Origin: Anastatus disparis
Lineage: Eukaryota; Arthropoda; Insecta; Hymenoptera; Eupelmidae
Length of the DNA stretch: 64,000 nt
Direction: 5' to 3'
Assembly (NCBI GenBank): GCA_017163975.1
Contig: JAFFSR010000364.1
Coordinates: 984,001-1,048,000, forward strand
Part shown: positions 1-64,000 of the stretch, piece after piece
Position numbering within the stretch: the first letter of the stretch is position 1
Layout: every line of letters starts with the position of its first letter
The notes under the pieces: model-generated
What the model saw: only the letters and a program-made list of their open reading frames with translations
Databases searched by the model: none
What the model was told of the DNA's origin: nothing
Position numbers and translations under genes: made by a program

Positions 1-3000
1 AACTATATCTAAAACTACAGATATATGTTATGTACCCTTTATTTTTTCTGTTTTTCTTCTTTTTTATTATTTATTATTATACATAACTGATATAATAAAA
101 TCTGACATCAACCAGTTGTACAACTTAATCTAATCCTGATGACAATGCTACTGATTTCACGTTTGATTTAAATTCTTTAATTTTCTCATATGAACCGAAA
201 TATTTCAAATTGTTCATGACAAATAATTTAATTTAATGATACCATACAAATTTTTGACAACTTGCTTAGTTTTTAAAATTATTAAAAATTTAAAAGTTTG
301 TGGGTTCCATCAAATAATTTCACTGTTTAAATTTAAAGAAAATGTAATTAATTCAATATGGCTACATTATTGTTAATAAAGATAATAACTTTCAGAATTC
401 ATAACTTAAAATGTACATGCGTACATCACCATATAGTCACACACTTCTATCTTCTAAGACATTTCCCTTCTTTAATATAATTTCACAAATTATTGTTTTG
501 TAATAAAAATTGTAATACATATATATTTTTATAGTAATGCACAAAAAGAGAATCTGCCAATCGATTATTGATCATAAATTACATAATATTGCAAAACTAG
601 ATAAATTATTTTCTGAATTATAATAAATAATGAAATTTCACAAAATGCCGAAAATTATTATAATTTGATTGAAATGAACATGAAAAAATCTCATTATTAA
701 ATTAAATTCCGCTTCCCCGCCCCCCTTACTTAGAAGTTTGTCGTCCTCGACAAAGAAAATAGCGTGTAGCTATCTGGATTATATGCAAATGCAAAAATAG
801 AGATAGTATTGTTGTGGTGGTTGTAGTTTAAAATGATTTGAAAATTTTAAAAATAATTCTTAGAAATTCATTTATGAACGGCTAATAAATAGAAAATTAC
901 GTGTTTTGAAATTATTTTACAGTTTTTTGTTTATTTCTAATTCTTTATTGATTCATAGTAAAATATTTTATTAATAAACATATAATGAGAAACACTATAA
1001 AGAAGAAAAATAGCTGGTGAATTGAAAACAATGTTTGAGTTATTAAGTATAAAGATTTATTATGTTATTTATTAAATTAAAAAATAATTTAGAATAGTTC
1101 TATTGAAATAATTAGGTAGATACTCTGAAAAATTTTCCACTAAGTTGAATAATGGCAAGTAAATATTCACTCAATTCATATTAATATTTTTTCCTGATTC
1201 AAAAGAATATTCACTAGAAGTTAAAAACAATTATTTGAAAATATAAAACATTTGTTAAATCCAAAGTAATACTTCCTTACTTAAAATTATATAATATTAA
1301 TGAAATTTTTAACTTGTATTATCAAATAAATATTTATTTTATTCGAGTAATTTCAATTCCACAACAATAAATGAGAATAATTAATTAGTAAAATGTAGAA
1401 ATAATTCTTTGAACCAAAATAATATTTTGTTGATTCAAATCGAAAAATTTTGAATTGAACAATTAATTTTTAAAATCAAGTCAATATTTCATAAATTTGA
1501 ATAAATATTGTTCTAATAAAACTAAAAATATTCATATAATAAAATGTAGAAAATATTTATTAAAAACAAAGAAACAGTATATAATGAAAATTGTGATTAT
1601 ATTTGAGTGGCTAGTTATGGCCATCATTAACATTAATTTATAAAAATTTTGCAAATATTAATATTGTGAAAGAATTTATAAATAATTTCGAAATATTGTG
1701 AAATTAACAATTAATATTAAATAATTATGAATAATTAGGGTGTATGATATAGACATTGTAAGTTACTGTTTACTAACTTTCAAATTATTTAATTTTACGA
1801 AACAGAAACAACAGAAATAATTTGGCTGGTAAGATTTTTGGTAAAAATAATCTAGCTTAATTTATTTCTAACACCAAAAGTTCTTAATAATTAGAATTTC
1901 CTTAAGAAAAATAACAAAAAAACTAAAATCCTTTTTACAAATTTTGACATTTGAATTTATCAAATCTATAGAGAAGAATCCATAAAATATTAAGTTTTAT
2001 TAATGTTGACTGCATGTTAAAAGTTAAATAGATTTTAATTATAATTGCTAGTAATTAGATTGAGACTTATCGGAAAATTTTTGGAAATATACAATATATT
2101 TTTATATGATTGAAAATATGCATTTTATTGATTATAATTTTTAGATATCATTTTCATCGTAGAGTTTTATGAAATAAAATAACTTTTTGCTGAAATTTTA
2201 CTTTAGTTGCCTTGCTAAAATTTAATGAAACATGGTACTTTAGAAGATTTAAATTAACATTTAACTTTTATAAAAATTTTGAATGTTTTTTATTACGATG
2301 TAAGAAAAGGAAAGGGAGAGGAAAACTTTTGTGCACAAACTTGTAATTTTATTTTTAAATAATGATATTAACTTGTTTGAAAATATGAATATTAATTTAT
2401 AAGGAATTTTCATTTGATTGATGTTAATTTAATCTTGAATAGAAAGAAATTAGTTAAAGTATTTGAGTGATATTATTTTTAGCAATTAATTTTTTTATTA
2501 GATGAAAAGAATGAATTTATTTGTAAATTGTGGTGAAAATGTAAAGAATCTTAGATATTTATTGAGATGGCTCTAATGATTTTTTTTTTACTAGTGAAAA
2601 TCGATAAACAAAAATGATTAGTGAAAGTATCATGAAAGTATAGACGATTTGGGTTTTATAGCAGTTTAGAATAGTCATAAATTATTTTTATAATTTCAAA
2701 AATTCTGAAAAACCCAAAAAGAAAAAAAAATTTTTTCCTTTTGAATAGTTTAATATATTTTTTTTATATTATTGTATTGACTGGAAAAATATGAAATAAA
2801 GTTGTTTAATTACATTCTCTTGCTGGTGTTTGTTGGTTCTCTTATGAATTGTAAATTTAATTCACTGATTTAATCGATTAATTTTTTAGAAGTAATTTAT
2901 TAGTTCGAGTTACTTTAATAAAATTTCTAATTCTGATTCCATAACTTGATGGCATAGAACGCGATAAGTTTTTTTGTTGATTATAAGCTTATAGTACCAT

Positions 3001-3800
3001 TAAAAGAATTCATGTCGAGTTAACCGTTATAAAAAATTTATTATCATCAGGATCAAGAAATTCTAAGTTTAAAATTAAAAATTGTAAAATATTTGTTATT
3101 TTATCATTATCTATGTTTTGTTACGAGCTTCAGGTTGAGGTTATAAACGAATGCTGTACAACTGCTTAATATTACTTCACTACTATTATATATATATTTT
3201 TTTTTAATTCACTATAATTATTAAATTAAACTTATAGATGTTTCTTGATAAACTTCCGGACACAAAATGATGTCCGCAATGATGCGCATCGCTTTCTTAT
3301 ACCTAGTCGTACTCTAGAGTTTTTTTATAATAGGTGGGGTCGTATCCGCTTTTTCCCCCTTCTTTTTGGGATCCAATTCTTAGGTTAGGTCAGGTGTCCC
3401 GTACAGCGTTTCTTTGCTGACTCACAATTTTTCATTTCTATGTTTTACCAGATTATTAGCCAAATTTTATTTTTATTTTAAATGTATTGGATAATTTTGG
3501 TAATTATTTTTACTAGTTATTTCATTATTTTAAATTGTTCATGAATTTAATATTCATACATTTATTCGTCTCAAATTTTAATTATAGTTTTATTAATGTC
3601 TTCACACATTATTTTTTTAAAAGGTATTTTTTTGTTAATTGCATGGGTGTCACCGTATAAAAAAAATAAAAAAAAAATTAATCATTTTCACTTGTAGTAA
3701 TTTTTTTAATCTATTTATCTTATTTTCTTTATTTTCCTTTTTTATCAATCCCTTCGTTAAAAAATAAAATTCACAGTACCCACCTATAAAAGATAAAAAT
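1..3800. other. AT-rich non-coding region
   Basis: No reading frame with protein-like composition is seen on either strand. The sequence is strongly AT-rich with short A or T runs. Around 3240-3420 the GC content rises briefly and there is a short TTAGG-type doublet, but no gene or known element is recognised. Confidence 0.6.
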
Positions 3801-3804
3801 CGTG

Positions 3805-4057
3805 CCACAAGATCCAGGGGTGCAGCACTTGTATTTTTATCTTGAGCTGCCCATGAAGAAACATAACAGGAATGCGTGCCACAAGATCCAGGGGTACAGC
3901 ATGCACACTCTAAGTTATTTCTCTTCCGCGTAAAAAATACTATTGTATCCCCCCTTTATAAGTAAAATAATCATGCTACAAGATCCAGGGGTGCAGCACT
4001 TTTATTTCACTTCGCGTAATGACGAAAATCGCACTACAAGATCCAGGGATGCAGCAC
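3805..4057 (+). repeat. Four spaced copies of a 23-24 bp motif
   Basis: The motif ACAAGATCCAGGGGTGCAGC recurs near 3807, 3880, 3977 and 4036 with one or two changes per copy. Copies are 60 to 97 bp apart, and three are followed by a similar T-rich tail. A short weak reading frame at 3943-4152 crosses two copies and has no protein-like character. Confidence 0.75.
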
Positions 4058-4059
4058 TC

Positions 4060-7000
4060 GTATTTTTGTCATTTCAATACTTATTATTTTTAATCGTTTT
4101 ATTCGTAGTTCATTTTTTTTACTCATGTTTTTTGTTTATTATTAATAATTAAGTTATTCAAAAGAAGGATTTTTCTTATCATTTTTTCGTTTATGTTAAC
4201 ATTTTAGTTAGTTTGTCGTTTATTGTAATTTTTCTTTTTAGAAAATATTATAATAAAGTTGAAGTATTTTTCTCAATTATATTTATTTTAATTTGATAAT
4301 TTTTGCAATTAATAAAGAGATTATCATGCGGAACACCCAACCTGAACTGCTAGCATTGAATATTAATGTGGGATGGATTAACGCAGGTCTATTTATTCTT
4401 ACCATAATTCATTATTGTAATAATCTTTCTTTTTTGTAAACCTAGTGACGTCCTTATTTTAGTAGATAGGGCTATATTTCAAATGGAAACCTGTACAACT
4501 TAAATTTCAGCCAATTATAGTAGTTATTATATTATAATATGATTACTTATTTTCTTCAACAATTTATTAGCGTTATTTTCATTTTCTTCTTTATTATAAA
4601 TAATACAGAATCTGACATAATATAAGCCATAATTTACATGATATTCATCTTTTTATGTTTTTTTTTGTTTTGTTTAATTTTTTTTCTATTTTTCTTATTA
4701 GGCATCTAATCCACTAATAAATTGTTAATTTATTAAAATATATTTTTTTAAAAAATAGCTTATGTGCATTGTTGAAGAATCCTGTTACATTCTTACATTG
4801 TCTCGCTTCCGTTCTGTCTAAGTATCATCATTACAGTGAATCATATTTTATTTCATATTTTGCGTCGTTTTGTAAGAATAAAATATTATTTTAGGTAGTC
4901 AATTTTCGCTGATTTCAACTGTTATCGTTTTACCATCGTGAGACCGCTCACAAATTTTATGATAATCCCAGTGTTGTTTTTCTGCTTAGTCTTAAGTTCA
5001 GCGAAAATATGACAAGGTAGGATTTAGCTTGGGAAGAATTTTGTTTAAAATTATAATTATACACTTGTCGTTGACTAAAGCAAGTGAATTAAACCTGTGG
5101 CTGGTGTAATATGTCGCTCAACGAAATCAAGCTAATGACAATATTTCATTTCTGCTGATTTATTAAGAATTCACTGTAGCCGCTTTTAATTATTGAAATT
5201 CCTTCACAATTTTTTTCTTTCTCGAAAAAAAAAAAAAAAATTTTAATTATTAAAATAGTCAAAATTTGTTTCTAAAAGTTTATACAAACATTTTAATTTA
5301 ATTCAATTTTAGTTACATTTTTATATTCAATTTGGAAAAGTTTAATTTCTTTCTTAAAAGTCTAATTTATCGAATTTGGTTTAGTCATGATAATTGGATT
5401 TTACAAAGGTTTTGTTAACAATATCTTGTATACATCGTTAATTTTTATTAATCATTAAATATCATTACAGTCTAAAAATAATATTCCGTTGAGAATTTAA
5501 AATATCAGAAAGAGAATAGTTATTATCTAAGGTTATTTAATCGAACATAATAAATGAATTTTTTGAAAAGATTGTAGCAAACTTTATCTTTAACATTTTA
5601 TTTTTATTAATATTTTAGTATAAATATTATCTGTTTAGAATAATTAATTATATTGAACATAAAATTTAGAAAAACTGTATATTTTTAAAGTTTTATTTAT
5701 CTTGCTGATAAAATAAATTCTAAGAATAGCGCGTATTTAATCTAAATTATTGTTTAATGTTTTGAATTTTTATGCAAGATGTAAGCGAATTATAATAATA
5801 TGGTTTTAGTTTTAATATATAGATTTTAGACGAAAATGACTTTTCAGTTGTAAGGAAAATTTGATCAGTGATACTAAGATTTTGAGATAGGTAAGTCTAT
5901 ATCATATTAGTTTTAAAATTTGTATCTTCATAAATGACTTCATAAACAAAAAGTTTCTGTTATTTTAATTTATTATGTATTGTTTTTTTATTAAGGCTTG
6001 ACCAACATAATATAATTAGAAATGGAAATTATCATTAAATAATGCAAGTCTACAGGAATTTTGTGGTAAAACTTTCTATATGCATATACTACATGGGTTT
6101 ATTGCAAAACTGAAATCTATACTTATACACTTTATGATATAAATTAAGCAATTATTAAGTTCAATGTACTGTAGGTAAAATAACAATAAACATCTGTAAT
6201 GATTTTAAGTTCATTATCCAACTAATTGAAATAATTTAGAAGAAAAAGAAACTGGTTTAAGTAGAATTCTTACTAATAATATAATTAATTTTTATAAATA
6301 TTTGAAAGATATTTGCAATTTGTTGATTCTTAAACCAGGTATTATATTATATTTCTGTCAATGTAAGTTATAATTTTATTTTTCCTGATTTATAGTGATT
6401 GCCTTTATAACCTTCTTTAATTTAATAATTTTTATAGCAATAATTAAACAATTGAATTTTTAATGGATTGGTTTTAATATATTATCTTATTTTTCAAAGG
6501 CAATACTTTATTGCTGGGTCAAGCAATAAAGATATTTAAAAAGTTTATTAGTTTTAATCTCGAATTTAATTATGAAAATGCATTATAATATTAAAAGTAA
6601 GTACTTTATCAAATTAATCCTAAAATTTTATATATAACTTCCGAATAAAGACTTTATTTTACCAGGTAAGAAGAATTTATTTCTATTTGTTATTTTGTAA
6701 AAATATTATTTAAAGAATTATTACGGTGATGTTAATTTTATTATATCAATTGTTTTATGAATTAAAAAGAAATACTACGCGTTGTTTTAACTTAAGAAAT
6801 GTATAAATAAGCGCGACACGTGTACTGCTTGCTTGCAGCTAGAAGTATCATGTACCAAGACAAGGTCACGTGGCTGCAGATTAACTAACGTAGTAAAGTA
6901 CTTAATGCCTTGCTCGTAAATTTATTAATGATTAGGATTATTATTGGATTTTGAAGTTAATAAATAAAGTTAGAATTATATAAAAATCTCTTTTATCTTA

Positions 7001-7260
7001 TATCTCGTATGAGAAGGAAAGTTTTATTCGTTTCCAGGTTTATAATTTCAATTCTAGATTTTTGCGAGTAAAAAAAGGAATTAAGTTACAATATTTTACG
7101 CATTGGTATTTAAATTTTATTTTCATATGAGATGCGAGAAACTTGAATCGTCTATTTCCGTTGGTAATTTAAAACTACGAGCTTTGTGGAATATGCCATA
7201 AAATTTTTATTTTAAATATTTTGTTAAAATTATCTGATAAATACAAAGCACAATTTATAT
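4060..7260. other. AT-rich non-coding region
   Basis: Nothing gene-like is seen on either strand. The region is A/T-rich with scattered short homopolymers and no element with recognisable ends. Confidence 0.6.
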
Positions 7261-7271
7261 TAGTAGTTATA

Positions 7272-7391
7272 GGGGCACCATGGACCGTCACAACAAACCC
7301 CCACTCCATCACCTCAAAGGTTACTGACCACTAGGTCAATGACCTCTGAGAAGGCGAAGTAGGGGTTGTTGAGACGGAACATTGGTGCCCC
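7272..7391 (+). mobile_element. 120-bp MITE, family A, copy 1
   Basis: The stretch begins GGGGCACCATGGACCGTC and ends with the imperfect reverse complement (GACGGAACATTGGTGCCCC), giving about 19-bp inverted ends. A second copy lies in the opposite orientation at 32005-32118 and matches over nearly the full length. It has no coding capacity, so it is a non-autonomous miniature element of unknown superfamily. Confidence 0.75.
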
Positions 7392-7399
7392 AAGAAATA

Positions 7400-7490
7400 A
7401 ATGCACGCTCACACACACACACGCTCACGCACAAACACACATACTCACACGCACACGCACACACACACATACACACACACACACACACAC
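7400..7490. repeat. Imperfect (CA)n microsatellite
   Basis: Long CA run with interruptions (CGCTCACGCA and similar). It creates spurious reading frames on both strands rich in His/Thr or Cys/Val, which are not genes. Confidence 0.9.
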
Positions 7491-7975
7491 AAAAATAAAT
7501 ACACAATATTTGAAATTTAAAAATTTTATACAAGCTGATCACTGTTGGAAGCACATCCCCACGTAGACTCACATTGTAGAACAACCTTTCTGCCCGGAGT
7601 TTCGATGGAGACTGACAGTGAAGCCGAATCTTCACCCTTAATAGCCTAACTCCCCCCACCGAAAATAAAAATATCACATACCATTCCCACACAACGAATA
7701 GCAACTTGATACTCTTTTGCAGGAAAATATTAATAAGTGTATTTTGAGAAGAATATTTTGAAAGAAAGTTAAAATAATCATAATTAATAAAGAATCACAT
7801 ACCATTCTCACGCTAAGATTGTTAATCTGACTCTTTTGCAATCAATTTTATGAAAAAGACGTATGTTAGGGTGCTGACGTTATAAATTTAAAATTTCAAC
7901 GTAAGCAATCTCTCTCCCCAAGACATATGTACGGGTGCTATTTTATAAAACTTAAAATTTTAGTAATTGAGAAAT

Positions 7976-8024
7976 GTCTCTCTCTCTCTCTCTCTTTCTT
8001 TTTCTCATCTCTCTCTCTCTCTCT
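7976..8024. repeat. (TC)n microsatellite
   Basis: Two CT runs separated by a short T-rich spacer. The open frame on the opposite strand (7952-8425) ends in an Arg/Glu repeat produced by this run and is not considered a gene. Confidence 0.9.
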
Positions 8025-8763
8025 GCGTAAGTAGCGACACACACGCTTTTTTCTGCTCTTGCTTTTTTTCCTCTTAATAACTTCTTATCACTCTGCTGAG
8101 TGAAAATTTTTTTCAGAAAGTCGACCCATAGGAGTCCTGAAGCCTTGGCTATATTTTTCTTGCAAATTGCAACTGCATTTTCTTGGACTCTGGGCGATCT
8201 TTCTGATTCTGAAGCATAGATAGTCACTCTACTATTTTTTATTTGCTGCTGTTGCTGTTCTTTTTTTTTATTGGGATTTGCTGCTTGGCTTGGTGCTCTG
8301 TGGAGTGTGGTTAGTGTCTCTGTGTGGGCATAGTGTTTCAATTGCATTAAATGCAATTGTTTGTGTTTATTGCATCCTAACCTACAAATCACTTGGTGCC
8401 GGCTTGCTTCGTTCAATACATGCACAATTTTGATATCAGTGGCTCCATCTCTTGGTTGCCTTGAGTACTAGATTTGTAACTTGATTGGTAAATGACTGTG
8501 GAGTCTCATATTTAAGGTGCTTTTCCACCTGTCATTATTATAAGTTATTTACTATGTGTAATTCAGATCTGTATTATTATGCTGTTTCTCCACTTGCTGG
8601 AAATTATTCACTAAGTTATTGATGGATCAACAACTTCATAGTATACATGTTATGCTGCTACTCCACTAGCATATTTAATACTACACCACTGCTGTTTCTT
8701 CGAGTGCTACAATTTTGTTTTACTGGATTTTTTGAATTTTGACAATTCATTCTATTTATTTAA

Positions 8764-9759
8764 ATGGATATGCAGCAATTTAATGATATTCTTACTACGA
8801 TACTTGAGAAGATGAGTAAGCTGGATAAATTGGACTCAATGGAATCCTCTGTTTCTAAGGTGAGCAGTCTGCTTACTGTGTTAGCTAATAAATTTTCTGT
8901 TCTTGAGTCAAGAGTTATTGCACTTTCTACTACATTTGACAAACGAATTACTGAGAATGGAGCCAAACTTGACCAGGTCTGTCGCGAGCAAGAAGAGCTG
9001 AAGGCGAGAGTTGAGAGTGTGCCTGCTACTACTACCAATGCAACAATATCTGGAACGGACTCTGCTATCAATATGGATCATCTTAGAACTCTATCACAGC
9101 GATGTGATGCTTTGAAAGCACAGCAACTTCGTATTGAAAGGGCTTCTGACTTGGTACTGGGTGGTCTTGTGCCATCAGAATTTTCTAATCTTAAGGCAGG
9201 TGTATCTGCTGTCTTTTCTACTTTGGATGCTAGTTTCTCAATTGAGGATATAGAATCTGTTCGGCCACTAAGACGTTCGGTTTCTGACTCTTTCACCTCA
9301 ACTTCTTCTACTACTACTGTTATTCATGCTGGTACATCATCTGAAGTGATGTCCCCATCTACACGGCAGCGTGATCGCCGCTTCTCAACTATGCCACTGC
9401 TTGTAACAATGAAGAGTCCTGCACTTGCACGTGGGATCATAGCTGCTAAGAATAAGACTAGGAGACTTCATACTTCTCAGATTGGTGAGAATCTTCTTTC
9501 TGGTGCTAAATGCGTCACTGCTCTTTTGCCTTCGTTAATCAACATCAACGAATTCCTTCCTCCCTCACTGCATCAGCTGAAGATGAAAGTGCTTACAAAA
9601 TCGAAAGACAAGAAACTGAATTTTCTTTCATTCGTGAAAAATGGAAGAATTTTTGTGAGAAGGAAGAATGAGGATACTTCTACCCAAGTTGCTTCTGTCG
9701 AGGACCTGGATGCTTTTTTAGCCAAGGCGAAGCTGGTCAGCGTCAGTCCAGCACCGTAG
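8764..9759 (+). CDS. Retrotransposon ORF1 protein (331 aa)
   Basis: This is the nucleic-acid-binding protein that packages the retrotransposon RNA. The first ~110 residues are heptad-like and rich in Leu, Ser, Lys and Glu, consistent with a coiled coil. The middle (about 130-245) resembles the RRM-type module of L1/CR1 ORF1 proteins, with a VLGGL strand, then the segment 'PLLVTMKS' and a basic helix. The C-terminal part contains 'INEFLPPSLHQLKMK' and 'NGRIFVRRK', matching the usual C-terminal domain. No zinc knuckle is seen. The ATG at 8764 follows a stop-rich leader. The frame is complete with no disruption and ends only 162 bp before the first ATG of ORF2. Confidence 0.8.
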   Translation: MDMQQFNDILTTILEKMSKLDKLDSMESSVSKVSSLLTVLANKFSVLESRVIALSTTFDKRITENGAKLDQVCREQEELKARVESVPATTTNATISGTDSAINMDHLRTLSQRCDALKAQQLRIERASDLVLGGLVPSEFSNLKAGVSAVFSTLDASFSIEDIESVRPLRRSVSDSFTSTSSTTTVIHAGTSSEVMSPSTRQRDRRFSTMPLLVTMKSPALARGIIAAKNKTRRLHTSQIGENLLSGAKCVTALLPSLININEFLPPSLHQLKMKVLTKSKDKKLNFLSFVKNGRIFVRRKNEDTSTQVASVEDLDAFLAKAKLVSVSPAP

Positions 9760-9920
9760 CTTCTAGTACCGGGGTAAGTCCACTCTCTTCTCCACTCCTC
9801 TCTAATACACCACTCTCTACTAATAATCCTGTTTCATCACTCATTAATAATCATTTCACTGCAAAGGATGGTCTCAGAGTTTGTCATTTCAATGCTAACT
9901 CTATTAGAGCACACATTGAG

Positions 9921-12713
9921 ATGATTAGACTCTTTCTGGATTCTCGCCCCTACTTCCATGTTATAGCTGTAACTGAGACCAAGCTGGGCCAGATTGTTGG
10001 TGACTCTCTGATAGATCTTGATGACTACGTGCTTCACAGGCAGGATCGTAACACTAGAGGTGATAGTGTTGCTTTATATATTCACAACTCTGTTACTTCG
10101 CGGCGCCTTTGTTCTTCTTCTGGTAAATGGAGTGGTAAGCCTGGTCTTCCTGAATATTTGTTTTGTGAGGTTAATTCTCTGGACTTGGCTTCACCTATTT
10201 TTGTTGGTGTAGTCTACAGGCCACCACATGCTCCCTTCTTGGCTAACACAGATTTCATACCTGATTCAACATCGTATATGCATAATTATAGTTCGAAGAT
10301 CATCCTTGGTGATTTTAATACTAACTTGTGCGTTGATTCTGATGACTCTAAGTTTCTTAGAGGTTTGATTACTGAGAATGCACTTTTCTTGGTTCCTTAT
10401 GGCACAACTCATCATACTTATTCTTCTGACACCTGGCTTGATTTGTGTCTTGTCGATGCCAACGACATTGTACTCGACTTTTGGAAGACTGATATTCCAT
10501 TCATTGACGGCCACGATTTCATAGCTGCGACTGTTAAGTCCTCTCTTTCTAAACCTATGCTTAAAGACTTTACCTTCCTGGATTATAAGTCTGTTGATGA
10601 TGTTGCACTCCTTCAGTATTTTCGCTCCTTAAGGTGCACTACATGTGATGGTGATTCCTCTCTTACTGCTCGCCTTGAATGTCTTTACAACCATCTCAAT
10701 GAGGCAATTGCACAATTCGTGCCTGTCAGGAAGGTCAGGCAGGGTAAGGCTCATCGTCCGTGGATCACCTCTGAACATCGTCGCTTGATCGATGAGAGAG
10801 ATCGACTTTATAGACACTACAAACGTACTCGACTGTATACTGACTTACTATGCTATAGGACTGCTCGGGACAAGGCACATGAGTGCATTGAATCAGCTAA
10901 GCTGTTATATTACTATGACAGGCTATCGGATGTTACGGACTCGCGACAGATCTGGAGAGAGCTCAGGAACCTTGGTAAACGTTCTACTGATAATAACTCG
11001 CGACACTCATTTTCTATAAATGAGCTTAATCGATACTTTGGTGGGATTGCGTTTGATCCACTTACCCCTTCTGTTTCTGAGTATGTGAATACTGTTAATG
11101 TAGATGAGCCTTATAAGCCTTTATTCAGGTTTAATGAGGTTACTTTGGAGGAGGTAAGGATGGCAATATGTCATTCTACTTCTCAGGCTAGGGGGTTTGA
11201 TGCAGTCCCTCAGTCTATTGTTTATGGGGCTTTTCCAGTTATTGGGCCCTTGCTATGTCGTATTTTTAATGATTCGTTTCGTGAGTGTGTGTTTCCCTCA
11301 TGTTGGAAGATCTCATTGATTACCACAATCAACAAGGTCTCTTCTCCACGCACTATGAGTGATATACGACCTATTTCCTTGTTGTCATTCATGTCCAAGG
11401 TTCTTGAGCGTCTCGTCCATCAACAACTATATTGTTACTTGTCCACCAGACATCTGTTGGATTCTCATCAGACTGGGTTTAGAACTGGACATAGTGCCCA
11501 AACAGCTTTGCTTAAACTAACAGAGGATATTAGACTCAACATGGACAGACGTTATGTAACTATGCTTCTATTATTTGATTTTAGCAAGGCATTTGACACT
11601 GTGTGCCATGTCACTCTGCTTCGGAAACTAACTTCTCTTGATGTCTCGCACTCTGTTGTCAGGTGGTTTGCCTTTTACTCATCTGATAGACGGCAGTCTG
11701 TTGTTGACTCTGATGGTAATGCATCTGACTTTGTTACTCTGAATACAGGAGTACCACAGGGTTCTGTGCTTGGACCACTTTTATTCTCCATTTTTATTAA
11801 TGACGTTGCTGTCAACTTTCACTCTGGTGTACAGCATTTGATATATGCCGACGCCTTGCAAGTCTATGTGCATTTTTCGATATCTGAACTTAGCGCTTAT
11901 ACTAATCTTGTGAGTGATCATGCTGTTCTCATTTCAAATTGGGCCTCTGATAACCATCTGAAATTGAATGTTGACATAACGAAGGCAATAATTATTGGCT
12001 CCTATTTTCATATAAATATGCTGTCCTCATCACCTGTAACTGGCGTTCCGTTGAACGGTGCTCATATTAGATTTGAGTCCTCTGTTCGTAGTCTGGGTGT
12101 TTGGTTGGACAGTAAGCTTAACTGGAGAGAGCACGTTACACAAGTGTGTAATAGGTCATTTTCTCTGCTTTACAGACTAAACTTCTTTAGAAAGAGCACC
12201 ACGTTTGCTCTTCGTATACATCTTGTAAAAACATTGCTGTTTCCACTTCTGGATTACTGCTGTTTGGTTTACTGTGACCTCTCGGCTGAGCTTGACCTTA
12301 GACTTCAGAGGATCATCAACTCTGGTATACGTTACATCTTCGGTGTAAGTAGGCGTGAGCACATCTCTGCTTATAGGTTCTCATTAGGCTGGTTATCCAC
12401 TGCGGGTAGAAGAAACTATTTTTCTTCTACGTTTCTGTATAAGATGTTCTTATCTTGTACTCCATCTTATTTGTATTCTATGTATCAGTGGAGCCGGCCA
12501 GTGAGGTCCTTGAGGGGTGATGTCAAACCTTTGACCATTCCTTTTTCATTCACTGAGTATCGCCTACGATCGTTCCTGGTCACTTCCTCGCGGCTATGGA
12601 ATGATCTTCCTGCGACATTACGCAACTCATTCTCGCTCATGACATTCAAGACATCCTCATTTGCATACTACCTTGCCTTGGAGAGTAGACCTCTGCTTTA
12701 TGCTAATTTATAA
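9921..12713 (+). CDS. Retrotransposon ORF2: endonuclease-reverse transcriptase, catalytic box altered
   Basis: ORF2 makes the nicking endonuclease and reverse transcriptase for target-primed reverse transcription. The endonuclease begins with 'CHFNANSI' at about 9882, before the first ATG, then has 'AVTETKLG', 'ILGDFNTN' and a degenerate 'GHDFI' where SDH is usual. RT motifs are clear: 'RPISLLSFMSKVLERL', 'LLFDFSKAFDT' (motif A, about 11,570-11,595), 'TGVPQGSVLGP' (motif B) and motif C at 11844-11855. Motif C reads YADA instead of YADD, one base away (GCC for GAC), so polymerase activity should be lost. There is no RNase H domain. The frame stays open upstream through the end of ORF1, so a non-ATG start, reinitiation or frameshift could supply the endonuclease N-terminus. 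Apart from motif C the 930 codons are undisturbed. Confidence 0.85.
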   Translation: MIRLFLDSRPYFHVIAVTETKLGQIVGDSLIDLDDYVLHRQDRNTRGDSVALYIHNSVTSRRLCSSSGKWSGKPGLPEYLFCEVNSLDLASPIFVGVVYRPPHAPFLANTDFIPDSTSYMHNYSSKIILGDFNTNLCVDSDDSKFLRGLITENALFLVPYGTTHHTYSSDTWLDLCLVDANDIVLDFWKTDIPFIDGHDFIAATVKSSLSKPMLKDFTFLDYKSVDDVALLQYFRSLRCTTCDGDSSLTARLECLYNHLNEAIAQFVPVRKVRQGKAHRPWITSEHRRLIDERDRLYRHYKRTRLYTDLLCYRTARDKAHECIESAKLLYYYDRLSDVTDSRQIWRELRNLGKRSTDNNSRHSFSINELNRYFGGIAFDPLTPSVSEYVNTVNVDEPYKPLFRFNEVTLEEVRMAICHSTSQARGFDAVPQSIVYGAFPVIGPLLCRIFNDSFRECVFPSCWKISLITTINKVSSPRTMSDIRPISLLSFMSKVLERLVHQQLYCYLSTRHLLDSHQTGFRTGHSAQTALLKLTEDIRLNMDRRYVTMLLLFDFSKAFDTVCHVTLLRKLTSLDVSHSVVRWFAFYSSDRRQSVVDSDGNASDFVTLNTGVPQGSVLGPLLFSIFINDVAVNFHSGVQHLIYADALQVYVHFSISELSAYTNLVSDHAVLISNWASDNHLKLNVDITKAIIIGSYFHINMLSSSPVTGVPLNGAHIRFESSVRSLGVWLDSKLNWREHVTQVCNRSFSLLYRLNFFRKSTTFALRIHLVKTLLFPLLDYCCLVYCDLSAELDLRLQRIINSGIRYIFGVSRREHISAYRFSLGWLSTAGRRNYFSSTFLYKMFLSCTPSYLYSMYQWSRPVRSLRGDVKPLTIPFSFTEYRLRSFLVTSSRLWNDLPATLRNSFSLMTFKTSSFAYYLALESRPLLYANL

Positions 12714-12891
12714 AACTGTTTTATATTGTATTGATTTTATTGCTGTAAAGTTTATTTTACTTATATATTTGCTTGATTTCTGTTTTTTTTTACTGTTTAT
12801 TATTATTATTATTTGCTTTATATTAATTTTATTATTCTAATGTATTACTGTAATTAATTGTACAACATAATGTATACATAATAAATTTGGT

Positions 12892-12912
12892 TATCTATCT
12901 ATCTATCTATCT
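12892..12912 (+). repeat. (ATCT)n 3' tail of the retrotransposon
   Basis: Five tandem ATCT units close the AT-rich 3' UTR of the non-LTR element. Short tandem repeats at this place are typical of CR1/L2-type 3' ends. Confidence 0.8.
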
Positions 12913-13067
12913 CTTTTTACCCTATTTCATTTTTATAAAATAAATACAAAATATGCGTATATATAAGCTTCTCTCTCTCTTTCTATCTTTTCTAATATGT
13001 ATGTCTATACATACATACAAACATAATACATACACGTGTAAACAAAAATCTGTATAAAATATATACA

Positions 13068-13121
<54 letters not shown>

Positions 13122-13388
13122 AATCATATGCAGATGATATGCAAATGATGGACAAATAAGCCATGCATTAAAATTGGTTATTATATTTTAAATATAATAT
13201 ATATTTATTATCATTACATTACATCACCAAGGTATCGAATCAATAAATATAGAGAAAGTGATACAAAAATGATAAAAAAGTATCAGGAGCCCAAAACATA
13301 AGAATAAGTATAACAATTCTACCTCTTGCGATTAGTTGCTCTTGACATCCATTGTTCATACGCCCAAGTTGCGTATATAACTAAGAAC

Positions 13389-13426
<38 letters not shown>

Positions 13427-14150
13427 TTAATAAGACCTCAGGATATTAAACTGAATATGGTCTTCAATGTCATAAAAGTATACATGGTAATGAGTAAGTA
13501 CATTACTTACACAATGTTTATATGCAAACAACGTGCAATGCGTTACCCATATGCAAATAACATGCAAATGATAAATGCATTGAAATTCAAATTTTTATGT
13601 AAAAAAAGAAGAGATTATTACGAAAAATTAATAAAAAGTATCAGGATAGCAGAAAGTAGAAGAGCATAACATTCATATCTTTTACAATATCTATATATAT
13701 ATATATATTATTATAATTTAAATAAATGTTATGTAGTTATTCTACTTATACTAAATGTATGTAAATATATACATATATGCGAATGGGTATTAATTATATG
13801 CAGAATATATGTAAATATATACAAATTATTTTATTACGATTATGTAGGTTGGGCAATTAACACCTCTTTACTTAAGACACACACTAGCTAGGTGGACGAT
13901 ATAGAACACGCCCAAGTGTGATCGCGCTACATGAAAAAATTCCTGCCTACTCGTAAGCGAAATGATGGTGAATTATATGCATTCTGGTTCATACTTACAT
14001 GCTCACCGGTCCACGATTCGCGCTAAACTGACATTATTTTACATGTATTGGCGGATTTAAATATCAAATTAAGATGATTCTTGAAATATTAAGTGTTGCG
14101 CACATACTACCCCCTTCGTCACCCCTCATCCCTACTTTTAAATTCATGTC
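12913..14150. repeat. Microsatellites and a diverged tandem duplication
   Basis: Pure (TA)n runs occur at about 13071-13119 and 13392-13422, with a shorter one near 13691. Two segments (about 13130-13320 and 13540-13680) share words such as ATGCAAATGAT, AAAAAGTATCAGGA and a following purine-rich stretch, so they look like copies of one old tandem duplication. No gene is seen. The left boundary of Polinton 1 must lie near the right end of this region, but no terminal inverted repeat was recognised. Confidence 0.6.
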
Positions 14151-14160
14151 TAAATCGTAC

Positions 14161-14168
14161 TATAAATA
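14161..14168 (+). promoter_or_regulatory. TATA box of first Polinton 1 gene
   Basis: TATAAATA lies 79 bp before the ATG at 14240. The spacing is very similar to that of the TATA box before the last Polinton 1 gene (30831, ATG at 30908), suggesting a common promoter layout. Confidence 0.6.
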
Positions 14169-14239
14169 CACGAAGATTGACAGATCTGATTAACAGTTAA
14201 AGTTCAACGTTCCAGAGAAGAAGATCAACACGAAGCAAG

Positions 14240-15112
14240 ATGGTAAAAAAAAATTTACTTAAAGTCTTGATAAATATTGTTAATATAGCATTAGTTCGGG
14301 AGCCGCAAATAAAATTATTTTGCAATAATTCATGGCGCAAAAGTCTAAATATTTGCGCCAATAATGAATTATTGAAAAAAATTAAATTTATCTTAGGACT
14401 TTGCGGACTATGTACCTTAGCTTATATGTTTAAGCGAGGTATTTTTAACGATAATGAAATACTTGACATTGTTGGTCGTTGTATTAAAAGCAGAGGGATG
14501 CAAGATGCGTCACAAGTCAGGCTTCTCATGTTACATCACCGTGTTATTAAAGGTAAGTTATTCATAATTTCTTTTACCGTTTAAAAGCTTGTATCTTTTT
14601 TCTTTACGATCGTAGAATTTCGCTATAAAATACTTTTTTGTTGTGAATAAAATAATAAATCTGAAAACATGATTTGCAAGATAATATCAGTTTTGGATCA
14701 ATAATCAATAACCAATAAACTTTTTGTTTATGATCAAAGAATTTCGCGAGATAAGACTTTTTTGTTAAAAATAGTGCAACTAAGCAGATTTTACATAAAT
14801 TTTACAGACCTACAAAATATGATGGAGGGCAGTAGTGTGGATGAACTGTTAATAAGGCTTCTGACCGAAGAAGAAGATGTATCTGATTTGAGAGACCTTG
14901 TGCTACTATCACCTCCCGAAGAGGTAAGAGCAGTCATAAATGTCTCTGAAACTACCCCAAACTTTGTGGTGGAGGGGGTAAATAATAATACAGCAGCGCC
15001 ACCACCTTTTGAACCAATGCCTGGTTGCTCTTGGTGGGGTGATGATGAAAGACAGTCATCAATGGCGATCAATAATAACGAGCAGAATACATTGATTTCA
15101 TCTGAATCATAA
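14240..15112 (+). CDS. Spliced Polinton accessory protein of unknown function
   Basis: Two open segments join through a well-formed phase-1 intron. Exon 1 is 14240-14552 with donor AG|GTAAGT; exon 2 is 14808-15112 after TTTTACAG. Together they encode about 205 residues. The N-terminal half is basic and helical with a hydrophobic stretch near residues 50-60. The C-terminal half is acidic (a run of Glu/Asp around DELLIRLLTEEEDVSDL) and then proline-rich with 'PPPFEPMPGCSWW'. I do not recognise the family. Position at the PolB end of the element and an own TATA box suggest a regulatory or early accessory gene, but this is inference. Without splicing, exon 1 ends at 14584. Exon 2 is followed within 30 bp by the MITE, so the original 3' end may have been altered. 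Confidence 0.6.
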
Positions 15113-15138
15113 GGTACAGAGAGAATACAGGTTGATTT

Positions 15139-15647
15139 AAGGAGATGTAAAATGGACACTACACCTATACTCATAAATATTTACTATCTTATTATTTTAT
15201 TGCAATTTTTTAAGAAAATAAATGCTTTAGTTTGTAACATGTACCATAACGATTATTCAATTAAATTTTAAAATAAATTCATTTATTAGTTTCTCAGAAT
15301 TTTAGATTTCTTGTACAAAATCTAAAAATTTTAATATGGTCAATGTCCCAATCGCTACTCACGAACCTATTACTAACCGCTCAATGTTATTTAGATACCA
15401 AAAATTTTTTAACAATGAGTAGCTAGTAATAGGTTCGTGAGTAGCGATTGGGACATTGACCATATATAAATATTGGAACACTAAAATTTTTAAAAACTAA
15501 CGAATGAATTTATTTGAAAATTTAACTGAATGATCTTTATGGTAAATACTACAAGCTGAAGCATTTTTTTTCCTCAAGTTTTGCAATATAATGAAAAAAT
15601 AAGCCAAATTCATGAATACAGGGGTGGTGTCCGTTTTACATCTCCTT
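15139..15647 (+). mobile_element. MITE family B, copy 1, with nested foldback
   Basis: The left end AAGGAGATGTAAAATGGACAC is mirrored at the right end (GTGTCCGTTTTACATCTCCTT), and similarity continues inward for over 150 bp on each side. TTAA precedes the left end (15137-15140). A second copy lies at 41774-42150. The interior of this copy contains an extra perfect hairpin (15335-15466) that copy 2 lacks. The element sits between the first Polinton 1 gene and PolB. Confidence 0.8.
15335..15466. repeat. Perfect 40-bp inverted repeat nested in MITE B
   Basis: Left arm 15335-15375 (ATGGTCAATGTCCCAATCGC at its start) and right arm 15425-15466 are reverse complements without visible mismatch, around a 49-bp AT-rich loop. 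Perfect arms inside older, diverged MITE arms suggest a later insertion or a gene-conversion-maintained hairpin. Confidence 0.85.
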
Positions 15648-15684
15648 GAGCATAAATTTATAAATCATACATTTTCACGTAATT

Positions 15685-18600
15685 TTGGTATATCATATTG
15701 TAGACAAATATTTTCAACAGGGAGATGGTACTACTACTACTCAGAACCACATTACGATTCATGAAGAATCATCGCGATATTATCGACAATTTAAGTTACA
15801 AGGTAGACAATTAAGAGTGTCAATATTGCCCCCACCACCTAATGCGAATGTGTATACGTGGTTTGAGGCAGCAATAAATGATTTATATCGTCATGTGTGT
15901 GAAAATGCGCGACCTTCAGATTATATCGGTATAACTATAAACTCTGAATGATTTGTTCACGGTTCTTTATGGATTTCTTTTAGACTGGTTCGTGATTTTT
16001 CACCGACAGATCTACTCGAGTTATTAGCTTCTGTAACACAGAATAATGACAATTTTGAAATCGATGATGTTTTAAACGTGAAAGTTAGCATTGTTTCCAC
16101 TCTCGCTAGTCGCTGCTCATGTATATGCTATACGTGGTCAGATGCGCAGTGGTATTCACCATGACAGGTGGAATAGAATAAGACACCACACAGCACAATA
16201 TCAGAAAGTGCAAGCGTTGAAACTTGTCAAAGCTGCGAGAGTTACGATACCCGAAATAGGTTGTGGTATTGAAGAAATAAAATTATTTCAAGAATATTAT
16301 GCACTTTTCGGCGTTGCAATAGTTGTTTATTCTTTTCAAAACTTTGCTCGAGGCTATAAACCACTTTACGATAGTGCACGTTTTGTACACGATGTTGGTA
16401 ATGTAGTTAGACATACCTTAAATATTATGTATTACGAAAATTCTAATCATTACCAGCCAATTTTAAATTTACTCGCAGCAGCTGGCAGCCGTGGCTACTG
16501 CATACCTTATAATAAAAAGTTTAGTCATCAAAAAAATCATAAATGTCCACAAAAATGTTGTAAATGTTTTCAGAGTCCCCCTTGCGATATAAATCAGGAA
16601 AAATAAAATGTATTCAATGCACTAGAGATTTTTACGGTAATGTTTGTCTGGAAAATCATAAAATCTCAAAATCTTTCGATAATTTTCGGTCGGTATGCGA
16701 GAGCATAAAAATTTGTCGTTTGTGCAGTAAAACAGTTCGAATGTGCGATAAAGATCCACATAATTGTAATACGATATTTTGCAAAATATGTAATCGTAAA
16801 ATTCCGATAGAACACCTTTGTTACATGCAACCCTTTATCAGCAAAAAAGGATTTGCAACCAAGAAAAAAAATATACTTTATTTATTTTAAGATTTTGAGA
16901 CTTAACGATCGGAAATTATCTTGGGTGCTGATGGTGAAAAAATAAGTTTGCATGTACCAAACTTGTGTGTTGTACAACAAGTATGTAATTATTGTTTGGA
17001 TGATGAAAATATAACAAATTCTTGCGAAATATGTGGTATACGCCAATACGTGTTTGAAATCGACCCTGTAAAACAGCTAGTTGATTTGGCCTTAGCAACA
17101 AGAAAAAGTTTCAAGCAAATTATTTGTATAGCCCACAATGCACAGGGTTTTGATGCGCAATTTATTCTCAAGCATTTGACAGAACGTACAGATCTTAGAG
17201 ATAAGCCAGATGTAATTTTAAACGGGTCAAAAAAAATCATAATGGAAATTTCAACCGTTAAATTCATAGACAGCTTAAATTACTTACACATGAGTTTAGT
17301 CGCACTACCAAAAGCTTACGGTCTTGCTAATATCGAGAAAGGTACGTTTCCTCATTTGTTTAAAACACCAGAGAATCAAAATTACGTTGGAGAAATGCCA
17401 CCTGTGTGGTCTTTTTCACCAGATTCGATGAAGGTCGATGAACGACGAGAATTTATACAGTGGTATAACGAAAAAAAAAATGAAAATTATATATTTAATT
17501 TTAAAAATGAGATTATAAAATACTGTAGACAAGATGTAAAATTTTTACGATTAGCATGTTTGGCCTTTCGCAAAACCTTCATAGAATGTAATAATACAGA
17601 TCCATTCGTAGAGTGCGCCACCATCGCATTATCTTGTATGCGTGTATATAGAAAAATTTTTTTACAAAAAGACACTATAGGAATCATACCTCAGGGTGGT
17701 TATAGACAAGCAAACAAGCAGTCTATGAAGGCGATGCAGTGGCTGTGTTGGATGGAAAATGTGCTGAATTATCAAATTCGGTATGCTGTCCGAGCTCGAG
17801 AAAAGAGATTTCCCGAGGGCCCTCTAGTGGATGGATACTGCGAACTTGAAAACGGTACGAAAATTGTTTTACAATTCCACGGGTGTTATTGGCATGGCTG
17901 TGTATGGTGTTACACAGTGAACCGTGACTCACGCCTCGTAAACGGTGAAAATATGGACGAACGTTTCGAGAGAACTGCGCGAATATCCGAAAAGATAAGA
18001 AGCCACGGTTATCAACTAATAGAAAAGTGGGAATGTGATTTTGATCATGAGTACTTACAGAACGAAAGTATGAAGACGTATATCGATAATAAAACACGAA
18101 ATTGGCATGAACCGTTGAATCCTCGAGAAGCATTTTTCGGTGGTCGTATAGGTAATACAGTCAAAATTTACGATGCAAAAGAGGATGAGAAAATAAAATA
18201 CGTGGACGTGTGTTCATTATATCCATATATCTGTAAATACGGTCGATATCCCGTTGATCATCCTACTCTTTACGTGGGTGAAGATGAGTGTCGCTCTCTG
18301 GTGGGTCAAACAAATAATATAAGTCACGTTGAAGGTCTTATTAAATGCGAAGTATTGCCGCCGCGAAATATATATCATGCTGTACTTCCTGTTAAAATGC
18401 ATAGTAAGCTTTTGTTTCCGCTGTGTCGACCATGTGTCGAATCAATGTATACCGCAGATTGTGACCATGAAAATCCTGATGATCGAGTTTTTATCAGCAC
18501 GTGGGTTGCTGACGAGTTGAAAAAAGCTGTTCAGATGGGTTATATCATCAGAAAAATATTTGAAATATGGTCTTATAAAATTACTCAGTACAACAAAGTC

Positions 18601-19499
18601 ACGGGTCAGGGTGGTCTATTTCCAACTTATATCGATAAATTTTTTGCTGAGAAAACTTACGCGTCGGGTTACCCTTCGGAATGTACTGACGGTGATGAAA
18701 ACGCGATTGCTCGATATATTGAGGAATTTGTGCAACAAGAGGGCATCAAATTAGACAAAAATCGAATAAAATATAACGCTGGTCTGAGATCTGTAGCAAA
18801 ACTCTGTTTAAATTCATTGTGGGGTAAATTTGGTCAACGAGAGAATATGCCAAAGACTGAAGTGATAGATGATGCACAGAGATTGTTTGAATTACTTTGC
18901 AGTGTCGAGACCGAGGTCGACTCAATTTTACCGATCAATGAGACGACAATTTATGTAAGTTGGCACAACAAAGAATCGGCTGTTGAGCCATCACCTTTGT
19001 GTAACGTTGTCGTAGCCGTTTATACTACAGCCTTGGCGCGTTTAAAACTCTACGAAGAATTGCAACCGCTGGGTGAACGTGTATTGTATTACGATACTGA
19101 CTCTATTGTGTATGTAAGTCGCGTGGGTGAGTACGATGCGAAAACAGGGCCGTTCTTGGGTGACTTGACCGACGAATTGGCCTGTTACGGTCTTGGCACA
19201 AGCATCACATCATTTGTCTCTGGAGGACTCAAATTTTACGGATATAAATATTTGACACCAGATGGCATTGAAGGATGTGTTTGCAAAATCAAGGGTATAA
19301 GACTTAATTCGTCGGTGAGTCAGAAAATAAACTTTGATTCTATACGAGATCTTATTACTGGTAAAATACCGCCACTTTTTGCACGCGGTTTCACGATGTT
19401 ATAACACGACCTGAATGTAAAATATGCGAACCTGTGTACTCAAAGAGACGATTCATAAATAACGAGATTAGCTATCCATACGGTTATAAGTCTAATTAA
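15685..19499 (+). pseudogene. pPolB: Protein-primed family B DNA polymerase (PolB) of Polinton 1, broken
   Basis: This was the replicative polymerase of the element. The N-terminal region carries 'HEESSRYY', 'LPPPPNAN' and 'YIGITI', then a Cys/His-rich zone (16,520-16,850). Exonuclease motifs follow: DFET (16891), NAQGFD (about 17,140) and YCRQD (about 17,520). Polymerase motif A is DVCSLYP (about 18,205), motif B has NSLWGKFG (about 18,811) and motif C is YYDTDS (19087-19104). All catalytic boxes survive. The frame is broken by an in-frame TGA (15949), a frame change with apparent loss near 16,090, a frameshift near 16,585, TAA at 16888 and 16903 flanking exo I, and a frameshift near 19,400. 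After the last one the true C-terminus (ending PYGYKSN) runs to 19499. The gene is dead but only mildly eroded. Confidence 0.92.
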
Positions 19500-19688
19500 A
19501 AATAAATTATCGTAAATATATTATCACTAAAGCGAATATATGATATAGGATAAAGAGAGAGAATTAAAACACAAACTATTTTAAAATAAATTTTTATATT
19601 TTATAACAATGTAAAACCAAAAAATAAATTTATTTTCTATTAATTAAGTAGTCATCAATTTTTTTCAAAAGCACAGGTTCCAGAATAA
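19500..19688. other. PolB-PPP1R15-like intergenic space
   Basis: AT-rich spacer between the convergent ends of PolB and the minus-strand PPP1R15-like gene. It contains AATAAA-type signals on both strands (for example near 19,500 and 19,623) that could serve as polyadenylation sites. Confidence 0.4.
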
Positions 19689-19844
19689 TCAACATTTTTC
19701 CACCCTCATTCTGAATCTTTCTCTATCACGAGCCGCTTGCTCCCACTCTCCACGTCGCGCTGTACGACTCGCATAGTCCCACACGCGTATTACATGAATT
19801 TCCGGCTTACCCTCTTTGAAATGCACTTGTTTTGTTTGATTCAT
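19689..19844 (-). CDS. PPP1R15/GADD34-core-like small protein
   Basis: This 51-codon frame lies on the strand opposite to the rest of Polinton 1, between PolB and the ATPase. It begins with an RVxF-type PP1-docking site ('KQVHF', residues 6-10). About 13 residues later comes the stretch 'VWDYASRTARRGEWEQAARD' followed by RERF and a basic RV. The spaced Trp, Ala-Arg-x-Gly, Trp-Glu and Ala-Arg-Asp-Arg-x-Arg-Phe pattern is the hallmark of the PPP1R15 (GADD34/CReP) C-terminal core, which bridges PP1 and actin-bound eIF2alpha; several DNA viruses carry the same core. The frame stops soon after (TGA 19689-19691). The +1 frame stays open to 19630, so a one-base indel in an A-run may have shortened it. 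A TATA-like site (20021-20034, minus) and a possible 5'-UTR intron (19851-19937) lie upstream. Function is inferred. Confidence 0.7.
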   Translation of the reverse strand: MNQTKQVHFKEGKPEIHVIRVWDYASRTARRGEWEQAARDRERFRMRVEKC

Positions 19845-20020
19845 CGTTCACTGTACTTTTTGTAGACTCTCTTTTCTATAAAATTGTTGAGAATCAAAAA
19901 TTTAAATCTGATTAATTCTTTGATAAAAATTTATTACCTTTTTCATTTTCTTGGTTATTGCTCACGATAGCAGCACTTTTTCAAGACTAACCAGTACTGA
20001 CCGTTTACCAACGCTTTTAA

Positions 20021-20034
20021 TTTTATACTATAAA
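20021..20034 (-). promoter_or_regulatory. TATA-like element for the minus-strand PPP1R15-like gene
   Basis: On the minus strand the sequence reads TTTATAGTATAAAA. It is 177 bp before the ATG at 19844, and the distance shortens to about 90 bp if the candidate intron 19937-19851 (GT...AG on the minus strand) is removed. Confidence 0.4.
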
Positions 20035-20059
20035 TGGTGGTGGTGGGGTGGGGGTATTA

Positions 20060-20200
20060 ATTATAAGTAGGTGATTAATACTTATTTGGCTCTTTCAGCC
20101 ATATAGCTAAAGAGCGGAATAATGCTGGCGTCAGCCAGCTATATGGCTAATCAGCTAAACGATTGGCTAGCGCCAGCACGATACTGCTCGCACATGCGCG
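20060..20200. promoter_or_regulatory. GC-richer palindromic intergenic control region
   Basis: Between the divergent PPP1R15-like and ATPase genes, the words AGCCATATAGCT and AGCTATATGGCT face each other. Interlocking GCTGGCGTCAGCCAGC and TGGCTAGCGCCAGC elements follow. The clustering of short palindromes in an otherwise AT-rich element suggests a divergent promoter or enhancer; this is inference. Confidence 0.35.
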
Positions 20201-20307
20201 CGCCGCCGCCGCCCCCCACTCTTGCTCATCACTCGTAATGATCGTATATGTAGAGTGGTTCGAGGATTTGATGAGGTTAGTAATAGAAGTTTAGCAGCAG
20301 CGGTAAC

Positions 20308-20985
20308 ATGGATGTTTGCAGGTGGGTGCATCCGTGGACTTTGATGATTTGTGGACCCAGCTCGTGTGGTAAAACAGTATTCGTGAAGAATTTTTTGCAT
20401 CACATTGATCGCATGAGTGATACAAAATTCGAGCGTATACTCTTGTACTATACCGAGTGGCAGCCAATTTACAAGGAGTTGGCCGAGGGTATCGAATTTC
20501 ACGAGGGTTTACCAAAGAGCGAAGACTATGCCAATGATCCATGAGCAAAACTCTTGATTCTCGACGATCTGATGAGAGAATCGTCCAACAGAGCTGTAGT
20601 AAATCTCTTTACCAAAGGCAGTCATCACAATAACTTGAGCGTCATCTTTATCTCGCAAAATCTCTTTTATCAAGGTCAGCGAGAAATTTCTTTAAACTCT
20701 AATTACATCGTGGTATTTAAAAATCCGCGCGATCGAGCGCAAATAAATCATCTGGCGCGCCAAGTCTGCCCCGAGGAGCCTCGTTTTTTGCAAGAGGCAT
20801 ATCTCGATGCCACAGCACAACCACACGGCTATTTGTTCATAGATCTGAAACAGGGTACGCCTGAAAACGTGAGATTTCGTACTTGTATATTTCCGTTCGA
20901 CAAACATCAGTACGTTTATGTACCTCGTTGCAAATCCATAAAAGCTGGTGCTCGCTCGAATAATGTACCAGTCGTGCGATTGTAA
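20308..20985 (+). pseudogene. A32-like genome-packaging ATPase of Polinton 1, one nonsense codon
   Basis: It is the FtsK/A32-type motor that pumps DNA into the capsid. Walker A is GPSSCGKT (residues 16-23) and Walker B is LLILDDL just after codon 79. A glutamine sensor region ('VIFISQNLFYQ') and the usual C-terminal 'NYIVVFKNPRD' follow. The frame is continuous over 226 codons except for a TGA at 20542-20544, just before Walker B. An Arg CGA turned into TGA by a C-to-T change is the simplest explanation. The ATG at 20308 fits the family's short N-terminus. The stop codon overlaps the next gene's ATG by one base (TAATG). Confidence 0.9.
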
Positions 20986-21332
20986 TGAAGCTAGTAAGAC
21001 GTAGTCGTAGCAGCAGACCGATTCCAGAAAAGTACTGGACTCAGCTACATGTTTTGTGTAAAATTGAACTTTCTCAACTCAAGGCCATATTACGCGAAGC
21101 AAATTCCAAACTTATAACGTACATTTGCGAGTGTGCTTTGAACATTTTACGTGGAAATATTCCACTCAGCAAGTATTATAAGAAACAATTGCGAAAAGTC
21201 GCACCACTGTTACGAAAACTCGCTAAACCGGGTATTTTGGAGGTAAAAAGGAAATTGGTGGTAAAATCAGCATATTTACTACGGCTAATTGTGAAACCTG
21301 TTTTATCGGCATGGAGTACGCAAGAAAAATGA
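20985..21332 (+). CDS. Small basic conserved Polinton protein
   Basis: The 115-residue product is rich in Lys and Arg. Its centre 'ICECALNILRGNIPLSKYYK' matches a small protein found in many animal Polintons next to the ATPase. That protein is thought to be a virion or core component, though no activity has been demonstrated that I know of. The C-terminus is hydrophobic-basic ('SAYLLRLIVKPVLSAW'). Translation starts in the TAATG overlap with the ATPase, and the frame overlaps the next gene by 22 bp, as in a compact viral operon-like array. No disruption is visible. Confidence 0.7.
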   Translation: MKLVRRSRSSRPIPEKYWTQLHVLCKIELSQLKAILREANSKLITYICECALNILRGNIPLSKYYKKQLRKVAPLLRKLAKPGILEVKRKLVVKSAYLLRLIVKPVLSAWSTQEK

Positions 21333-22141
21333 TTTTAGTACCGCAAGAGTGCTTGGAGCAACAGCGGCTGCAGCAGCAGCACGACGTACCAACTACCAAT
21401 CAAACAACACCACCATCCAGTGTCCAGACACCTGGTACAGCCACGACACGCCTTGACGAAGAAATGAGTAAAATTTTACATTCTATAGGTGATAAACGTC
21501 AAAAATCTCTGCAATATCAACAAATCTTGCAGCGTTACTTGCATCTAAAAGAGGAGGAGAAGGATGAAAATAGGGGTATAATACGTCCAAACGAGACAAC
21601 ATTATTAGAAACGGAAACGACGATGGGTACAGACAATAATGACGAAATCGACGACGAACAGCTTGTCCAGTCAGTACCGCAGAAATTTCAAAGTAATGCT
21701 AGACATCTCATTAGATATTTGCGACAAGCTGGTAATATTGAATGGGATAGTCGCGGTATAATCAAGCTAGATGGCACTGTTGTCGAGGGTGCTAATATTG
21801 TCGATTTAATAAACGAAGCTATGAGAAGTAGAAAAAGGCCGCCACCACGCGGATACAAACAGTTTGCACGCGTCTTGCGACAAGTTAGCATACCTCGAGA
21901 ATTCATTGGTAACGATCAACTGTATCGTACGATTGCATCTCATAGCCCTGATTTACCGCTGTCATCGTCGTCAGAAAACGAAAGTTATTATTCTTTAACA
22001 GCTACTGGTCTAACGAGCGTAAAGGAGAAAGAAGTTGAGAGTGCGAAAAAGCGTAAAAAAGTTGGTAGCGAGTTGGCAGCTACGGCATCAACCCCTGTAA
22101 AAAAGAGTCGCCTCGAACAGCGAAAATGGGACCGTATGTGA
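21311..22141 (+). CDS. Conserved Polinton protein, PY-like (putative minor virion protein)
   Basis: The 276-residue protein has a Gln/Thr-rich N-terminus and a predicted helical stretch ('LDEEMSKILHSI' to 'ILQRYLHLKEEE'). A folded C-terminal part carries 'SNARHLIRYLRQAG', 'WDSRGIIKLDG' and 'GANIVDLINEAMRSRK', then 'RGYKQFARVLRQVSIPREFIG'. These are recurring features of the PY-type protein of insect Polintons, always placed near the ATPase and integrase. The C-terminal tail is basic and nuclear-localisation-like. It overlaps both neighbours (22 bp and 16 bp). Function unknown; the frame is intact. Confidence 0.7.
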   Translation: MEYARKMILVPQECLEQQRLQQQHDVPTTNQTTPPSSVQTPGTATTRLDEEMSKILHSIGDKRQKSLQYQQILQRYLHLKEEEKDENRGIIRPNETTLLETETTMGTDNNDEIDDEQLVQSVPQKFQSNARHLIRYLRQAGNIEWDSRGIIKLDGTVVEGANIVDLINEAMRSRKRPPPRGYKQFARVLRQVSIPREFIGNDQLYRTIASHSPDLPLSSSSENESYYSLTATGLTSVKEKEVESAKKRKKVGSELAATASTPVKKSRLEQRKWDRM

Positions 22142-22635
22142 AAGCATGGAAGGAAGTGATGGAGAGGAAGGAGGAGGAGGAGGGGAAGAAAACTGGTACT
22201 TTTATAGACCGATTGATTTCAGTTGTGCCCTTTGAACTGCATCTACCAGGCTACCAGTTTCTCGGCCTTGACACGCATCTCGAAGAGCGTCTCAAACGTG
22301 GTCAGAGAGGAAAAAATCCTCTTGACAATGCCTGTCTAGAGCACGATATTTCATATTCAAATAAAAAAATAACGAATCATATGAAAGCCGACAGACTGCT
22401 GGCTGAACGAGCATTTTCACGCATGCTGTCGGAGACTGCGGATGGTAATAAAAAGACTGCAGCTGGTATTACTGTTTTGTGCATGGTCAGCAAAATTGCG
22501 TTTGATAAATTTTTGAAATGCATTAAAAATACATTTAAAAGACAGCAAAAGAGAGAGAAAAAGCTAGTTTGTAAGAGGGGGAGGAGGAGGAGCAATGAAA
22601 AAGAAGAAGGAGGCAAAAAAGCCGGACGATCTTGA
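22126..22635 (+). CDS. Phospholipase A2-like protein with degenerate calcium loop
   Basis: A parvovirus-VP1-type PLA2 domain is seen at residues 34-110: 'ELHLPGYQFLGLDTHL' (calcium-loop region) and 'LDNACLEHDISYS' with the catalytic pair His73-Asp74. Such domains are thought to breach endosomal membranes during entry. In the calcium loop the usual Y-x-Y-C-G-P-G is replaced by YQFLGLD, so the second loop glycine is Asp, which should weaken calcium binding. Compare the canonical loop in the Polinton 2 homologue (62386-62796). The C-terminus is a Lys/Arg-rich tail. The frame overlaps both the preceding gene and the integrase. The open frame is intact, so the loop change is a substitution, not a break. 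Confidence 0.8.
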   Translation: MGPYVKAWKEVMERKEEEEGKKTGTFIDRLISVVPFELHLPGYQFLGLDTHLEERLKRGQRGKNPLDNACLEHDISYSNKKITNHMKADRLLAERAFSRMLSETADGNKKTAAGITVLCMVSKIAFDKFLKCIKNTFKRQQKREKKLVCKRGRRRSNEKEEGGKKAGRS

Positions 22636-23641
22636 GCATTATTACTATAATCTTTCTGCACCTTCAGCGTACGCTGGTGCTCATCTACTGAAACACGTGA
22701 AACCCAAAAAATTTGATAACAATACCATTGCCAAATGGTTGGAGAGTCAGGATGCACATACCTTACACAAACTCGTGAGACATCGTTTTCCTCGTCGACA
22801 TTACAACGTTTTTAGCCCCTTTGAAGTGTGGGAAGCTGACTTGGCAGATTTTAGATCACTTAAAACCTACAATGATGGGTACAGCTATATTCTCATTGTC
22901 ATTGATGCACTTTCAAAGTTTGCCTGGGCAGAGCCTCTTCTCGACAAAACCAGTCGAAGCGTCGCTGTAGCATTAGACAAAATTTTATCACGATGTAATG
23001 ATAGACATCCTATTTATCTACAGACTGATAAAGGTAAAGAGTTTATCGGTCGAGAGGTGCAAGAGGTGCTAAAAGAGATACATATTACCTATCGAGTCGT
23101 CAGAGGCCCTGATATAAAGGCAGCCATTGCCGAACGCTTTATTTGAACTCTCAAAGGTTGTATCTGGCGATACTTTACTCATTTGCGCACAAGACGTTAT
23201 ATAGATGTTTTGCAAAAAATTGTGACGTGTTACAACAAGTCGTGGCACAGTGCCATAAAAATGCCCCCTCCCAAAGTCAACTTATATAATGCTCACGTGG
23301 TACGTCAAAATTTGACGTTGCGTTACAGCGAAAAACAGCCGTTTCGAGTAGCTAAATACAGCGTTGGCGATCTGGTTCGTGTCAGTCGTGCCAAGACACC
23401 CTTCAGGAAAGCATACGAGGGTGGCTGGACTCTGGAGCTGTTTAAAATTATAAGAGTCGACACAAGACAACAACCACCCGTCTATATTTTGACAGATCTT
23501 GATGGAAAAAAAATTGACGAATATTTTTACGAAGAACAGTTGAGCAGAGTGCGCAAAGATTTAGATAGCGAAGCGTTTGAGGTTGATGAGGTTTTGAAGA
23601 GCAAAGGTAGGGGGTCGAAAAAACAATATTTGGTCAGTTAA
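22595..23641 (+). pseudogene. Retroviral-type integrase of Polinton 1, one nonsense codon
   Basis: It is the DDE integrase that inserts the element. The N-terminal 'YYNLSAPSAYAGAH' precedes the catalytic core. The first Asp is in 'WEADLADF' (D82), the second in 'LQTDKGKEF' (D145) and the Glu in 'AAIAERF' (E180), so the triad is present with retrovirus-like spacing. A TGA at 23144-23146 (codon 184) interrupts the otherwise continuous 349-codon frame, again compatible with CGA to TGA. The C-terminal part has an SH3/chromo-like 'VGDLVRVSRAK' and 'GWTLELFKI'. It starts inside the PLA2 gene. Confidence 0.92.
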
Positions 23642-23700
23642 AGGGGGTACCCAGAAAAATTCAATTCTTGGATAGAAGCTAAAGATTTAAAAAATTTACA

Positions 23701-24536
23701 ATGAACGATGAATTTTACATGGTTTTACCGAGCAACAGCAGCAAGTTTGTCTTTCCACACAATATGGCGACGCATTTCACAACACAATTATCACAAAATT
23801 TTTATCTTCATGGCAACTGGTGTTAAGGACTCACGGAAATTCAAATACCTCTCACATTTCAGCATATATCAGTGGTAGAGCGTGAGGGGGTGATTTCTGT
23901 TAAAACATCCAAACGTGATGTGGCGAATGTTTTGCGAGAAACAGAGGGGGAGACTCAACAGAAGGCCGAGGCGTTAAACCTGGTGTTTACCGTGACATTG
24001 AAAGTCTCTTAGAAGAAATAAATAATCTCGAGAATGTGAAAAATCATTTATATTTTAAAATCCGCGCTGGTGGCTATGTACAGATTAAATGTCGATGTGG
24101 TGAAGATTGTACAACTTATATGCACACGTTTACCCTATCGAAAAAATTACTTAGAATTTTAGGTTTGAAACATGTACCAATTTTCTCTTGCAAAGGTAAT
24201 AAAGAACACTACATTGCCAGTAATCGTCCAGCAAATCTTGTAAACGGGTTACCAACCGTGCTCATGGTTTACAGCAACATTTACCAGCCTTATGTAACAG
24301 GTGACATGCGCACGAGCTTACTACGTATAGTCTCACTTCATTTGCGTGACTACGTTTACGGAGGTGTTGAAATTAAAAACTTTTCACCACCCATGTACCT
24401 ACCACTGCTGTCTTCAGCGTTTTAGTCGATAGAAATAGATATAAGAGACGAACATGGATTTCCTATTCCATTCGACTACGGTACGCTGACTGTAACGCTT
24501 CACTTTAAGCGCATCCGATATAATGCCTGTGTTTGA
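23701..24536 (+). pseudogene. Penton-like minor capsid protein of Polinton 1, broken
   Basis: The start 'MNDEFYMVLPSNSS' and the terminal 'IEIDIRDEHG', 'PFDYGTLTVTLHFKR' identify the single-jelly-roll vertex protein of Polintons, the partner of the MCP. The gene is broken by a TAA at 23824, a frame change near 23,950-23,970 and a TAG at 24423 (likely from CAG). Past the frame change the middle and C-terminus are well preserved ('PIFSCKGN', 'PPMYLPLLSSAF'). The end overlaps the next ATG (24523) by 14 bp. A homologous penton of a different type is at 60855-61539. Confidence 0.8.
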
Positions 24537-25041
24537 AGATTTTTTCAATAACCAAATGATTGGTGGTGGGGGTAAGTGTGTTACAGTTGGTAAACCTTGT
24601 TTTGGTTATCACCATTCGGGTGCAGGAGTAGGTAATTTTTTGAAAGGTCTCTTCCGAGCAGCTATACCGAAGATCAAACAAGGTGCAAAAGTGGTTGGTA
24701 AGGAGGCTCTCCGAGCGGGTAAAAATATCCAAGATGATGTCACTCTAGGTGGCAGACCGGTCAAAGAGGCGATCAAACAGCGCATTCGCGAGAGTGGTAA
24801 AAATCTCAAAAGAAAAGCTGACGTTGTTCTGGACAAATTGCTCTTGGGTGAGTCAAGCGCAAAAGAAGGGGAGGAATCAGAATATAAAAAGAAGAATGAG
24901 ACATCATCAACTCAGTCGTCGAGTGCACCTGGCACTACAAACACCTCAGTGGCTAAACGCTCGAAAAGTGATGAAGTTGCAAAAAAGAAGAAGAAGCAGA
25001 ATAAGAAAGCACGTGTAGCTAGAGATATTTTTGAAAATTAA
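24523..25041 (+). CDS. Basic minor virion protein (pVI/pX-like)
   Basis: The 172-residue product has a glycine-rich N-terminus and an amphipathic segment 'VGNFLKGLFRAAIPKIKQ' (residues 37-54). 'GKEALRAGKNIQDDV' follows, then a long Lys/Ser-rich tail ending in a nuclear-localisation-like KKKKKQNKK. This matches the adenovirus-core-like minor protein located between penton and MCP in Polintons and adintoviruses. It may bind DNA or disrupt membranes; the role is inferred from position and composition. The frame is intact. Confidence 0.65.
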   Translation: MPVFEDFFNNQMIGGGGKCVTVGKPCFGYHHSGAGVGNFLKGLFRAAIPKIKQGAKVVGKEALRAGKNIQDDVTLGGRPVKEAIKQRIRESGKNLKRKADVVLDKLLLGESSAKEGEESEYKKKNETSSTQSSSAPGTTNTSVAKRSKSDEVAKKKKKQNKKARVARDIFEN

Positions 25042-25050
25042 AATTTCAAG

Positions 25051-26202
25051 ATGGCGCTGTTGCATACAGAATCTTGTCAGTCGATCAAGTCGGAATTATC
25101 ACTTTTTGAATTACCCTCGACACAGACTGCAATTAAAGGCTCTTACTGAGTTCAGTACAAACCGATATCTTCACTTAACGACCAATCACCAATTGAATTT
25201 ACCATCCCTGGCAACACTGAGTATCTAGACTTGGCTCACACAATGTTAAGTGTGAGTGTAAGTGTAACATGCACTCGTGCTGAACCACCTAAAGATCCGA
25301 ACGTTGGACCAATAAATAATCTTTTGCATTCGTTGTTCAATCAAGTCGACGTGCTATTCAATCAGAAACCTGTTTCACCACCAAACAATGCTTATGCATA
25401 CAGAGCTTACATTGAAACATTACTAAATTATGGTCCAACAGCTAAAAAGTCTCATTTAACGAGTGGATTGTGGTACGATGATACAGCAGGGAAAATGGAC
25501 GATACCACAGGTGGTAATACAGGTCTCAGCCAGCGTAAAGCGCTTATGGTTGACAGAAAGGTTGATTTACTCGGCCATTTACATTGTGATGTTTTTAATC
25601 AAGACAAATTATTACTGGGTGGTGTTGAAGTTAGAGTAAGGCTCGTGCGTTTTCGTGATGGTTTTTGTCTCATGGATCCCGCTGGTGCTTTCACAGTAAA
25701 TATTACAGAGGCTACGCTTTTTGTGCGTCGAGTAAGATTAAATCCTTCACTCGGTTTTGTTGAGAATAAAGCTTACAACGGAGATAAAAGTCTTAACCCG
25801 TTTAGTTTCAAAAATTTTAATATAAATTTTTTATGTCTGTACGTTGATGGAATGCAAGTGCCATCGAAACCCTTACAGCCAGATTTCAAAAAAAGCAAAA
25901 TGTACGTTGATGCTTATCATACACTTTTTTCCGGCACTGGTATTCACTTTATGAATTCAGGCAACTCGATTACCCGTAAAGACTATCCAAACGGTTACTG
26001 CCTATTCGCTTTTGATTTGACACCTGATTTATCGGCGAGTGATGGTAGTCATTGGAATTTGATAAAAAATGGTAATGTACGAATCGATGTTAGATTCGAC
26101 GACCCGCTAGAGGGTTCTTTAAATTGTATAATTTATGCTGAATACGACAATTTGCTCGAAATTGACTCGTCGAGACAGGTTGTCGTGGATTATAGCGGTT
26201 AA
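25051..26202 (+). pseudogene. Major capsid protein (double jelly roll) of Polinton 1, one nonsense codon
   Basis: This is the hexon-like capsid protein. The frame starts 'MALLHTESC' at 25051, contains the strongly conserved 'VGPINNLLHSLFNQ' and 'NAYAYRAYIETLLNYG', then 'SHLTSGLWYDDT', and ends with 'IIYAEYDNLLEID'. These are hallmark segments of insect Polinton MCPs. A TGA at 25147-25149 (codon 33) breaks the frame after 'GSY', where a Trp TGG is the likely ancestor. Everything else is open to 26202 (about 383 residues with the stop). It lies directly after the pVI-like gene and 93 bp before the next ATG. Confidence 0.9.
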
Positions 26203-26294
26203 GTAGTAGTGGTGGGGATATAGTTCTCGCTATTTAAGTGGAGCAAAGCCATATTTATCATCTCAGTCGGCGAGCAACTTTAATTGCAAACAGT

Positions 26295-26840
26295 ATGGAC
26301 GTGGTGATTGACGTGCAGTTTTTAAAGGACAACAAAAACCGTTTGATTCCAAAGGAGGTGGCTGTACTTTCTATTCATAAAAACTTCATCGCTCATTGGA
26401 TTGTGGCGCCCCCTTGTAATTTAAGACGCTTACCTAAAAATGCTTTGAGACAGAACAATCGGGTGACACTGAATCATCATGGTCTGGAGTGGTACAAAGG
26501 TGATATATCGATAAAAAGATTATACAAAAATTTGGAAGATATTTGCAAGCATTGTCGTGTAATTTTCGTGCGAGGTCAAGAAAAACTTGAACTACTTTCC
26601 AAGATCACCACCTGTAAGATTGAAAATTTAGAAAAACAAGATTGTCCAGCTTTTAGAAATTTAAATTTCAGCAGTGTACAGTGCATGCATCATTACATAA
26701 AATCATCTTATTCAAATTACGTGTGTGCTCTAAATAACGCTGCTAATCTGAAACAGTGGCTACTGAAACTTAACCCCAGCTTAAAATCGCTGATTGTGGA
26801 AGAATTTTTCGAAATTCTCCGCAATGAATTCAAAAGAGAG
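26295..26840 (+). pseudogene. Unnamed conserved Polinton protein, 3' end cut by a DNA transposon
   Basis: The start 'MDVVIDVQF' (ATG 26295) is preferred over an upstream GTG because the homologue in Polinton 2 (58893-59390) begins 'MEYLVDMQGF'. Shared blocks are VD-x-Q at the N-terminus, KE-x-A, HHG/YHG followed by W and GDI, a V-x-V-x-G strand, and a late C/HH with AL-x-N. The early Asp in a beta-strand could suggest an RNase H-like or exonuclease-like fold, but the usual Asp-x-Glu reads Asp-x-Gln, so catalysis is uncertain. From 26838 on, the reading frame continues into the transposon's inverted repeat to 26945, so the last ~35 residues are foreign. Function unknown. Confidence 0.65.
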
Positions 26841-27283
26841 TCAGGCTACCTGAAACGGGCCACTAAAAACCCACCGTATAAATTTAATAGTTTTTTTTTG
26901 CAAATTGTTAAAGGTTTATATGTTAAAAATAAAGTCCTAAAGTAATTTTTGAAAATTTTCATTCTTCTAAAAGTTATTAGCAAACTAACCTCTAAGCACT
27001 TTTTTTTCAAAACACGATTACTCAGAGACTATCAGATAAAAGTTAACGAAATTTTATTTACAAATTCAAAAATAGCTAAAGAATCGAATAGAATATAAAT
27101 AAATTAAAAAAATATTAATTATTAATAAAAAATTAGTTTTGCAATAAATAAATTGAAATTTATGACACTTCTCGTAGGGCTAGGAAATTTTTTTTCTCTA
27201 ATCATTTATTCCTTAGACCTTCCTTTACTTATAATCGCAATAAAATTTGGGGGATCTCTATTAGGAAAAGATTTACAAATTTT
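26838..27283 (+). repeat. Left terminal inverted repeat of the 3.5-kb transposon
   Basis: Matches the reverse complement of 29876-30317 nearly throughout, including the stretch around CTTCTCGTAGGGCTA. Reading frames inside it (27153-27482 and on the minus strand) are incidental. Confidence 0.8.
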
Positions 27284-27559
27284 TGAATATCACGTAGCGA
27301 TGATAGACGCGACAGTGAAAACGGTTTTGTTGCTCGCGGCCGCATTTGAATCGCTTAATAAACAAAAGCTAATCGTTTCTTTTGCAAAATCAAACATGCA
27401 TTTGTTAATATTCATTAATGTTATTGCTATCATCATGACACCACCCCTAAGTGTTGTAATCCATTCCAAAAAAAAATCATAGTTGTTTTCGGAAAAATTT
27501 AACTTTTTTATCAAAAAATCGTGACACAAAGTTCAGTGCTTTATTTGGTTTATTCGTTT

Positions 27560-29695
27560 GTGCTTCTTGTAGACGACAACTGTATTTAAATAAAAATTCT
27601 ATTCAATTTGAGGTTAATAATACAACAAATAAGCAAAATAAAGAGCACGTAGAAGAAGTAAATAATGAAATAGAGGAGTCAGAAAAAGAAGAAAATGATG
27701 AAGATTTTGTCTGCAAATTTGTTGATAATAATATCAAAAGACAGAAATTAGCATCTTCATTTGAAGAATGGATTGCAGCTCCGGCTAAAAAAAGATGCTC
27801 CTTAATTTGTCGAATGATGATCAGAAGATATTGCAGAAAACAATTAATAGTAGCAATTTGAATATCTTTAATAAATCTGAAAATTGTACATGGATAAGTA
27901 AAGTCAAAGAGGCATTGTCTCACGCATCTACTCGACATCAAAAATTGTTCTTTTAATGACATTACCTAATGAATGGTCAATTCGAAAAGCGGCGAAAGTA
28001 TTTGATGTTAGTAGGCGCATGGTTTCTACTGCAAAGAAGTTGAATAATGATAAAGGTCATGATGTTCTGCCAGACGTAAGAAAAGGTCGAGCTATGAGTG
28101 TAGATCTAGTTGAAAATGTTAATAATTTTTTTCTTTCGGATGAAGTCAGCCGAGTAATGCCAGGAGTGAAAGATATCAAGTCAGTTATTGTTAATGGCAA
28201 AAGACATCTAGAAACGGTAAGCAATATAAAAAAAAACAATGATAGTGATTTTTAAACAATCAGAAAGTTGTCAATTTATTTCTATGGTATTTTTTAAAAT
28301 TAAATTTTTTTTCTGGAGAAATTTATGTAATTCGATTTTTATATTTTTTATATGTAAAAGCAATATTTCTTTTTAGAAACGTTTGTTGTTAAGCAATATA
28401 AAAGATTTACATGAAGATTTTTTTAGCAAAAATCCAAATGAAAAAATTTCATTGGCATCTTTTAAAGCGCTAAGACCTCAACAGTGCATTCCAGTTGGTG
28501 CTAAAGGAACGCATAATGTTTGCGTTTGCAAAATCCATGGCAACATTCGACTTAAATTTAGAGGAATCAAAGAAGCATTTTCTGGAAAAAAATCTGATTT
28601 TAAATTAACTTATAGAGAATTCTTAAATAATATATGTTGTTTAAATCTATCTGAAGAATGGTTTCTGGGAAATTGTGAAAAATGTCCTGGTACTCGTCAA
28701 ATTTTTAAAGATTTGAAAACGTCTTTACAAAAATTAAAAATTAAAAAAATTTCTTATAATCAATGGCTTACAACTGATAGGTAATTATATTAACAGATAT
28801 ATTTATATATTTTATGATAATTAGCTTTTTACAACCTAATTATTTTTTTAGATGTCAATTACTTCATAAAACTGAGACTGTTAATATTTTTCTTAAAAAT
28901 CTTGCATCCGATTTACCCGATGTTTTGAAACATGATTTCATTGCTCAGACTCAAGCAACGTATTTAGAACAGCTAAAAGAAAAACTTGAAGATGAAGAAT
29001 TCATTGTAACCTTAGATTTTTCTGAAAATTATTCATTTCATGTACAAGATGCTATACAATCGCAACATTGGTGCAAAGACCAAGCTACGTTACATGTATA
29101 CGTGATTTATTACAAACAGGATAAAGTTATCAAAAACATTAATTATGTTGTTTTCTTTGAATACGAAAATCACGACGCCACTGGAGTGCATCTGTACAAT
29201 TCAAAGATGATTGAGTTTTTAAAAAGAAAGTTTTGTGCACAAAAAATTAAAAAAATTTATTATTTTTCGGACGGAGCTGGCTCCCAGTACAAAAATAGAT
29301 TCAATTTATCAAATTTACTGCATCATGAAAAAGATTTTGGAATCAATGCAGAATGGCATTTTTTCGCTACTGCACACGGAAAAGGTGCTTGTGATGGTAT
29401 CGGTGGATGTGTGAAAAGACATGCATACAGAGCCAGTTTACAAGATAAGACGATAACTACAACAAAAAAACTGTTTGAATGGGCATCTGATTTCTTCAAA
29501 AAAATTAGTTTTGAGTTTTGTTCACTAAATGAATATAAAAATCATCAGAAAAAATTAGAAAATCGCTTTAGTTCGGCAAAAACAATTGTTGGAACACGTA
29601 AATTCCACTGCTATAAGCCATATGACATGGAAAAATTAGAATGTAAAATTTTTTCAAATTATTCAAAATCTGCTGTAATAAATGTTAAAAAATAA
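27560..29695 (+). pseudogene. Transposase-like gene of the 3.5-kb transposon, broken
   Basis: Coding segments are recognisable from about 27,560. The N-terminal part has a C-x-x-C ('VCASCRRQ') and an acidic stretch, with a frame change near 27,790 and another near 27,950. Then follow 'PNEWSIRKAAKVFDVSRRMV' (helix-turn-helix-like) and 'VIVNGKRH'. Two introns fit the frame: 28217-28376 (phase 0) and 28781-28851 (phase 2). The C-terminal domain holds candidate acidic residues in 'TLDFSENYSFHVQD', 'YFSDGAGSQYKN' and 'EWHFFATAHGKGACDGIGG'. This pattern occurs in a widespread, usually uncharacterised animal protein family. A DDE-type transposase is likely, but the superfamily is not identified. Frame changes in the 5' part make this copy inactive. 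Confidence 0.65.
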
Positions 29696-29875
29696 TTGAA
29701 CTTTAATTCTACAATAAATAGTATAGTATTCTAGGAACAACAGACTTACGATTTATTTAACTTATTTTTCAAAGAAGAAAAGGCGTGATGCATAAGGATC
29801 CATACAACGGTAAAGTACTAGAACGTGCGCCGCCATCTTTGATGCGTTAAACATTCACACCGCAGATTTAAAAAA

Positions 29876-30317
29876 TTTGTAAATCTTTTCCTAAAAGAGA
29901 TCCCCAAATTTTATTGCAATTATGAATAAGAGAAAGTCTAAGGAATAAATGATTAAAGAAAAAAAATTTCTTAGCCCTACGAGAAGTGTCATAAATTTTC
30001 ATTTATTTATTGCATGGCTAATTTTTTATTAATAATTAATATTTTTTTCAATCTTTTTATACTCTATTCGATTCTTTAACTATTTTTGAATTTGTAAATA
30101 AAATTTCGTTAACTTTTATCTGATAGTTTCTAATTAATAGCGTTTCGAAAAAAAAAGTGCTTAGAGGTTAGTTTGCTAAAAACTTTTGGAAAAATGAAAA
30201 TTTTCAAAAATTACTTCAGGACATTATTTTTAACATATAAAACTTTAACAATTTGCAAAAAACAGTATTAATTTTGTATGGTGGGTTTTTAGTGGCCCGT
30301 ATCAGATAGCCTGACTC
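29876..30317 (-). repeat. Right terminal inverted repeat of the 3.5-kb transposon
   Basis: Reverse complement of 26838-27283 and ends CCGTATCAGATAGCCTGACTC. The last base before Polinton sequence resumes is about 30317. Confidence 0.8.
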
Positions 30318-30336
30318 AGAGATTGTTCGATATCTG

Positions 30337-30751
30337 ATGAGGATCAAGTTTCACGCAGTAGGCGTTTATCCAGCGGATCGGATTCCTCTGATGTGGGTGA
30401 AACCTTGTGCGCTTGTGCTTAATACGCAAAATTATAACCAGCGTGGTGCACACTGGGTGGCCGTATACGTTGATAAGTATGGCGCAGTTGTGTACTTTGA
30501 TAGTCTTGGTAAGCCGCCACAAATTTAACAACATTTACGACGTATTCAGCAAAATTGTAAAAAATTTAGATGGAATGATAAACGTTTACAAAGCGAATAT
30601 TCCAATGTTTGTGGCCATTATTGTATCATGTTTCTGTATTATATGTCTACCGGATTAGGTTTCAAGAAATTCTTGGAAAAAATTCTCGCAGCATTCGCAA
30701 AAAAATGATGCTATAGTAAAGAATTTTATAGAAAAAACTTGCTATGCGTAA
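30337..30751 (+). pseudogene. Adenain-like cysteine protease of Polinton 1, broken
   Basis: This protease would mature capsid proteins. 'GVYPADRIP' is followed by the catalytic His in 'GAHWVAVYVD', the acidic residue in 'VVYFDSLG', the oxyanion Gln in 'LQSEYSNVC' seven residues before the nucleophile, and Cys in 'CGHYCIMFLYY'. An in-frame TAA at 30526-30528 and a frameshift near 30,680 break it. In the second frame the usual C-terminal 'NDAIVKNFIEK' reaches the TAA at 30749-30751. The 5' side lies only 20 bp from the transposon, so the first codons may have been lost; codons before the ATG at 30337 look protein-like ('IVRYL'). Confidence 0.85.
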
Positions 30752-30830
30752 TTTGATACTTGACTGTCTCTGATTGGTTGCACGCCACCTTTTTTACGAC
30801 ATCCCCACCAATTTTTACAGTATAAAAGAA

Positions 30831-30838
30831 GTGGTATC
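30831..30838 (+). promoter_or_regulatory. TATA box of last Polinton 1 gene
   Basis: TATAAAAG, 77 bp before the ATG at 30908; the spacing matches that of the first Polinton 1 gene. Confidence 0.6.
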
Positions 30839-30907
30839 CACTTGGTCTAGCCACAGTTGTGTGTGATCGACGGTGACAGCAGTAACAAGCAAGAAAACCT
30901 AACCAAG

Positions 30908-31762
30908 ATGGCTGGTCAAAAGAGAAGCCTGGAGCAGACATTTGGTAATGATTTGGCATATTTAATAAAACAAAACAGCAAGAAAAATTATTAGCAGCAG
31001 GTTCTGCCAATGGTCCACGGGCTGAACAGCTCTTTTGGAAAAATTATCCAGGTAGGCCTGGAGAATATAGGCGGCGAAGGCAAAAAGGAGTTTGCACCCA
31101 TAGTACGCTTCTGTGGAACCAATTTTCAAGGTCTACCTCTGTCACTAGACTGTTGGGAGGCGTTGAAGCAGGAATTTGATAAAATTGAAGATTTTTTCAC
31201 TTGCTATAATGAGGAATCTATGCTGGATCAGCGGCTATCTATTCCTGGATACACTATCCGTTTTATGATTAGTTTTAACGAGAGAGCTTTTGAATTGGTA
31301 CCCAATGACGCACAACCAGAAAGAGAGGAGTGTGGTGGACCGCCGAAAAAATATGGTCGGTTTAATCGGTCACTAGTATTTAAACGTGTCACGTTTGAAC
31401 GTTTAGAAGATTTATCAAAATGTATAGATTATAGAATTAGATATTTAAATACTGCTGCAAAATCTATAGATTATATATTACGAGAAATGGTTGCAAATAT
31501 GAAAAATGTATTAGAAAAAAGTCAGGAATCTCAATATGTATATTTTACTTCTAGCGATATAAAAACCACGATGTCTAGTTTTAATGATAATTTTGTAAAT
31601 GATCTCATCGAATTATTAAAGAAGAATAATCTAGTTTTAGGAAAAGAAGATTTGTTTATAATCATACACGAATTTATTATTTATCATATGTACACACTAG
31701 TTAATTGTATGAATGTTACGTTGTATGTTTTTTTATTAATAATAAATGTTGTTAAACTTTAA
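30908..31762 (+). pseudogene. Unknown Polinton protein with a possible PC4-like domain, one nonsense codon
   Basis: The frame starts 'MAGQKRSLEQTFG', has a TAG at 30992-30994 (probably from CAG, in a run of Gln codons), and continues open for 256 codons. The segment 'FAPIVRFCGTNFQGLPLSLD' followed by CWEALKQEFDKIEDFF recalls the strand-strand-helix unit of PC4/p15 single-stranded-DNA-binding proteins, where a Leu-Ser-x-x-x-W-x-x-Leu helix closes the fold. This is a weak, eye-level match. The rest is helical with a hydrophobic C-terminus ('LYVFLLIINVVKL'). It has its own TATA box and is the last gene of the element. What else it could be is open. Confidence 0.5.
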
Positions 31763-32004
31763 AACGTGAGTATTTCATTTACCTCGTTCATTACCAATTC
31801 CTCAACCTTCATACACACAGTACTATTGCAAATTATATATTTCACGATTCAATATAAAATTTTTATTATTTTAATATTTAAAAGTATTTAGTTGCAAATT
31901 GAAATATTTTAAATTAATATTTTATGATTCAATATAAATTTTAATAATCAAAAAGTATCATGTTACATATTAAAATATTTAAAATTTTCAAATATTCAGT
32001 TGTT
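31763..32004. other. AT-rich spacer after Polinton 1
   Basis: Short repeated words (ATTCAATATAAATTTT and similar) occur twice. No gene or Polinton terminal repeat was recognised here. Confidence 0.4.
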
Positions 32005-32118
32005 CGGGTACCATACCTAACAAGCCCCTACTTCACCTTCTCAGAGGTCATTGACCCACCGGTCAGTAACCTTTGGGGTGATGGAGTAGGGGTTTGTTTT
32101 GACGGTCCATAGTACCCC
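32005..32118 (-). mobile_element. MITE family A, copy 2
   Basis: Reverse complement of 7272-7391 over nearly its full length, for example GACGGTCCATAGTACCCC at its right end against GGGGCACCATGGACCGTC in copy 1. Confidence 0.75.
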
Positions 32119-32576
32119 TACAACTACTTATATTGAATGAAAAGTCTTTATTTAATTCATACAAGAATAATTAAATTAAATGATCTCTCTATGCATTACT
32201 GAAATACAAGTTTTATCTTTGACAGACGGACTTGAACTGAACTGAACGACGACGAGGCGCAACTTGATTCTCTTCAACTGTCTACTAAAATATTTTCAAT
32301 AGGTGGCGACACCTAGTATGAGTGTTTATATTTTCAACACTCCCTCCCACACTCATACATATTTTAATTAAAAGAGTTGTAGCATCTCTCTCGTTCTTAT
32401 TGTTTCTGTTCTGATCGTTCATTTAGTTGCTGTAATATAGAGAAAAAGTTTGTTAATAACTTAACTAAAACACATATCAGAAATATAATCAGTCAATGTT
32501 ATCAGTCGTTAAATATTTGTTTGGTCAGTCGTTCCTGTAATTCAAATGACAAAGTTTTTGTGAATACATCAGTTAT

Positions 32577-32915
32577 CTAATTTTCAGAAGAAATCCAACT
32601 GCCATTTATTAAACCTCTAGTTACATATTCCTTTACATAATGTTCTTTTATTTCGGTCGTATGTCTTTCATCGTCGCAATCTGATTCAATTGATAACCTC
32701 TCAAGAAGATCTATTTCTTCATCTCTTCTCGTTTTTTCGATAGGTATTTTTACAAAAATAACATTAGCATAATTCACATTTGTTTTATGTTTACTATTAA
32801 TTCCAATAATTTCGGTGTGGCAGCAGTAACGATCCTCTCTTCCATCTGCTCGATACCATTCCATTCGGCTATGAAATTTAACTTTGTCATCTTCTTCTTT
32901 GTCATTATCTTCGTC
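32577..32915 (-). pseudogene. Inverted fragment of the neighbouring transposon gene
   Basis: The minus-strand frame encodes a segment ('IPIEKTRRDEEIDLLERLSI') nearly identical to residues about 135-155 of the 33659-35533 gene ('RPIEKTRRDEKLDFLERLSI'). Upstream codons match its preceding region ('KEDDKVKF'). It is a truncated copy in the opposite orientation, lying directly left of the transposon's inverted end. Its 3' part is unrelated or diverged. Confidence 0.7.
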
Positions 32916-32923
32916 ATCATGTT

Positions 32924-35673
32924 GACTAGACCATGGACAGCTTATGTCTTTAAGGTCGCTGAATCAGAATTCGTAGTTCGTTGGACCCATCACATCAGGA
33001 TCAAGGTCATTTCAAAGTCAAATCTACAAAATTGATTTCAAAGTCAAATCTACAAAGGTAATTTTAAGGTCGAATATATTAATTTTATACAAAATAAACC
33101 TAATCCACGGTATCTTGGAACTGTTGTAAAACATTGAATAATTTCATTTGAATACAAGGTTACTTTAAAGAATAAAAGATTATATTTAATTTTCTCTTAT
33201 TTGTGAGATCGTACATTATACAATTTCAAAATGTATTAGAGTTTTCTGTGATACGTGAAGAATTTCGTAAAAAATTAGCATGTCTTTTCTAATTGTATAA
33301 ATATACGTTTAAATAAATAAGAAAAATTTGAAAATAAATTTTTTTCGTTAAAATAACCTTTACCTGCTGCCCTGACGAAAACTGTGACGGTGACACTGCC
33401 CCAAATGGGGATGTGTGAAATAATCCGCTCATAAGCTTGTCGAGGCCACGATGCCAGGGAAAGTGCACTGCCTTGCAGGGGGACGTTAGGGTGTGAGGAT
33501 AAAGCTGTAGTGTGTCCGAGGACAAGACATTGTCCTTGTCAAAGTCGGAAAGCTCTTATACTTAGCTCCAGTGAGGTATAAGAGTTATCACCTCCGGAAC
33601 AGCAGACTCACCTGCGATCGGACCAGGATCCCTAACGTACGGGGTTATATTAAAGACCATGGATCATTCACCTTCTACATCTCAAGGGCATATCTGTCCA
33701 AAGAACAGTAATCTTTTTTGTTTTGTCTGTGGAGTATTCACTCCGCTAAAATATCGAAGACATTTCAATGAAAATCTTCAAAACTTTTACAAAAATTGCT
33801 TTAAATTGAAAACAGATGTAAATATAGAAAAGTGGACTCCATGTCGTATCTGCGAACAATGTCGCAAAATGCTTTGCATGTGGGATAAAACAAAAGAAGA
33901 TGACAAAGTTAAATTTGATAGCTTAATGGAATGTTATCAACCAGATAGAATAGAGGATTGTTACTTCTGTAACACCAAAATTATTGGAATGAATAGTAAA
34001 AACAAAACCACTGTGAATTATGCTGATGTTATTTCTGTAAAAAGACCTATTGAAAAAACGAGAAGAGATGAAAAATTAGATTTTCTTGAGAGGTTATCAA
34101 TTGAATCAGATTCCGACAATGAAAAACATGATGATAAAGATAACAACGAAGTCCATGACGGCATTCATGGAGATACAATTGATAAGAATGATTTAAAAGA
34201 TGAATCCTATGAAAGCGATAGTTATGAAGAAATTGAAAATAACGGTGATGATGATGATGATGATGACGACGACGACAACCTCTTCCTTCCAGCGGGCCAA
34301 AAATACAAAAGCGTAAAGTTATGGACTCAAAATAAACTAAACGACTTAGTTAGGAAGCCTAACTTACCTAAAGATGGAGCAGAACATTTAGCTTTAGCAT
34401 TAAAGAGCATGAATCAGTTGGCAAATTCTACTAAAGTATCTTTTTACAGAACAAGAAGCAATAGTTTCGAACCATATTTTGAAGAAATGAAACATGATGG
34501 TAATAAAATTGTATATTGTAAAGATGTTAAAGGTTCGATAAATGAAATTAAGCCTAATGTACATAAAGTCGAAGAATGGAGATTGTTCATAGATTCATCG
34601 AACAGAAGTTTAGAAGCTGTATAACTACACAACAGGAACCACTATTCCTCAGCTCCAATGGCGCACTCCACTACAATGAAGGAAACATATGATAATCTGA
34701 AAATTATAATACAAAAAATTCAGTATGACAAGCATAAATGGCTTATATGTGGCGATTTGAAAGTTTCTGGAATATTGTTATGACAGCAGTCTGGATTTAC
34801 AAAGACGCCATATTTCTTGTGCTTATGGGATAGAAGAGACCGTGCAAAGCACTATACAAATCATAAATGGCCTTGAAGACAATCACTCGAAGTCGGAAAA
34901 AGTAACGTTATAGCTACTTCATTGGTTGATCCGAAAAAAGTTCTCATTCCGCAATCACACATAAAACTTGGTGTAATGTAACGATTCGTTAAGGTTTCAA
35001 ATAAAGATGGTCAGTGATTCAAATACTTGGAAAGCAAGTTTCTAAATAAATCAGATGCGAAATTGAAGCAAGGTATTTTTAATGGTCCAGAAATTAGAAA
35101 AATGATGTCTTATGATCAGTTTATTAGTTCCATGACAAACATTGAAAGAGCTGCATGGCTTAGCTTTCAGAAAGTTACCGGAAACTTCTTGGGTAATCGC
35201 AGAAGCCCAAATTAGAAAGAAATTGTATCCAAAATGGTTGAGAACTTTGGGAAAATGGGTTGCCTAATGAACTATAAATTACATTTTCTACACAATCACT
35301 TGGATAGTTTTCCTTACAATTGTGGAGATTATAGTAAAGAACAGGGAAAGCGTTTTTACCAAGACATTAAAGTAATGGAGAAGCGTTATCAAGGTAGATG
35401 GGATACTAGTATGCTGGCTGATTACTGCTGGATGTTGAAAAGAGATTGTGAAACCACTGGGAAAAAACGTAAAAGGAAACATTCGCACCGATCATTTGAC
35501 GAGAAACGTGTGAGATATTGTAAGAAAAAATAAATGGCATGAATTTAGGTTTGTTTTAGGCGAATTTTGTATATTTTACCTTAAAATGACCTTCAGTTTG
35601 AGGTGATGGGGTCAAACCAACAATGGATTCGGATTCAGCGATTCCAAAAACATAAGATGTATATGGTCTGGTC
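32924..35673 (+). mobile_element. 2.75-kb DNA transposon with ~130-bp inverted ends
   Basis: The left end (about 32924-33060) and right end (about 35562-35673) match as reverse complements: GACYAGACCATRxACAxCTTATGT, then a GTCGCTGAATC block and the AAGGTCATTT block. They enclose the 625-codon pseudogene. Superfamily not assigned. Confidence 0.7.
33659..35533 (+). pseudogene. Transposon-encoded protein with Cys-rich N-terminus, six in-frame stops
   Basis: One frame runs 625 codons without a frameshift but contains stops at 34622, 34781, 34874, 34979, 35015 and 35213. The N-terminus has paired Cys motifs ('FCFVCGVF', 'CRICEQC'), then an acidic region with a GAT/GAC run (poly-Asp, about 34,245-34,275). 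Downstream segments include 'ICGDLKVSGILL', 'QQSGFTKTPYFLCLWDRRDR', 'FNGPEIRKMM', 'LHFLHNHLDSFP' and 'MEKRYQGRWDTSMLADYCW'. This is a multi-copy arthropod gene family often found without annotation; here it sits between inverted ends, so it is probably the transposase. Catalytic residues are not assigned. Confidence 0.65.
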
Positions 35674-36716
35674 CGTGGGTTTTGACACTTTTTTTTGTGG
35701 GGCTGTGTAATTAATATTTTCAATTCATCTTCATAATTTTAGTGCTCGCAATATTAAAATTAAAATATAGGAACAATTGGAACAGAAATCACTAACAAAA
35801 TAACCTAATTTTAAACTGCTTCCACTAAATATTTATAAATTGATTTATCTAATTATTTAATTAAAAAATTAATTAAATGAAAATATTTATGTAATCCGCA
35901 AGTAAGGAGGAATCAAATAGTCTAGAAAGAATATTGTTTTACAGAAGTTGTAAATGAAATATTAAGGAAATCATTTTCAGCACCGCACTTTATAGGGAAA
36001 TTTGTTTGTCCAATAATTTTAAAATGAAAAATCCGCAATTGAAAATATGCACAGAGAGTATTTTCGCAAATAAGGAGCAAACGTTTTAGCTTACGGACTA
36101 CAATAAATTAAGTTTAAGGTATTAGTCTGGGTATTATATTTATTTATTATTTGAAAATTTTTTTTTCATAGAATAGAATTGCTTGCTCGTCCTTAAATTT
36201 ATTGGGCCTTGCCCTTACTTATCTATAAAAATGTTCAATTTATTAATGATAACGAAAATTTGTGATAGCTAGTTTGTTAAGCAGACTGTATCATATTAAG
36301 AGGGCTACTGCCCCCACTTTCGACTTTGTTTAACGATGCAGATACCCTGTTAAAATTTTAAGAATCTGTTCCTGGATTCAGATTCAACACGATATTAACA
36401 TCGGAAATTTCTTAGTTCTAGAAACGCAATAATTGCTAGTTCGTTATATACAGAAAAGAGTTTAAAAGATGATAAATCGTAAAATAGTATAAAAAAATCT
36501 AAAAGATATTAATATTATCGTCCATAAACACCCACTTACAAAATATAGACTTCATAACTTCATTCCCCTACTCATAATACTTGAGCTTTATAAATACTTA
36601 TACATAAAACATAGGCTCTGTAAACTCCCACTTATACATGGGCTCCATAAACACCTACTTATTAAATGAGGGCTCCATAAACATCTACTTAAAAAATGAA
36701 GAAATTTGAAATTTTG

Positions 36717-36775
36717 CCACTGCGTGAAGTTTGCGCCCGAGGCAAAGCTGAGGGCGTCCAAATTACGCAGTGACA
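36717..36775. repeat. Short GC-rich hairpin
   Basis: CACTGCGTGAAGTTTGCGCCC pairs imperfectly with GGGCGTCCAAATTACGCAGTG around a 17-bp loop. Confidence 0.6.
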
Positions 36776-36874
36776 GGCCTTCAACTCCGGATTCGTGTAC
36801 CATATACTATTTTTAATGATGCCTATTTGAGTAATGTACTATTGATGTACTATTTAAGTAATGTCATAAAATTC

Positions 36875-36940
36875 TATGCCCACCCCGACATTTGCGGCTC
36901 GAGCGTTAGCGAATGTCACTGGTCAGGGGGCGGGCATCGA
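36875..36940. repeat. Short hairpin with GAGCGTTAGCGA loop
   Basis: TATGCCCACCCC and GGGGGCGGGCAT form the outer arms; ATTTGCG and CGAATGTC lie nearer the loop, which carries GAGCGTTAGCGA (36901-36912). The same 12-mer lies in the loop of the hairpin at 55131-55264. Confidence 0.6.
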
Positions 36941-37818
36941 AAAAATCACACACATAAATAAACAAAACACATAAAAAATGTAGTTATTTGTACGACAGAT
37001 TTAGTGACATACAGACTAGAGAGGGGTAAAAAATATCGTAAATATGTTTTATGATTGATTTCTATAAAACCATATAAAAAAATTATTTCTTTTATTAATT
37101 TTTTTTAAATTGACTAAAAATAAAATTATCATACTAATAACTTTCAAGCAATACAAACAGGTTTTTTTGTGCAAGTCTTTTACATTTAAAAAGATACAAG
37201 TTAAAGATACAGCGAAAGATCCAAAATTATATTGGTTAGTATATCTATATATGAAAAAATACAAAATACAACACATTTGTTTTTCATACATATAGATTTA
37301 CTAACTAGCATAATTTTGTATCTTGCATGTTTGGTATGATAAACAATTTATTAACAAATTCTGTTGCCTAGTTACGAGTATACGTAGCGAAAACTCTGGC
37401 AATGAGTAAGAGTGTGGCTATCGTCATCGAAAACAAAAGCAAAACCATGTAAGTTCTACCAGGGCATCAATAAAATTTTGTTCATTCTCATCAGCCTGCT
37501 CCCTCCCTTTTTACGAAAGAACATGACCGCTCAAAATATACGCCGCACGCGTCGCTCATGCTGCTGAACCTATTTAATTTCTTTTCTAGCTGTAATTTTT
37601 ACTCATGATCGAGCACATATAAAAATCACTGAGAGTAAAAAAATCAAACTTACCCCTGGACTTTGGGATGTCAAACAATTTTCTTTTTTTATCTTTTAAA
37701 ATTTTATTTTTTCGCTCTCTTTCTTTCTTTTTCCAGCTTAAGTTTTCTCTCGAAATACTATTTCAGATTGTGTTCATAAAAATCCGCTATAATTTACGAC
37801 CTATATGTATATATATAA

Positions 37819-37965
37819 TAGAATCAAATAGATGTATCTGTATTTATAGAATCAAATAAATGTATCTGTACTTATAGAATCAAATAGATGTATCTGTATT
37901 TATAGAATCAAATAGATGTTTCTGTATTTATAGAATCAAATAGATGTATTTGTATTTATAGAACG
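37819..37965 (+). repeat. Five tandem 28-bp repeats
   Basis: The unit TAGAATCAAATAGATGTATC plus TGTATTTA is repeated five times with single-base changes. Confidence 0.85.
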
Positions 37966-38380
37966 GATATAAATCAACGAGCTGACATGTGCAGATGATT
38001 TGTACACTATTAGTATATGATTAGTATATAATGTGCGACGGGCGTATACTGACAAGGAAGGGTCCCCAGGTGTACTACACCGATTTTGATCATTTTGTGA
38101 TATGTTGTAATACTCGAGAAGATATTAGACATGTGTTTTTCTTACGTGCTGACTCGACGATTTAACGGGTGAAAATCACCCCTGAAGTTTGCCTCCAAAA
38201 ACAGTTTTTTTCTAATATCTAAAAAAAAAACTATTTTGAGTTTTTAAATAAAACCAATGCCAAATTCTTATTTATAAAAAGACACTACTATAGGCATAAC
38301 TCTTACCTCGAAGGGTGTCAACCCCTATTTTTTTAGGGGTAAATGTGCAATTTTTCGCTATTTTTTCAATATGAAATTGA

Positions 38381-38524
38381 TCAAATCGGCTAGATTTGGT
38401 TGAAAATTGCACTATCATTGAAAAAATAAAAAATTTAAGTTGACGTGTTTAAAATGTATTTCAATAACATATCATTATATGTGTTTTAAAATTTAAATGT
38501 GATATATATAATACATTAAAATTT

Positions 38525-38572
<48 letters not shown>

Positions 38573-39050
38573 AAATATTTGGAAAATTTTAAAATACTAA
38601 TGACTCCTATAATTTTTGTATAAGATTTCCTATAAGGTTTACGTATGAATGCACTTTCAATAAAGAGTGTATTGTTTTTATTTTTGGTATGATACAAAGT
38701 TTAAGAATCCTGAAATATGTCATTGTTTAAAATTATCTAATCTTGTTAAAAAATTACAGAATGATTTATAAATTAATAGTTTAAAATTATAGAAATTTAA
38801 AATAAATCATCAAAGAAACTTTACAAATAAATGGAAAAAAAATCAGGAAGTAAATGTTTTAATTTTATATCGCTTACCGAACATTTTAAAATTGAAAAAT
38901 TATTCATGAATATAATTTTTCATTTAAGGATGAAATAAAAAAATAACCTTAAGGAAAAAAATTTTTTCTTTGTAAATCTCGAAACGCGTCAACTTCAATT
39001 TTTATTTTCTTGATGACAGTGCAATTTTTAACCAAATCTAGCTGATTTGA
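38381..39050. mobile_element. ~670-bp foldback element with central (TA)n
   Basis: The left segment TCAAATCGGCTAGATTTGGT with about 50 further bases is mirrored at 38985-39050. A (TA)n tract (about 38528-38570) lies in the left-centre. No coding capacity. Confidence 0.7.
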
Positions 39051-39544
39051 AGGAAGATTGCCGTAAGGTTCCAAAAATACTTCATGGAAGCTTTCATGAA
39101 AAAATGCTAGAAGCTTTCAGCAAGGTTCTGGTGTAAGATTCCACGTTCGACTTATGTAGTAAGTGTGGTATCATCTCACCACTTAGGGACAAAATGCCCA
39201 TTCAACGCGTATCCCCCTGTAAGCGTAACTGCGAATCGAAGATGACGGATTTGTAAGATATCTGTCGGTAGTTCAATTTCCGAATAAACATAATTTTTTT
39301 TTTTTTATAAATTACGTTACACATGCATATATTTTACTATTTTTTTTAATTTAAATATTTTTTATGTACACAGATAAATGTATATGTACATGTACTTACG
39401 TATTATTCACACACAAATATTTTCATGCTATATGAAGTCGAAAAATTCATTTTATATAGATTTTAAAATAATATATTTAAAAAAACTTAAATAAATAATA
39501 CAATACTCTTTTTTAAAACTTTATTCAATTGAAGGCTTTTGATT

Positions 39545-40160
39545 AAAAAAGCAACAAAATGTTTTGTGTCCTTATTTACTAACTTAAATTAATATTAAAA
39601 GAAATTTTTTATCTAAAATTATACAATTATAAAAACTTTTAATCATTAAATTTGTAATCTGTTTTATTCGTATTCATATAATAATCCGATATTAATTTTT
39701 TGTATTAAAAAGAATATCTTTATACATTAACTTAACAAAATAGACTATATTTTTAATTCATAAAAATAATGGAGGATTATTATATAAATACGGAAAAAGC
39801 AGATTACAAATTAAATTAATTAATTTTCATAATTATGTAACTTTGGGTATAAATTTTTTATTATTATTAATTTTTAGTTAGTAAATGAACACAAAATATT
39901 CTGCTTTTTTTGAGGGAAAATCTTTTATTTCATAAAATTCATGTATTCAAAACATTGTAAAGATATTTAGGCCTTGTAATTAATTTATTTAATTTATGAA
40001 ATTTTATTATATTAACGACTTTCTCTCAAAGAATAACATATTTTTTGTGTTCTTTTTTATTAATTTAAATTAATAATAATAAAAATTCTTTATCGAAAGT
40101 TATACACAATTATAAAAAATTTGCAATTATTTAAAATGTAATATGTTTTATTTCATATTT
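39545..40160. repeat. AT-rich inverted repeat with an extra copy
   Basis: Segments 39545-39710 and about 39740-39905 are reverse complements (anchored by TTTTGTGT...TTTACTAACTTAAATTAAT and the GTAATCTG block). A third, related arm lies at about 40044-40160. No gene. Confidence 0.55.
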
Positions 40161-41773
40161 AATGCCATAAATTTTGTAAATTGAAAAGAATATGTACTGT
40201 GATGCATTTATTGCATCTCAATAAACGATTTATTCAAGAGAATGAAAGAGAAATATGAGCCGAGATGCACTCACTAAACTGATTATTAATTAACTTAATT
40301 AAATAAATTAATCAGTTGTATTTTTGTTTGTTTTGAGGTACATGAGAATTACTGAGAGTAGACGACTTACCGGTAGAGAGAGAAAGAGAGAAAGGAGAAC
40401 CTAACCATAAATCAGAACACGTGGTAAAGAAAAAACCACAGTCACCATCAGTTTTTCATAGTGCACTAGGAATAGAGCTACGTTGAAGGCTGTAATGTCA
40501 TAACACTAGTGTACGCAACATATAAAAAGAAGAGAATACACATGTAAATATAACCTGTGATAGTGCTCTTGTACGTCGCCATCTTATGTTCTTGATGACG
40601 ACGTGCACGCCGCGGCACAGTTACCTGTGAACTTACACACACACACACACCCTGTGTATAGGTGCATACGTACAATACACTAGCGGGACGCGATGACGAG
40701 CGAAACCGGGAAACGAAGCGGAACATTAGAAACACGTGCTCAAGAGTAAAGAGGAAGCGTCGATAAGTGACCGACTCGCGACGGAAATTCATGCGTAAGA
40801 AGAGTAAAGGATCAGCGAAAAAGGAGAGCCAGCTATAGCTTATACATCAGGTTCATACATACATGGGTAATTGTAGAAATAGCAGTGGAATAAATATCAT
40901 ACATGGGCAATTGTAAGAATATCAAATGGTGTAAGTCTTTTATATGGAGATACGTGAAATCGAGAGCGAGAGTGATAGAAGATAGAAGAAATCGAGCGCT
41001 GGAGAGAAATAATGATACAATTGCATGCAGAATTATCAAGACTTAGTATATGGAGCATTCTAAATATGAATTTGAATGGAGCGCGTGAGAAATAGAGGGC
41101 GCTAACATCAAAGAAGCCGCAAAAAGGAAAGGTGTTGATTGGTTATAAGTCAATATCCTTTGTAATTGACAAATAACAATTACGGAAAGGATTAATAATT
41201 AATCAACCATTATTCTATTTATTACGTAATTGATTAAAGAAGGGATGAAGAGGAAGGAGCTCGAGAAAAGACGCTCCGTCGACACACTTCTCTATTGGAT
41301 CTTGGTTGCTACACTTAGTTGATTTTTTTTCGGTTGCTGCTCGCTGAGCCATTATTTGAGTTTTGACTCCACTTTATCTGCTTTGAGATTCATTAGAGAT
41401 ACTACGCTGCCATTGTGCCATTTTACCAATTTTTGTATTTTCGAGAGAACTGAGGAGTTTGTTTAAAACGAGCAAAGGAGATTTTGGATTGGAGAGTTAT
41501 TTATTGGAGGTTGTTGTACTTTAAAGACTAACACTGGTTATTACTAAGGTGAGTCCTCCATTTTACGCTTTATCAAGTGAGAATTTAAAATCAGTGCGCG
41601 TCGCCGTTTTGCTCGTCTTATTTAGCGTCGGTTTTGCCGCCATTATTAAACTTAATATTAACTTCACGTGTTCAATTTGATTTCATTTAATTATAATTGA
41701 TCGAAAAGTTACAGTTTTCTTACACTTCACACAATTTCGAGAAATTGTCGGGTAATTAAGATGTTAAATTTAC
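40161..41773. other. Region of higher GC without a confirmed gene
   Basis: From about 40,370 to 41,550 the base composition becomes more balanced, with a short (AC)n run. A consensus-like splice donor (TAAG|GTGAGT) lies at about 41,548. This could be the 5' untranslated exon of a host gene on the plus strand, but no coding exon follows in the window, so it remains a guess. Confidence 0.3.
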
Positions 41774-42150
41774 TTAAGGAGATGTAAAATGGACACTACA
41801 TCTGTACTCATAAATATTCACTATCTTTACATTTTATTGCAAAATTTTCAATCAAAATGCATTAGCGTGTAGTATGTACCATGAAGATTATTCTATTAAA
41901 TTTTAAAATAAATTCATTTATCATTATTAAAGTTTTAAATAAATTTATTTATCATTATTAAATATTTAAATAAATTCATTTATCAGTTATTTAAAATGTT
42001 GGAGTCCAATGATATGTATTGTTCGATTTTGTACCAGGAATACAAAATTCTTATAAACAAAGGAGTAGATTTATTTAAAAATTCAACTGAATAATTTTCA
42101 TAATATTTACTACAAGCTAATGTATTTTTTTTTTTGAAACTTTGCAATAA
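41774..42150 (+). mobile_element. MITE family B, copy 2
   Basis: Begins TTAAGGAGATGTAAAATGGACAC as copy 1 (15139) and follows it for about 160 bp. The right arm is recognisable to the GAAACTTTGCAATAA block near 42,145 and is then truncated. It lacks the internal hairpin of copy 1. Confidence 0.8.
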
Positions 42151-42175
42151 CTTTCTGTGTACGTTAATATATCCT

Positions 42176-43170
42176 TCCTATAATATTCTGTGAAAGGCTG
42201 CTGGAATTTCGAATAAAATCTTTCGCAAAATATTACTGCAAGCTTTCTGCAAGATGTAAAGTAATCTTCCAAATAGCATTCAGATATAACTTTTTGGAAG
42301 CTTACTGGAAGCTATTTTAGAGAGCGCGGTGGCGTAATGGATAGAGCTCTTGCCTTCAACGCGGAGGGCATGGGTTTGAATCCTGGCCAGGTACCTCTAA
42401 CTTTTTTTCGAAAGAAAATTAGTGTATGTGCCATTTATATCGCGACTCTTGAAAAATTCGACCTCATTGGGTATCGGTTAATTGTTGGTCACAAAAGTGT
42501 GGCTGACCATCCATCGGTAGTCAAAGTTTTTGGTATGGTAGGTCTGACAGTCTAGCCTGATGTAATGTGTTAAACGGGAACCGGGCTGGGCTCCTTCGAC
42601 ATCACCATAGAAAAAGGTTAATCATATAGAGGACAATATCCTTTATATATCAATCTTTTTTTTTAAACTAAAAGCTATTTTGTAATATTTTATTTGGCTC
42701 TCGTGGAATATTACATGTAAGCTTCCCTGAACCTTCCGCAAAGCTTGCATAAAAGATTCCAATGGAATCTTCCCAAAACTTTTATTTAGCTTCCGGGAAG
42801 CTTATAGGAAATCTTCCTGACAAGTTACTGGTAACCTTCCGTAAACATTGAAATATTTTTCCTGTAACATTTCGTGGAAAGCTGCAAGAAGTTTGAATGG
42901 AATCTTCCACAAAATATTACTGAAAGCTTCCTTCAAGATATAATGCAATCTTCCAAATAACGTTTCTGTAATATTGCATGTAATCTTTCTGGAAACTTGC
43001 TGGAAGCTATTTTGTAATGTTCCATTTTGCCCTCATGGAATATTACATGTGAGCTTCTCTAAACCTTCTGTAAAGCTTACATGAAAGATTACAATGGAAG
43101 CTTTCCAAAACTTTCATTTAGCTTCCGGGAAGCTTGCTAGAAGCTGACATTGGAATTTTCCTCGAATCTT
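42176..43170 (+). repeat. Tandem duplication of a ~300-bp unit, interrupted by a SINE
   Basis: Words such as GGAATCTTCC, GGAAGCTTGC and TGGAATATTACATGT recur in order in two units (about 42176-42840, minus the SINE, and 42841-43170). The SINE at 42320-42671 splits the first unit inside 'AAGCTATTTT'. Confidence 0.65.
42320..42671 (+). mobile_element. tRNA-derived SINE, copy 1
   Basis: The head contains an A-box-like TGGCGTAATGGATAGAGC and a B-box-like GGGTTTGAATCC at tRNA spacing, followed by a unique body and a T-rich end. It is flanked by a 10-bp direct repeat AAGCTATTTT (42310-42319 and 42672-42681). A second copy at 49521-49890 is about 95% alike by eye. Confidence 0.9.
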
Positions 43171-43192
43171 TCATGCTATGTGGGATATGATC

Positions 43193-43404
43193 ATTAAACT
43201 GAGAAATAAAAATTTTATTTCATAAAATTATAATTGAGATCATGAAAAAAGAAAGTAATATTGTTTGTTTACTACAATTATGCCATTAAGTAATAAATAA
43301 CGGTGATGTAAAATTTGTTCCATAATTTGGAATTGTCTTATGTCTGTGGTAAAATAGGCGATGATACCATTTGAGGTTAACATTCGAAAAAATATCCTTT
43401 CCGC
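43193..43404 (-). repeat. Dispersed repeat C, copy 1
   Basis: Closely matches 54550-54770 in the same orientation. On the minus strand both copies keep the same reading frame open for about 50 codons ('ERIFFRML', 'YFTTDIRQFQIMEQI', 'HHRY'), so the repeat may derive from a coding exon. I do not recognise the protein. Confidence 0.6.
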
Positions 43405-43678
43405 CAAGTGTACATGCACACGCTTATCACGACGCAACACGTTAGCAATGCACAAGTAATTATAGATGAATGCATACAACTAAATCTATATACATATATT
43501 AGTTATATACGTAACCTATGCGTACGAAAGATGAATATGGACGAGGCTAATATTTATCGATTGAGTAGTAGTTGGTCAAGGGCACTTAAAGCACGCCCAA
43601 GACTGACAATTGCTCAATTAACAAATATTAGTCGAAACCATGTTCATCCTTTGTACGCCTAAGGTACGTAGATAATTT

Positions 43679-44275
43679 TATGTCGCTGTAGGCCGAATGA
43701 GGGACTATAACAAAATTGATTTAAAAATAAAACAAAACACACACAAGACGAACACACTACACATTAAATACAATATATTACTACGTTCGACTGAATAATT
43801 TCAATCGAAGTGCCACGATATTTTTATTTACATAACATTTTTTTTATCAATTGAATAATTTTCACATATTTTTAACATTAATAAATAATATATTAATGTT
43901 TCTTTAGAATTTTTTGATAATGTATCAAAATTAGTTGCTGTCACTCTTTCATTTGTTTTTCATTTGTAAAAAAATCTCTAATTTTTTCGCATCGCTGTTT
44001 GCGTAACCCAAATTTTTTTATGGTTATGAAAATGTCAAAGTCAGCTGTGAGCGTAGGCACGTTCACTTCATACGGTCTACCTAAGTTGACTAGTCTGAAC
44101 ACATTCATAGTCCATACAATCCCGGGTTTATATGAAAAACTTCTATACGTCATTGAAAACGTATAGAAACATTTGAACATAGTTGAGAGACGAGCCAAGA
44201 CGTACACGATGTCGATACAAATTTAGCTGCGTCAATAGATATTAAGCCGAATTCCGCCTACGGCGACATATGTAT
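43679..44275. mobile_element. Possible ~600-bp element with ~20-bp inverted ends
   Basis: TATGTCGCTGTAGGCCGAAT (43680) is the near reverse complement of ATTCCGCCTACGGCGACATA (about 44,253). The interior holds an unremarkable minus-strand frame at 43941-44207 without recognisable similarity. Confidence 0.45.
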
Positions 44276-44881
44276 GTTTATGTCGTCGTACCAGGTATTC
44301 GGTGTTGTGTGTGCAAAGCTAGTTAAATAGGTATTGAGATTACATACATTTCAATTCGTAGTACAACTATATTCAGTTTTCTATACTTTACATAAAAAAA
44401 TATAGATAATTCCATACCTCACATGGTGACGTATGGAGTCATCTATACGTCACACTATAAGATAGTGATTAGATATAAAGCGATCGCCGAAGTCGTACAA
44501 TTGGTTAGTTTAATCAGTGTGTTTTGTTTTTTCTTATGACATTTTGTCATTTAATAAATTAAAAAAAAATATGGAATAAAAAAAATGTGATTAATAATAA
44601 AAAAATTAGTGCAAATAATGAAAAAATTAGTACAAATAACAAAAAAATAATAATTATAGAGAAAGTGAGACAGTGAAGAAAAAACATTAAATATAAAATG
44701 TGCGTGATATGCGTGGTCAGCTTGTCAAATTTATGACACATCAATGACGGTTCCACAGACGATCCGCGTCCACACTGTTAACATACGTTTATTCAAATTC
44801 AAATCAAACGAGAGAAGGATTGTGAATTTGTAATTCATGATTTATAGTTTCTCATACCTGCTACAAGGACATAAAATTATC
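44276..44881. other. AT-rich non-coding DNA
   Basis: No gene is seen. A small palindrome, CCATACCTCACATGGTGACGTATGG, is at about 44,413-44,437. Confidence 0.45.
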
Positions 44882-45023
44882 TACGCTATTTGGGAGTAAG
44901 GAGGATGAATACGGGACGAATTTGTTGCTCGAACAGCAGTCAATCTCGGGCGTGCCCTCGACTGTCTACTGTTCTCGCAACAAACTCACCCCGTATTCAT
45001 TCTTCTTGCTCCCAAATGGCGTA
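44882..45023. mobile_element. 140-bp foldback element
   Basis: TACGCTATTTGGGAGTAAGG at the left is mirrored by CTCCCAAATGGCGTA at the right. The pairing continues inward through GAATACGGG/CCCGTATTC and the TTGTTGC/GCAACAA blocks, giving arms of roughly 65 bp. Confidence 0.75.
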
Positions 45024-45551
45024 TATAACTAATACATATTAGGGTGGCACTTATTTTCCAAACTTAATATTTCGTAGTGGACGCCTCAGATCGTTTAATT
45101 ATCATAAAAAACTGAGATTTTAGCCGTAAAAGCCCCTAAATTAAGCGATTAACCTGTGCCGAAATGCAAATTACGATATTTTTGTCAAAAAACCTCAAAA
45201 CACGACTTATTGACAGTTCATAAATAGTATACATATTTTTAGATGCATTTAATTCAGAAAATAACTTCGTTTGAACTATTTTATAATAAGTTTAAATGGT
45301 TATCAGACCTCAAAATAATTTTGAAATAATTTTTACCTAAAAATAACACCTACATTAAAAATAGTCAAACAGCTACCTAAAGAGGGGCACATGTACCAGA
45401 GTAGGCTTAAACTGTTGTTTTTACAATATTCATTATGCTCAGAAAATTTGAGAATGATCGAAAGAATTGTACTTTTTTATAGCTCAAGAAACACACATAG
45501 AAAAATATAAAAAAAAGTATCATTTTCGACGTATAAAATGATATACCGTAA

Positions 45552-45696
45552 GTTAGGTAAGTGTATCAGTTTTTGTGCACCTTAAGAATGGTACCACCCA
45601 ATAACTGGACACGGGTAAAATCGCGATTTTACCCATGTCCAATTATTGGATGGTACCATTCTTAAGGTGTCCAAAAACTGGTACATTTACCTTAAC
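45552..45696. mobile_element. 145-bp near-perfect palindrome
   Basis: Arms meet at AATCGCGATT (about 45,619-45,628) and extend to GTTAGGTAAG at the left and CATTTACCTTAAC at the right with only a few mismatches. Confidence 0.85.
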
Positions 45697-46199
45697 AATT
45701 TTCCAATCGATACCAAAATTTAATTACATATTCTACTACAAGAAACGAGTAATTTAAGCCTTTATTGAAGTGTGTGCTACTCCAGAAACTTGTATTATAG
45801 ACTTTTCAATTGTTGTCAGCTCGACATCTCAAAATTAAAAAGTTCCAGAGATATCCCCATATACAAATCCTGTAAAGGAGACTTAGGTATTTTTGAATGT
45901 TTTTTTCTTAATTTTTTAAAGTATTCTTTTAAAATATTTTTTCATACAAGTTGATTTTCAATTAAATTTTAATTTTCAAATGTACTTGAAAAATTTTTTA
46001 TGCAAGGGTGCATAATAGTTGAATTTTTTAATAATTGATACCAAAATCATTATTACACTAATATTACTTTAGTTTGTCATTTGGCTGCTTACTTCACATT
46101 TTGAGTATATTATGCAGAGCTGTAACTAATATTTTAAAGAAAAAACGATCAACTTATAAAAACTAAATGGATCAATCTACAACAACTAAAGGGAATTTA

Positions 46200-48200
46200 A
46201 CCCTACTGACAAATCTTACGTGAGATCTCATGCCAAAATCTCATGTGACTATATTCTCGAAAATACTAAGTCCGATAGCTACTAAAAGTTTCCAAGTTTC
46301 AACTCTCGAAAAAAATATTTTTTAATTTAGTATTATTTTTTTTTAGACATTATTATAAAAATCTAGTTCATTAAAAATTAATAGCCATCTGACAAATCTC
46401 ACGTGAGATCTCATGTTAAAATTTCATGTTAGCAAGTTCTTAAAAATTGTATGTCCGATAACTTCTGAAAATTTATGTCCCTTGTATGAAAAATAATTTT
46501 TTGAAATCCATCTATTTAGTTCCTAGAAAATTTAGTTCATTAAAAATTTATCAACAATTTCAATTTTTACTTTATGTATAAAAAAAATGCCTTTGGAATT
46601 AATAATTTTTTTATCTTTAGTTATTGCGAATTGACTTACCTTCACAAAAAATAACATTTTACCAACTTCTATTTTTGACTATTTGACATCTATGTGCATT
46701 CTAAGACAATCTAACTTGTAAGCAAATAATGTTTTGCCACTTGTGAAAAAATCTTATCTTAGATATTGTACTAAAGAAGCTGGTGAATTCGTCTCTTACA
46801 CCCAACACAGACAAGGGAGTTTGTCCGACTAACGTGAGAGAAGAAAGACCCCATAAAATAAAAAGGGCACGAAAAGGCGTGGGGACTGTGCACAATGTAC
46901 AGCTTTGTCTTTTAGTCTTAAATTAAGTGTGGAAACCTGTCTAGTTAGCCTAAAGAAAGAGGGACGTTAAATAAAAAAGAGTGCGAAAATGCGTGAGAGC
47001 GCGCACAACGCGTGTAGCTTTGGTTTTCATTTATTATACAGACACGATATGTATAAGAGACAAAGCTGCGCACTTTTTGCGTGCGTTTTTGCGCTATTTT
47101 TGGTTTTCTAGCATATTTTTTTCCTCAGGTTAACTGGACAAGTTTCCATGCTTAAGTCAGGTGTGAGAGATAAAGCTGTACTTGGGCACAGTTCCCGCGC
47201 TTTTTCGCACCCATTTTATTTTACGGCGGCTGCGTTATGTATAAGAGACAAACTTACCTACTTTTTCGTACAATATATAAGCCGAGATTTTTTTACAATT
47301 GGTACAATCTTATTTTCTCACAAGTTGAAAAGATGTAAAAATGATTGGTTTTTATAAGCAATTCTTTCTGCTCGAGACTTAAAAATTTAAAAAAATAATT
47401 AAACTTTTTTTATTTCACAAAAAGTTAAAAATTAAAGTTGGTAAAATTTTCTTTTTTGTTAAGAGGCGGTCGGAACCAAATCGGTGACTTGCGGTATATA
47501 TCAAGTCAGCATTTTTCGCTTTACGATAATATTTTGTATATTTTTATGGCTTAAACTATTTCAAATTATTCTTTATATACATGACTAGAGGAAATGACTA
47601 TATTTTTACCATATGAATGAGTAAATAAATTATTATAAGCATTTATTACAAATATCAAACTGACTTGACATATACTGCATGCAAAAAACTGTCGTGTCGA
47701 TTGTTAGGTGGCATTTTTCGCTTTATAACAATATTTTGTATATTTTTGTGGCTTTAACTATTTTAAATTATTCTTTATATACATGACTAGAGGAAATGAC
47801 TATATTTTTACCATATTAATAAATAAATAAATTATTATAAGCATTTATTGCAAGCACCGAACTAAGTCACCGATTTGGTTCCGACCGCCTCTTAAGCTAA
47901 ATTAATCATAATTACCAAAAATAAAAAAATTATGAGTTTCAACAGCATTTATTCGAAAATTTTCAATGATTGTCTGACTGTTTTTGCTACGCAGAGTAAA
48001 GAGTTGGAGTTGTTAATTAATTTTTAATGAACTTAATTGTCTAGAAGCAAAAAAAAATAAATTTCAAAAAATTATTTTTCGTACTAGGGACTTCAAAATT
48101 TCCAGAAGTTTCCGGACATAGAATTGAACTTGTTTGCATAAAATTTTAACATAAGATCTCACGTGAGATTCGTCAGAAGGGAAACCAACAATTCTGAAAA
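46200..48200. repeat. Direct and inverted copies of a 180-200 bp unit
   Basis: TGACAAATCTCACGTGAGAT occurs near 46,390, with a variant near 46,207, and a reverse-complement relative lies at about 48,150-48,175. The similarity extends over the neighbouring TCCGATAACTTCTGAAAATT part. A separate loose inverted pair with ATAAGAGACAAA words fills 46,740-47,360. Confidence 0.55.
47459..47895. mobile_element. 437-bp MITE with TTAA ends and internal duplication
   Basis: A perfect 30-bp terminal inverted repeat (AAGAGGCGGTCGGAACCAAA at the left) is flanked by TTAA at both ends (47459-47462 and 47892-47895), as in piggyBac-like insertions. The interior is a direct duplication of about 165 bp (47506-47670 and 47706-47870) including GACTAGAGGAAATGACTATA. 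Confidence 0.85.
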
Positions 48201-48259
48201 ATTCGAGAATGAATTGAACTAAAAACTGGAAAGAAATATTAAAAATCAAGAAACAGACT

Positions 48260-49500
48260 TTCAAATGTTAATTAAAAATCAATCATGAGTAAAATCTTGA
48301 AAATACAATGGCTGAATCTACTAATTCGCTGTGTCATCTCGTAGCAAATGTTTTAGGTGAGAGTTGTAACGCCCCCCCTTTTCTGATTCTTGTTTTTTTA
48401 AACATTTATTATATAAATATTAATATTTAATTTATTTAGGTTAAATGAGTTTATTAAATTTATTGATGAACTTCTCCTTAAAGTTTAAATTTGAATAAAG
48501 AATAAAAAATGAAGCGTATGTTCCCGACCGATCGATAAAGACTACCTTGCAGCAAGAATCGAATTTGATCTTAATGCAAAGGTGTAGCAATTGATGATAT
48601 TATGAACTTTCTTTTTAATTTAAACAAATTATTAATAAATATTAGAATTTCAATAACAATTTTTGAATTATTATCTGAAGTAACTTAATTACCATTGTTC
48701 TTTTTTTATATAACTTAAATTATTTCATTTAAGACCTATGTTATATTTAAATAATTATATGTTATGTAATTATAGTATATTATAATCAATTTAAATTATT
48801 TTGAATTAATTCGGTGTTACGTCAAATTAATTTTAAGATTTCATTCTCTTTCATGTTTTAATTGTAATTACTATACTATTCAGTTTATAAGACTTACATT
48901 AATCGTTTTCAAGAATAATGAGAAAGAAAACGAAAGCAAAATAAAATCAATATAATCTCAACTGATTAATAAAGTCACTTCTTTGATAGATGATACAATA
49001 AAGAAGGGCGGTCTTCGCGCAAGCTTAGGCCTTAAAATTTTAATTGACTTATAAAATACTTGTGACGCTCTTATCATCAAATAGAAGTAAGTTGAAATAT
49101 TAGATTTAAAAACTCGAGATTTATTTCACTTATTAATTCCTTATTCTTTTTCTTTTATACTAACATAATCTTATCTAATGCGTATCATTTACCAACTGTA
49201 ATCAGTTTATGTGAATGATAATTGTAGACAGTTGCCGACTAGAGCAGTTGTCTTAATAGCATTTTATTATTTACTAACTTTAGCATTCCGTCAAATTTTT
49301 ATAATAATTATATCTTCTATTTCATTTAGTAGTCGACCTGACTACCCAGGAGGTCATAAGCGTTGGAAAGACTAAATAAAAATAATATACAAATCGTAAA
49401 TAAAATAATAAATAATAATTGAACAATGCATTAATTCTACAGTTTTAACTTCATAAAATTTAATCCAAGAAAATATAATCTAAAAAAAATCCACCATGAG
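48260..49500. other. AT-rich non-coding DNA
   Basis: No gene or element ends are recognised on either strand. Confidence 0.5.
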
Positions 49501-49520
49501 CTATTAGATAGAAATATTTA

Positions 49521-49890
49521 TGAGAGCGCGGTGGCGTAATGGATAGAGCTCTTGCCTTCAATGCGGAGGGCATGGGTTCGAATCCTGGCCAGGTACCTCT
49601 AACTTTTTTTCGAAAGAAAATTAGTGTATGTGCCATTTATATCACGACTCTTAAAAAATCCGACCTCATTGGCTATCGGTTGATTGTTGGTCGCAAAAGT
49701 GGCTGACCATCCATCAGTAGTCAAAGTTTTCGGTATGGTGAGTCTGACAGTCTAGCCTGATGTAATGTGTTAAAAATAAACCGGGCTGGACTCCCTCGAC
49801 ATCACCATAGAAAAAGGTTAATCATATGGAGGACAATATCCTTTATATATTAATCTTTTTCTTTAAAAAAAAGAAAAAAAAAAAAATTAT
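49521..49890 (+). mobile_element. tRNA-derived SINE, copy 2
   Basis: Same element as 42320-42671, here with a B box GGGTTCGAATCC that matches the consensus better. A 13-bp target duplication ATAGAAATATTTA lies at 49508-49520 and 49891-49903. The tail is longer and A-rich. Confidence 0.92.
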
Positions 49891-50439
49891 ATAGAAATAT
49901 TTAGGCTTATCGAAGAATTTCTTACCACTAAGCAGACTTCACAGGAATAAACTAAGATAGTTTCCTTTTGTATACAGTGGAATCGAATGAAACGAAGCCA
50001 CCCTTGAGAAAAAAAGTACAAATTAAAAAATTTTGTGTTTCAGTAAATAAGGGTCGTACAGAACTCTACGACCACTCATTTTAAACGTATTCGTCAGGAC
50101 TTTTTATTAGTATATTGGAAATTTAATTTTGAGTACTTGTCTGGGAAATATTACGACTTACAAAAATATGCGTCTAAAAATATGTATACAATTTATGATC
50201 TGTCAAAAAGTCGTGTTTTGAGGTTTTTTGACAAAAAATATCGTGATTTGCATTTCAGCACAGGTTAATCGCTTAATTTAGGGGCTTTCACAGCTTAAAT
50301 CTCAGTTTTTTATTATAATTGAACGATCTAGGGGGCATCCAGTACGAAATGTTGAATTTGGGAAATAAGTGCCACTCTAATATATATATATGTATATATA
50401 CAAGGCGGGGTTCCGCTTCTACTCGCACTGCTCGTCAAC

Positions 50440-51200
50440 TCCTAAATTTATAAATTTTAGTATATTGAAACATATGCAATTATAATTTTTTGTTCACAAT
50501 TATTATTATTTATTTTTAATATTATACTACACGGCTCTGGTAACCCAAAATTTTTATAAAACATTTCTTCCATCATGAAAATTTCATTCATACGTAACCA
50601 GCCTCTATTTTTTTTATCGTTATTGAAATCATCTATAAAAATTTTTTTATATATTTTCCATATATTGTCACCTTGAATATTTTCTGCTATTAAAAACCAT
50701 GCAAAAAATTTACGTAATTGAAACGGTATTATAATTGTACAAGTCTCTTCAAAAATATTGTTTATTTGGGAATCATGTTCTGCGAACCCTATAGAAATAG
50801 CAGTTTTTTATATGAATTATATATAATATTCTCACAAGTGCGTAAGTGATTGAATGATATAGCGTCTTTTACACGATTTAATATTAGTTTTAAGTAAAAA
50901 CGTTCAGAATCTTTCAGAGAAACGACATTTAAACGTCCAATTGTGTAATTTTTTTTAACATCAGTTCGTTTTTTCCATAATTTATTTTTCAAATCAAAAA
51001 TGTAATATTTAGGAATATTAACGTATTTAATTTTTCTAGCATCTTTATCATTATCATTTAATTTAAACCAAGCTATGAAAGTTGTTTCGCACTTATTAAG
51101 AGCTGTTGTTTCATTATTTTCTTCAAAAATAATTTGTTCTTGATTCTCTGTATGGCTAATCGTACAACAGAATTACTTTTACCGCATAAGGGAAATGCTT
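50440..51200 (-). pseudogene. Helitron helicase fragment
   Basis: On the minus strand an open stretch contains 'CETTFIAWFKLNDNDKDAR', 'NIPKYYIFD' and 'LWKKR', then 'IGRLNVVSLKDSERFYLKLI' and 'ISFNHLRT'. These segments precede the helicase core of Helitron Rep-helicases. After a frame change near 50,790 it continues with 'HDSQINNIFEET', 'PFQLRKFFAWFLIAEN' and 'KIYKKIFIDDF'. Only this central piece is present; Rep and most helicase motifs are missing. It is a decayed fragment. Confidence 0.75.
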
Positions 51201-51494
51201 ATTATCGCCAAGCAGCTTCCATCGGACCTAAATATCGTCCATCTATAAATTGTGCTATCTCGTCGTATATCTTTTTTAACAGCATATTTCTTATTTTTTT
51301 CTAATTTGCTAAATGCTTTATCACTACCTTTATATTATAATTCATAAGTAATTATAATATTTTTTCAATACTTATTTAATGATTATATTATTTTGTGTTA
51401 ATTAATTTTTATAAACATAGAAATTGGAGGATTTAAAAAAAATATTTTTATTCAAAAATGAAAAAATAATGATGAAGGATACTTTGAAACAATT

Positions 51495-51806
51495 ATGGAT
51501 AGTCGCTACAAAATAGACATTTTGCTATTTATAACATATACAGATATAGATTTCTCAAAAGAAGAAGGTAGTAAAGTTAAAGTCATTGGTATACAAGAAT
51601 TTGGTATGTAAATAAATTTAAGTAACATAATTAATGACTTTGTTGATCGTATATTCAATTAAATAACATACTTTTATATTTCAGGAAATATATACACCAT
51701 AGTTGTGAAAAATTTTGATCAAATAAAAATTATTCCAGATAAAACAATGGAAAAAATGCTGTTAGGCACAGAAACATTTTTCGTGAATAATAGTTTGAAA
51801 GAATAA
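51495..51806 (+). CDS. Possible small two-exon gene, unknown
   Basis: Exon 1 (51495-51603) and exon 2 (51685-51806) join through an 81-bp phase-1 intron with donor G|GTATGT and acceptor TATATTTCAG. They encode about 76 residues, with 'YKIDILLFITYTDIDF', 'GSKVKVIGIQEFG' and 'VKNFDQIKIIPD'. The order of beta-strand-like segments might suit a small beta-barrel, but I do not recognise it. A signal-like AATAAA overlaps its stop. It lies beside the Helitron fragment and could belong to that element. Confidence 0.35.
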
Positions 51807-51840
51807 AATTTATAAAATTAAAAATTTTTTAATAAAAACA

Positions 51841-52020
51841 TTTACACTTTCTATATATTTTTATTTTTGTAATATTTTATTTATAATTATATTTACTATA
51901 GACAAAATTTTTTTTTTTTTTTTTTTACAAATTATACACTTATTATACATTTTCATTTTCGTAATATTTTATTTATAATTATATTTATTATATACAAAAA
52001 ATGTATATTTTTTTATATAC
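51841..52020 (+). repeat. AT-rich duplicated segment
   Basis: TTTTGTAATATTTTATTTATAATTATATTT occurs in two neighbouring units; a third relative lies at about 54,777-54,835. Confidence 0.5.
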
Positions 52021-52369
52021 AAATTGTATACTTGGCGTAAAGGATATTTTCCCGAATGTGTATCTCAAACAGTGATGGATTTCGAGGATGCTTTATACAT
52101 TTATGTATATCATTTATCTATATGTTATGATACCTTTTAGCTAACTTCAGAGTATACCGTAGAATGAGAGTATAAGTAGAATATATTATTCTGTAGTATA
52201 TACTCTGAAGTTGGCTGTTTGATATCACATAAGCATCTTCGAAATCCGTCACCTCAAATCGCAGCGCTGCATATTTACCACAGACGTAAGAGAACTTCAA
52301 ATCACACATTGAGTTTCGCATCATGATTATTTTGTTTTTTCATATAGGTTATTTCGACGTACCGTACGA

Positions 52370-53010
52370 AAACTATCACTCCTGAACTATTTGCGACAAA
52401 AAGTATTAAATTTCAATATATGTTGATGAAAACTATTATTTAAATTTTTATGTAAACAAAGACTATAATTTCTGAACGATTTGCGACAAAGAGAATTAAA
52501 CTTCAATGAATGTGGACAAAAACTATTATTTTAATTTTTGTGTATTCGAAGACCATCACTCCTGAACGATTTGCGACGAAAAGAATTGAACATCGATGTA
52601 TGTTGACCAAAACTATTATTTTAATTTTCATGTGAACGAAGACTATCACTCCTGAACGATTTGGAACGAAAAGAATTAAACTTCAATCCATTAGTTGAAT
52701 TTTATTAATCTATTAGATTGAAGTTCGATTTTTTTCGTCGCAAATGGTTCAGGAGTGATAGTCTTCGTTTAGATGAAAATTAAAATCATAGTTTTCGTCA
52801 AGATACATCGAAGTTTAATATTCTTTTTATGGAAAATCGTTCAGGAGTGATAATCTTCGTTTACATAAAAATTAAAATAATAATTTTCGTCAACATAAAT
52901 CAAAGTTTAATTCTTTTTGTCGCAAATCGTTCAGAAGTGATAGTCTTTGTTTACATAAATACTAAAATAATAGTTTTCGTCGTTTATGGTGAAAGTTATA
53001 GTCTTCGCCG
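52370..53010. repeat. Inverted tandem array of a ~95-bp unit
   Basis: Four head-to-tail units (around CACTCCTGAACGATTTGCGA) occupy 52370-52690, and at least three reverse-complemented units occupy 52730-53000. A short AT-rich junction near 52,700 is the symmetry centre. Confidence 0.85.
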
Positions 53011-53365
53011 AATGTCTGAAGGTAATAGTCTTCGTAAGCACCGTCAATTTATGCTAAATTCAAATAACTACTAAAATTGAATTGCTTATATAATTTTAAT
53101 TAACAATTGTAACGGTTGGCCTTTTTGCCTCGATTAGATCTTGATATCGTAGGCGTCAGACTTTTAGAGGGCACTGCAGATGGTTGATTCTCGGAGGCCA
53201 AAGTTCAAACTAACATACTAAACTAACCTAACCTTATTAAATTAATAAAATTGATAATAAGAAAGATAAAGGAATAAATTAAAATAAATTAATCTCCATT
53301 AAACATTTGAAAAAAAATATAAATGATTAATTATGTTAAGTAGAACTCTCCACCAATATGTAAAT

Positions 53366-53679
53366 AATGTTGAATAAACCCAACCACTGGGAAAGAAGGC
53401 CGTTAGAAATAATGAAAAACACTAATTTTCAGTTTTGTAGCTACGTTTCGTCAGATCTATTTTCTGACCTCTTCAGGCGAATCTATATTCAAAAACAATT
53501 GTAATTATTCAATTTTTTCGTTATTTATTTATTTATTTTTGCAAATTGTTTTTTAATAAAGATTCGCCTGAAGAGGTCAGAAAATAGATCTGACGAAACG
53601 TAGCTACAAAACTGAAAATTAGTGTTTTTCATTATTTATAACGGCCTTCTCTCTCAGTGGTTGGGTTTATTCAACATTA
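53366..53679. mobile_element. 314-bp foldback element
   Basis: AATGTTGAATAAACCCAACC at the left is mirrored at the right (GGTTGGGTTTATTCAACATT). Arms of about 125 bp run inward to GATTCGCCTGAAGAGGTCAG, with few mismatches. Confidence 0.88.
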
Positions 53680-54549
53680 TAAATGATTAAGAAAAGAAAT
53701 AATATTGATTAAAAGAATTAATAAATAAATAAATGATACAAAGCTAACCTATCCTTACGTACTAAGTGATAATGTTCGTGAGAGGAAGCAGGATGGGTAC
53801 TGCGGACTGGTGATTAAGTTCAAACACGATAATTTTGGATTTAGACTTAAACTATCTTTTTCTTTTATATTTATTAATAAAAAAATAAAAAGAATAATTG
53901 TGTGTAATAACGTTTCGCACGTTGAAAAGGAAAAGAAAAATCTTTAGTTTTCTTCTTGACCGCTAGGTGGCGCTATCTCGTATTTATCGGCTGTAACAAA
54001 TAAAAACAAAAAAATACAATGGTTCATTATATAACAAAATAGACTCGGCAGGTAAATTCGCGACCTACTTTATCGGCGGAGTTTGGCGCGGTCGGTAACG
54101 GAGCCAGGTAAGGTAATACAGGAAAGCTAGGATGGTAACCCTCTACACCATTAGTGTAGAAGAGGGAGGAGATTTTTGGTCGAAGACCAACGGAGGAATC
54201 TACCCCCACCAGCGATGGTGGAGGTAGTAACTAGGAGTCAGTGTCGGGCAATCCCACCCTTACACTGACGGATAGATAGGAGACTATGTCGGGCAATCCC
54301 ACCCTTACTTAGCTTAAGACAGGAGTATAGGTGAGGATAACTCCCACTGTGCCGAGCAATCCCACTCTTACACAGAGGAAGGGGAGAGAGTCTGATGCTG
54401 GCTCGGCGGCTCGCTTATATTTATTATATATTATATATCGCTTATATGTTACGGAGCTCGCTATCCCCGTTGCGGGAGTAGTGGCTGAGCGCAGGTACTG
54501 CGTCTAGCGCGATTTTTGAATCGTCGCACAATATTTGATTCTATATGAT
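53680..54549. repeat. Non-coding, with three imperfect tandem repeats
   Basis: TGTCGGGCAATCCCACCCTT recurs near 54,242, 54,288 and (as TGCCGAGCAATCCCACTCTT) 54,351. The flanking 54,050-54,540 is GC-richer than its surroundings. It might be part of an LTR or other element; no coding sequence is seen. Confidence 0.45.
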
Positions 54550-54770
54550 TATTGAACTAAGAAATAAAAATTTTATTTCATAAAATTATAATAATAATAA
54601 TTCGAATCATGAAAAAAGAAAGTAATATTATTTGTTTGCTAAAATTATGTCATGAAGTGATGAGTAACGATGATGCGAAATTTGCTCCATAATTTGGAAT
54701 TGTCTGATGTCTGTGGTAAAATATGCGATGTTGCTATTTGAAGCTAACATTCGAAAAAATATCCTTTCCG
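54550..54770 (-). repeat. Dispersed repeat C, copy 2
   Basis: Same repeat as 43193-43404, same orientation; the minus-strand frame is preserved here too. Confidence 0.6.
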
Positions 54771-55130
54771 TGTAGATTTCTTTATATATTTTCATCTTTG
54801 TAATATTTTATTTATAATGATATTATTGGATGCACGAATTTTATATTTTGTTATACATCAATTATACTGTCATTAAAAAAAATTTCTACTATTATTTGCA
54901 TAAAATCTTTAATTATGAGAATTATTGACTTTTTAAATCTAGAAAGTAACTTATATAATTTGATGCATGATGAATCTTTTATTCTTAATCAATTTAAGGT
55001 AATAATTTTATAATATTTATATGTAAATAAATATATGAAATTTTATAACTTACGATAAAAATTTTTTTTACACTTTTTCGCCCTGTTATAATTTTAGATT
55101 TCAATAAAAAATCGACATAAAAAAAGTAAA

Positions 55131-55264
55131 AAATAGTATATTACGATACGGGCAACTTAAATCACCTATTATTACACGGCGAAGTTAGGGTCCGAGCGTT
55201 AGCGAGGATTCTAAACGCCGTGTAATAATAGGTGAATTTAAGTCGCAAGTATCGTATACTATTT
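55131..55264. repeat. 134-bp hairpin with GAGCGTTAGCGA loop
   Basis: AAATAGTATATTACGATACG at the left pairs with CGTATACTATTT at the right. The arms extend inward to CACCTATTATTACACGGCG with few mismatches. The loop carries GAGCGTTAGCGA at 55194-55205. Confidence 0.8.
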
Positions 55265-58140
55265 TATAGCTCAAGTGATTTAAATCCGCCACACTACATC
55301 TATACTCTCAAAATTCAATAATAAATAAAGGCTATGCACTCCACGAATGATAATTCATAAAAAAAAACTAATTCCATATACCAGCAAAACTAGGCATTCT
55401 ACGAATGATAAATCGTAAAAGAAAAGCGAAAACTGCAAAAAAGCAAAATCTAAGTACTTCGCGAATAATAAATAGAAAAAAATATATATATTAAACATGA
55501 AATAACATTATGTCAAATTGTTGAAATTAATTCTGTAATAATAAAAATCTAAATTTCCTTTCATATATGTATTAGAGCCGTAGGAGCGACAATTGGTAAC
55601 TTATGTATTGTATTAGAAGTTGCGTTTAGGGGAATCAGAGACGCGACGGAGTCTTAGAGCGTCGAAATCACTACCTCTTTGCTTCACATGTTACACTAAT
55701 ATTAACTTTGGTTTTACACGTATTTTACACGCTTATAATTATTATTTATTTTGGAAAATATCGATATAAAAAAGTTGTAATAATCTACACCTTATTATTA
55801 TCGATGAATAAACTCTTATAAATAATCCGGATATTAAAATATCGCTTATTATAAGTGCGTGGTTTAAGTAAATTCAAAATTATATTCATTATTGCACAGT
55901 GTAAAAATAAACTTTTTAAATCCTGGCCAAGCGAGATTTAAGCGCGGATTTAAATCACGCAGTGCTATAAAAAAATATTCATCGCGAGCTATAAAATTTT
56001 ATATAGATATTCTTTACTTAAAAACGAAAATTTTTTTTCTTTGACATTTTTTAATATATAATGCTTACGAGATATAGCAAGCTGAAAAAAGCTAATTTTT
56101 TCAGAAAAATTGTTATAACTTCTTAACGATTTGTCATAGCATAAAAAACCAAACAGCGTTTGAAAAAGGACTAAAAACCCTTTAATTCAAAAGGTATAAG
56201 GTTAACGTATAATAATTTCACTAGAATTAACCAAAGGTTAAATAAAGGCGAAAAAGTTTTAAAATTTTTTCTTTCTCTTAAGAAAGAAAATTAAAAAAAA
56301 TTATGAAACTAATAAACTTATAATTATAAACTAATTATAAGCCCGTACTTTTGTAGCTCTCATAACGAGCAGTTCTTAACAAATCTTTGCTCTGAGCGGT
56401 TATACACCTATATAGTTTGATTAAAATCAAATAGTCTTTTAGTTAAGTATATACTTTTTCTATCAATACCCTATACATATTCAATATTCATATTATTGTT
56501 CCTCAAAATTAATTTTTTGTGAGACGTACCAACTTAGTGGTACATAAAATTTAGTCCTTCTAGCCCGATATTCCGGCATGCATTGAAATTAATTAAAAAA
56601 ACTTAAAAAGTGAGGAAGTGAAGTGAAATACATATCCAAAACTGTGACTGGTGCTACAAAAACAATTCAAACCATACGGATATTTTTATTTATAATTTTT
56701 CAACCAAGAGTACGCTTTAGTCAATGTCCCTATTACTACTTATTTAAGGTTATCTGTGATGTAAATTAATAAAAGTACATATTTTACAGCTTTTATTATT
56801 AATTACTGTTTAAAAAAGAAAATTCAGGTCCAATCCTTATTACGCTCTAATTTCGGGAAAAAATAATATTGTGATATGCTGTAACTATTGTTTCAAAAGA
56901 ATTTGAGCTCAGCTTTATTTTAAAAAAAGTTTTAAGCTTCTAGCTATCAATACTAAAGAACTATATGCGTTTAAAAATCTAGTAATTTTTTTATTGATTT
57001 TCTTTAATTGCCTGTAACTAGGGAAATATTGAGTATTTATGACTATAACTTTAGCTTTTTCCATATATTATTATCTGAAAACTTATCCCGAAGTTTGAAC
57101 AAAATCCGTGATCCGGAGGTGTGACACTCTCCTAGTAAGTTGCGCAAAGTTCAATACAACACGAAAGAAAGTGTTAAAGTAACTCTTAAAAATTTCATTT
57201 AAAACGTGGACTTAAAATGTAAGTCTTAGATTTTTTCCAAATATTTATTTTATGGAAATTTTTCAGGTTGAAATTCATAAATTTTTTTGAATATTTGGAA
57301 TTTAAGTACATGCTTTTTTGGAAATTCAAGTTATTTTATTAATTCTAGGCTTGAAAATCTCAGTTGAAATCTAATTATTTTTAAATTGAAAATATTTTTA
57401 ATATAAAAAGAGAAAAAAATGCGTGTTTTATGACGATTTGAAATCTCCGTGTAAGCATTGTAAGGACATTTTCATAAACAAAGAAACGAACTATAGAAAA
57501 CTGAGAAAAGAAAAGGACGCGCTTATACTCAATAAGCGGTATTATTAAGCGTGATTCTGTATATATATATATATACATATATACCCCTCTCTCTCTTATT
57601 TCAACCCACAAAATATTCGCGATTATAGCTATAGTTTCACACGTGTGGAATATGTAAATAGAATTGTTGAATAGTAGAAAATCCACGCGCACAAACTATT
57701 TCCCTATGTTAGCTTCGTTCCCGCACGCTGACTGAGCGCGTAAGAATAAGAAATTTTGCGAACGTAGACGCATGCGCATACTCGAACTTTGTGCACGATA
57801 GTAGGAAAACACTTCTCTGCATATCTCATATTAATAAAAAAGTTTATAATCGCACTCTTTAGTATATTGCACTCAACGGAGTCGTCAATAATAACTTTTA
57901 TCACGTTACCCTGTCCTCCACACGTAATAAAAAAATACAAACGATCGCATCTCCAAGAGTATTGTACTGGAGGAGATCGTCGATAAATGTAGTTTTTAAT
58001 GAAGTCAATTTAAATTCGGTAATAGAAATATTACCTGGCAACCGTGGATAAAGTCAAGCCCGCTTTAACGTTTGTTTCTTGATAGGATTTAAACTTTGGA
58101 TAAACTCCTATTTATAATAAATAGGAAATCAGTAGGTAAG
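55265..58140. other. AT-rich non-coding DNA
   Basis: No convincing gene on either strand. Short frames near 57,381-57,986 on both strands have no recognisable features, and one is shaped by a TA-rich microsatellite (about 57,559-57,582). Confidence 0.5.
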
Positions 58141-58480
58141 CTGTAAGGATTCTAGAACAGGGCGCTACTGGAATAAGGCGCTACTAGCACACAAAGTGTG
58201 CCAGTCGCGCCCTTCGAGCATATACTACTGGAGGAAGCCTCCCAGCTATTAACTGCGTTACAAGGCGAAGAGAGAGAAAGCTTCTATTTTGGTACGTACT
58301 ATCTCTCTCTCACTTTCTTAGTGGGGAACAGAAGCAGCCAATCAAATCAGGCTAGAGAGAGACAGCACGTACCAAAATAGAGGCTTTCTCTCTCTTCGCC
58401 TTGTAACGCTTGCTGCAATTCGGAGGCTTCCTCCAGTAGTATATGCTTGATGGTCGCGCCCTGTTCCAGAATCCTTACAG
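58141..58480. mobile_element. 340-bp foldback element
   Basis: CTGTAAGGATTCTAGAACAG at the left is mirrored by CTGTTCCAGAATCCTTACAG at the right. Pairing continues through CAAGGCGAAGAGAGAGAAAG and TTTTGGTACGT, giving arms of about 160 bp. It lies just outside the Polinton 2 gene block. Confidence 0.85.
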
Positions 58481-58743
58481 CCATTTTAGATGTGTATCAC
58501 ACACCTACAGCTTTTATAAGAGTTCTTATTTACCAACCATCGATGTAGTTGTCGGTAAAGTAGATGGTTAATCTTTTGACTCAACTGTCGATAGGATAGA
58601 TCATTGATATAACATGCATATTTTTTATAAGGTAAGTATTTTCAAAATTACCTACTAGTTGAGACGCAGTTTCTAAAATTTTTTATACTTAATGTTAGTG
58701 CTTGATGATTGCACTTTATTAGAAACTTTTTCAAAATGTTCCT

Positions 58744-58839
58744 TCATTGTGTTTTATCCTTTTTATTCTCGGGAGGAAGAAGTTTTGCATGTTCTGAGGA
58801 GTTGCACCCCTTGTTCGTTAAACTTTGACTCTGCCCCAT
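58744..58839 (-). CDS. Small protein with N-myristoylation-like start
   Basis: The 31-codon frame starts 'MGQSQSLTNKG', which fits the Met-Gly-x-x-x-Ser signal for N-terminal myristoylation, and ends in a Lys-rich tail. A TATA box (CTATAAATAG on the minus strand, 58871-58880) lies 32-41 bp upstream. A +1 frame stays open for about 22 further codons after the stop, so a longer product may once have existed. No homologue is known to me. It may be a real small Polinton gene or chance. Confidence 0.35.
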   Translation of the reverse strand: MGQSQSLTNKGCNSSEHAKLLPPENKKDKTQ

Positions 58840-58870
58840 GTTGAAATGAAACTGAATCACGATGCGTCTT

Positions 58871-58880
58871 CTATTTATAG
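58871..58880 (-). promoter_or_regulatory. TATA box before the small myristoylation-signal ORF
   Basis: CTATAAATAG on the minus strand, the same form as the TATA box before the PLA2 gene of this element. Confidence 0.5.
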
Positions 58881-58892
58881 TCAATTTTACTC

Positions 58893-59390
58893 TTACTCCA
58901 TAAACAAATTTTCCAATGTTGGGCTGCATTTGGTAAGATATTTTATCATAAGTCTAACATTATGAAGAGCGTAACTAGCCTTATAGGCTCCATTATGATG
59001 TGGACAAACTGTCACCATTTTTATTTTATCTAATGGCGGAAAACCCATTTCTGCAATGTCACGAACATTAAATTTAAGGCGTTCTAACCATGCTTTTTTA
59101 ATAGAGCCCATTACTAAAACTTTAGCAGCATCACGTAATGCTTCTCTAAGTATTTTTCCGATTTCAGTATATGGAATGTCTCCTGAATTCCAACACGATC
59201 CGTGATAGTACTGCTCTAACCAAATATTTTCCCTTTCATACTTATCCGATAGTTGACGCCAGGGATAGGGTTTCTCAAATAGAAGTACTAAAGGCTCAGT
59301 ATTACCTTCAAGAGGAACTATAGCCAATTCTTTGAGTATATAGTCGTTGCCAGGCTGTTTGAAGCCTTGCATATCTACTAAGTACTCCAT
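58893..59390 (-). CDS. Unnamed conserved Polinton protein (homologue of 26295-26840)
   Basis: The 165-residue protein starts 'MEYLVDMQGF' and keeps the blocks of its Polinton 1 relative. These are KELAIVPLE, YHGSCWNSGDI, a V-x-V-x-G-like strand ('KVLVMGSIKKAWLERL') and 'CPHHNGAY' with 'SYALHN' near the C-terminus. The N-terminal Asp in a predicted first strand and the late HH pair hint at an RNase H-like nuclease fold, but no complete catalytic set can be assigned. It lies 32 bp downstream of the MCP in the same orientation and may share its transcript. The frame is intact. Confidence 0.7.
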   Translation of the reverse strand: MEYLVDMQGFKQPGNDYILKELAIVPLEGNTEPLVLLFEKPYPWRQLSDKYERENIWLEQYYHGSCWNSGDIPYTEIGKILREALRDAAKVLVMGSIKKAWLERLKFNVRDIAEMGFPPLDKIKMVTVCPHHNGAYKASYALHNVRLMIKYLTKCSPTLENLFME

Positions 59391-59422
59391 TAGACGAGCT
59401 TCTTCAGGTCACGGTTGACGGA

Positions 59423-60660
59423 TTAAACAAGCTTCCTCACACTACGATTGACAGGATCATACTGAACGATACGATCGTGCAAGATTAAGCAGTAAGCGGA
59501 TGTTCCAGCTGGAAAATTTTCTCTTGATTCAAATTCCAAACGCACGTCCACGGGAGCAGTTTTTAGCGATTCATTTTGCTTAGAGCAATCGATCACAATC
59601 AGAGACATGTATCTGATGTAATGTTCCTTTTTCAGCATAGGCTCGATGTCTTTTTCATAGTATGCACTTTAAAAGTTGGCATACATGTCATATAATATTG
59701 CATACTGATTGTGGCTTATGTCTAAGTTTAGATTTCCATATGGATAGTATTGAGAATTGAGAAATAGCTTTACATTCCCGATGTAGCAGTGATCAAAACG
59801 ACTTGCGTTAACATTTCTTTGACTTATTCGATTTGTTTGAAAGCCTAATATAACAAAGCGGGGTTTTTCTAATTGATTAGAAGTTTCGACAGTGCAAACG
59901 TGTTTAGATGTGGTAGGAAGTAGTGGATACTCATATAGTTCCCAGCTACGAAAACTCATATCAATCGGTTTATCCTCTTCAATATGATTTAATAATTGTA
60001 TTTTATAAGCATTAGATACTACGATGTAAGGCATGAGCCACTCTATCTTTGTTAATTGAATTTGGAACTCTTCAAATTCGTTTCCTTGAGCTGCTGCTTG
60101 TATCTGTACAACAGCATTCAAGTCATTTCTCGACCTTGTCAGAATCAGAGTTTATGTTCCACATTTACTACGATTTTACGATAATCTTCAGCAAATCCAA
60201 GAATCATGCTCAGAGGAATGGACACATCAAAGTAACCTGCAGTGTTTGTCAATTGCAATGTTTCTTCAACGACAAGCCATCCAGCGTTTTCAATAATCAA
60301 ATTTTGACCGGAATTGAGGGAAATCCAACCTTTCATCAGAGTAGTCAAACCTACATTCTTGCATTTGTCGATTTCCACTGCATTGATCTCATAGCGTATT
60401 TCTTCAAACATATGGCAGATGGCATTGTTAATTAATTTCGTATTAGTAACGACATTTCCATTGCTTTTAACTAGCCTACCACAAATGTGTAGTAAACTGC
60501 GTGATGGTAAGAGGCACAAATTTTGATATTGAATAGCAATGCGAATTTCGTCGCTGTTATTGAAGTTGGATGCTGAATATGGTTGATGCGCGTGTATTTT
60601 GTAATGCTCTACAGACTCATCAAACTGTACGGTGGACTTTGTGCTCAGTATTCCTTCCAT
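59423..60660 (-). pseudogene. Major capsid protein of Polinton 2, broken
   Basis: The start 'MEGILSTKS' (ATG 60660) is followed by 'QPYSASNFNNSDEIRI', 'RSLLHICGRL', then 'MSFRSWELYEYP', 'SNQLEKPRFVILGFQTN' and 'LNSQYYPYGNLNLDIS'. 'AILYDMYANF', 'VIDCSKQNES' and 'VDVRLEFESRENFPA' lie further on, and the end is 'RKLV'. This is the second MCP type of insect Polintons. One frame change lies between 60,121 and 60,145, and an in-frame TAA at 59669-59671 (likely from CAA). A TATA box is at 60812-60820, and a TTTGCAG just upstream of the ATG may be the acceptor of a leader intron. Confidence 0.85.
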
Positions 60661-60811
60661 TTTTATTTTTCTGCAAACAACAAAAGAAAACACAAGTTAT
60701 TTTCCACAAGCTACGACTCTTAGGCCGAGACTCTTTAAGAATTGAATGTTTCGCCGTGTTAGCGCTTTGTCTGCTTTTCACCGACTGATGACTGAGCGCC
60801 ATCGTGAACTG

Positions 60812-60820
60812 TTTATATAG
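60812..60820 (-). promoter_or_regulatory. TATA box of the MCP transcription unit
   Basis: CTATATAAA on the minus strand, about 150 bp before the MCP ATG. Confidence 0.55.
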
Positions 60821-60854
60821 CCTCTTCCAACTTTAGGATTGTATAAGATTCCCA

Positions 60855-61539
60855 TCACGTTTGTTTCAGATGTAATCTGACAGTAATTATTTCTCCTCGA
60901 AAATTAACTAATTATCCGTCTTGATCGACTAAACGCACTTGAATGTGATCTATGCTTTTGACGGCGATCGGAAGGTAAATGACTGGTGACGGAACTTCAA
61001 TGATCTTATATCCTGGCGGTACTGCTGGAAAAACGAGTGTATTGTGTGCACTCGTTGACCGTTTATGTATCCCCCGAGGTGATATTACACTCAACTCGTA
61101 GAGTGTTGACTTTCAATATAGCTACTGGCAGATCCGAGTCGTGAGTAATTTCTGCTGGGAGAACGCGTTTAGTGAAACCCAACAAAGTGCCAATAGAATC
61201 TGGCGGTCTAAAGTCGATGGAGTGGCTACACGTTATTACACTGCGAAGCGTATTACTATTAGGTTTTATACTGATTGAGATACCCTTTGAAGCTAGTGCC
61301 TCGCGGAGGTAGTATTCTATATCTGCTATTTCGTAACTACCTGTAGGTAAAAGAACTTCTTCTGTACCAACGTAGAATTTATTATTACCAGCGTCAATAT
61401 TTGGTATTGAATTAAAGGTTGAAAGTTCAACCAATCCTAAAACAAAGTTCTTTTCCTTTGAAAGCTTGATCGGTGGAAAATACTGTGCTTCGAGTATGGA
61501 TGATTTATTAGAAAGACTCAACGTCAAAGAATTCTCCAT
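60855..61539 (-). pseudogene. Penton-like minor capsid protein of Polinton 2, broken
   Basis: The start 'MENSLTLSLSNKSS' precedes 'VLGLVELSTFNSIPN', 'LLPTGSYEIADIEYYL' and 'LLGFTKRVLP'. It then changes frame near 61,075 to 'FPAVPPGYKIIEVPS' and 'VKSIDHIQVRLVDQDG'. A TAA at 60912-60914 interrupts; the same frame continues with 'LVNFRGE' to a TGA at 60855-60857. The succession matches the insect Polinton vertex protein. A TATA box (61583-61590) precedes the gene at about 45 bp. Confidence 0.82.
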
Positions 61540-61582
61540 GCTTGCTGAATTACTTATGAGTTAGTGTCTATGCATACTCATC

Positions 61583-61590
61583 TTATATAG
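61583..61590 (-). promoter_or_regulatory. TATA box of the penton gene
   Basis: CTATATAA on the minus strand; it overlaps the stop codon of the upstream protease-fusion gene. Confidence 0.5.
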
Positions 61591-62389
61591 CATTTAGTTT
61601 GTTACTCAAGAACATTAAGCACAGATGACCACAATTGAACGAGTTGAAGTTCTGATATCTTTTCGGATTATACTTTATTTCATCGACTCCTAAATACATC
61701 ATTAAATCCCAAGGCGGTTGAAGATCACTAAAACTATTAAAATAAACAACATCGTTCCCATGCTTTTTATACGCTACCCAATGTGTACCCGGTCCATCTG
61801 CATCATCGAGATTAACTATAGCTGACTCATGATAACGTGGGCCGTTTTTCGGTAATGCATTTCGCATAAATACTCCTCGAAAATTTGGAATTTTCAATAT
61901 CTTTGCGTATTTTGTGATATCTGCATCGGTAAGTGCTCGGTTCGGTAACCTTATCTTGAGCGACTTTTTTTTTCTTAAACCTTTACCATTGAATGGCTTT
62001 AGGTGAAGGGCAAGTCCTGTCTTATGCGGTTTCAAATAAAGACCTTTACCGAGAGCTATTTCTTCCGTTTTTTTATTATGTCTTTTATTCTCCTCTAGAA
62101 GATTTTTTGCAGTTTTCGCATCGTTAACTACTTTGGCTATTCCAGCAGCACCTCCTGCGATACCACCAGCAGCACTCAATCCAGCCAATAGTGGCATAAG
62201 AAACGGTAAAAATCCACCAATTTTAGACGGAATAGGTAATATGCGAGGAATCTTAACGTTCTTCTTACCACCAGCAGCTTTAACAGCTCTGCGTGCACCC
62301 TTCAAGGCTGACATAATGACTTTACGAGCACATTTGCTAGGAACGATTGACTTAGAAGCAGCCTTCACTATATTATTTAGACTTGTCAT
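61583..62389 (-). CDS. Minor-capsid/adenain-like protease fusion (268 aa)
   Basis: Residues 1-60 are basic. Residues 58-88 form a Gly/Ala-rich hydrophobic segment. 'IALGKGLYLKPHKTGLALHL' follows, a recurring motif of Polinton minor capsid proteins. The C-terminal ~110 residues form an adenain-type protease: His203 in 'GTHWVAY', Gln246 and Cys253 in 'NCGHLC'. At the third site the usual Asp/Glu is Asn218 ('YFNSF', compared with 'YFDSL' in Polinton 1), which may reduce or alter activity. In Polinton 1 the protease is a separate gene. The start codon overlaps the PLA2 stop (ATGA). The frame is intact. Confidence 0.82.
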   Translation of the reverse strand: MTSLNNIVKAASKSIVPSKCARKVIMSALKGARRAVKAAGGKKNVKIPRILPIPSKIGGFLPFLMPLLAGLSAAGGIAGGAAGIAKVVNDAKTAKNLLEENKRHNKKTEEIALGKGLYLKPHKTGLALHLKPFNGKGLRKKKSLKIRLPNRALTDADITKYAKILKIPNFRGVFMRNALPKNGPRYHESAIVNLDDADGPGTHWVAYKKHGNDVVYFNSFSDLQPPWDLMMYLGVDEIKYNPKRYQNFNSFNCGHLCLMFLSNKLNAI

Positions 62390-62796
62390 GGTTGGCTTCT
62401 TTTTCTTTCTTTTTCTTTCATCTCTTCTTTTTTTACTCCCATACCAAATGTAGATTTTAATTTCATAGCATTTGTAACAGCGTAAGCAGCCGCTTTTTCT
62501 CCTAATGTTGCGTCTTTAGAAATTACCCTTTGCAGGGCTTTGTTTGCTAATTCTTTGTCTACAGCGTTTCTGGCTTCAATGTTCTCACGATTTTTTGAAT
62601 AAGCTATATCGTGTTCCTTACACGCTTTGTCGAGAGGATTGATAACTGGATCTCCTCGAGCCAACCGCTTAGCTAATTTTGTACCAGGACCACAATACTG
62701 ATATCCAGGAATATTAAGTTCGATTGGAAGACTGTTAATTAATTTGTTAAGAAAACCACGCCCACGTCGACGTTTTCGATAGTGTACGATCATCAC
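62386..62796 (-). CDS. PLA2-domain protein of Polinton 2, canonical motifs
   Basis: The 136-residue product has a basic N-terminus and the parvovirus-type PLA2 domain. The calcium loop is 'GYQYCGPGTKL' (31-41) and the active-site helix 'LDKACKEHDIAYS' carries His62-Asp63 and Tyr66. All key residues are present, in contrast to the Polinton 1 copy. A TATA box (62847-62856) lies 51 bp upstream. A Lys/Glu tail ends in the ATGA overlap with the next gene. Such domains probably help virions leave endosomes. Confidence 0.88.
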   Translation of the reverse strand: MMIVHYRKRRRGRGFLNKLINSLPIELNIPGYQYCGPGTKLAKRLARGDPVINPLDKACKEHDIAYSKNRENIEARNAVDKELANKALQRVISKDATLGEKAAAYAVTNAMKLKSTFGMGVKKEEMKEKERKRSQP

Positions 62797-62894
62797 CTTA
62801 CGGAGACTACACGAAGACTAATACTCATGAGGGTATGCAAGCTCTCTATTTATACTAAATTGAACAGTTGAACTCTTGATTAAATAGTAACTAC
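62797..62894. promoter_or_regulatory. Divergent promoter, PLA2 (minus) and ATPase (plus)
   Basis: The 98-bp gap between the two ATGs contains GTATAAATAG on the minus strand (62847-62856) and TATTTATA-type sequence readable from both strands. This is compatible with one compact bidirectional promoter. Confidence 0.5.
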
Positions 62895-63599
62895 ATGAAA
62901 TTTAAAGAGCAATCTATCACGCTCCCGATAGTGAATTTTGACACTGTCGTGGAACAAGACAAAAAGCCGAAGAGACATCGAGAGTTACTTTCAGACAGCA
63001 TTCGAGCTGTGTTTTGTGGACCATCTAATTGCGGGAAAACTAATAGTTTGCTTGCCATAATTGCACATCCTAACGGACTAAGATTCGAGAATTCATATGT
63101 CTACTCTAAGTCTCTTAATCAACCAAAGTATAAGTTTCTGAAGCAGCTTCTTGAACCAATAGATGGCTTACAATACTTTCCATTTAGTGGACATGAATCA
63201 GTCATATCACCGGATGAAGCGTTACCAAATTCTATAATGATATTCGATGACGTGGCCTGTGAGAAACAAGATAACGTCAGAGCATATTTCTGCATGGGTA
63301 AGTATAAAAACGTTGATTGTTTCTATCTCTGCCAGTCTTACGCTCACGTACCAAAACATCTTGTAAGAGATAATGTTAATTTATTGGTGATATTTCGGCA
63401 GGATGACAAGAATTCGAAACATTTATATGACGATCATGTGAATTCGGATATGACTTATGTGCAGTTTAAAAATTTATGTTCACAATGTTGGTCGGATAAT
63501 AAATATGGTTTTTTAATGATTGACAAAGATAGCCCGATCAACGCTGGCAGGTACAGAAAGGGCTTCGACTGTTGTGCTATAAATATAGAGCGTACTTAG
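62895..63599 (+). CDS. A32-like packaging ATPase of Polinton 2
   Basis: The 234-residue protein has Walker A 'CGPSNCGKT' (41-49) and Walker B 'SIMIFDDV' (113-120), with a downstream 'CFYLCQSYAHVP' (sensor-like Gln) and 'NLLVIFRQDD'. It translocates the genome into the capsid. Its sequence is only distantly like the Polinton 1 ATPase. The frame is intact and has a longer N-terminus (40 residues before Walker A). Confidence 0.9.
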   Translation: MKFKEQSITLPIVNFDTVVEQDKKPKRHRELLSDSIRAVFCGPSNCGKTNSLLAIIAHPNGLRFENSYVYSKSLNQPKYKFLKQLLEPIDGLQYFPFSGHESVISPDEALPNSIMIFDDVACEKQDNVRAYFCMGKYKNVDCFYLCQSYAHVPKHLVRDNVNLLVIFRQDDKNSKHLYDDHVNSDMTYVQFKNLCSQCWSDNKYGFLMIDKDSPINAGRYRKGFDCCAINIERT

Positions 63600-63640
63600 T
63601 ATTATTGTAACAATCTGCGATTGAACGCTGAATTGTTAAG

Positions 63641-64000
63641 ATGACTGATTCTCAACGAAAGAAAGATATACTTTATCAACTTATAAAAGCACAAAATGAC
63701 GTTAAGCAAAAATATAATTTGTTGAAGTATGGAAAGGAGAATTTCAAAAAAGCAATAGAACAAACTTTCAAACCAATAGTCGATCCACTACAGAAACTCG
63801 TTCAAACATCTGCTATTCATCCTAAGACCAAAGAAGAAATCACTGAAACTATGAGTACCAATGATACGCTCAACAACTCTTATATGGAGTCAGATGGCTC
63901 ATTCTTACACGATACTGTTATACATCAAACGGACACGGAATTCGAATCAGCTCAGAGTGAAGGTGACGAAGATGATCATGTTAACAAATACCTTCTTAAG
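63641..64000 (+). CDS. PY-like Polinton protein, 3' end outside the window
   Basis: An ATG at 63641 opens a frame that runs uninterrupted to the window edge (120 codons). It has a Lys-rich helical start ('KDILYQLIKAQNDVKQKYN') and 'TFKPIVDPLQKLV', then a Ser/Thr/Asp/Glu-rich stretch. 'PIVDPLQKLV' after a coiled-coil-like start is typical of the protein placed after the ATPase in this Polinton family. Function unknown. Confidence 0.7.
   Translation, partial: MTDSQRKKDILYQLIKAQNDVKQKYNLLKYGKENFKKAIEQTFKPIVDPLQKLVQTSAIHPKTKEEITETMSTNDTLNNSYMESDGSFLHDTVIHQTDTEFESAQSEGDEDDHVNKYLLK

What the first reader, a model, noticed from the sequence alone, without database searches (positions are those of the whole stretch)
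19689..19844. PPP1R15/GADD34-type core encoded inside a Polinton
A minus-strand 51-codon ORF has an RVxF-like PP1 docking site and the Trp / Ala-Arg-x-Gly / Trp-Glu / Ala-Arg-Asp-Arg-x-Arg-Phe core that defines PPP1R15-family eIF2alpha phosphatase recruiters. Such cores occur in some large DNA viruses as counter-defence against eIF2alpha kinases. I know of no description of one in a Polinton. Its position between PolB and ATPase, with its own TATA-like element, suggests a captured host gene serving as an accessory factor.
Basis: partly seen in the sequence, partly recalled or inferred. Interest (0 to 1): 0.88.

Follow-up and report, generated by a model that had tools for sequence, protein, structure and literature searches.

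The report
Stress-response off-switch gene in Polintons
A virus-like mobile element in this genome, probably an insect's, carries a small gene resembling the cell's own switch for restarting protein synthesis after stress, a trick so far known from larger viruses; the copy in this window is damaged, but the genome holds hundreds of related copies, many of them uninterrupted.

Summary
The minus-strand ORF at 19689-19844 matches human PPP1R15A (phmmer E=2.1e-6). A profile of 13 cellular PPP1R15 proteins gives it 64.8 bits (E=3.4e-19); the best of 287,384 ORFs from shuffled windows gets 11.9. It lies between PolB and ATPase of a decayed Polinton.

The 51 codons are not the native gene: the C-terminal tail sits next door in another frame. 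In 40 fetched sister copies the protein is 62-105 aa, 71 aa in 27. Three capped genome searches list 327 matches besides the cellular gene. The 40 copies lie antisense to PolB and/or ATPase, 35 with both flanks. Another lineage carries it in sense behind a double-jelly-roll capsid gene.

The gene is constrained (dN/dS 0.05 between two lineages). It groups with a compact clade that includes a Megastigmus wasp adintovirus (Eupolintoviridae) protein, apart from the genome's own PPP1R15 (AU p=0.0016). It is probably a PP1 recruiter that dephosphorylates eIF2alpha during Polinton replication. No activity was tested. This window's copy is probably defective.

The parts
19689..19844 (-). PPP1R15-type core ORF (51 aa): RVxF-like KQVHF, W22, ARRG, W34-E, ARDRERF; truncated member of a compact Polinton gene family
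19633..19722 (-). C-terminal tail of the same gene, lying in another reading frame (profile positions 48-65); in most of the 40 fetched sister copies the tail is in frame
20021..20027 (-). TATAAAA, putative core promoter of the gene
   Evidence: same 27-nt spacing to TCAGT in 18 of 20 fetched lineage-A sisters and 0 of 20 lineage-B copies
19996..20000 (-). TCAGT, resembling the arthropod initiator (that name is recalled); 27 nt after the TATA
19629..19634 (-). AATAAA, possible polyadenylation signal
16921..19404 (+). Polinton PolB, main open part; ORFs upstream of it in other frames may be its broken N-terminal part (inference)
   Evidence: PF03175 1e-38
20308..20544 (+). Polinton ATPase, N-terminal part with P-loop; a stop separates it from the rest
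20554..20985 (+). Polinton ATPase, C-terminal part
22126..22635 (+). Phospholipase A2-like ORF (Pfam Phospholip_A2_4)
   Evidence: PF08398 1.1e-6
22595..23146 (+). Retroviral-type integrase core; the probable continuation 23183-23641 is a separate ORF (inference, no Pfam match)
   Evidence: PF00665 4.5e-12
25231..26202 (+). Probable capsid gene (resemblance to Maverick capsid proteins is recalled; no Pfam or PDB match, structure model failed)
   Evidence: weak similarity to a double-jelly-roll ORF, phmmer E=0.007 within a 12-protein set
26238..26945 (+). ORF of 235 aa, homologous to the ORF that directly precedes the PPP1R15-type gene in lineage C
   Evidence: E=2.4e-16, 29%

Best explanation
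The feature is a decayed copy of a compact PPP1R15-type gene that belongs to Polintons (Eupolintoviridae-type elements). The intact gene encodes a stand-alone protein, 71 aa in most copies read here, made of little more than the PPP1R15 functional core. Its N-terminal part should dock the host phosphatase PP1 (RVxF and following residues). Its C-terminal helix should bind G-actin and eIF2alpha and aim PP1 at phospho-Ser51. Expressed during Polinton excision and replication, this would undo the eIF2alpha-kinase stop on translation and keep viral proteins being made. Shown here: homology, position, copy number, constraint, and separation from the host gene. Inferred: expression, PP1/actin/eIF2alpha binding, and the counter-defence role. 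The window copy lacks the tail in frame. By analogy with ASFV DP71L, where the tail motif LSAVL is needed for eIF2alpha dephosphorylation but not for PP1 binding (PMC5346070, abstract), it would at best still bind PP1.
For: Homology; a profile of 30 compact proteins (the window ORF one of them) finds human PPP1R15A at E=7e-17 and DP71L at 3.7e-9. Contact residues named in PMC8500838 (passages), matched by my own count on the alignment: Trp582, Arg587, Asp588, Arg591, Phe592 and Arg595 correspond to W34, R39, D40, R43, F44 and R47. Predicted fold of relative P0002: extended N-terminus, then helices 22-30 and 32-70, block means of pLDDT 93-95 over residues 41-70. Polinton linkage; Megastigmus wasp adintovirus relative. 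Intactness elsewhere: of the 150 best-scoring genome matches, 130 have an open frame of 64 aa or more and no stop inside the match (stops counted by hand; frames). Constraint: lineage A x B pS 0.468, pN 0.035, dN/dS 0.05 over 400 pairs, against 0.16-0.27 for PolB and about 0.20 for the ATPase. Not the host gene.
Against: No expression or activity data. Human Arg594 (eIF2alpha contact) is M46 here, and the Arg612/HR tail position of cellular proteins is not kept in the compact clade. Pfam's gathering score is not met by the window ORF. Copies used for dN/dS were chosen by protein similarity, which favours conserved ones; at nucleotide level the core is no more conserved between lineages than most of its surroundings (0.88 against 0.86). 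Of the 150 best matches to the lineage C protein, 68 by my hand count carry a stop inside the match, so many copies are broken or end earlier. Only one relative outside this genome has a named adintovirus context. No terminal inverted repeats of the window's Polinton were found. The first, larger tree did not separate compact from cellular rows cleanly.
Confidence: 0.8

Rival explanations
1. Recent fragment of this host's own PPP1R15 gene, copied into one Polinton without function.
For: The cellular core is a separate exon beginning at the RVxF (CAG|GTGCGT, L049), and the compact gene covers much the same stretch.
Against: 327 further matches listed in the genome; own host exon 58% identical with an HR...RF tail instead of PVLLKK; compact and cellular rows split with 100/99 support in the 46-row tree, and the tree joining own host and own Polinton copies is rejected, AU p=0.0016; dN/dS 0.05.
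Confidence: 0.02
2. Selected PP1 recruiter, but for another substrate or role (for example cell cycle, capsid or PolB phosphorylation), not eIF2alpha.
For: Human R15A Arg594 and Arg612 equivalents are not conserved; activity untested.
Against: The residues that contact eIF2alpha (Arg587, Asp588, Arg591 equivalents) and actin (Phe592, Arg595) are kept (residue roles); ASFV DP71L, with a similar tail, acts on eIF2alpha.
Confidence: 0.15
3. Host-domesticated family: the copies serve the insect's own stress response rather than the Polinton.
For: Very many open copies in one genome.
Against: The fetched copies lie with Polinton genes: 40 of 40 with PolB and/or ATPase, 4 of 4 lineage-C copies next to the p245 ORF; an adintovirus has a relative; constraint is seen between element lineages.
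Confidence: 0.05

Closest known systems
Cellular PPP1R15 (GADD34/CReP; insect PPP1R15)
   Same: RVxF, the IH (phi-phi) pair, Trp, ARxG, WE, ARDRxRF and the helical core
   Different: Cellular proteins carry long N-terminal regions and mostly an HR tail (19 of 21 rows from named insects and fish); the compact ones are stand-alone, mostly start a few residues before the RVxF and end in PVLLKK-type tails
ASFV DP71L (short form)
   Same: 71-residue chain in the PDB, a core with a similar tail (EELLSAVLLRQKK aligned to the compact tail); needs the tail to act on eIF2alpha (PMC5346070, abstract)
   Different: Encoded by a large cytoplasmic DNA virus; weaker similarity (39 bits); not in my trees
Choristoneura granulovirus gp036 / HSV-1 ICP34.5
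   Same: Viral co-option of the same roughly 70-residue core (PMC4394352, passages; it writes coGV-gp036, the full virus name is recalled)
   Different: Other virus families; sequences not compared here
Megastigmus wasp adintovirus hypothetical protein (P0007)
   Same: 56% identical over 94% of the window ORF, same compact type and tail, Eupolintoviridae
   Different: 85 aa, unannotated; its gene position could not be seen
Dasineura jujubifolia toursvirus 2a protein (P0073)
   Same: No HR tail; falls on the compact side of the 46-row tree
   Different: Gene of another DNA virus; long branch, placement unsure

Membership tests
PPP1R15 core family | RVxF PP1-docking motif at the start of the core | tested here: met
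   K-Q-V-H-F, residues 5-9; V and F nearly invariant over 30 compact proteins
PPP1R15 core family | Trp / ARxG / WE / ARDRxRF core, significant to known members | tested here: met
PPP1R15 core family | Actin and eIF2alpha contact residues (human R587, D588, R591, F592, R595) | tested here: met
   R39, D40, R43, F44, R47 by my count on the alignment; residue roles from PMC8500838 passages
PPP1R15 core family | Human R594 and R612 (HR tail) equivalents | tested here: not met
   M46 at the 594 position; HR in the tail in 0 of 2 named virus and 0 of 2 Nasonia rows against 19 of 21 named cellular rows. PMC8500838 says the Arg612 contact proved less important (passage)
PPP1R15 core family | Complete C-terminal tail in frame (window copy) | tested here: not met
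   tail in another frame; 27 of 41 copies, the window included, read 71 aa
PPP1R15 core family | Pfam PF10488 gathering score | tested here: not met
   window 14.7 of 26.1 bits; of 8 relatives scanned 2 pass (P0036, P0041)
PPP1R15 core family | Binds PP1 and promotes eIF2alpha-P dephosphorylation | not testable with these tools
   needs a bench assay
Polinton/Maverick (Polintoviricetes) | Family B DNA polymerase of the viral/organellar type | tested here: met
   PF03175 1e-38
Polinton/Maverick (Polintoviricetes) | Retroviral-type integrase | tested here: met
   PF00665 4.5e-12
Polinton/Maverick (Polintoviricetes) | Packaging ATPase | tested here: inconclusive
   P-loop ORF, weak AAA and A32 matches only
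Polinton/Maverick (Polintoviricetes) | Double-jelly-roll capsid | tested here: inconclusive
   window ORF: no Pfam match, model pLDDT 28; lineage C neighbour: PF21738 3.2e-83
Polinton/Maverick (Polintoviricetes) | Terminal inverted repeats | tested here: inconclusive
   no pair bracketing the element found

The most novel reading that the evidence does not exclude
Compact PPP1R15 is one ancient, travelling virus module: a single-origin clade of eIF2alpha-phosphatase recruiters that insect Polintons exchange as a cassette (antisense between PolB and ATPase in two lineages, in sense behind the capsid in another) and share with large DNA viruses such as toursviruses. This would mean that Polintons face an eIF2alpha-kinase defence in insects and behave as replicating viruses rather than quiet transposons.
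Probability: 0.4. Interest if true: 0.9.

Novelty: new variant of a known kind. Interest (0 to 1): 0.8.

Why it matters
Polintons are treated either as transposons or as suspected viruses whose particles and host interactions have hardly been seen (PMC8097293 and PMC7805220, abstract starts in the listing). A constrained gene aimed at the host translation stop, present in hundreds of copies, is a direct sign that they express proteins against a host defence. It makes two questions testable: whether insects (which as far as I recall lack PKR) use PERK or GCN2 against DNA viruses, and whether large DNA viruses and Polintons trade counter-defence genes. The compact clade also gives many natural sequences of a minimal PP1-actin-eIF2alpha recruiter.

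Tried and rejected
Pfam gathering threshold: not met by the window ORF, so profile and E-value evidence was used instead. A first protein search with the 51-aa ORF found one relative; a two-row profile found 14; a length-padded 15-row profile found 107. IMG/VR scans with the ORF, the capsid ORF, the ATPase part and a 30-row profile found no relatives; the tool notes that records near the window's own genome may be left out. Structure of the capsid ORF failed, pLDDT 28, so no fold search was run. Terminal inverted repeats were not found; the first blastn script had a listing fault for inverted repeats and was redone. A 5' intron was considered from the sequence and not pursued. The N-terminal part of P0016, a fusion, has no clear window counterpart (best E 0.18). 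Pfam gave no name to the lineage C p245 ORF or the window p235 ORF. The adintovirus description paper (10.1093/ve/veaa055, PMC8502044) is not held, so I could not check whether it mentions this gene. Recent capture from this host was rejected. A genome search with the lineage C capsid did not complete.

Full report
CHECK OF THE OBSERVATION. The minus-strand ORF at 19689-19844 exists as described. phmmer against PDB sequences gives PPP1R15A (7nzm_C 2.1e-6, 4xpn_B 4.5e-6), ASFV DP71L (0.0023) and PPP1R15B (0.04) as its best four matches. Against 1422 window ORFs of 25 aa or more, the human R15A segment finds only this ORF with significance (1.1e-9). A profile made only from 13 cellular PPP1R15 proteins of named insects and fish gives it 64.8 bits (E=3.4e-19); the best of 287,384 ORFs from 200 dinucleotide-preserving shuffles of the window gets 11.9 bits. 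Pfam's PP1c_bdg model scores it 14.7 bits, below its 26.1-bit cut-off.

THE ORF IS CUT SHORT. A profile made from P0001-P0014 with the window left out (these rows were themselves found by searches that included the window ORF) scores the ORF 79.1 bits at profile positions 2-47. The second-best match in the window is the ORF 19633-19722 in another frame, at positions 48-65 (11.1 bits, E=0.019). That tail piece fits the compact profile better than the cellular one (11.6 against 0.7 bits). In 41 copies read from the genome, the window included, the protein from the same ATG is 71 aa in 27; the window's 51 aa is the shortest, and the other 13 run from 62 to 105 aa. Copies with the tail in frame therefore exist and the window copy is a damaged one. 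Its Polinton is damaged too: the ATPase range has an internal stop, the integrase region is spread over more than one ORF, and an inverted-repeat element lies at 26838-30317.

THE NEIGHBOURHOOD. PolB (PF03175 1e-38), integrase (PF00665 4.5e-12), a phospholipase A2-like ORF (PF08398 1.1e-6) and a P-loop ATPase ORF with only weak matches are present. That 25231-26202 is a Maverick capsid gene is recalled and not shown: no Pfam match, no PDB match, and a failed model. No terminal inverted repeats were found.

THE SAME GENE ELSEWHERE IN THE GENOME. The genome is 939 Mb in 399 contigs. The ORF as query gives 150 matches, the cap, at 90-100% identity. These are the best-scoring of 1077 candidates, so conserved copies are favoured. 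Of the 150, 146 are listed with open frames of 64 aa or more and 2, the window among them, with less than 60; 17 carry a stop inside the match, by hand count, which leaves 130 with both a long frame and no stop. A beetle PPP1R15 query gave 121 matches. Merged, the three lists hold 328 distinct places on 166 contigs, of which one is the cellular exon. Of the other 327, 45 were read: the window, 40 more and 4 of lineage C; the rest are matches only. The 40 are the 20 best-scoring places after the window (lineage A) and 20 of the roughly 90% group (lineage B). In 40 of 40 the gene is antisense to PolB and/or ATPase; 35 have both flanks in the expected order, 4 lack PolB and 1 lacks the ATPase within the 3 kb on each side that I fetched.

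A SECOND PLACE IN THE ELEMENT. In lineage C (L050-L053, 61% identical to the window ORF) the gene is in sense, directly after a 245-aa ORF found in 4 of 4 (only its second half in L051). A double-jelly-roll capsid ORF precedes that ORF in 3 of 4, in part only in L053 (Pfam PF21738 3.2e-83). The 245-aa ORF is homologous to the window's 235-aa ORF at 26238-26945 (E=2.4e-16). Only about 1.5 kb on each side could be read; no PolB or ATPase match lay there, and PolB and integrase of lineage C were not seen.

RELATIVES OUTSIDE. Three protein searches found 1, 14 and 107 proteins. Among those with names are a Megastigmus wasp adintovirus hypothetical protein (P0007; NCBI places the virus in Eupolintoviridae), a Dasineura jujubifolia toursvirus protein (P0073), two short Nasonia '15A-like' proteins, a partial Cotesia congregata protein (P0013), and 21 rows from named insects and fish that I take as cellular.

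COMPACT AGAINST CELLULAR. The tail separates them: HR after the core in 19 of 21 named cellular rows, 0 of 2 named virus rows and 0 of 2 Nasonia short rows (all 108 rows examined). Among unnamed rows 16 of 52 short and 24 of 30 long have HR; in three of those short ones the HR lies right after the core and not in the tail motif, and the other 13 look like pieces of cellular genes. On the core alone, leave-one-out scoring of 68 rows (5 of the 73 non-window rows set aside) gives the window +9.9 bits for compact over cellular. The cellular rows range from -14.6 to +2.4 and the compact rows from -6.2 to +14.5, with 35 of 36 positive. Those 73 rows were chosen for coverage from 107, with eight near-duplicate fish or long rows dropped. 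A first tree of 74 rows on 69 columns put the cellular rows in two separate starred groups among the short ones and so did not show one compact clade. A second tree of 46 rows that I selected, with own-genome rows added, splits 21 rows (13 named cellular, 5 long unnamed, own host exon L049, and the short rows P0050 and P0093) from 25 compact rows at 100/99; the window, A, B, C, P0007, P0073 and Nasonia fall on the compact side. P0050 has no HR tail and yet lies on the cellular side. The tool warns that the columns are few and the bootstrap had not settled. Holding own Polinton copies and own host together is rejected (AU p=0.0016). Single origin of the compact clade is therefore likely but not proven.

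CONSTRAINT AND EXCHANGE. Over the first 50 codons, lineage A x B (400 pairs) gives pS 0.468, pN 0.035 and dN/dS 0.05. The same lineages give dN/dS 0.16 for PolB and about 0.20 for the ATPase. Choosing copies by protein similarity favours low pN, but cannot make unconstrained genes differ at half their synonymous sites with 3.5% amino-acid-changing differences. The core is no island of nucleotide conservation: 0.88 identity against 0.86 in more distant flanks and 0.62 in the 160 nt before the ATG. Unexpectedly, pS of the gene is three to four times that of the adjoining PolB end (0.152) and ATPase (0.120-0.147); whole PolB has 0.300. The stretch from about -300 to +400 around its start is 64-88% identical, while the nearest flanks (-1000 to -301 and +400 to +899) are 92-97% identical; further out there are other diverged stretches, 73-83% beyond -1100 and 77-89% beyond +1700 (5 A and 4 B copies picked by me). 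The lineages are thus mosaics, and the simplest reading is that this gene with its leader has been exchanged between Polinton lineages as a cassette.

HOW IT PROBABLY WORKS. In the human complex the N-terminal half of the core holds PP1, and the C-terminal half holds G-actin and meets eIF2alpha (PMC8500838, passages read). The matching residues are kept except Arg594 (M46), and Arg612, whose contact that paper found less important. An AlphaFold model of relative P0002 shows an extended N-terminus followed by confident helices. In DP71L the tail motif LSAVL is needed for eIF2alpha dephosphorylation but not for PP1 binding (PMC5346070, abstract); the compact tail aligns with it. The intact gene should therefore reverse eIF2alpha phosphorylation, and the window's short form should not. 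That the benefit is escape from a translation stop during Polinton replication is inference.

ORIGIN. The host core is an exon that starts exactly at the RVxF after CAG; PMC4394352 says that the conserved stretch is a separate exon in both vertebrate isoforms (passage). The compact gene covers the same stretch with a few added residues, so capture of that one exon by an old virus is plausible (inference).

NOVELTY. Five paper searches that joined Polinton, Maverick or adintovirus with PPP1R15, GADD34, MyD116, DP71L, PP1 or eIF2 terms listed no paper on such a gene in Polintons, judged by titles and abstract starts; two searches showed only the top 40 of 186 and 15 of 4418. Terms were looked up inside four papers without a hit: PPP1R15, GADD34, phosphatase and eIF2 in PMC11071296; PPP1R15, GADD34 and phosphatase in PMC8363768; phosphatase and eIF2 in PMC11071308; phosphatase in PMC6035795. 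The main adintovirus paper is not held. Viral PPP1R15 cores themselves are known from herpesviruses, ASFV and an insect virus (PMC4394352 passages, PMC5346070 abstract).

Noticed in passing
L009-L048, about -300 to +400 around the gene's ATG: The gene and its leader are far more diverged between Polinton lineages A and B than the PolB end and ATPase beside them (pS 0.47 against 0.12-0.15), as if swapped in as a cassette.
   Followed up: partly
window 26838-30317: A 3.5-kb element with about 450-bp inverted repeats (91%) sits in the right part of the Polinton region; its ORF 28814-29695 has no Pfam match.
   Followed up: no
P0094 (database protein, 280 aa): A PPP1R15-type core at the N-terminus of a protein with BIR and RING domains (IAP type): translation-stop and apoptosis control apparently in one protein, or a gene-prediction fusion.
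   Followed up: no
P0016 (database protein, 191 aa): A compact core fused behind about 120 residues of another protein (precomputed PF26634), possibly the in-frame upstream gene.
   Followed up: partly
P0025, P0036 (Nasonia vitripennis): Two short proteins annotated as PPP1R15A-like have the compact, not the cellular, tail and fall on the compact side of the 46-row tree; they may be Polinton genes mistaken for host genes.
   Followed up: partly
window 9921-12713: Open 930-aa ORF that looks like a LINE reverse transcriptase left of the Polinton (family recalled, no search made).
   Followed up: no
G000 places of about 45% identity to P0067 with 83-aa frames, e.g. C69:822881, C373:4033133: Probably a further diverged compact lineage, context unread.
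   Followed up: no
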